Origin: Lepisosteus oculatus
Lineage: Eukaryota > Chordata > Actinopteri > Semionotiformes > Lepisosteidae
Assembly: GCF_040954835.1 (NCBI RefSeq)
Contig: NC_090703.1
Coordinates: forward strand, 20,225,444 to 20,289,443
Direction of reading: 5' to 3'
DNA length: 64,000 nt
In this document: piece by piece, positions 1-64,000 of the stretch
Layout of the letters: the number at the start of each line of letters is the position of its first letter
How positions within the stretch are numbered: position 1 is the first letter of the stretch
The notes under the pieces: model-generated
The model's database searches: none
Told to the model about the DNA's origin: nothing
The model's input: only the letters and a program-made list of their open reading frames with translations
Made by a program: the position numbers and the translations under genes

Positions 1-219
1 GGCACCATCTGAGTTGGATGCTGCATCACTGCCACATCATGGATATAGCTATCGTTTATATATAGCTGGATATAGCTATCCAGACATGTGGGGAGGAGAA
101 TAGGATAGTTTGGTCAGAACAGATGTATCTAACTGGTGGGCCAACATAGAAACACACAATGGCCTTCACAGCAGCACCTGCAGCCATGGTTGCAGCAGGC
201 TATGATGTAAGGTGTGAGT

Positions 220-690
220 AGGCTAGGCTGAAGTAATAGGTCTTCAGCCTGGATTTGAATACTGAGATTGACTCGGCATCCTGAACATGGAGTCGGAGAC
301 TGTTCAATAAGATAGGGGCCCTGTTTACTAAAGGCTATTTTTTTAATTAATGCGTGGAATATGAAGAAGACCTGCATCCTATGATCTAAGCGGGCGACTT
401 GGATGGTATACATTAATAAGTTCCATTAGATAGACAGACGCCTGACCTCTGAGAGCCTTGTAAGTAAGTAGAAGGATTTTGAAGTCTGCCCTGTACCTGA
501 CAGGAAGCCAATGAAGAGAGCTATGTATAGGTGTTATATGGTTGTACTTTCTGCTCCTAGTAACAATTCTAGCTGCAGCATTCGGAATTTGCTGTTAGGT
601 GTTGAAAGAGTGATGGGTGCTCCCTGATAGTAGGGCATTGCAGTAGTCTAACCTGCTGTATACAAGAGCATGAAATCCTCCTCACTTGAG
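220..690. repeat. dispersed repeat, class uncertain
   Basis: This stretch reads like a middle-repetitive sequence I associate with fish introns, with phrases such as 'gacaggaagccaatgaagag' and 'agtagggcattgcagtagtc'. It has no long open frame that resembles a transposon protein. It lies upstream of the first visible NUSAP1 exon, presumably inside a NUSAP1 intron. The flanks 1-219 and 691-1324 show no coding exon I can recognise. The assignment rests on memory of similar repeats and not on an alignment. Confidence 0.4.
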
Positions 691-1324
691 CTCAAGAGAA
701 CTGCCTGTGTCTGAGAACAATTCAGGAGCATTCATGAATAATTAACATTGCTTTGGATTTATAAGTGGATATCAAAGGAGCCAAAAGTACTTTACACAGA
801 GTTCTTTACACAACCATTTTATCTCCTGACTGAAGTACAGTCCCACTGCAGGTCAGGGCAAGAGTGAGAAACTATTGAATTAAAGAGGAAGAGAAGAGCA
901 TGATCTCAACACTTGTCACAACACAACTTGTCAGCGCCATGGGTTTTTTTAAACACCAGGTTGTTGGGAGCTTGGTTAAATATCCTAACTTTTCCCCATA
1001 AATGTAATCTGAAGCTTTGGTGTTACATCTTAGAAAATTGCAAAGGAGAGAAGAAAAGAAAAACATTATGTGTTTCTTCTCTTTTCAGTGTGGAATAAAC
1101 CTTTACTTGTTCCTTTGCAGCCTACGCATGCTGACGCAGCTACCTTCTTGAACGTCTTAGAAGATTAACTTACTAACATTGTCTTTTTGGCGGATACTAC
1201 ATTAGTTTGGTTCTCATTTTCCCTTTTCACCAGGCAAATTTATTACTCTTTTGGATTTATTTTAAAATGCCCTTTTTGTTCGTTTTTGTTTGATGAAGTG
1301 TATTGTGTTCTCTTAATTCTGTAG

Positions 1325-4300
1325 GCCAGTGAAGAACCCCAGGTGCAGCCTAAGGCACTGAGTAGTGGCAAGAGGAGGAGGCTGACTCGAGCAGAGGAAG
1401 TCAGAAGTGCAGAGACAGCTGTACAGCCCCCAGACACTGCCCAGGTCCCCCAGCCCCAGTCCAGTGATAAACCGAAAAGGGCTGAAAAAGATGATGGTAA
1501 ACAGCCTTGATTTCTCGGAGAGCAAATCCGTTCTGAATATCAGTGGTGGCCGTTTTGAGCAGTGTCTGACATGATTGCTCAATCATAGTGAAGTTGACTA
1601 CGTTATATTGTGTGTTGCTCCAGCCTGTTGGGTTCCTCCTGATTATAAGTGGTACCTTACAGGAAAAAAAGTTATTTTTATGAAGATAAATTTGGGTAAG
1701 TACTCTTTCGTAAATCTGTCAAGTAGGTCATGGTTCAAGCTTGTATCATATCTTTACATAGCATTTCTTTTTTTTTTCATCCTGCACTGTTATTGTTTAA
1801 CATATACAACTTGGTTCTCATGTTTTGTTGAATCTGTAACCTATAAATCCGAGCAGCGGGTTTTGTTTTGCAGTAGACTGTCTGTTTTATGCTTTGATTC
1901 CTTCTGTTTGCAGGAACAACACAAGCGGACACTCGTCAAATGGGGAAGATTCCACGACATGAAGGCCTCATGAAGAGGATGGGGAAAGCTGTACTGAAGC
2001 CCACAACCCCGAGTATGAAACTTGTTTTTCATCATTCATTAACAGATTAGCACCACAGAACTGGCATTTTCAGCAGAAGCACGAAAGAGGTTTCTGCTTC
2101 AAGCATAAACATTTAACCTCATTGAACATTGCAGTGTCTTTTAACCCATGTGTTATTTTGCTATTTTAAACCCAATCAAATTGCAACATTTAACTTTTAC
2201 ACCTCTGACTTCATAAAGAGTGGACCTAAAGTAGTCCTCTGACTTTGCAATTTGGGCCCAGGTGAAGAAGAAAAGTCCAGACTATTCCAGACACTAAAGG
2301 TAGTGTCTTTTTCCAAACAATGATTTTTGTGACTTGTAAAGTTTTATAAAATTATACGTGGTTCATGCATTTTGCTGTATATATGTGAATGGTGTGGTTA
2401 TTTGGAATATGAACAGGATGGAATCTTAGATTTTGTGAAGTTATTACAAATCATATTTGAAATAGACTTTTGTTGTAAATCACTTTCAGCGTTGATAACA
2501 CGGAACATTTTAAAATGTGTTCTTTTACAGACTTTAAAAAGCTCCACGAGGCTCACTTCAGTAAGATGGAATCCATTGATTCTTACGTTCAAAGGAAGAA
2601 CAAGCAGATTGAAGCCTATAAGAGCTCAGTGAATGAAGTGAAGGTGAGTCTCTTTCCCCCCTAATTAAGAAATCATCAAGAAGGGTTGGTCCATTTTCAA
2701 ATGCCAAAGTTAAAGCTAGAAATGAAAGCTTTTCATATAATATGTGAACTCAAAATATGTTTATAACGGCAAACGTATTAGAGATTGCAGTACCATTGCG
2801 GTGAGAAATTAAGCTGTTTACTGAGCTAGTTGACAGGGAACATATTTTAATTTCATTGTACCAGTATCTTCTTATTCTGTGATGTGATCTCATACATACT
2901 GTACATACAAACACTTCATACCCTTTGTGCCTCTTGTCAAATGTATAGGCCTAGCTGAAAACCTCCATTATTAAAATGTATCCTATTTCAGCCTAGCTGA
3001 AAACCTCCATTATATAAATGTATCCTGCCCTTCAGTAATTTCAAACAAAAACAGACACATGTTGTCAGTGTTAAAATGCACTGATCAGATTTAAGATACA
3101 TGTGAATGTGTTATAGCAGATCTGTTGACTACTGTTGTCTGGTCGCAGTCTCTTAATTACGAGGGTCAGGCTCCGTCCAGGAGCATCTGGGCTGTCGGGC
3201 TCTGGACTGTGAGAAAACACCTTTACTGGTTGATCAACTTCAGATGCATCTATAAAGTCCCCAATATGTGAATTCCTATGAAATTCCCAGTTTAACTATT
3301 TTAGGAAATCGGTCACTTTGCTGGAATGAACATATTTTTTGCTAATTTAGGATTGAAACTAATTCTGTTTTGTTCCTTCAGTGTTCTAATTTGAAGCTGA
3401 ACTAAAACCTGTTTTGTGACTGTTCGTTCTTTACACAGTATTTCTTTACCTTGGTTAATTGGTTTTTATTTTTGTTTCTTCTAGATGCTGTCGGAGAAGG
3501 CAAACATATTAAAACTGTCTGATAAAAGAACTCCCAGCACACTGGCTACGGTTAATATTTTTTATTGTAATTTATAACAATTTATTGTTTGAATTTAGCC
3601 ACAAGATTTATATTTAACATGACATATTAGGAGACGGTGAATAATATTGCTCTGGGGAATAAAGGGACCAGTCAGTATTTTTAGCTCCTTCTGTTGTGAG
3701 TGTTGTTTGACAAGAACTACTTCTGTGTTTTTTTAGAAACCCAGTGCAGGCCGTGTGTCTTTGTTCAGCCCAAACAGTAAGGACAGAAGACCGACGACGA
3801 GCATTCCCTCACCGCGACGCAGGCCAACTCAGACCTCTGCCAGCAAACCTGCTCTGAGGGAGGCCTCTTCTTTCAAGCCTGTTCTCTCAGCTAGACGAAT
3901 TAATGTCAGGTTGTGTTTTCTACTGAAACATTACTGTACTGAACCTTCTGTTCCTTTTCGGGCTACTACTTAGCATGTAGTATCTCTCAGGTAACACGGT
4001 TTGACACTAGTGCACTTTTTTCTTTAAATGTTACTTGGTTGAATTACTAGACTACAGTTTTAATTGTGTAAAGCCTAATCAATTCATTGCTCTCAAGAGG
4101 TTGGGTAGCATAATGGCTTTCTTTGGCATGTGTTTGACACCGGCTGCTTAAACGGTTTTAATAAAGCCGTTACTGACCCACCCTGGGAGTGCAGCCATTC
4201 TGTCAAGATTAAGTAGGCATGGTTAATTTGTAAATGATGCAGTACAAAGTTCTTCTAAAAGTCCAGAAGGCAGTCCTTGTTAGAGTTTCTAACTTGGTGA

Positions 4301-7248
4301 GGGGACAATTCTAGCCTGAGTTGTGCTGTTGAGAAACAGTTTTCTTTTATTGTCAATGTTTATTCATTTCTACTTCTAACAAAAAAGCAACAACAAAAAC
4401 ACCCCTTTGATATTTAGAACTAGTGTTCAGCACATGTTTTCCGATGGAATCTCTTCAATTAAGAATCCTGCAGCCAATTAGATTGTTACCATTGTGTTTG
4501 TTCGCTTCAGCCTCCAGGAACTTCAAAACCTGGAGCACCTGAAATGTTTTTATTTGCGGTGATGATCTGTTTTTGGACTAAAACTTATTTTTAAAGAAAA
4601 CTGAAAGCTAATTCCAAATATGGTTTAGGTTCTCGGAAGCCACCAAGGACAATGAGCACAAGCGCTCTCTCGTGAAGACCCCAGCACGGAAGTCCCCCTA
4701 CACAGTGGCCGAGTCCAGTACCCCAGGCGCCGGACCAGCAAAACGGGCCACATCAGAATCTAATAAACCAGGAGGCCCTGCCTCTCATTCCAAAGTGCAA
4801 GGTAGAGACTGACCACAACCATATTTGAACTTAATTAGGATTGACGTTGCATCTGTTACTGTTGCAATGTGATTGTATTAAGTGTGGGTGTGATTTGATC
4901 ATGTGTAACATAACTGTACTAATCAAAACTTGGACACCTAATTTCCTAGCAGTTTTGAATCTTACCTACTGTAGACAAAAAGGAGAAGCATGTGGGAGTG
5001 ACTAGTAACAATCCAGATTGTGTAACTTGTTAGCTGAGGCAGATAAATCATAGCGTTTTTTTAAATGATGGGTCTGGGGTTTTTCATTAAAATCATGTAG
5101 CTGATTCAGATTCCTTGTAAATGGGGATCATATGTATGCCTGCTATTGTGAAGGAAAATATATACTGTGATAGTGCAGAAATGGGGCACTGTTTTAAAAT
5201 TATTTGCAGAATGCATGTGAAGGTTTTGCATTCATATACAAGACTGTTGATAGCACAGACAGAAATGGTAATTTACAAAGAAGGGTTTTGTTGTGTTTCT
5301 GTGAACATATTACACCCTGCCTCCAGTAACTACTCTTGTCCAGGTGCTCTATTGATGAATTGTCATTTACTTCAAACTTGTTTAATTGTAGTGACACCGT
5401 TCGTGTTCAAAGGAGATGCAAATACCAGCATTTCTGACACTCCAGGGACTAACGTGAAAAAAAATGCTTTTGATTTGAAGGCCAGCCTTGCTCGTCCTCT
5501 TTCCTACCAGCCACACAAAGGTAAGCTTCCACATTTAGCAGCTGGATTGCATTTTACAGATGTCGAACAAATGATATTCTATATGATAGTTTTACATTCA
5601 TTCATGAATGTCCTAGCAATAACAATATATACTGTATACTGTAATTTAAATGTTTTATTTTGAAGCAAGGTTTTATACAAAGTATAATCATTCAGTCTGT
5701 GCGCTTCAGCTTTCTATAACTATACTGTATACATTACCTTCAGTGTTAAATTTAAATCTTTGCCGGCTGTGGTTTTTTTCAAGTTTGATGTAATGACTAA
5801 AGAGCATATTGTCTTGAAACGTTAGCAAAAATGTACACTTTTGGAAAAGGGCCCTCTGTTTTCCAGCCCAAATGGTGGAGAGCACATACAATACATACAT
5901 TAATTAACTTAAATGGGATTAGCATATGGCATTTGCCCATTCTAAACCTTGTTACTATAACAAAGTATATCAAATTAAGGTTTATTTTTCTGTAAATGAT
6001 TATACAATTGGCAGACCAAAGGTAGCCTAATTAGTCCAAATATCACTGTGCTTAGTCTGGGTTAAGTTAAAAAGCAGCCATACCCTAGGCTAATCAGGTC
6101 TCTCTGATTTGGTCTAGTTTCTCAGAAGGAGCCTAACAAAGCTCATGTGAACAAGCCTTAAACATGTTAAGTTAACACTGTCCAGTTATGGCTCTACATA
6201 GGAAGACAAATTACATTTATCAAGATTTACATTACATTTATCTTAATCTGTTGAATGTGTTATCAATGCCTTTGTTTTATTTAAGGGAAACTGAAGCCGT
6301 TTGGAGTGATTCAGGAAAATGCACCCCTCTTAAACAAGTCCCAGAATTCACACCAGAACAATTACAAACAACACCCAGTGCAGACAAGGTGAGCTGAATG
6401 TTGTAGCCATTTCTACAAAAACAGAATGATTTTTCTTTCATGATCTAATAAGATTTAAAACTGCTGCTTCTTGAAAATCACTGCTGATGTTACTTATCTG
6501 ATGTATGCGAGTGTTAGATTGTACAAATGGCTTGTCTGGAATGATCTATGACAGGATTTCAATCTCATTTTCTGTGGCAGCCAGGTTAAATTTAATATAA
6601 TTCAAGTCAGATATACAAACAATAAATTATTGAAATACATGGCACAACTGTCACATAGTCTTAATTGGCAGTGTTTTTTTTGGGCTTTATAACCGTTTCC
6701 CTTTAAATCACAGATCGAAGTCATTGTGTCCTCATTAGATGTTACTCTAGAAAACCGTACCAATTATCATTTGGATTACCCTTTTAACCATTTTTATTGA
6801 AGCTTCTGATAATCACAGCAGTGATATTTTGCATTTCATGTTTTTTTTTATATTACAGTGTTAAACAAAATCTATGATAACAGTAAATAGGAACACTGCA
6901 GTTGAATAGAATTATATCACAGGGAGTTTGTTTGTGAGACTGATACAGTAACTTCACAAAGAGATCCTGCTTTGTGATCAAAGAGGAAAGATGTAAATCC
7001 TGGCCAAATACTCTTAATTGTGTCTGCTACATGGGCCCTAGGGGACAGACCCAGCGCGGTATAGCAAGTTATGACCTTCTCCGATGTAGCATTCCAGTTT
7101 ACATTGTAAAGCCTCAGTATGATGCTAATGGAACCTGTAATGTGTCTTGATTTCTTTCAGGGAAGAGAGGCGTACGCTCCACACAAAAGACAGGAAGCAG
7201 AAAAAAGACAAACTGCTTGGAACCCGAAGAGGCTTAGTACTGAATTGA
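1325..7248 (+). CDS. NUSAP1: nucleolar and spindle-associated protein 1, 3' nine coding exons (5' end outside window)
   Basis: NUSAP1 is a microtubule-binding and bundling protein of the mitotic spindle that sits in the nucleolus in interphase. Coding exons, all in phase: 1325-1496, 1914-2012, 2531-2643, 3485-3550, 3737-3909, 4629-4801, 5392-5520, 6286-6388, 7161-7248 (TGA), giving 371 residues. Family landmarks in order are a basic [10 protein letters not shown] stretch, [25 protein letters not shown] followed by [20 protein letters not shown], and a charged C-terminal helix ending in RRGLVLN. Human NUSAP1 has about 441 residues. What is missing is the N-terminal SAP DNA-binding region, whose exons must lie before base 1. 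Where I recall a KEN degron triplet in the mammalian protein, this one reads QEN. The last exon is open in more than one frame; phase and family similarity select the frame ending at 7248. Confidence 0.93.
2950..3026. repeat. short tandem duplication, two 35-bp copies
   Basis: Two copies of a 35-bp sequence beginning 'cctagctgaaaacctccatt' occur at 2950-2984 and 2992-3026, a 42-bp period, with only two or so differences. They lie in a NUSAP1 intron. They look like a recent local duplication with no evident function. Confidence 0.8.
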
Positions 7249-7484
7249 GCCTTTAAATCATCCAAGCATTTCTCCATGTTCTGTAAATACTACTCATCTT
7301 TTTTTTGTACCCGTCTTCACTGCTTGATGTTATTTGACCTTAAAGTAATGTTTTATTTGGTGTCGAGCTGGTGTCAATAATGCTTTTAAGTAGGCTTTAT
7401 GCAAAGCGCTAATTTAAGAAATCCAATACTGTCAAAGCCTTTTCAAAATGCTTGTAAAATGGTAATTCAGTAGTCTACGTTGTA

Positions 7485-7490
7485 AATAAA
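7485..7490 (+). terminator. NUSAP1: candidate NUSAP1 polyadenylation signal (AATAAA)
   Basis: A canonical AATAAA lies about 240 nt after the NUSAP1 stop codon, in an AT-rich 3' UTR. It is the first strong signal downstream, and it precedes the 3' end of the convergent gene NDUFAF1, which stops at 7830. Confidence 0.6.
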
Positions 7491-7804
7491 ATACATTAAG
7501 GTGTTGTTTATAAAAGCAAGGGTCAAAATATCATGCCCAAAACTATACACAATACATAACTCATTTGTTTTTACATAACTAAGAGCAGTTTGTTTTAATG
7601 CTTCTATGGTTAAAAATAATTTTAATGATCGTTTAGTTTCACAGTGGGCCACATTTTATGTATTTAATGTCTCTGAGATAGAACACTGCTTCCAACATTA
7701 ACTCTGGGAAGTCTAGTGAGGAGATAAAGAAAAGATTGTGAACTTTTTTTTATACCTCTGGGAAAGCAAGAAAAATTAGAACAGACCACTCTTGTACATT
7801 ATTC

Positions 7805-7810
7805 TTTAAT
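7805..7810 (-). terminator. NDUFAF1: candidate NDUFAF1 polyadenylation signal (ATTAAA, minus strand)
   Basis: The minus strand reads ATTAAA only about 20 nt after the NDUFAF1 stop. If used, the 3' UTR would be very short. Another ATTAAA further downstream, near 7660, is an alternative. The NUSAP1 and NDUFAF1 transcripts converge within a few hundred bases here. Confidence 0.4.
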
Positions 7811-7829
7811 ACAGATCTGGTATTGCCCC

Positions 7830-10118
7830 TTACACTTCAGGATTCCTCTTGTATTTCTCATAAGCAAACTCCTCGGCGTGTGCACGGTCATTACACACAG
7901 CTATGAAGTCTATCTCCAGTTGAAATGGTCCATCTGTCTTGTCACCCAGTGTGAACCCTATTGTGTTGATCTGAAAAAGAGTTACAGCTGATAAGCCTTA
8001 CAGGAGAAAAGAGCTTGTGTAGCTAGTGGGATTCCAATTAACTGGAAAAGCAAATCCTGCAAGCCAGGAGGTCAAGACTGCAAAGGATTATTTTAGAATC
8101 CTGATGGAATGGTGGCTGTTTCCCTTGTGAGATGCTTACGTTGTTCCATGGCTGTAGCAGTTTTCTTTGCCTTTCTGAGACTATAGATTTATTTGAAGGA
8201 CATAACCAAAACAGAAAGAGCTCAGCTTTTAATATTTGTAGTGGATCAAAGGGTGAGAACTTACAGATGACCAGAAATGCAAAACAGCTGTCAATACTTG
8301 TATACATCAACAAATCTTTTTCTTTGACAAAGTATACAATCTCCCACAGGAAAGCACTTTTTAGAATCTCCACTCGGCTCTGTTATAAAATGTCAGGGTA
8401 ACCAGTATTTCACTAAACATTTATCAGGAAACAGATCCAAGTGGATTGCTTAGAAGGTGGAATAATAGATGTGCCAAAAATTCTAGTTTCACTGATGCAG
8501 TCAAAACACAGTTTACAATTTCACTGACACAGTGACATTCTCACCTTATCTAACCACAGTGGGTGCTGATTGTCTTGTATTCTTCCCCGGCTCGAGAGAA
8601 AAAACTTTGAAAATGGAATCTGGAAAGGAAACCAGTTCATTAAACTTGTAGAAAGGACTGAATGTACATAATGATTTTTATTCCCTTAAGAAAGTCTTGA
8701 TCCCAGTTCTGTACCTATAGTTATGGTCCAATTAAACCAATAATGAGTCTGATTTAGGTTAAGAGCCCAGCTAGAGTGAAACATACTAGTACTAGAGCAC
8801 CAGGATTAAGGACCCCTACCTTAAGGCTTTGTGCAAGTCACAAGCTAATGAAGTATATATGAAAAGAGTGAATTAATTTTTAAAAAGCTTGACTGAACAA
8901 ATCCAGGTATAGAATTTAACTCCTCCACTAACAAATGGAAATGAGACCAAATGATTGTAATCCTCTGAGATGTGTGCGTCTTACCTTGACATCCTGCCAG
9001 AAGGGTCCGCCGCGTGTGAACAGGAAGTAGTTGTACATGTCATCTCTCTGGTGGGAGAAGTAGGTCTCGGTAGCAATGTTAATCATCCACGGCCGCCCGT
9101 CTCCGCGGATGCGCAGGTGCAGAGTATTAAAACTGGACCAGTCGTGGTGCTTCTTCCGATCAAAGGCATTCTACAGGGAAATATTTTTACCAGCATTACT
9201 AGGCAAACATTGCAATCCTGTCTCTTGCCAACGTGTCATTTAGGAAATTAACTTGGGCCTGTCTTGGGGGAACTCTATCTACCTCTCTTGAATAATTAAA
9301 ATCTCATTTTTAATATATTCCAATAGCCTAGTCTGCCATATTTGCAGTTCAGAATATAGTGTAAATACCATGAAAACACTACTTAAGAAGTAGAGGAACT
9401 GATAGTAATTAAGATCATAATACGGAGTCTATGGCCAGTGCTAATGGCATTAAATGCCAAGGACTGTAGTGCCCTGAGAAGTCTAGAGAGGAGATAATAC
9501 AAATACCTTTGTATTTTAACTGATAACTATTACCAACTCCCAAATCAATCAAAACATTGATGTAAATTCCCATAACGGCAGTGTGGCCAGACATTGCCCT
9601 TGACTACCAGACTGCTTGTGTGTACTGACCAGTGGCTGTCTGGAGCGCAGAGTGCAGTAGCCGCTGTACCGTGTCTCCCCATCTCTGGGAGGCGCTGTAT
9701 ACAGAGTGCCATACAGCAGGCAGGTTTGGTTGTTTCTCCCCAGCTTCAGGTATGCTTCACTCTTCCCTCCGATCTCCTGGTCCGAGGACACTACCCACTG
9801 TTCCAGGCTCTCTGGACCCCTGAATTCCCATAACAACTTTGTCTGTTCCAGCATATGCTCCCTGAGGCTCCTCCCCTCCGGCCCCACCCAGCGCTCCACC
9901 ATCTCCTGCTTCAGCAGCCCAAAATGCTTCTTCACGCCCTCCACCCCCTTGGGGAAGCTAAAGCGGATCTTCTTCCAAGGCGGCGTGTTGTCCTGAGGCT
10001 GGCCTGGTCTCCGATAGCTCTGTGCAGCCCCTCGCGTAGACACTACGCCCCAACACGGGGGCGTGAGCCTGGAGCCCAGGCGACACGCACCGAGCCGGGT
10101 CGATGTGGACAGAGCCAT
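7830..10118 (-). CDS. NDUFAF1: NADH:ubiquinone oxidoreductase complex assembly factor 1 (CIA30)
   Basis: NDUFAF1 is a mitochondrial assembly factor of the MCIA complex, needed to build the membrane arm of respiratory complex I. Coding exons in transcript order are 10118-9630, 9170-8985, 8619-8545 and 7970-7830 (TAA), 163+62+25+46 codons, 296 aa; human is about 327 aa. The N-terminus ([17 protein letters not shown]) is rich in Arg and Ser and has no acidic residues, as in a mitochondrial presequence. The CIA30 domain starts after about residue 110 and includes [44 protein letters not shown], and the terminal [15 protein letters not shown]. The open frame of exon 1 runs past the donor at 9630/9629 (CTG/GTCAGT); family similarity places the splice there. 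Upstream, a good acceptor at 10204 implies that 10119-10203 is 5' UTR joined to a noncoding first exon near 11451. It shares a promoter with RTF1. Confidence 0.95.
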
Positions 10119-11450
10119 CGTCCGTCAAGCGAGTCCGTCTACACTGTTGCAGCCGGCTTCCCTGCAGCACGGGCTGCAGCTCTACATGTGCTGAAACACC
10201 GATCTAAAGAGGGGAAAAAATGAAAAATGCTCCGGCATCCCTAATCCCTGATGTCCTGCACACCACTGCAAGGGCCTTATGATTCTACCGGAGAGCATGA
10301 TGAAGCCTAACGTACTAGTAGCAGCACGGAAGCAGGAGAAGTGATGAGTGCAGTCTTACTATGTTCTCCAGTGCACGAATAATTCGACTGTTGGCTTTCT
10401 CTATACTTTTAGAGAAAAATAAATGGCGATAAAATATATATTTTTTTAAAAAAATAGGGAATTCTATTACTTATGTTATTGTACTGCATTCGAGAAGATG
10501 AAAAAAAAGAGTCTGAACAAATGTCATAATGTGCATGTCTGCTACCATTATTTCTACATATTAGTTTCAGGTTTTACTACATCAATGTAACAGCAAATGC
10601 ACCTTTTGGCCTCGGAAAGCAGACTTGAATTGAAATGAATCGGCGCACGTCCAAAAAGTTTTAAGATGTGGCTCATCCCCGTTTACCTGCACTAGAGTGT
10701 GGAGAATAGAGCTGGAACTATGTATACTTCACAATCCGACGTTTACAATTAATAAGGATTTGTCCAAAGTCTAATTTATGTCTATGTGAAGTAAGTTTCT
10801 GGAGTGTCCAAAAAAGCGATATATAAGTATAAGCAATTATTATTAAGTGATCTTTCCTGAATAAAACTGGCGTCTTTTAACTGAAATGATCCCCTTAAAC
10901 TTCGTTCTGTATGCACGTTACGCAAATTGTCTTGTAAATTAACCTAAAACCTTCAGGTAAAGATGAAAAAATATAGATACCAAAAATAAACAGCCCTCTT
11001 TCCATATACTTACACTATGAAAAATATGCTACCTTGATAAACGTGCCTCCACTATACTTGCAGCTTGTTTTTCAAGTACAGTCCGTCGCGACAACTCGTC
11101 CCCCGGTAACATTTTGCAAGCACATTGAGTTCCTAAGCCTATAACTACTGTTACGAACTACTACTAGTGAATCTGAGATTACATCTATATATTGACTAAT
11201 AATTGCACTCCTTAATAAGTGGTCAAATGTAACAACATGCGATAGGCTCCAGTCATATCCAGTATCACAGTGTCACTTCTATAAAAACAATTTCATTTAA
11301 ATTAAAAAGTAACACCGTATTATTACATATCTACTGTACTAACTAAAATACGTATTTAAAGAGGTATCAAGAATTCACATGAGTCAGTCAATCAACAAGT
11401 AATATTCTTTAACATCTGCTTTAGAAAGTATTATTTTATAACATTCCTAC

Positions 11451-11520
11451 CTGGAAAGACCTTCTCAGTCTGTCCTACTGATCACGATCGCGTATCACAC
11501 GTCACGGGTGACGTCTTACG
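11451..11520 (-). other. NDUFAF1: putative noncoding first exon of NDUFAF1
   Basis: On the minus strand a strong donor (TTTCCAG/GTAGGAAT) ends an exon at 11451. It pairs well with the pyrimidine-rich acceptor in front of 10203, the start of the UTR-plus-coding exon. The 5' limit is not visible; about 11520 is a guess bounded by the opposing RTF1 gene. A transcript would be needed to confirm it. Confidence 0.5.
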
Positions 11521-11664
11521 ACAGGTCCCAGCGAATGAAGCGTGAGATCGCAGGCGCCCGCATGCGCAGTGGAGCTCCAGCGCCTTTGTGTGCTGCAGAG
11601 GGGGCGCCTCTCGGCTCGTCTTTATCCCGACGCAGCGCCAGGCAGCTCCGGCCTCACAGCAATC
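11451..11664. promoter_or_regulatory. bidirectional NDUFAF1/RTF1 promoter with paired CRE-like sites
   Basis: About 210 bp separates the inferred first exon of NDUFAF1 (-) from the RTF1 start codon (+). The segment is richer in GC and CpG than its flanks and has no TATA box that I can see. Two opposed ATF/CREB-like sites stand out: CACGTCA at 11498-11504 and TGACGTC at 11509-11515. A GC-rich string (TGCAGAGGGGGCGCC, about 11594-11608) resembles a CTCF or Sp1 core. A housekeeping-type shared promoter is inferred from layout and motifs only. Confidence 0.6.
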
Positions 11665-28317
<16,653 letters not shown>

Positions 28318-29074
28318 GCTTTGCCCCAGCCCAGCTCTCCTTGCATGTGTCCGTGTTTCTGCTGGAACTGCAGGTGCTCAGCATGGGCCCCTCCACGTCC
28401 GCGCGCGTGTGCGTCCAACTGAGAGAACACAGACTTCACCTTCACTGTAAAGAGTTCACTTGTGCTTTTTTTTTTCCTTTTAAGGTCGTCTGTTCTTTAT
28501 TTGCATATTACGTGAATTGTACGTGGGATTCCTTTTTATTTTTTTAAAACTCCCTTCCTTACCCATGAACTGTATTCTGTGATTTGAGGAGGACATAATA
28601 CCAGAGGACAATAGAGAATTATCTGTATATTACTTAAGGATACAAATAGACCTTTATCTGGAAGAAAAAGATGGCTTCGTTTCAGCTGGGAATACCGAAA
28701 GAGGGCAGTGATTTTTCTTTTTCCACTCCGGATTCTTGCTTTCTGCAGCATCTCAACATGTGAAGAAACAAGTGCTGCATTATCGATCTATTCCAGTGGC
28801 GACCCAGACAGGCCTCTGGAGTACACCAGAGGCTCTGTCCCTTTGGGATTCAAACAAGGGAAACACAACTACAACACTTTTTGTATAAGAAAACCAAACG
28901 AGAACAGCTCATATGGAGAATGTAAAAATCGACCTCTTTTCCCCCCCAACTTGACGTCGGCAGTCTTGTACGTTTACCAGAGGACAGGTGTGAGTATTGG
29001 AAAACATGTTCTTGAGTAAATCCCGTATTGACGTGGCATGCCATGTAAATATTCAGTTCTAATGGGTGCTGCAC

Positions 29075-29080
29075 AATAAA
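29075..29080 (+). terminator. RTF1: RTF1 polyadenylation signal (AATAAA)
   Basis: AATAAA occurs about 760 nt after the RTF1 stop, followed by the T/GT-rich 'tttcttgtgggtgtgttg', a good cleavage-site context. Bases 28318 to about 29100 are therefore taken as the RTF1 3' UTR. Another AATAAA near 29635 could serve a longer transcript. Confidence 0.7.
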
Positions 29081-29100
29081 GAGGGACACTTTTCATATTT

Positions 29101-30306
29101 CTTGTGGGTGTGTTGAATTTTCCGTCAATTTTCACTTGTTTTGGTTAACAGTGGATAGGTGCTATGCTGCAGTAATTACTAAGAAAATGGGCTCATCCCT
29201 TAGTAGCCAAGTGATTATTTTTAAGTGTGCAGTTTCCAGGTAACAAACCAGTATGCTGTAAACTTGAAAACAAGTTACTATGGGCAGCTGTTCAACTTGA
29301 AATTACATTTTGTGTCCAAAATGTTTTTGAACCAAGGACATTATCCATACTGTGATGATCAGTAATGAATCAAATACAAGTGCTGCAGCTGTACCAAAAC
29401 CTATTTTAGCCTTTGAAATTTTAGACCAGGTTTCCAAGTGAAGGCTCAGCCTGATTTTAATGCTTAATGTTGATTGGTGTAAACAAGCTTGTGACTGAAT
29501 ATTTTTTCCATACAAGTAATCCATATATATACATGGGTAAAACATCCTTTATAAAGTGTTACAAAAAATGTTTAAAAATACAATATACATCTTACATAGT
29601 TTATGTAGTTATCTGTATTGATGCTGCTTGTGAAAATAAAAAGATTACAAACTGTAACTTGATCAAAACTACTTCTTGGATTGCCTTTCCATAGAGGCAT
29701 CTAGTTGTCTGATTTTCACTTATGCAATGTTAATTACTGTGTAGATAATATAAAATGAAAAGCAGCACTAGATCAGAACAAAGTAACAACTTTTTTACGT
29801 GTCATACTATTGCTTAAAAATATCAAGAGCAACATGAAATTACACTTTTTGATGCAAATGATTAATCCAAGAGCTTTTTGTAATGCAGAAAGCACTTTCA
29901 GTTTGAGGAGGACCGATTTGCTACAGAAGTGTATTTAATGATCAGTTAGGCTCTTTTGATTGGCTACAACTCTGCTTGCTGTGTAAATACAGTGCTTCTT
30001 GTGAGGATTCTGTTTGATACATATCCTTTTAAAATATTCATGTAGTGTCTAAAATCTTTACTGGAACTTGAAATGAGGAATCTATATGGTTGGGGTAGCT
30101 CTAAAACATGTAATCTCGCCAATCTGTCTAGCATGTAAAATAAATGAATCCCTAATCAAGAACAAGTTAAAATAGATTTTCTGTGTGATAGCCCACACAG
30201 GTTCTGTAGAGGAAATCCTTGCTCAACTCTGCTTTTCTTTTTTCTTTTATAAGTTTTAGCAAATGTAGGATTCAGTTACGTTCTAGATCTGGTTTTACAT
30301 TCCACA
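29101..30306. other. RTF1-GANC intergenic stretch, nothing recognised
   Basis: This AT-rich sequence lies between the ends of two convergent genes. I found no exon, RNA gene or clear repeat in it. Confidence 0.6.
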
Positions 30307-30312
30307 TTTATT
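30307..30312 (-). terminator. GANC: candidate GANC polyadenylation signal (AATAAA, minus strand)
   Basis: The minus strand reads AATAAA about 520 nt beyond the GANC stop codon. A nearer ATTAAA (30466-30471) is an alternative. Either would keep the GANC and RTF1 transcripts from overlapping. Confidence 0.45.
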
Positions 30313-30832
30313 AAAAGTTCTTTAGAAACACTGGTTTGCTTAATCATTGCCTTTTGACAAACCTACAGCTGTATGGCGAAATGTTTTCAAAACCAGGGAC
30401 TGTCTGCTTACATCCCATCAACACACCACAGAGAGCTCCTGACAGAAACCCCGTGAATGATCGACTTTAATGACTTAAAGCTTAAAATGTATGATTGTCT
30501 CACTTAAAATATCTTTTTGATATAATGTATAGTTCCCAATTAAAATTCTCTTTTATACTTTTGCCGACTGTGTCACCCTAAGTGGTGAAAGTGAGAAATA
30601 TTTCTCTATCCGATAATTGTGGGGATGCAAGAGAAAGTGCCATGTTGCTGAAGACGATTCCCTGGGATCCTGGGCTCGATAAACCTTTATGTTGCAGGAA
30701 ACACCTTCTTTAGCAGGATGATACAGAAATTAAGTCTGTGCAAGACAGGAGAAAAAGTTGTAGTAGCTGTGGCTTCTTGAATTGCAGTAAAAGCTTAGAT
30801 GTTGTACACGGGATGAACTGAAATGGTAGTTC

Positions 30833-33800
30833 TTATTCTATCTGCAGCAGCCAGTCTTGCACAACAGGCAGCCTCAGTCCCTCCACAGTTAAAAGAGAAG
30901 TCGTTTTCTCGTAAGCAAACGCCACACTGTCTTCACTGCCACCTGCGAACAAGAACGTACATCTAAGCAGTTAATAATCACACAAATGGAGCAACAACTG
31001 AAAGTTCTGTGAAAGTCTGTACGTCATCAATATGTCTGCATGGACTGTAACTATATTTAGAGGGAAAAATGATTTTTTTAATAAAAGCTAATACTTTATC
31101 TCTCAGGTTAGAATTGCTTTAATATAGGGCCTGTAAGGCTTGTATAATTCTGAACGAGTTCTGTCCAAATGGAGCAGTAGTGACGTGCAGTCTTTCCAGC
31201 AATGACATCTGGAAAGGGGCTCTGAGGTCCTGGAAGCACACCTGAGTTGCATTAAAAAGTCACCCACTTTCATGAATGCCTTAAGAATGAGCTTCAGAAA
31301 GTCCGAGTGACTTCTATTAATGAAACGGGGAAATGGGCAAAAGGGTCAGGCTTCGGTCCCGAGTCTGCTCAGTCGCGGTAGAGAGACTTACCAGAGACCC
31401 GAGCCGTCACTGCAGTTGGTCTCTTCCTAATGCCCATGAGTCGCACACTTTCCACTGTGCTCTCGGGGTCGAACGTCCCCGTGTCGTCAGCACAGCTGTT
31501 AAATGCCGGAGAGCAGCGAGTGCAAGATCACAGCCCATTAGAGAGAGAGAGAGAAGGGTTGAGGAACGATACTACAAGACTTGCTGAAATGCTGCCTGTT
31601 GTAGCTGCCTGTGTGGGAGCCCTGATGAACTGGCTTTATGAGATTTAAGCCTCTAGCCACCAAATGGGTAAAGTGCCCCCTTCTCATATGCAAGTTCTTA
31701 CTTTCTTAATATGTGCCATGATATACTGTATCATACGGATATACTTGATGGGTTCGGCCCTTATTACACTGCACAGCACTTCCATTAATCCGTTGGGTTT
31801 GGTAGCACACATCATATATCTGTCTGGAGACCCATTGAGCTATTTAGCAAACAAGCCTGGAGACACCTGATCCCTCTGGTTTACGTTTGTGATCCATAGT
31901 GCTTCCCTATTGCCTCCTTGTCCATTCCTGCTTCAAACTGATGACCCACAAGTACTGTGTCGGTCTGCTTGATGGGTTTCAGGAGTCCCACAAGGTCATG
32001 GGCACTGCTTGTTAGAGCTGAATACCACTAGCATTGAGATAAGAGCGTGTAAGTGCCGAGATACAAGATGACCCAATTTCAGCTTGATGTTCTGATTTGT
32101 TTTCCCTTAAATCCTCTGCCTCTTCTGTTCCCTTATTCTGTAAATGTAACATTATTAATAACATTATTCTGTCACTCTGAGTCATTGGCATTAAAGTAAG
32201 CATCCCCTTTCAGCCAGCTCTTTGCTCCTTGTTGGGGTCAATGTTCCTTATCTGCCTCTGCACCTATGCCTAAATGGTGCATCGGTTTTCCTTTCAGAAA
32301 GATCTCATTCTATTCAATGAGAATGTGGTTTGCAAGTATACCCAAAGCTCCAGGCAGACTCAAGTACCCCACTACTTAGGGAACCCCAGTCACAGCTGGT
32401 AAAGACGCAGGCCCAGTCTCAAAGTGACTGTCCCCCAGTGATACCCCCGAACGAACATCATCCAATCCATCTGCTTTCTGCTACCTAACACAGGTAGTAT
32501 TTCTTGTACATGTTTCTACAGGCCTGATTTTTAATTCTCAGCCTAAATTCTGGACTTATACAGCAGAGCCTGTGCTTTCCTTTCTGTACAACTGGGGTTT
32601 TTAATCCTTAGGGGAGAGACTGAGACTCTTTTAGCTACGCAGTTGACTCAAACTAAGATGTAACAAAAAGAGACCATGAAATGAGGCCTTGAACTGTCCC
32701 CAATAATTGCTTTCATCATGTGACCTTATAGAGTAGAGAGGTTATTAAAGGGGTGAAGGAAAGGTAACAGATTTCTGCTTTAATCTGAAGTATATTTCAA
32801 GACTTCTAATTTTAAATTTCCCAATTTATGAGAAAACAAGCATCCTTTACTGAGAGAGCTTATAGTGTTTTTCCAACTTGATTTCCCTTAATTATAGGGT
32901 TATCAAGAAGATGTCCAATTGGCAACATCAGGACAATGGCTCTGTGTCTGATATGTCATTTTACGGCTAGTGGTCTTTGCAAAACAAAAATGCAAAACGT
33001 TGCACAAAGGTTCCCCAAGTGGACCCAACAAAACTGTACTGAACAGTGGAAGTCGCCCTTATTTACGTGATTCACACAGATTTCAGCCTCTTCTTCTGAG
33101 AGCTGATTAATCCCACAAGTGTCGCCCACAAATTTGTGGTGCCTCGCAAACCCTGTTCAGTGACAGACCAGAACTGTAGACCACAGCTTTGTCAACTCAG
33201 TCAAGTCAGAAGTGTCCATTACTCATTATAAAAAAACACATTCCCCTACATAAAATAAGCTCTTCAGGAAGAACCACTGAAATTCACTCTTAAAACTTTA
33301 AGAAAACCCTTAAGGTGCAACAAAGGTGCATATATTGTTGTTAACAATATCTAATAAAAAAGTGAGAAATTCTGTTACTTTTCCTTCCTTTAAAGTGACT
33401 TTGTTTGAAGTGACTCTAAGACAATGATAGAGATTTGTTCCCAGGTAAAACTTCAAAGGGAAACAATCAAAGTTATCTTTTACCTAGACAATGCTGGGAA
33501 TATTAGCGTGTTCCTGGTGTCCAGTGATTGGAAAGACAATTCTGTGTAAACCTGTCTCCATTAGCACGTTGATTATCACTAAAGCTGCAGCTGTGTACTC
33601 GCATCTGAATAACAGCACTAAACCAATAGACCTAAGGTTTAAAAACCTAGTAAATTATAACAAAGTGGTACATTCAGCAAACAGCAAACATTGATTTGTT
33701 TTTATGGGGCTAGCCATGGGGCTCAGTCCCTTCATATTTCCACAGTCCCTGTGTATGACCTTTGGTTTAGACCTGGCATTAAGTTGTATCCAATAAATGA

Positions 33801-36800
33801 AATCGTTAAATAGGGGTTGGACTGTATTTAAGGCCTTCCCAATCATTTTGCAATTTTGGGGCTCGACCAACTTGTCTCCGTGGGTTATAGAACCAAACTA
33901 AATCCCCCTTTTCAAATGTCACTTTATCATCTTTCAGGTCATCTTGTCTTTTCATGTTTTCAGCAGCTGTTCTTAAATTATTCCTTGCAAAATCATGCAC
34001 ATTTTCAAGGACAGCTTGTACATAGTGAAGATGATCATCAAATCTTTTATTTTCTGTTGGGAGTACCACACAGTAACAAAACAAAAATGCAAAACTCTGC
34101 ATAAAGGTTCCCCAAGTGGGCCCAACAAAACTGTACTGAACAGTGGAAGTTACCCTTATTTAGGCGATTCATACACATAAGGAGTACGGAGTTCCTGTCC
34201 AAACATCAACAAAGCTGGGGTACATTTGATAGCCTCATGTCTAGTTGCACGATATTACATCAATACCATGGGAATACGTTTGTCCCAATCACATTGATGT
34301 TGCTGAAAAAACATAGCTATTAGGTTTTTAAATGTGCGAATGTAGCGATCCACCATTCTATTTGACTGAGGCCGTAATGGTGTGGTGCATTTTTTTGAAT
34401 TCCTAAAATTTGACCCACTCTTTGAAATACAGCAGATTCAAAATTTCTGCCCTGATCAGAATGTAGTTCACTGGGAATCCCGAATCAAGTGAACATTTGA
34501 TTCACCGGTACTTCAGCTACAGTGTTAGCTTCCCAATCCCTTATTGGATAAGCCTCTGGCCACTTAGAGAAATAGTCCATAGCTACTAGTAAATATTCAA
34601 AACCAGACTTTGATCTTGGGAAAGGCCGGCAATATCTATAGCTACCTTTTCCATGCAGTTACCCATAGTGTATGATTGTAACGGATCTCTTGGCTTTTTC
34701 TTAGGACTTTCCCTGGCTCCACAAACAGTGCATTTCCTGCACCATCTCTCCACATCCTGCCAGTAAGTCACCCAATAGTAGAGCTCTCTCACCTTATCCA
34801 GAGTTTTACCCACACCAAAATGTCCTGCAGTGGGCAAATTGTGAGACAGTGTTAATATTACATCTCTTAAGCTCTTTGGAACTAGAAATTAGTATTTGTA
34901 CATGTCCCCTGCTGGAGTTTCCCATCTCCAATACAATAATCCATTCCTGAGCTCCAGGCTGTCCCACTGAGCCCAATATGTCTTTATTTTCTGGCTTAGG
35001 GAAGAAAGGTCTTTCCAGCTGGGCTTAACCCCAGATGTTTTCCACTGTATAATGTGTCCTATAGTACCATCCATTATGCTTATTCTGGAGTTCTGTCGCT
35101 GAATATCCTGGCAACAGAGCTGTAGCATCAAAAGGCACTGCTGGCTCTGGCCTAGTCATCCTTAGAGCTCCACTGCACACAGTCTCAGTCTGTTTCATGA
35201 TTGGTGGTTTGGATTCAGTACCTTCTGCTCTGGCTTTGAGCAAAACGTACAAGCTAAAGCCCAACAAGGTCACCTGGACAATGCGTCTGCATTTTTGTGC
35301 TTAGCTCCATCTCTGAATTCAATTTTAAAGTTGTATTGTTGCAGACAGAGCACCCACCTGGTTAACTGTCCTACCAAGTTTTGGAATTGAAATAACGACT
35401 GTGATGCTGAGTGATCTATGCATACTGTAAACTGCTTACCACGCAGGTAATGGTGAAAATGATCAATGCTTCTGATTACAGCTAGTAGTTCCTTGCAAGT
35501 AACACAGTAGTTCAGCTCAGTTCCAGTGAATGTCTGACAGAAGTATGAGATGACTTTTTCTTGTCCATCCTGTACGTGAGACCAAATTCCTCCTAAGGCA
35601 TGCGCACTGGCATCTGTGTCTAGCAAGAAAGGCAGCTCGAACTGCGGAAAAACTAAGATTAGAGAGTCGATTCCTCCATTCTTACTGGATTTGTATGCTT
35701 GCAACACTATCTTTATTGGAACCTATTACCTTACCTTTCTGTGTTCGTGTCATTGATATTGAATTTCGCTAGCAATTTTTCCAAACAGCTTTTTGCTTCT
35801 TCCAAACAAAGGTTCATACAAGGATTTATTCTCTTACCTGCAGGACAGAGTGCCGTGGAGAAAGGCAAACTTGCGTAGGGCAAACTCTTTCTTGGACTTA
35901 TAGTTGAATGAATGGCCATCATCCACATACAGCTCTCCCTCTGCGCAGCCCTGCAGAGAGCACAGACAAAACTACAAGTAAAATCGCCACTTGAGTAAAG
36001 TACATCCTACCCTTTCTGCCTTGGTCTGTAAGGATCAGGATTCTGTATTGTTGTTTACAGTTACATGTTCTGTTCACACTTAATGCAGTCAGCACATTGC
36101 ATAATACAACACACATTCTTCATCTCTTAAAAACGAAAAGCTTCGACCTCTGGTTGTTCACTGTCCTTACAGTGATTCTGAAGAGAATAACATCACATTA
36201 CGGGAACAGTGAAGAAATTAAATGGGGCAAGGGGGTGCACGTGTAGCAAGAAGGCTGGATTCAGCCCGGTTCAGCCCAGATCAGTTTGGATCAGCATGGA
36301 CCAGCCCAGGTAAGCCTGAATCAGCTTGGATCATCTTGGATCAACCCAGATCAAAAACATTAATCTAGAATCCAAGGTATAAGAGAAACAACATGGAGGC
36401 TTGAGGAAGACGGGTTTGTGGATGTGAAAAGTGAAAGGTATTTGCTGAGGGACTCAAACTAGGGAAATTCTCACTAAGGAGACAGAAGAATGGGAATAGA
36501 AGGACAATTAGTGTGACATTAGAAGCAGTGATCACTTCAAACCTAATTACAATTCCATCAGAAATCTACTGGTTTTGTAAATAAAGTGAGTTCGGGCCTG
36601 TCTGTCCACCCCCTGAGTGACCAAAGTGCAGGAAAGGGAGCAGACCTTGGTGTCCAGTGCCACGGTCAGAGTGAAGGGCAGGAGCCACTGGTCAGCTGTG
36701 CATGTGCCAGCGCCCACTTTCCTGGGAACCACAGTGCCACCTCTCTGGAACAATGGGACCTGGGCAAACGGAGGAGAAACAGACTCTGAGTTCTCCTACT

Positions 36801-39800
36801 GCACCCCAGCAGAGTCCATGAAACATTGGAGGTGGTGTCATCTTGAAAGATGAGGAGCAAAGTACTTTGTGGTTTAAAAGTGCAATATGAATAAAACTAA
36901 TTGCAATTGTTATTAAGTGAAAACTGTAAAGTATTGATAAGACTGGTAAAGCCTTTAAATTCGGGGTACAATCACTTAATTGTCAAAGTATTGAAAACTT
37001 AAGCAGATATTCAGTGGTTATTTGGTAACACTTTGGTAAACACTACTTGGTAAATAGGCTGGAAAATACTCAGTCTTGCTCAACAATTGCTTCATACAAG
37101 TCTGCAACTGTCACTCGATTCAAAGGATTTCTCTCTAGAGCAACAAAGGGATGCAAGTGTAAAAATGTTCACAGGCACTGAAGACTCACGGTGTCCAAAG
37201 TAACAGGGATCCTGACAGTCCTTCCTCCTCCAAACCTCTGGAAGGTGTGGGTGTCGTACCAGCACTACAGGGAAAACCGACAGGTCATTACTCAGGAAGA
37301 CAAACCCCCCTTCCCTTAGCAAAACTGGCCTCCAAACAACTGAAATAACAGAAAAAAAAGAACTTAATTTTCAGTTTGGACAATGTCAGCTGCGTCATTA
37401 GCTGCGTCAGCTGTGGTAATTTAATCCACCAGGACTTGTCTGTCCGGGTTTGTTTGTGATCAAGATCCGCTGACCAATGTAAGACGGCAGACAGACTGAG
37501 GGTAAAGATTTGAGGTATTGTTTTATTTTCTTTTCAAGGCTGAATTTGAATAAATTGACCTTACTGTGATCACTCAACAAAACGTTCATCTAATATAATT
37601 AGTAAAACCTCGGGCAGATATTTATCATAAAATGTGAACTAACACACAGATGAAGAAGGTATTCTAACAGATCACTTTCTATAATGTTATTATATGAACA
37701 CAGGTGTCAGTCATCTAAAATGCATTATTTATGTGTGAAGTGAATGTATTATCTTTCCAGCATGCGAAAAAATCAAGTTGCCAAGGAAATGGTTTGTGCT
37801 AACACAAAATCTAATGACATTTCCCAATATTGCTGGAACACTGTGATTTGGGTATTGCAGAAATAATGTAGTATTACAAAGTTTTTAAAATGGAGCTGGA
37901 AGGATGTATTTTGGTTATATAAAATATAGAATTCATGTAATATTATAGCAAAGCTAAGAAATTAAAGTTGTGAACGTGTTTTTTTAAAGATGTTACTTGG
38001 GATATTTCAAGTGATTATTAGCATGTTAGAATTTTAAACTAAATTATATAACCCTCTGCTTTCCATTAATCAAAGCACCGATGCTTTTTTGTCATCTTAT
38101 ATGGTTGTTCTAGCCACATTGTAAGTTACCACTGTGAAAAAGCAAATCTGAAGTATCTACAATGGTGCCACAAAGTTAACACTTTTGGAACATTCCAACT
38201 CTTCTCTTTTCAGCTTTTTTTCATTGAATTGTATACTGAAACATCTTCTGATGTTTCAGTTTACAATTCAATGAAAAAAAGCTGAAAAGGCATGAATACT
38301 GTACAGTACCTCACACTGGTGACATTTGCAACAGCAACAAGAATAATTCAACAACCTGTATCCGATACCTAGGATACAGACATGGCAGATACAGTCAGAT
38401 AATACACAGATGTACCTAAAACTAGGCTTCACCAACCTGTTTTTTATAAGAGTAATAGTTTAAATATGTTTAAGTTTAAATAAAGTTAATAGTTTAAATA
38501 AAGGTTCACTCAAATAAGTAGGAGTTTGTGAGGTGCATGTTAGAATATATTTATTTTTAAATCATAGTCTTACCTCACCAGACCCAGGAAGTAAAACCTT
38601 TATCTTGGTGACTCCAGGATCAGTAACAGGGCAAGCCAGCAAAGCATTTCCTGCCATTTGAAACAACAATAAAATCCACAGAATATATCCTACTTTACAC
38701 TGCTTACACTGAATTCAGAGATGGAGCTACTGTTTCTTTTTATTATTCAGTATTATTTCACACAGTGACACATATGATACACACTTGGCTACGAAAAACT
38801 TCCTTTAATCTCTTCGCCCTGATAACTACCTGCAGACAAAAAGTGTTGACTTCCCAAGTCCTTCCAGTTGTCAAAGATAAGATCACTTTATTGGCCATAT
38901 ACAATTTCTTGCATTAGGAATTTGTGTTTTCACATACCCCAGCTTGCTCTCCATGAGACACACAGACAGGGAGAGTCAGCCATTTATAAGGCGCCCCTGG
39001 AGCAGCTGGGGTTAGGGGCCTTGTTCAGGGGCCTAACGGAGTAGGATTCCTCTGCCGGCCCCGAGATTCGAACCGGCAGACTTCCAGCCACAGGCATAGA
39101 TCCTCAGCCACAGAGCCACCACACGGCAAACCAGTTACAGTGATGTACACACCTATCATGTACTGGTCTTCCACTGCGAAGGTCTGGTGGTCTTGGGGGA
39201 ATTCTACCCACAGAGGCCTGAAAGGAGCAGAACAGTTTCAGCACCGCGGGGGGGTGCGGAGAGGAGCGTGGCAGCTGAAAGGAGCCCACGGGACGGTACC
39301 TCAGCGGGGGGCGGGCCGAGACGTGGGCCTGGCGGAAGAGGGAGTACCAGTAAGGGAGCAGGCAGTACCGCTCACAGACGGCTCGCCTCACGAGGCTGGT
39401 AACCTCCTCTCCGAACAGCCAGGGCTCGCGCCGCCGCGCCTGGCAGGCGGAGTGCCCTCGGAAAAAAGGCTGCAGCGCCCCCGCCTGGTACCAGCGCACC
39501 AGGAGCTCTGGGTCTGGGTCCTGGGTGAAACCCCCCACATCCGCTGAGAGGGGAGAGAGCAAGTGTCCATCATCACCTTCGCCCCTGTCAAGCATCTTTA
39601 TTCATTTCATTCACTGTAGCTCGGTCTCCTTACATCATTCACGCCAAGTGCTGGCTTAGTCTCCATGTTTCATTTAACTTCTGTACCATCTGCATGAGTA
39701 GAAATTGGGTAAGCATCGCTTTCCTGCTGTAGACATAAATACTTTATGGAAAACGCCCTGTAACTTAGACCAAAAACATGGCCAGAGGGAGCTTGAGGGA

Positions 39801-42800
39801 GCCAGTCACAAGAAGTTGAGAGGCTGAATGTGTCAGGACCATAGGGCCAGCTGAGGCCATCTGAGGCCAGTCACCTTTCCGGCAGTCACCTGAGCCACAG
39901 AGGATTCTGGGATGGGTGGTTACAGCGTGAGCCCAGGCTGGCCCACAGCATTGACTCCTGTAGTAACAGGGAGATCGAGGATGGGCAGACAAGCCCCTCT
40001 GCCTCGCTCACTCGAGCTCACTTTTCTAACACATTGCACATCCCATTAACATGAGGGTAGTGCCAATTGGAGGAGCGGTGCCTCACGCACTGTTAATAAC
40101 ATGGTTATTACGAAAATTAATTTTGTTAATTGTGTTCTGCTGTCTGGTGGAATCCCAGCTAGAGTCAACCAACAAGAAAAGTCTCAACCTAGGGACACCA
40201 AAGCCATAGAGCTTAACATTGATCTCAGTTACAGTGGAGATTCTATTGCAGGCTGAGAATAGAGAAAATAGGAAAGAATTGATCGTGAGGAAAAGTGAGA
40301 TTCTGTGTTTTGGCACAGGATGGACCGCTCACCACCACAGAAGGCAATCCCTGTAATGCTCAGAGTCAGCAGCATCGGGATGGAGATCTTCAGGTAGTCC
40401 CAGCTGGCCACGTTGTCGCCTGTCCACACAGCTCCTTGACAAACACAAATACACCACAGAAAAAAAATGTAACTTCCTCAGCCCAAATAAGGGTATTTGA
40501 CCAGAGGTAACAAAGAAATCGCTTATGCTGAAGGTGCCAGTTGTACATAAAGAAATTACAGATGTTGGTCTTATGTAATGAGAAGCTTATGACAGAATTA
40601 AAACATAGATTGTATGAAATGACTAGAAAATTGTTAAGGTAACAGCTCTAATAAAAAATATGGTGACTTAATTAGTGGCATTTTACAGGAATCTTTATAT
40701 AAAGCTTGCTGCTGTTTGGATTTCATATTATGATCAGATGCTGGTATAAGTTGCACAAATCTCAAGCCAATGCAAAATGTTGTATTTTGGCTGAATACCA
40801 ATACACATACACAAGTGAATACACACACACATACACACATACACTGTAGGTAGAGCGGTATATAAACCAGAAGCACACTCACCAAATCTCTGAGAGCCAG
40901 CGAAGAAGGAGCGTGAGAGGACAAACGGCCTCTCGGTACCCTCTGACCTAACAATTAGCCCCTCCGCTGTGGCCCAGTGCTGTCAGGGAGAGAAAGTAAA
41001 ACAGCACTGGGGACCAGACACTAGCTGGTAGCGAGCCAAAAGTGAAATGGCACAAAACGGGTGAGCAAGACAGAGGAGCCCAACTACATCTTCTCATTCT
41101 CCCCATGGGTGGGCATGCAATAAGAAATGATTGGCAATACCATCAAAATGAAAAATGAAAAATCTCACGAGCCTCCGGATTTGCTTTACCTGGTAGAAGC
41201 CGTACAGGTTGTGAAGCTCCCGGTGCTCCCAGCCCCCACAATGCACTGTGTCCTTTGGCATGGTCTGCTCCGGCCCGCCGAAAACCGAGGGCTCGTTCAT
41301 GTCATTCCACACAAACAGCGCCTCCGTGGATCCCTGACACACACACAGGCAAGCGACACGAACCTCCGCATCACAAACAGGTAGACGGTTCTCCGTCTCA
41401 CAAAGAGCCGAAGGTATCAAAAGCTGATCAAAGTTTTAAGAGTGGTCATTTCCATGGATTTAAAGAGATTAAATGTAAACACAACCCCTGTTTGGAGGAC
41501 GATTTGACAGATTGCGTCCCATGATCCAGAGAGTGAGAAAATGGCACAAAACAGCTCTTACGCATGAGAGGGGTGTGAGATTTTCATTATTAAATGAATA
41601 ACTAGCACCTGTTGAGCAATGTTTTCTTTAAAAGCAGAAAGGGATGAAAATCTAAGATATTGGATCCTGCCTGATTGAATGTTCTCTAACCTGGAATATT
41701 TGGAGTCAGTAACCTTCTACACTAGTCTCAGAACATTTCCAAATAGCCTTGGATTTTAGAAAATGTACTCCGCTTATTCAGGGTATCACGAGGCTGTCCG
41801 ATCAGGTGGGGTGTCCTCACAGAGGCCTATAAACCTCTATGTTGCCTTCAGCAGCCTTATCAGACTCACCTTGTATTTGTGAAGAAAAAACATACAGGCA
41901 TACCAAGCACGTGCTTTTGGACTGCTGAAGTCCAGGTAACAGCAGGGGCCTAGGGAGAGGAAGAAAGAAATCAAAGAAACATGAGCAGATGAAGAACATC
42001 AAGAATCATTTATACATCTGGCTCCCTTTACAGGAGTCCCAAAACTTTACAGTAGCAGCTATACAGGGTAGAAATAGCCTAGCTGATACTCTTGCAGGAC
42101 TTTACAGTAGCAGCTACACAGTGTAGAAATGACCTAGCTGATACTCTCGTAGGGCTTTACAGTAGCAGCTACACAGTGTAGAAATGGCCTAATTGACACT
42201 AACTTTATAGTAGCAGTGTGGATGTGAACAGCACCTGGCCAACAGGAGCCCTGGTAGGGGTTGCCGTCTCTGTTTTTCACAAAATGTCCCAAGTCTTTGG
42301 CCTCAGAGTACACAGAGTAATCTGGATCAATTTTGACATGAGGATCACTGATCACCACCAACTAAAAACAAAACAAAAGCAGAAATGGATATCAGTTCAT
42401 GCAGCAGACACGTTTCTTGTGAATTCCTTCCAGACGGCTCCCAGGCCCACTCAGCCTGCTTTCCAAATGAATACCGTGAGTTAATCCTTCCGGGGGTAAG
42501 AGGCCGGTTGGAGTGTGATGCTGACCACATCACCTCCACTTCCAGTGTCGGATGGTCAAGAAAAATGGTGACCCTTGCCCCCCATTCTCCAATGGGCCTT
42601 TATGGCCTGAAAAGGGACCTACCTATACTGATCTTCATCATTTTTAGGGTAGCTTATTTAAAGACATTCATTCTGTGTGATCTGTGATTGATAGTGTAAA
42701 AAGGCAAATAAAGGCGATAATGTGTATATTTAGATCATGTATTAAGAGTTTTTGTTATACATTTATTAAAATTATAAAGATGAAAATACTAAAACATCTG

Positions 42801-45800
42801 CAGTTTAAAAGCGGTTAAAAACTGGCCACTTGTAAAATTGAAGGGCAACTTTAATAGCTGTTCTAAACAAACTTGTAAACACGTTGTTTGATGGTTTTAA
42901 TGCCTTATACTTCATTCTTTGTCAATTTATTTGCCCAGAAATTATCAGCAGCACATCAAGGACCAAAAAGTCAGTGTTCTCTTCCAGCACATCAAATAAT
43001 ACGGGATAGCAGTGTGTGATTGAACTCTGGATCTAAACTGCTATCTCAGGCATGTCTTAGTGTCCAAGAAAATGCCAAACCCTCTATGCCGAAGTCCAGT
43101 CTGTGGCTTGAGGAATTAAATGTTACAGAGCTACTGCAAGGGAGAGATGCCAATACCAGTCTGATCCTACACTGCTGCATCTCTCAAAGTTGACAGTGAT
43201 GTCAGAGATGAGAAGCCTGCAAGAATCCTGCCCTGGGTCTTCATTCCAGCTTACAGCTTACTCCTTAATCAGGACTAAGACCAAACCTGAGAAAAACAGG
43301 AGGCTGCAAACCCTTTCATTTTTTACAAATAAGCATAAAAAAATACCTTGATGACACTGTTTGTGTTGCGTTGCTGAAAACATACACGCTTCTCTAATTC
43401 ATAGATGTGATATACTGGTTTCCAAGTGAAATGAGCAGAGTGAACACAGAAACAACGGACAGACCTAACTGCATGTCTGGGGGCACTGCCTAAATAAAAA
43501 GGCACAGACAAATCAAGCATGTTAACGATCTTCACTGTCACAGGAGTTTATTACTATACAGGTTAAGGCACTTTGGAGCAGCAGGACTTGCTCTCTAGGC
43601 TGTGGTATTAAATTGATAAAATCAGTCTCTCTCACTTCTCATTACCACCCATTTCTTGCTGATTTAGTGATGACACCGATGACACTGTTTTCCTCTGATT
43701 GGATCTGGGCTGGGAAAAAGTGTGCCGCACCCCGTCGGGTGACAGAAGTACCTTGCGGTTCTTGTTTAGGAGGTGATCCTGCAGGCCCACGGGGTCCGGG
43801 AACAGCTTGCTGTCCCAGGTGAAGTAGCGCTTGCCCTCCGTGTGCTCGATGTCCAACCAGATGACGTCATAAGGGATTTCATGCTGGTCAAAACCCTGGT
43901 CCACCGCCTTGACGTCGGCCTCGTCCCTGTAGGTCCAGCGGCACTGATGATACCCCAGGGAGAAGAGAGGGGGCAGAGCCTGCCAGCCTGCGTAGCACAG
44001 CACACTCATTCCTGGCAGCTCCACAGCTGGAGTCAAGCTTCTGACTACACTGCACATTAAAGAGTCCAATCTCTCAAGTCATCCTGGACACTACCCTAGT
44101 GTCACGTCCCGCATTCGCCCTCGCCATTATATTCCCAAACCCACTGTTTCACGATCTCATTCCTAACTGAACCCATCACATTCTCACAGGCACCAGATTC
44201 CACAGATTCTCACTCCTGAACCAACTTTCAAAGCACGTCCCTCTCCCTTCACTATTTAAAGTTCCCTCACGCACCAAACCTTTCTCACTATTGAAATGCC
44301 TCCTTTAGAGTTTTCTAGTGTGTGTTTTTGTCTTGTTGGATTTCCCAGTTTTTGGACTTAACTTTTCCCTTTCGATCTCGTCTCTTGAATTTCGCCTTTT
44401 GGGCTGTCTTCTCAGATTGTCTCGGCTCTTTCGGGTTAACGGTTAACTAGCTTCTCCAACCGACCTTGCTTCTGGATTACGATTTTGGATGGTTTGCCTC
44501 TGCACCCTGCAGAGTTCACGGCTACGCACAGGATCTCCGGAGAAATACCTGCCGGATCCCTGACACCTAGAGTGTAGTTCTGTCAATACGCCATTTCTCT
44601 CATACCGAGAAATGAGTATGAGATATTTTTTAAATGCTACACTTTTATAGAATGGTGGATATAAGTATATAATAGAGGCAAGAGACGCTTTTCGGTCGTG
44701 TTTGAGAGACCTACATGCAATACAAGCATGGTTTTAGCAAAGATTCAAGCTGGATGCCCCAATGGGGATACAAAATAAACCACAAGGAACAGAAACATGA
44801 TGAAGAAATGACACGGAAAGCATCATTTTGCGCTGAAGGGGAAGGAGGAGTAAGAGGGTGCACCTGTCAGCTCGGCGTACTGTGCGAAAACCTGGAAAGG
44901 TGTTGGGCCCAGTAAGAGGAAGGTGTCAATGATGCCACTCTCTGACATCCAGTGGAGATCAGTGTGGGCTGCCTTTCTCCTCCTCTTCACCTGTGGGGGA
45001 TATCGTGAGGGGATAATCCAGGAAAGCGAACTGGAAGCATTTTGTTATTTCATTTTCAAAATACAATTACACTATAAAGACAGAGCAAAGCTGACTAATG
45101 TACTGCTTCATCACACGCACTTCTGAAACTCCACTGTGGCCACTGGCACTGCTGGCACCGCCAGTTACAATATCACCAGAAGATGAAGGTGATGCAGACC
45201 CACATGTAACTACAGTTGTAGTAAACAACGTCTAATTTGTAAAGGGCAATCACTGTGGAACAAAATCACTGAAAATGATGATTGCTCCCATGATATCCTT
45301 TCTGTGAAAACCCTTGTTGCCATTTTCAGAGAAACGTCCCTGCTGACTGTTATTGTACATCCTTAAAATTACACAATTTAATGTCATAAAACTACAAGAG
45401 TAACCTAGTAAGAAGGCAAGTGAAACCTTCCCAGAACTTTGCCAGCCTGTTCCTTCAGGCTTGTTCACCTCATCCCAAAGAACAAAGCTTGTGATCCATC
45501 AACCACCACGGCCTTACAATAAGTCTCCTTGTAAAGGGAGCAGAATTCAGACTAATGGAAGTTGCTGGCCTTGGTTAATTAATGCGTTTTAATGTTTTAC
45601 TACAAGCTACAGAGCTTGTAATATTTCCCTCATTGGATTTCCTTCAACACCAGCTGTTCTACCCTGCCCAAAACCCCCATTACCAGGTGATCTGCGCCAG
45701 TGTCGACGTGCAGCAGGGTTTCAGAGGCATTGAGCCAGAAGACGCCAATGGTCCTCTCGGGTTTGTGAGCCAGCAGAAGGGGTACAGAGCCGTACAGACC

Positions 45801-48800
45801 CAGCCGGCTATGTATCTTGTAGGCAAACACGTCCAGGTTGTACAAGCGGTAGGGCTCTCCGGCACTGCAACACAACACCGACAGGGACTGTCAGCTAACC
45901 GGCCACCACAGCAAGCAGCCAGCAGAGGCAAGGTAAAGGGTAAACGAGCCAATCCCCCCAAAACACTGAACTGTCCACTGTTTCCAAACATTGTGGCATC
46001 AGTACCAAGCGTCTACCAAAGACTAAGAGAACAGATACAGTTGCATTTGTGTGTGTTTTACTCTTTAATCAGTAGCCTGCCTCATACAGACCATGTTCTT
46101 CAATACTTTTGCATCTTTACAGCTTGCATTTGTAATATGTTTCTTTGTTATTTGGGATTATAAATTAAACATACAAATAGTTATATATTGTTCATGTCTT
46201 AGGTCCTGTCTTAGTGGTAGGTTTAAGACAAGAACAACAATTAAGTCATAACAAACCCTTCATGATTATTTCAAGAATTGAGTATTGCTTAAATGACATT
46301 GAAACAGTTTAAACAATCATTGACAAAAACGTAAAGGGAGTCTGTGAATTTAGAGAATAAACTGCAAGGTAGGGTCCTTAATTTCCACAGGTTATTATAT
46401 TATTTGTACTTCACAATTAGGAGTTGCCAATTGTCATTCAAATCGTCTCACCACTGTGACCCTTGCAATAGTCTAAGATTCTAAGTCTAAGGTGAAGCAA
46501 TTGCCCACTTCTTTCAAGAAATGCATATTTGTCAGAGCCAACTTGGTAATCTTTGTTACAAAATAATTCTCTAGCCCTTGGAGCATCCGTAATCATTATT
46601 TTCTTCTCACCTAATCAGTGTAACCGTTAAATACAGAGTATGAGTGTCAATTTGGGGTTTTATGTCTCATAAAAAGTATCCTTTCTCCCAGAACACTTTT
46701 TTCCATTTTGTTTTCAATTGTAAGTCCTTTTTGCATGTGAAAAAATAACCAAATAGTTATCCAGAGAAAATGGCAGCTGGCTTGAAATACTACCTCAAAG
46801 TGAATTAATATTATTCAACTTATGAATCACTATCAGTCTCACCCCTTTTTTAACGAGAAGAAAACCTGAAATATACTTGGGTCTGGAAACAACAACAATC
46901 TGAAGAGTTGTGGACGACTTGCTCTAACCTGGTATCTTGGAGCCGATGTGTGTCAGCATGTTCTGGAATCCCATAAACATTTGAGAAGCCATGCAGCCTG
47001 AAATCCAGGCCAACAGAGCTGGGCCCTGCGAATCAGAGAGGAACAACCTCACAGTTTATCTCCTGGAGATGGTTTCCAAAATACGTTTGGTCTATCCGCT
47101 TGTACAATTTGTCTACTTTCACGTTTTATATTGCCGCAAAGTTTAAGAGGCACCAAGGCAGGTATTTAAAGATGCATCCATCTGTTTATTTTCTTACCAC
47201 TTCATCCGATTCAGGGATGACTGGAGCACCAGTCACATAAAAACGGGGAGAACATCCAAACTCCACACAGACAGCACAGTAAGTGCACAATTGGACCCAG
47301 GACCGCAGTGCTGCAAGCAATGCTACAGTAACTACTGTGCCACTGTGCAGCTCTGTTTATCTTAATCTTCAGATAACTTTATTATTCTTCCAAAAAGTTG
47401 GAAATTGGTCTTTGGTATCACCACCTTAAAAAACTGCAAAAAAGAAATAGCACTTAATACAACTTAATACAAAAACAAGCAATGATCCTAGCTATGCAAT
47501 GATACATACACACATACAGACATATTGCTGTGCCCATATTACGCTATCATGCGCACTAAATTGAGAGCTTCATACAAGAAACTACCACTTAGCTGCGTTT
47601 CATATACCAATTGTACAGGGAACAAATTATTTCTTGTATACAATTTTATTGGCCATAAGCAATCTAAACAGGTTCCCTGAAGGTAGCAGGTGAAAATAGG
47701 AATGAGGAGTGTGGATCTTTGAGCTGCAGTTCTTCAAGCTGTTTCATTCTATGTTTCTATGATCAACCAATTTGTTTTACTAGCACTATTAACAATTCTG
47801 GCCAATTTTCCCTTAATTCCTTGGGATACCATAGCACTCTGTGATACCAAAAATAGGGATTCAATTAAATAGTAACATATTTGCTGGTTGAACACTACAA
47901 GAGCACAGATGCTTGCTTTCACATCCCCTAGTACCTACTGCTAGACCGACAGGCAGACATCCTAACAGACAAAAGAGGATTCAAAGATTCTGTGATTAAG
48001 AAACGTTTTCGGTTCGCTTATGAGCAGGATCAGTTAGCACTGAGAACTATATCTATGTCTCCGTCCATTATTGCGTGAAGAACCACATTCATGTCTGCTT
48101 CCATAACTGCTTGGAAGAATATAAAGGTTTGACCTCTTAACGTTATTGTGCATGGCATCTGGTGTTGGATAATATGATCTTAAAGACATTTTTAGAGGAA
48201 AAATGTTTTTCATTGCCTTTCTGAGGCTGAAAGTCTTGTTGGCATCAGACATTAAAACCTCCAGATTTCTCAGTCTAACCCAAACACTAAGGGAACACAT
48301 GATGGTAACAATATTTAATTTTATTTTAATTTATCATTTAATTTAAGGAGGTTTAGCCAGTCCTTGTCTTCTCTGCTAATCTCCATCCTTCTTTAAACCA
48401 CAAATATCAATTTGCCAAATATTTAAAGGAGAAATTCAGAAATAACTATATAAATTCAGAAATGAGCCCCCTCTTCCAGTAACATCACTACTGAGAGACA
48501 TCCACCTCAGGAAACATCTCTCCCATCACTGACAAACAAACGAGAAAACAGTGTACTGCAGATTATAAACCAGGACCAGGCAGAAAACAAACAGGGAAAC
48601 ATGCATCAGAATTGAACATGAGCGAGAAGACAATTATGTTGAAGGTTACAATTTCTTTTTAAAATATTTTTATCAGATCTCTCTCTTTTCATACCCCTCC
48701 ACACTACAGACTTAAATCACCCTGTGAGATGGCGAGAGGTAGCTTTGCAAGAAAGCTCTGTGTGTAATTGACCACTCCTCTGGGCTAATTAAAAGGCTTA

Positions 48801-51800
48801 TAAGAACAGTTGGGAGGAAAAAGGCTTCAGTCTGCTTGGTGGCAGTGGTTCTCCTCTTCATAACTGAGAGAAGAGTTGGGGGTGGTGGGTTGTTTTTGAG
48901 TATTCCCTGGGCTTCAATGGCTTCCTATCTATGGGGGAGAATAAATTGGCAGTTATGGTGTTGAGGGCACAAGTGTTAGAGGTGTCCCTCTTGAAATAGG
49001 ATCTGTTAAGACAGTGATGAGAGGAGTCTGAGTTCTGTTGATGTATACAGATCTGAAGAGGCCAGTGTAGTCTTAACTGAGGGGAAATACTGTACCATGA
49101 AAGCGCTAGGCTCCTGAAGAGGACTGAAAGATTTAAAATGCAGAAAGCTAAGATGACACTGGCAGCAATGGACTTCACAGTATGTGCTGGAGATTGTTGC
49201 ACCTGAAACAAATCTTAACTACAAAGTGGAAGAGTAACCTGGCCCATCTAACCTGTTTAGTATCAGTTAAGTGAAGGATCTTCCATGTAGTTTTTTCACT
49301 TTTTTTGTGAAGAGTTTTTGTATTGCAACACTAATTGCTACAGCTCTTGCCAAATGGATTTCTCGGAGTCATTTTACTTACCATTAGCTTTGATATCTAC
49401 AAACTGTCTGAATTTCTCTTTCCATAATCCTGATGTGTCATCTTCCTAGAATGGTAAGATGGAAGAAGGGAGGGGGAATATCAAGCAAGGTGAATGTATC
49501 TTTTTTTTCCCTCCTACACGAACTTAATTTAACAGACTGGGTTGTAGCAGTTGTGGTCTTCTTGCCATTCAAATCCTTGTTCTTCAGTGTGTGCATTAAT
49601 GTGATTTTTGAGCCCCATTGATTTCTGTAGTGCAACTGACTGGGGAATTTTATAAACTATAAAAGCATACTTAAATGTCCTATTCTCCCTCCCACCAATG
49701 CCTACAATGGAAATGAAGTTACCTCTTCCTTCTGAGATGAAGTGCTGTGGAGAGGAGACAGAAATTGGTTATAGGAAACCAACCTATTGCAGAATGAGAG
49801 ACTTTTATTCTAAGGTAACATTCATGCATTTCAGAACTTCTCTATAACATATCTGTAACTATTCTGATCCAAGGAAAAATGTTTCTACAGCACAAGACTG
49901 CTTATTAGTTTGATTTCTCATGTTTACATATTCTGTACTGTTTTAGACTTTAGGATCTCCACTTCTAATCTATTTCTTTACTTTCTGATCCTTAACAGCT
50001 TTTATAAACTGCCTAAGATCTCAGACTCCAGAGAGCCTCTGTCTTGAATGCAGTATTCTGCAAGTCCTAGGCATGAGCTGATCTCATCCAGTGATACCAG
50101 TTATGAGCTGTACTACCCTGTGGTGGCACCAAACCTTTTATGGCAACTAGCAATATGTGAGGCACAGTGAGATAATAAATCACCACCTTGTTCAAAAACC
50201 ACAGATGTCATTGCTGGATGATCAACTCGTAGACTAAACAAGGTGTCCATTCTCTGGTTGATGCCTGAACTCTGCCTAAAATGCTGCTACAGGGCACAAC
50301 AAGTCAGGCCAACAGCATGCCTCAGAGTGATGCCTTCAGAAGCTCGGAAACTGGCACAGACATGCACAATTCCCAGGTCTGGGGAGAGACTTAACTATTC
50401 AGTTCGTTTCATAGAGGGCATGCCTTACTGTACAGCCTCAATAACAAATACTATGATGGACAAGACATCTAGGATTTTTAGTGCTTTAAAAATTATGCCT
50501 TTCAAACAAATTCAACTTAAATGTTCTCTCCAAATGTTTTTTTCATTCTAATGAGTTTGCCTGTATGGGAGTATTTAAAAACTTTTTTTTTTTTGCTCTG
50601 TCAGCCAGTGTTTTCTCTGGTGCTTCTTAGTCTCTGAGAATGTAAAGAAATTAGCTTGACTGAAAAACTAAACAGGCTGTAAGGTGGTGGTGATGCATCC
50701 AACGATCATCCGGTCACTAATCAACTTTTCAAGATGTTTAAAGATGCTGTGTGATATTTATGATGCCCTCATTATTAAGATGCATTTTCATTTAACTATG
50801 CCAAGCTTTAAGTATTCTATTCATGCTGCTTCTATATATTCAGTATTTTAGTTTTGGCTCAAAGGAAAAGGAGTTCATTCAGATGTCTGCAGACTACTAC
50901 TGTTTTTTTGGAGGCTCAACTACTGGGGGTACACATACAGCGGACATCTATGGAGTGGTGGTGCTCACCTGTGTTGCGGGGGATCCTTCAGTGGCTCAAA
51001 ACACAACCTCCCCTCAGAGTTCAGTGTCGCAGTCACCTCCCCTCTGCACAGCACTTCCAGCCGAAAGGGGCAGTGTGCTATCCGCACCTGGGACTGCGTT
51101 TCCTCCCATCGCAGGGTGAGAGAGTCTGCGTCCGCCTGCTCTAGGGTGAGCCTGTTGGAGACACGGGACAGGGTGTGAGGTCCCAAAACCCCACTCTGCT
51201 CCCATGAGGGGGCTGTCTGATGACCGGAGCAGTGAGAACATCTGTTGGGATATTCCACCCTTATGGTGCTGTGGCCTGTATAGAGGCAACATCTAGACAG
51301 TATGGATCTGCTTTAGGTAGCTTGGCCCATTAAACTAGGTCATACAGCTGTCCACAGAGGTCCAGGACCATTTACTGGACTTGTTGAAGGTTTGCAATAA
51401 ATACATGGACCAAAGGCTTCTCCAAACAAACCATTATCTTAAATTGGGGCTTGCTCAAAGACTGCTGACCCTGGTCTAATTCATGCTCACATTTCTCTCT
51501 CTCTCCTAAAACAAACCCTTTCTTTTTCACAGCCCTTTCAGGCTGTCTCTAGGGCAGCCTAGATTTGGCCCATCTGTCTCTCTGCTCTCAAGTCCAGGTT
51601 CACAGAGCCCCAACAGATGCAGACATTTATATAATCAACATTTCTGTAGGTTGCCCCATGACTCACTGCTGGGTGACTGGTTCGTGAATCAGAACGTCAC
51701 GGACTTCATAGCGCGGCCTAATGGGCTGGAGCTCGTTTATCTTCACCCGGATAATTCCACCTTGGACGGCACAGACTTGGAGAAGTAATGGGACCTGTAA

Positions 51801-54800
51801 CAGCCAGGCACAACATGGTAAAAGGACAGGAGAAGGGTTCCTGGGCTTGGCATTACTTCACAACATACGACTGACCCACTTCAATGTTCTCTGCCAGACG
51901 TTTGATACGCAGCAGAGAAAACTGGGGGAGTAAAAAAAGTTATTGACGTTGTAAGAGCTGACATAGAATTTTAAATGGAATTGCATTTTACTTGCATGTT
52001 CTGAGTGAAGTACGTTGCTTGTACAGTAGATACAAGAGCAGGGCCTCACCTAGGTGCTATTCCACACTACTACATAGTTGTTTTAGTACATTTATCTATG
52101 ACATCACCCATCCAATCCATTTTCTACCTGCTTATCCCAATTTAAGGATGCCAGTCCATTACAAGGCACGCAGACCCACACATGCACACCTAGGGAAATC
52201 TTGGGCCAGTTTTGTCTGATGCCAGTATGTCTTTGGACTGTGGGAGGAAACTGGAGCACTTGGAGCAAACCTGCACAAATGCAGGGAGAACATACAAACT
52301 CCACATGTAAAGCACCCCAGAAACTGAACGCAGGGCCCCAGTACTGCGCCACAATGTCACCTTTCCATGCATCACCCATTCCCCAAGCAGACCAACCTCT
52401 GTATCTGTGTGCACTAGTTTCAGCTGGGCTCCCCTCTCTGATAGCACCAGAGTATCCATCAAGGCGCGATAATGAGAAGATCCATGTTGTAACTCCTTCT
52501 GCCTCCTGAGAAAAAAGGAGTTTGATATCCGTAAACTCAACTCTTACTGCATCGCAAGTGGATTGATTTTTCCATAAAGCATAGCCTTTTCACTGTAAGA
52601 AATATATCATTTTTTGCTTCATAAACATTTTTAAGTTTGCAGCTTGTAGGATATGGAAAGAAATATGGAAATGACATGAAATGGGATAATTCAAATATCA
52701 TTTGTCATTCTTTGTATTGGACTCTGTCTACACCTTTCCATAAACTGGTACTGTATTTGACAAACACCTTTTCTCTCTCATGATGTTCCTTTTCTAATAA
52801 TCTCTGTTAGTGGTTAATCTTCTGGGAGAGAACATGATTTAGACATCGGTAACAGGGTTCAAGATAAAAGATCCTCCAGCTGTCACATCTCCAGACAGAG
52901 AATGTGACTTGACTCCTATACAGTACATTCAATAAATCAATATTTATCAATCAATACATAAATTAATCATAATTCAGTAAGTCCATAAACCACCTAGGTT
53001 GGTATTAGAAGGTAAAACAAAACTCATGGTGCATAGTGTTAAATCTCAAAATCACATGCAAAATTAATTTTTAATATCTGTTGTGACAGCTTATGCAACA
53101 TTGTTGTGATAAGGTTCACAAAGCCCAAAACTTGCTTCCTGTCTTCAACCAGCTGGCCAGAAGGGGCACTAGAGTAATACTCCCAGCAGTAAAAGTGCAC
53201 TACAGTACATAGCCTGTGCCCATTACTTTACATTACCAAAGTGCTGCAGAACACTCAGTTCTCGGCTTTCTCAGCAAACACTCTGTCCCCACCACACTCC
53301 ACTGAGCTGCACATCTGACTAAAACACCACATTAAAACAGGCACCTATCTCATGTACCAGTACAGTGAATCACAACTCAGAAAAGCTCAAACTGAAGATT
53401 GTCTCTGCTGTGACTGCCACACAGTAGCATGTTTCCTGCCAATGACACTGTGTTCAGTGGTTCTTTTAAGATGGATTTCAACATCCCATGCTGTGGTGAT
53501 GATAAAGTAGCTATAGGAAGCTGTCACGTACAGTACCCACCTATAAAATGCAATGTCGTTGCATTTCTTAAACACCTCCTTTCCTTCATCCACTGGGATA
53601 GTTGTGATAATGCTGCAGCAGTAAAAAGGGAGAGTTTTAAACACTTGCTTGCTTGCTTGTATTTAGTGATACCACATGCTGCTCAACTCTTTCCAGTGTG
53701 AAATAGTTCCAGTCTGCTACAACCCTAGTCTGAAAAATTGCAGATAAAGATTTAGAAGATTACAAATGAGTGGAGTTATTCATCTCATCTTGCCTGTTTG
53801 GTTGCAAGCAGCCAATAGCTGTGAGGATCTGATATAATAATATTATTATAATATATTATTATTATTCCTGGCACTTGTACTGCATAGCACTTTTCTGGAC
53901 ACTCCACTCAAAGTGCTTTACAGGTAATGGGGACCCCTCCACCAGCACCAGTGTGAAGCCCCACCTGGACGATGCGACGGCAGCCATAGTGCACCAGTAC
54001 GCTCGCCACAAACCGGCTATCAGTGAGGAGGAGAACAGAGTGATGAAGCCAGTTCATAGATGGGGATTATTAGGAGGGAATGATTGATAAAGGCCAATGC
54101 GAAATTTTGCCAGGATGCCAGGGTGACACCCCTACTCTTTTCGAGAAGGACCCAGGGATTTGTAATGAGTCAGGACCTCAGTTTTGTGTCTTATCCAAAG
54201 GATGGCGCCTTTTTACAATATAGTGTCCACCATACTATATATTAGGAGCATTAGGACCCACACAGACTGCAGGGTGAGGACCCCCTGCTGGCCACACTTA
54301 CACCTCTTCCAGCAGCAACCTTAGCTTTCCTAAGAGGTCTCCAATTTGGAAACTGGCCAGGCTCACACCTGCTTAGCTTCAGGGGTTTACAAGTTGTAAG
54401 TTGCAGGGTAATATAGCTGCTGGATATATAACATGTTGTTTTCCTTTTACATGTAATATACGATCTTATAGCCTGCTAAAGCAACATATATGATTCAAAG
54501 GTCTAGCTGGTTTTTGAGAAGCCAGGGTATCACCTTTGACTACAAGGCTGGATAGCTTGTTTGAGACTCGTGTACTGTAGAACTATAAAGCCTGTAATGT
54601 ATTTCCTGTTTTTTTCTACGTGTACATTTCTAAAAAAAAGCAGAGCAGGGGTTGCAGATGAGCTCTATAACTGAAACATATATTTTTATTAGTAGATTTA
54701 GAGTATGATTATTTTTTCATTTTTTTAAGGACGCCAGTGTGGGAGTTCAACTATTACTTTTGCGATTAAATAGCTAAAAACGTCCTGTACACTATTTACC

Positions 54801-55601
54801 GTGATCAGCTGGGGTGCGATAAGGATAATACGTATATTATCCTTATCATAACATTTTATTACAAATTATTCTTAATTATAAGTTAATGAGGATGGTCTCC
54901 TGACATCCCAGGTTTAGTCACAACACTGGATTAGCTAACAATTCGAAGTGACCTGTAAAAATTCATTTAAAAATGTCTATAGGATTTTCAAACAAGACAA
55001 TAAAATACCCTTCTTATACAGTAACAAGCTGTTGTAAAAATCTGTATATTTCCATTTTATTATTTGATTTTTGTAATAGATTGAAATTAGTCACAATTCA
55101 TTAAAACAGATGATCGTACTGTTGCTACAGTTCACCAAAATCGCTTTAAAAAAAGTTTTGAACAGTTGTTTTATGTTGTGCTTGTAGAATGCTGAACTAT
55201 ATAATTGCTTATGAATGAGCATCTAGTGTATCGTTACAATATTGAAAACATATATATGCATTATCACTTATTCATCTGCTGCCTTTATAAACACAAAACA
55301 CAGGAAGCTACAGAAAATAGTTTTACGGAAAAAAACAGGCGTTAAACGTCAGGCTATAGAACCACCATCGCCTATCAGAAATATAAGGCATACCGTAAAT
55401 ATAGTGTAAAAAGATGACTGTAAATATACATTACTTTAAATACATATAATTTACTAAGTTTTCGAATAAATAACCACGATAAATATACACAGTGGAACAG
55501 GAAGCTTGCATGTAGCTTATCGGCACCGGTAGGAACAGAGACAATTTTGTGCTGACTACGTACCTTTCACCTGTCTCCGATACTTTTTGCTCAGATGCCA
55601 T
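30833..55601 (-). CDS. GANC: neutral alpha-glucosidase C (glycoside hydrolase family 31), complete
   Basis: GANC hydrolyses terminal alpha-1,4-glucose from glycogen or maltose-type substrates at neutral pH. Exons in transcript order: 55601-55571, 53592-53541, 52505-52397, 51794-51667, 51151-50969, 49744-49723, 49445-49382, 47025-46929, 45864-45684, 44990-44864, 43987-43752, 42361-42235, 41949-41870, 41333-41190, 40979-40883, 40434-40333, 39543-39300, 39217-39153, 38650-38574, 37264-37190, 36759-36646, 35950-35838, 31495-31392, 30942-30833. All are in phase, 893 aa; human is 914. There is an N-terminal beta-sandwich, then the catalytic barrel ([43 protein letters not shown] with nucleophile Asp490, AVWTGDN with acid/base Asp566, [20 protein letters not shown]), then C-terminal beta domains ([10 protein letters not shown]). 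There is no signal peptide ([10 protein letters not shown]), unlike the ER glucosidase II subunit GANAB. The TMEM87A neighbour also supports GANC. Confidence 0.95.
32981..33078. repeat. 98-bp direct repeat, copy 1
   Basis: This is about 90% identical to 34078-34175, in the same orientation and 1.1 kb apart. Shared phrases include 'aaaggttccccaagtgg' and 'aactgtactgaacagtggaa'. It lies outside the recognisable pol fragment. Confidence 0.85.
33760..35715 (-). mobile_element. degraded Ty3/Gypsy retrotransposon pol fragment (RNase H to integrase)
   Basis: The minus strand shows, in order, an RNase H-like region (about 35707-35270), a spacer, an integrase zinc-binding HHCC module (about 34837-34700), a broken integrase core, and an integrase C-terminal region (about 34060-33806). 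This is the Ty3/Gypsy order. The frame is interrupted by stops and frame shifts and by a 98-bp segment at 34078-34175 that does not fit the protein. No protease, no upstream reverse transcriptase, no primer-binding site and no LTR was recognised, so it is 5'-truncated and inactive. It lies in GANC intron 22, in the sense orientation of the gene. Confidence 0.85.
34078..34175. repeat. 98-bp direct repeat, copy 2, inside the integrase region
   Basis: This is the partner of 32981-33078. It interrupts the expected integrase reading between the catalytic core and the C-terminal region. It is either a small insertion in the element or a segment copied from it to 33 kb. Confidence 0.8.
36256..36355. 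repeat. ten-unit 10-bp tandem repeat
   Basis: The sequence breaks cleanly into ten consecutive 10-mers with consensus close to TGGATCAGCC: ggattcagcc, cggttcagcc, cagatcagtt, tggatcagca and so on. The period stays exactly 10 bp across the array. It lies in GANC intron 21, between exons 22 and 21. Confidence 0.85.
38206..38289. repeat. near-perfect inverted repeat, 40-bp arms, 4-nt loop
   Basis: Left arm 38206-38245 and right arm 38250-38289 are reverse complements with one mismatch, separated by 'ttct'. The arms begin and end with CTTTTCAGC and GCTGAAAAG. Pairing stops abruptly at both ends, and I see no flanking target duplication. It lies in GANC intron 19. Confidence 0.95.
38872..39126 (-). 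repeat. tRNA-headed SINE, minus orientation
   Basis: Read on the minus strand, the element starts with a tRNA-like head containing GTGGCTCTGTGGCTGAGG (box A-like) and GCCGGTTCGAATCTC (box B-like). The body and tail include the complements of 'gagagtcagccatttataag' and 'cactttattggccatataca'. Its head ends about 27 bp from the donor of GANC exon 18 (39153). A tail-like piece also occurs near 47640-47690. Confidence 0.65.
40333..40434 (-). other. GANC: GANC exon 16, acid/base catalytic residue
   Basis: This exon encodes GAVWTGDN, where the Asp (residue 566 of the assembled protein) is the expected GH31 proton donor. After it comes [19 protein letters not shown], a strongly conserved barrel segment. 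Its acceptor (CAAG/GAGCTG) is set by phase with exon 15, which ends AGA TTT G. Confidence 0.85.
41190..41333 (-). other. GANC: GANC exon 14, catalytic nucleophile
   Basis: This 48-codon exon encodes the GH31 signature [10 protein letters not shown]; the first Asp (residue 490 of the assembled protein) is the expected nucleophile. The exon ends at LHNLYGFYQ. Nothing in it suggests loss of activity. Confidence 0.9.
42042..42217. repeat. 55-bp tandem repeat, three full units plus a partial
   Basis: The core 'tttacagtagcagctacaca' starts at 42046, 42101 and 42156 (period 55), with a shortened, diverged unit at 42204. The array ends 17 bp from the splice donor of GANC exon 12 (42235), on the intron side. 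Confidence 0.9.
44100..44565. mobile_element. solo LTR of an LTR retrotransposon with target-site duplication
   Basis: The 466-bp unit begins TGTCACG and ends CTGACA, so its ends are the TG...CA type with inverted TGTCA/TGACA. It is flanked on both sides by the identical 5-bp CCTAG (44095-44099 and 44566-44570). There is no internal coding sequence, hence a solo LTR formed by recombination. It lies in GANC intron 10. A 5-bp duplication suits Ty3/Gypsy or a related group. Confidence 0.85.
45865..46928 (-). other. GANC: GANC intron 8, nothing recognised
   Basis: This is about 1 kb of AT-rich intron between exons 9 and 8. I found no repeat or RNA gene that I could name. Confidence 0.5.
47026..49381 (-). 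other. GANC: GANC intron 7, mostly unremarkable
   Basis: Apart from a LINE-2-like tail (47190-47350) and a short SINE-like tail near 47640-47690, I see no feature. Open frames at 48034-48300 and 48858-49211 have no family resemblance and are taken as chance. Confidence 0.5.
47190..47350 (+). repeat. LINE-2-type 3' tail fragment
   Basis: Contains 'ttaccacttcatccgattca', 'ggggagaacatccaaactcc' and 'actactgtgccactgtgcag', the usual phrases of this tail. It is a second, better-preserved relative of 14610-14805, in GANC intron 7. Confidence 0.65.
49723..49744 (-). other. GANC: 22-nt microexon of GANC (exon 6)
   Basis: The minus strand reads CTCCTCTCCACAG, then 22 nt encoding (S)TSSQKEE, then GTAACTTC. 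It joins in phase the exon ending CAC AG (50969) and the exon starting GAA GAT GAC (49445). Without it the frame would break. It falls in the Glu/Ser-rich linker where human GANC has a longer acidic stretch. Confidence 0.75.
52105..52370 (+). repeat. LINE-2-type 3' tail fragment, best preserved copy
   Basis: Contains 'atccattttctacctgctta', 'gccagtccattacaaggcac', 'tttggactgtgggaggaaac' and 'gagaacatacaaactccaca' in order. It ends about 27 bp from GANC exon 3 (52397-52505), inside intron 3. Confidence 0.75.
53820..54425 (-). repeat. 5S-rRNA-derived SINE (SINE3-like), copy 1
   Basis: On the minus strand the 5' head (about 54390-54325) resembles the 5S rRNA internal promoter: AAGCTAAGCAGGTGTGAGCC, then CTGGCCAG and GGAGACCTCTTAGGAAAG. 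The body is shared along its length with 59760-60350. The 3' end reads AAAGCACTTTGAGTGGAGTG and passes into an ATT/TTA-rich tail (53832-53866). Confidence 0.75.
54277..54291 (-). promoter_or_regulatory. CTCF-like motif inside the SINE (copy 1, weakened)
   Basis: The minus strand reads CCAGCAGGGGGTCCT, two changes from the CTCF core CCAGCAGGGGGCGCT that copy 2 carries intact. Binding is an inference from motif alone. Confidence 0.35.
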
Positions 55602-56190
55602 AAGTAATCCAATTAGTTAATATTCGATTATTTCTTTATTATTATTTCCAATAGATACTTAACTCTCATTTGCTTTCTTCCTCACGTTGTGTTTACAGAA
55701 ATCGCATTTCCACGCCCCCTTACAAACTCCAGCAGGGTGTTTTTGGGAATTGTCGTTTTGTGAAAGTTTGTAATGCGACTATTTTAGAAACTAAGTCTAG
55801 CATGAATAATGAAGTATATACTCACATCTCACAGCAGTGTTAATAACAGTATTATGTTTATTCCTTAGAAATATCAAGGATTTAACGTAAACATATTTTT
55901 TGTAAACAATTTGAACACAAATGCTTATTTATTGTACCAAATATATTGCAATTTTATTAATATCACATACAAGAGTTAAGCAGCGATATATAACATATTT
56001 ATGCAAGATGTTTATTCTCTTTTGTGTGGTAATTAAGAGGTTAAATGTGTCGCTACCCCTCTCCCCTTTTTCGCAATTGGCATATCTCGGCTTTCGTGTA
56101 GTAGTTAAAATTCAGCTCCCTCTACCGGCCGGAGTCCGCATTGCAGGGTTTTCTGAAACTGTTCCCGGAACTGTATGCAGGATAACGAAG
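55602..56190. promoter_or_regulatory. divergent GANC/TMEM87A promoter interval
   Basis: About 590 bp separates the start codons of GANC (-) and TMEM87A (+). On the minus strand 'ACGACAATTCCCA' (55744-55756) resembles a ZNF143-type promoter element (ACTACAATTCCCA), common in bidirectional promoters. No TATA box is evident. GC content rises towards TMEM87A exon 1. Transcription start sites cannot be placed from sequence. Confidence 0.5.
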
Positions 56191-58117
56191 ATGCCGGAGC
56201 TGTCAGCGTTTCTCCCTTGTTTCTTCTTCTTCCTTTTGGGTCTATGGTCCAGTAACGGGGCCGAGGTTTCCCGATGGAGTATTCCGGTCAGTTCGGTGAG
56301 CCCTCACTTTTGTTTTTGTGTTTGGTGTCCGCGCAGCTCACTCGTTATAATCAAACAGCTGTTGTTAAAATACTAAAACACCTGACTCGGGCGCCTCTAA
56401 ACAAGTGATGTTTAAAACGCAAAGCTGTACTTTAATTAAAAAAATATATATGTAGATGTTTCATGATACTATGTATTCGTAGAAGTGTATGTGTGTTTCA
56501 CGTTTGGGTTCAGTCGTTATCACTTGTAATTTGGATTTTCACTAGTTTCTGACTCGCAGCTTCGTATTGGTGGTTTAACATGAGGTGAGTCATCTCTGTG
56601 TTTTACTGTGATGTGCAACTAGGAACGCGTTTATCTAATAAGCCTTGTTTGCCTCAACTTTAAATACATGTATACTCCAAAACCGTATGCGCTAGACAGC
56701 ACAAGTAGTCCTCAGTTCTATTGCACTGTTGCACACATTGACTTTGGCGCTTACCTGCTACTCTTCCCTGCTTAGTGTGAGCACCGCTGGTATTTTAAAA
56801 TTCTGTTTTATTTTTGTGAGGTATTTTTCTCCTATACTGTCGATTTTAGATGTATGTAAAATAAATCCTAATGCACAAATTATTATACATGTAGTTTACC
56901 AGTGACCGTTGAAAGGCGCTCTTGTAATCACAATTTGCCTACACCATCCAATATTTTTGCACTGCATAAACACTCCACGTTCGGTGTTTTACGCCTGTAT
57001 GGTAAGTGATATATTGAAGAGGTTATTCAATTTCTGAAGAAAAATGCACTATTAAAATTATGAGCTAGGCTCCCATTTAATTTCTTTGAAACCAGTCATT
57101 AGATAGCTAAAGTATGATGACTGTAAGTTAATGTGTGATTGTAAGAGGGACATAATGCAGAAGAGCTGCTTAACTGAGTGATTTGTCATGACTATTTGGA
57201 AGATTCTGGTATTAGAAGATTGCACTTTTTATATTATATATGTAATAATACAAATTAGATATTAGAAAAATACACCAACCACTGCTCACTAACTGTGTCC
57301 TCCCTTAGTCATTTTGTCTGATTTTCTACTGTTCTCAGGTATCTAAGGATGTGGCTGTCTTCCGCAAAACCTTGTTTGCCAATTCCACCATCTACATGCA
57401 GTGTAAGTTTGTAGACTTCAGTAATTTCTGTCACAGCATTGGCCTGTATGAGTTTCCTACTTATAGACTGGTTTCCCTTAATCTTCACATTTTAGTTTGC
57501 GTTTGTATGTAATATAATTTCTTGCCTTATCTCATAAGGCATACCCATTTACTCATATCACATGTTCTGCGGCCTGGCCCTCTGATAAAATGCTGTTTAG
57601 GACAGTTTAAAGTAATGTAAAGCATTTCTTCTACTCTTTACTTAAAGAAGATGGAGGATGAAGAAGATGGTATTAGTTCTGTTAGTCCTCATGATGAACA
57701 TATTATACCTTATTTAAATGCGTTAGAAATGGCATGAAGTGTCTCCGGTTCACTTCTCTTGGGTCCTGGGTTTCATTCTGGAATGGGGTATGTTCTGTGT
57801 GGAGTTTCCATTTTCCCCCTGTTGTGGGGGTGCTCTTTCTTCCCACCTTCCTGGGTGATTGGCAAACTTAATTGTTTTCTAATTTGTCTAAATTGCCCTG
57901 TGATGGACTGGTGTCCCTTCCAGGGTGCAGTTCTGCCTCATACCCTGTGCTACAGAAACACCAGGAAGAAGCAGCTTTCTGCAAATGGATTTTGTTATTG
58001 GATCAATGATACATGTATCTGTATTATCCTCTACCACAGAAATCCCTGGAAAACTGTGCAGGAGATTCCCAGAAACAAAGAGAAATGTTTCACCCTCCAA
58101 TTGTGGCAGTGTTGTTA

Positions 58118-58163
<46 letters not shown>

Positions 58164-61100
58164 GCCTAGCAAATGCCCTTCTCTAGGGTGACTTAAAATA
58201 TACAATAACACATGAAGTAAAAACAAAAATAAGTCATTCAATACAATTGGAAAAATAAGTAAAAAAACAAAAATGACAAAAAAACAGTGAAAGCAGGTGT
58301 AAGGTAAAAGTGCAATGCTGGTGCTGGAGTAAAAATGATGTAAAATTTGCATCAAATGTAATGGGATAAGACTTTAAATAAGATAAGATAAGACTCTATT
58401 AATCCCAAAGGGAAATTGAGGATATGTAGGGAAACAATTTAAATAACCCTGTTAGAGAGGCCAGGTAAGTATTGAATACAGAGCAGGAAAGGTTTGAACT
58501 AGGTCTTTTTTAACACGGCATAGCAGCATTTTTGTCTTAAGCCTGAAAGCTTTAACTGCATAAAGTGCTTTTACTACATCTGCTGTGCAGATGCGCAGGC
58601 TAATGTTTTGTGCTCTTCTCGTCTCATACTGTGCTTCTCCATCTCTCAGTTCACCACACGAATTCCTGTGACAACACGATGAGCTTCAATGTCAGCTGGT
58701 ACCTGCGGTCCTCTGTGTGCTATAACGAAGTCTTCAACACTGCTGTTCGTATCACATGCTGTTTAACTCATTCACAGGGAATCATTTGGGACTTCAGTTT
58801 CATAGCAGTTTGTGTTTATGTCAGACTGTACAGGCTGCAATTACTGGTATTGCTGAGGAAGGAAATCAAAATATGAGATCACCGGAAAAGTTAGAGAACA
58901 AGCCATTTGGCCTACCTACCACAGGGCTATCTGGGCTGAGTCTATATACTGTGTGCAATTCACAGTTATGAAAATTGATTGTAATGTTACACAAATAATG
59001 TGTAGTAGGTACATACAATTTTCAGAACTGATGGCACGCTTATTGACCTGAACTGAAACAACTAAGTTGTTGCACTTTAGTGGGTCCATTCTAGTGGGCC
59101 ATAGTCTTTTAGCACGATCCAGGAAGTGGGAATTTATAGTTCTATAAGTGTAAAACACCACCAGGGGTACAGTAACTTGAACTAAGGAAATTGGGTTTTG
59201 AGCTGCATCCCATTGTCTTAGTCAATGAGGTTGATCCGTTAAAATCACAGCAGTGCTTTTTGAAACAAAAATCTGATTCTCTTCATCTAAGAAGACAATT
59301 CTTAACTAAAAATCTAATCTTAACTGATCAGGAGTTTAGTTGTATTTCAGATAAGTAAATGATTGAGGATGATTTACAGTAAAAGGCTTACTGTACGTAT
59401 TGAGACAGTAAAGTGAGATTTTTCATTTTTGCTGAGTACTAATGAACCTTGTATTTCAGATCGAAAGATAAATATGAGGCATGGGTACAGAATTTCGCTT
59501 TTGTTTCTGGGTTTTAATTTGCATAGATTTTTAGCCGAGTTAGAACAACAATGTTTTGTGTTCCATCCCTTCCTCCCCCAGTTTCAGGTTAGAATATGTA
59601 TTGAGACAAAATAGCTTTATGTGAATTTTATGCTGGTTTAATTTTACCGCGCACAGTATAGGACTCTGGGCCTGGGGCTCCTCAGTCCCAGGGCTGCTGT
59701 GTCCAAGCTAGAAAAATGGCTCAGGCCCTTGAGTGCAGGAGACACAAGTTCCCTGTGGGCTGAGACAGATAATTAATAATTATAATAATTGCTTACACTT
59801 GTATAGCGCTTTTCTGGACACTCCACTTAAAGCGCTTTACAGGTAATGGGGACTCCTCCCCACCACCACCAATGTGCAGCATCCACCTGGATGATGCGAC
59901 TGCAGCCATAGTGCACCAGAACTCTCACCACACATCAGTTATCAGTGGGGAGGAGAGCAGAGTAATGAAGCCAATTCATAGATGGGGATTATTAGGAGGC
60001 CATGATTGGTAAGGGCCAATGGGAAATTTGGCCAGGATGCCGGGGTTACACCCCTACCCTTTTCGAGAAACTCCCTGGGATTTTTAACGACCACAGAGAG
60101 TCAGGACCTCAGTTTTACGTCTCATCTGAAGGACGGCACCTGTTTACAGTATAGTGTCCCCGTCACTATATTGGGGCATTAGGACTCACATGGACCGGAG
60201 GGTGAGCGCCCCCTGCTGGCCTCACTAACAGCTCTTCCAACAGCAACCTTAGTTTTTCCCAGGAGGTCTCTCATCCAGGTACTGACCAGGCTCACACCAG
60301 CTTAGCTTCAGTGGGTTGCCAGTTGTGAGTTGCAGGGACGTGAGATGCGAGACATTTTGCTCGCTGATGGAAGACTGAACCCGATGCAGCAGGGCTAAGA
60401 TGGGGAGACAGTTGGCACAATGTGCCAGCCCCTACCACCCTGATCAAGCTACAGTTTTCAGTTGTCGAAGCAGTGACTGGAGTGTCTTGTTTCTTGTTAC
60501 TTTTCTGCCAGGATGGTGTGTTTAGAGTTTCGGAGTTTTTATAGAGGAGGATTTACTTTTGCTTTTGGCTAGCTCTTTGGTTTCAGGCAGGATTATTGGT
60601 AACAAGCTGGATTTTTAAAGCGTGATATGTTGTCTTTTGAACTATAACAGAGAAGAGGAAAAGGGCCAAAGATGTATAGTATTATTTTTACTATACATCA
60701 CAGACACTGTCTGTGTCTGGTTGTGCAAATTCACTCAAACTAAGCCTGTATGCTTGAACCGTCCAACACCTGGTGTTCATTTATCCCACAGTGGTGAAAC
60801 TGCTATGTGACTGAAGTCTTACCTGTTTCTTTGAATTTATGTTGACATGCTATAGGTTTTAAAAAGCGGAATTTGACTTTGTAATTTATTTTTTCATATT
60901 CTGACCATATTACATGAGTTCTTTCCGATTCTCAGTTTTCAATTTCTACTAGGTGTTTGCTAGTGCTATAAAATGGCGTCTTCTTAAGGCTGCTAGTGGA
61001 TAGATACTATTCCACGATATCTCGGCACTCAGTACAGAGAGGAACTTAGGCAAGCGTGATACTTTGCTGAAATCCAGTCTTGCTTAAGTTCACTCTTAAT

Positions 61101-62975
61101 GAGGGGACTGTGCTAACCTGCATTTTTTATTTGAAAAGGCTACAATATGTTACATTACACCTTGTTTATTGAAATCACATCCTTATTTAGCCGATCCCTA
61201 GATTTGTTTAGCCAGTGTTTTTTGTTAAAAGTCATGGTCTACCAGTTTACTTAAAATGCAGGTTTGTGATACAGGAAATAAAAACTGTTAATCACAAAGT
61301 GAAGCAATGGTTTATGAAGAACTGAGACCCATTGTGCTAATTTTCCACTGCCTTTTGCTGGCATTCCTCATTCTCTGCAGGACTTACATACCATTCAGGC
61401 TGAATCTGGGCCAAACAGGTCTGAGTGGGCATGTTTACACATACAGCATTCTTCTCCCTTTTTGAAGGCATCTTGAAGTGCAAGAAAATAACCATTTTCT
61501 TGGTAGATTTATTTTTAATGCCTGACTAAAATAAATCACTGCTGCAAACATAATAAGATGTGTTGGAATTCAAAGAACACAAATACTGTCTGGCTCAAAA
61601 GAGAAAAAAGGAAATTGTAGTGTTGTGGATTGAACATCAGATAGATTGATCATTGAAAGTATTAATGATTTGATCATCTCAGCATTGTTCTATGACATGA
61701 AAGATCATATTTTCTGTCACACGAGATCTATTTGGCATTCATGCAATAAAGTAACATTTGTAATATTGAAAAATCTTAAATATTTAATTTCTATTTTGTA
61801 ATATTGCATTTCCACACACACATGCAGCAACAGGGCAGTCTTCAGATCCGCTAAGATCTCTGAAATAAATGAATAAGGATGTACTGGATGAATGTGCTGA
61901 AGCTGAGAAATAAGAGACGAGACTTTCTGTGGTTGCAGCTGTCTTTGTTCTTTGTCTTGTGTGATACGGGGATGTTACGGTCAGTACTTGCCGCAGACCT
62001 TATACCATACTGTATCTTAGTTAGTTCCAGCAATATTTCTGACACCGCCGCTACTGCATGAAGGAAAAAGTAGTTAAGTTGCTCAGCTCAGGCAGTCCGT
62101 GTTAGCCGAACTGCAGAAGAAGCACTCAGTAATGTGGGTAACTGTGTGTTCTCCTCTGCCACTTCACAGGATAAGGGCGCAGCCAGCATGTTTCTGTCTG
62201 ACCACATGCTGAAGGAGAACTGGACTGGCTACTACAGCCAAGGCTCCATGTTCTTTGATAACTGCAGTCAGCTCATCAAACCACAGGTATAACACTCAAG
62301 TTCACTTTGGCAGGATTTGTTTTGGGCAAACCCTTGATATACGTGTCCTTGTTCTGGGTGGTGTGTGGCTGTTGCTTCTGGTCAGACCTTTTGGTGTGTG
62401 AACTAACTCCTCCCCCCAACCCCACAAGGGCCTGCCTCCTGTTAAAGCTCAACAAACAGGAAGTGTGAGGGGAAATTATCTACAAATTATCTATCAAATA
62501 CACTACTGGACTTGTCAGCATGCTGTGCCAGTATTTGCCATTTGCCATTTCACCCAGCTGAAATCCTCAGTCTGCTGAATGAGCTTTTAATGGATGTTTT
62601 TGGAAAAAGTACACATCTAGAAATATATAAAATTGTCAACACATTATATAAAGACAATTTGACAGTTTTACGGTTTGGCATACAGTTGTAATGCCAGGTG
62701 TTTTAAAGGGTTTTTATATCACAATTCATTATATAATCTGTTTTTGAATGATCTTATGAAGTATGTGGAGTATAAGAAGACACAAGTTTGCCAATTACCA
62801 GAGACTAAATCCTGTGTTTGTTCATGAAGGGAACAGATACAAATACTCGTTTTTGCTAACAGTTCTGGTTCACAGGTTATACCATGTCCATCACTGTGCT
62901 GTATGCCAATTTTTCTTGTTATGTTTTCAGATTTACTATAAGGAATTTATCCCATATCAGGCCCTGACCAGCGAG
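56191..62975 (+). CDS. TMEM87A: transmembrane protein 87A, first five coding exons (3' part outside window)
   Basis: TMEM87A is a Golgi-associated seven-helix membrane protein of the GOST family with an N-terminal lumenal GOLD-like domain. Exons seen: 56191-56295, 57339-57402, 58650-58744, 62170-62286, 62931-62975, all in phase, 142 residues. The start gives a signal peptide (MPELSAFLPC followed by FFFFLLGLW), then SRWSIPVSS, NSTIYMQFHHTNSCDN, SWYLRSSVCYNEVFN and FFDNCSQLI, which align with the human lumenal domain (ITWYLKSADCYNEIYN, LFQNCSEL). The helices would follow beyond base 64000. The exon 3 donor is weak (GCT/GTTCGT) but is the only one that keeps the frame into exon 4. TMEM87B is excluded mainly by the adjacent divergent GANC, as in human. 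The frame is open upstream of the chosen ATG back to 55921. Confidence 0.85.
57735..57960 (-). repeat. LINE-2-type 3' tail fragment, inverted
   Basis: The minus strand reads GACACCAGTCCATCACAGGG, CAATTTAGACAAATTAG and GGAAACTCCACACAGAACAT, in the order seen at 52105-52370. It lies in TMEM87A intron 2. Confidence 0.65.
58118..58163. repeat. (ATT)n microsatellite
   Basis: About 15 uninterrupted ATT/TTA units. It abuts 'gcctagcaaatgcccttctc', the start of a SINE or LINE tail-like segment, so it is probably the simple tail of a retroposon. Confidence 0.95.
58164..58440. repeat. retroposon tail-like segment
   Basis: 'aaatgcccttctctagggtg' then 'acttaaaatatacaa' resembles a common fish retroposon end, and 'aagactctattaatcccaaa' then 'gggaaattgag' resembles another. 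The two are about 200 bp apart and may be nested. It lies in TMEM87A intron 2, ending about 210 bp before exon 3. Confidence 0.4.
59760..60350 (-). repeat. 5S-rRNA-derived SINE (SINE3-like), copy 2
   Basis: On the minus strand the head (about 60325-60255) has GAAGCTAAGCTGGTGTGAGC, CTGGTCAGTACCTGGATGAG and AGACCTCCTGGGAAAAACT, which follow the A and C boxes of 5S rRNA. The tail is AGCGCTTTAAGTGGAGTGTC then AGAAAAGCGCTATACAAG, passing to AATTATTATAATTATTA. It is the better preserved of the two copies. Confidence 0.8.
60205..60219 (-). promoter_or_regulatory. CTCF core motif inside the SINE (copy 2)
   Basis: The minus strand reads CCAGCAGGGGGCGCT, an exact match to the textbook CTCF core. It is internal to the SINE body, so other copies could carry it as well. 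Occupancy is not shown by sequence. Confidence 0.5.
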
Positions 62976-64000
62976 GTAAGTAGGCTACCTAATTTTTACC
63001 TGCAAACCACATCACATTACATGAGAGAATAAAGCTTTCTATATGTAGACTTCTTCTACATATAGAGTTTTTCCATCTTAGGAGGAAGGAAATAACTTTC
63101 AGAAATAATATTGAAATAAGCCCACAAACTTTTTTTAAAAAAGGAAATTTAAAGAGAGCAGAGAGGGAGAGTAGGGTAAGCTCTTTGTGTTTTTCTTTAA
63201 GGAAGGAGATCAGATATTGAAAAGGAGAAAACTGAAATAATCATTAGTATTATACCGAATGCTTATCTCGTGAAGCAACGCCAACAATCGGCAGAGCAAC
63301 AATCATTTGGTGGCTACAAAATGGTCCAGGCAGAAAGAAAAACTGAAAATGAAAACATAGCTTTGTGCTGTCAGTCATTACAAATTACCTCTTGACATGA
63401 TTAACAGGTTTAGCTTGCATAACCGACACAGCCTTATCATCTGCCAATACAGCGCGGCCATACTGCCTGCTAACTCACCAGCATTGCTGAATGTAAGGCA
63501 GTGAAAATGTGCTGTCAGAGTGATGACGTTGGATGGTTGGGTTGGCTGGGGAAAACCAAGGGTCTGGCAGAATGAAATAAATAAAGGACACCTCTCTTCT
63601 CAGACATGGTGATCAGGAAGTGACTGAGTGGTGGGTGTTGCTGTCATGTGAGAAACAAGAATGAAAATGAAGAAAGTAGAAACCCCTCAAAAAACATGTT
63701 AGTAGATAGGAGGCTGCAGATGAGCTCTAATTCCTTGCTGTTATTTGTGTGTAGTTGTTAGTTTGTGTAGAGACAACCATATTAGAACATAATTGAAGTT
63801 ACAAATGTTCAACTTGCCTTTGGTAGGAGGGAGGTCATTGATGGAAGGCTCTTGTCCAGCCTATTCTTGAAAGATCCTAAATATTCCATTACAGTGTCAT
63901 GGCTGTGTAGCTCGTTCCACACACCCACAACCCTTTGTTTGAAGAAACGTCTCCTGATTTCTCTCTTAACTACACTGCCCTTTCATTTCCATTGGTGTTG
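62976..64000 (+). other. TMEM87A: TMEM87A intron 5 (partial)
   Basis: No further exon is recognised to the window end. The last 170 bp are a dispersed repeat. Confidence 0.6.
63830..64000. repeat. dispersed repeat fragment, cut by the window edge
   Basis: Phrases 'ctcgttccacacacccacaa', 'ccctttgtttgaagaaacg' and 'tctcctgatttct' are those of a repeat widespread in fish introns, as I remember it. A shorter relative is at 18118-18235. Confidence 0.5.

Follow-up and report, generated by a model that had tools for sequence, protein, structure and literature searches.

The window analyzed here is a stretch of 64,000 nucleotides from Lepisosteus oculatus (contig NC_090703.1), and it contains a minus-strand gene whose exons were recognized from their translations. 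A peptide joined from these translations matched neutral alpha-glucosidase AB in the PDB with a best E value of 1.3e-18, and 20 distinct sequences of GH31 enzymes matched the same peptide at an E value of 0.001 or below. On these matches, the gene is predicted to be a GH31 relative resembling glucosidase II alpha/neutral alpha-glucosidase AB. One of its putative introns encloses a long and nearly perfect hairpin. The features of this region are as follows.

37190..37264, minus strand: predicted downstream coding exon of the GH31 gene, 25 protein letters, its end inferred from a GTGAG donor
37265..38573, minus strand: predicted GT-AG intron of 1309 bp with the hairpin inside, its boundaries taken from sequence and reading frame
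38574..38650, minus strand: predicted upstream coding exon of the GH31 gene, ending in GSGE, its start inferred from a CAG acceptor
38206..38245, plus strand: left arm of the hairpin, 40 nt
38246..38249, plus strand: loop of the hairpin, TTCT, 4 nt
38250..38289, plus strand: right arm of the hairpin, reverse-complementary to the left arm in 39 of 40 positions

The intron has a GC content of approximately 33% (measured over 37264-38571), and the hairpin starts 284 nt past the first base of the intron. An intronic placement, as proposed in the first-pass annotation, is supported by the splice signals and the reading frame, whereas its naming of the gene as GANC (as opposed to GANAB) and of the intron as number 19 is putative. 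Elsewhere in the window, positions 33809-35722 of the minus strand contain pieces in which we see a likeness to RNase H and integrase of a Ty3/gypsy-type LTR retrotransposon, and these lie just beyond an apparent exon of the GH31 gene at ~35.84-35.97 kb.

Together, the arms and loop comprise 84 bases that are almost perfectly self-complementary, and the location, arm length, single mismatch, and 4-nt spacer described at first sight were all verified. The lone mismatch is at pair 12 counted from the loop, the pair directly outside of the arms is a T opposite a G, and the hairpin includes a T7/A7 run. It was the longest of seven inverted pairs found in the 64-kb window with arms of at least 20 nt and no more than 400 nt apart. 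The number of hairpins expected by chance with at least 39 of 40 pairs and loops of 0-20 ranged with the assumed composition from ~4e-16 to 2e-13 per 64 kb. The folding energies that had been suggested as a check were -40.5 kcal/mol for the single-stranded DNA (z of -14.6 against 200 shuffles), and -55.2 and -54.2 kcal/mol for the RNA of the plus and minus strands, respectively. Chance is hence excluded as an explanation, as was originally argued. Two smaller palindromes are also found nearby, including TACTGTACAGTA at 38297-38308, which was read by eye, and CTGTATCC/GGATACAG at 38356-38379.

A genome-wide search for copies of one arm, a further check that had been suggested, was performed with the outer 28 nt. 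At three mismatches or fewer, this pattern had one forward and one reverse match in the 1.2-Gb genome, which are the two arms themselves, and a reversed-pattern control had none. DNA searches of the genome with the 84-bp hairpin and with a 201-bp sequence returned only the locus, once directly and once as the hairpin against its own complement; in such searches very common words are passed over and scoring is limited to the best candidates, and the inner 12 nt of the arm were covered by them alone. One arm is a reverse-complement copy of sequence 4 nt away (39 of 40 pairs), and the copied sequence is local, with no dispersed-repeat relatives found by the outer 28 nt or the 84-mer. At the edges, no direct repeat of at least 4 nt was found in common between 38186-38212 and 38284-38310, and the one, two, or three bases adjoining the two edges also differ (TCT and GCA), in agreement with the initial observation that no target duplication is visible.

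The best explanation of the hairpin is that one fold-back copying event left it as a scar, and we assign a probability of about 0.8 to this. At a stalled replication fork or a resected break, a 3' end may have bent back through a turn of 4 nt, or alternatively switched to the opposite strand. It would then have made a reverse-complement copy of approximately 40 nt of its own sequence and either gone back to the template or become joined to the other end, which would leave one arm followed by its inverted copy. One such event would account jointly for the tight loop, the near identity of the arms, their local origin, and the absence of a target duplication.

Published yardsticks for template switching and fold-back copying match the hairpin in kind. 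In the available part of a study of great apes, introns and the vicinity of poly(dA:dT) tracts are enriched in template-switch events, the majority of their patterns produce single inverted repeats, and the copied length has a median of 12 nt and a maximum of 128 (PMC7954356). The short-range switches of the four-point model in that study resemble the present case in that one event would yield a single nearby inverted repeat of no more than 128 nt within an intron, and the setting of the hairpin in an intron of 33% GC with a T7/A7 run is also in favor of fold-back copying. In contrast, the copy of approximately 40 nt is well above the great-ape median, which counts against this origin. Similarly, the accessible portion of a study on break repair in yeast describes fold-back insertions at double-strand breaks, where inverted copies of 2 to ~150 bp are made beside the fold-back point, as may have happened here (PMC11724301). 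Most of the yeast copies are shorter than 14 bp, again a point against, and they are described with a 10-bp imperfect inverted microhomology and a 41-nt loop, whereas the loop here is 4 nt and any priming homology would be hidden within the arm. A survey across the tree of life, in the part consulted, reports a higher density of inverted repeats in introns than in exons of eukaryotes (PMC13155455). The same part of the survey reports that eukaryotic perfect inverted repeats are mostly without a spacer, which argues against a fold-back origin of a repeat with a 4-nt spacer.

A census of hairpins was performed in DNA sampled from the same genome. The fullest census covered 29 sequences (344 kb), namely the window and the sampled sequences L003 to L030, following earlier passes over 264 kb and 304 kb; L001 and L002 were left out because both repeat the locus. 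The 280 kb outside of the window were taken at round-number positions, of which 220 kb belong to C8, the contig that carries the window, and 60 kb to C1 through C6; the sampling was hence not random with respect to the genome. An ungapped scan of the 344 kb (score of at least 14, loop of up to 40) identified seven hairpins, as listed below.

38206..38289 of the window: the hairpin under study
L023:980-1085 (C1, ~5.001 Mb): 51-bp arms with one mismatch and a 4-nt loop, TGGG
L023: an ATT simple repeat
L028: a copy of a repeat family
L004 (two hairpins) and L018 (one hairpin): three weaker hairpins, arm lengths 14, 15, and 27 nt, loop lengths 14-30

The hairpin at L023:980-1085 is of a like build and unrelated in sequence to the one under study, and a DNA search of the genome returned only itself; its existence counts in favor of fold-back copying. 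The motif CTGTCAG occurs both in its left flank and where its right arm ends. It was the only further single-copy hairpin of such build in 280 kb, with none in the 220 kb of C8 and one in the 60 kb elsewhere. This one hairpin, which was not preselected, extrapolates to a genome-wide count of ~4,300, and an unusual density is not claimed because the 95% range of ~110 to 24,000 is too wide. In addition, the last 10 kb of the window contains smaller perfect hairpins at 54818-54847 (13-bp stem, loop of 4), 63038-63066 (12-bp stem, loop of 5), and 60671-60699 (11-bp stem, loop of 7).

In a gapped scan of the 344 kb with simple sequence removed, inverted repeats were compared to mirror repeats. Their respective counts were 24 and 21 at a score of at least 11, 8 and 4 at 14, 5 and 2 at 20, and 3 and 0 at 25; they are thus nearly equal at a score of 11 and diverge only higher up. 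The third inverted hit at a score of 25 (L028:7378-7501) is a further repeat-family copy, and two of the high-scoring inverted hits belong to a single repeat family. Both the near equality at the lowest score and the shared family of the two higher hits count against fold-back copying.

Short perfect inverted repeats (stem of at least 10, loop of 3-10) were also counted. The hairpin under study is among those counted, as is, in the 304-kb comparison to mirror repeats, the hairpin of L023. Under a looser filter, 18 were found in 264 kb compared to 3.7 under a first-order Markov null (mean of 10 rounds). For stems of at least 10 in 304 kb, inverted and mirror repeats numbered 19 and 4 with the strictest filter of simple sequence, 20 and 7 with each of two looser filters, and 24 and 14 unfiltered. 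The corresponding counts for stems of at least 11, from the strictest filter to none, were 7 and 3, 8 and 5, 8 and 5, and 10 and 9, and for unfiltered stems of 12 they were 5 and 6. In non-simple sequence, the excess of inverted repeats at a stem of 10 is clear, yet it amounts to few repeats and varies with the filter. An ongoing fold-back process would give such an excess, which therefore counts in favor of fold-back copying; its dependence on the filter, and its disappearance without a filter at stems of 11 and 12, count against it.

Three other readings of the hairpin were considered. It could be a very short foldback MITE, with the arms as the terminal inverted repeats of a transposed element. 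Palindromic MITEs such as MADE1 are ~80 bp and multicopy, and have TA target duplications. The hairpin shares their short and nearly fully palindromic shape, and the genome does contain dispersed foldback-like repeats. One of these, an abundant family, was observed at L028:1665-1782, L028:7354-7571, L004:6313-6428, L026:9611-9813, and positions 1057-1160 of the window, with a CTGAAAAG...CTTTTCAG palindrome flanked by ends such as GGTTTATTCC...GGAATAAACC; a genome-wide search with L028:1665-1782 returned 2370 first-look candidates, 40 of which were scored. In addition, an exact 17-mer at 38200-38216, across the left edge of the hairpin, is also found in this family (E value of 0.003 in 344 kb), and it weakly favors the left arm as the older sequence. 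The 17-mer, together with a look at the right flank, had led us to consider an insertion of the hairpin into an old copy of the L028-type repeat. A profile of the family, built from seven stretches of four source sequences, was compared to the flanks after joining: among ~345 kb, two joins had E values of 4 (join_keep9) and 6 (join_keep8), the third (join_drop84) was not among the matches at an E value of up to 100, and the unjoined site in the window had an E value of 24. As the values for the joined flanks are not significant, a location within such a copy is not claimed, and they also speak against a MITE. Rather than many copies with shared ends, the genome searches with the outer 28 nt, the 84-mer, and the 201-mer gave the locus only, and no target-site duplication of at least 4 nt marks its edges. 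On these two grounds the MITE reading was rejected, and we consider it extremely unlikely.

Alternatively, the hairpin could be the precursor of a functional small RNA, in which case Drosha and Dicer would process the folded intron transcript into a miRNA or siRNA and selection would maintain the pairing. The sense-strand RNA indeed forms a stable hairpin (z of -10.8 in a 184-nt context) within a gene, although the stability of the RNA on both strands follows from the sequence and is not evidence of use. For microRNA hairpins such as MIR633, an origin by template switching has been inferred (PMC8794818). Such hairpins are described there as near-perfect stem-loops in single-copy DNA with mismatches arising later, as in the present case. 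With Rfam covariance models, no match was found in the window at the gathering score. A relaxed search gave 36 sub-threshold rows of mixed plant, animal, and microbial hairpin models, most of them miRNAs, but every row reached at most 51% of its own cut-off, and the best (MIR837, E value of 1.3e-8) scored 46 bits compared to the 117 required; membership in a known RNA family was thus rejected. A typical animal pri-miRNA has a mismatch-containing stem of ~35 bp topped by a larger apical loop, to which a near-perfect 40-bp stem with a 4-nt loop bears little likeness, and the outer 28 nt of the arm have no related copy in this genome. A 2023 paper in PNAS reportedly describes de novo miRNAs from template switching. 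Overall, the hairpin has so far given no sign of function, and the small-RNA reading is judged very unlikely. A similarly low probability is given to an assembly or sequencing artefact. In its favor, fold-back chimeras of reads are a known class of artefacts. Against it, the arms differ at one internal base, the hairpin is only 84 bp and lies within an intron with intact splice signals, and the 280 kb sampled at round-number positions contained another hairpin of this sort, though artefacts could recur. Among the three origins named in the first-pass annotation, a snap-back duplication is the one that fits best, while the foldback MITE is contradicted and the small-RNA precursor is without support; we infer a copying event, its original arm and polymerase route, and an absence of function.

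The near identity of the arms provides a rough age for the hairpin. Their divergence at one of 40 pairs is 2.5% (95% range of 0.06 to 13.9%), which at an assumed rate of 1e-9 to 5e-9 per site per year corresponds to ~2.5 to 12.5 Myr; the extremes are 0.06 and 70 Myr. A later homogenization of the arms would make the hairpin appear younger than it is. A single mismatched pair among 40 thus spans a very wide range of ages and would fit both of the alternatives raised at the outset, youth and maintained pairing.

Fold-back copying is a known kind of mutation, and the hairpin alone represents a clear and possibly young case of how a long near-perfect hairpin could arise by one mutational step. If the density in the sampled DNA holds genome-wide, this would be a good genome in which to measure the birth rate of hairpins, their decay, and the fraction that become small-RNA genes. 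A broader proposition is that the genome carries thousands of single-copy near-perfect fold-backs of 40-50 bp with 4-nt loops, as the product of a lineage with unusually active or processive fold-back copying. We regard this as rather unlikely; if true, it would mean a large supply of ready-made dsRNA hairpins.
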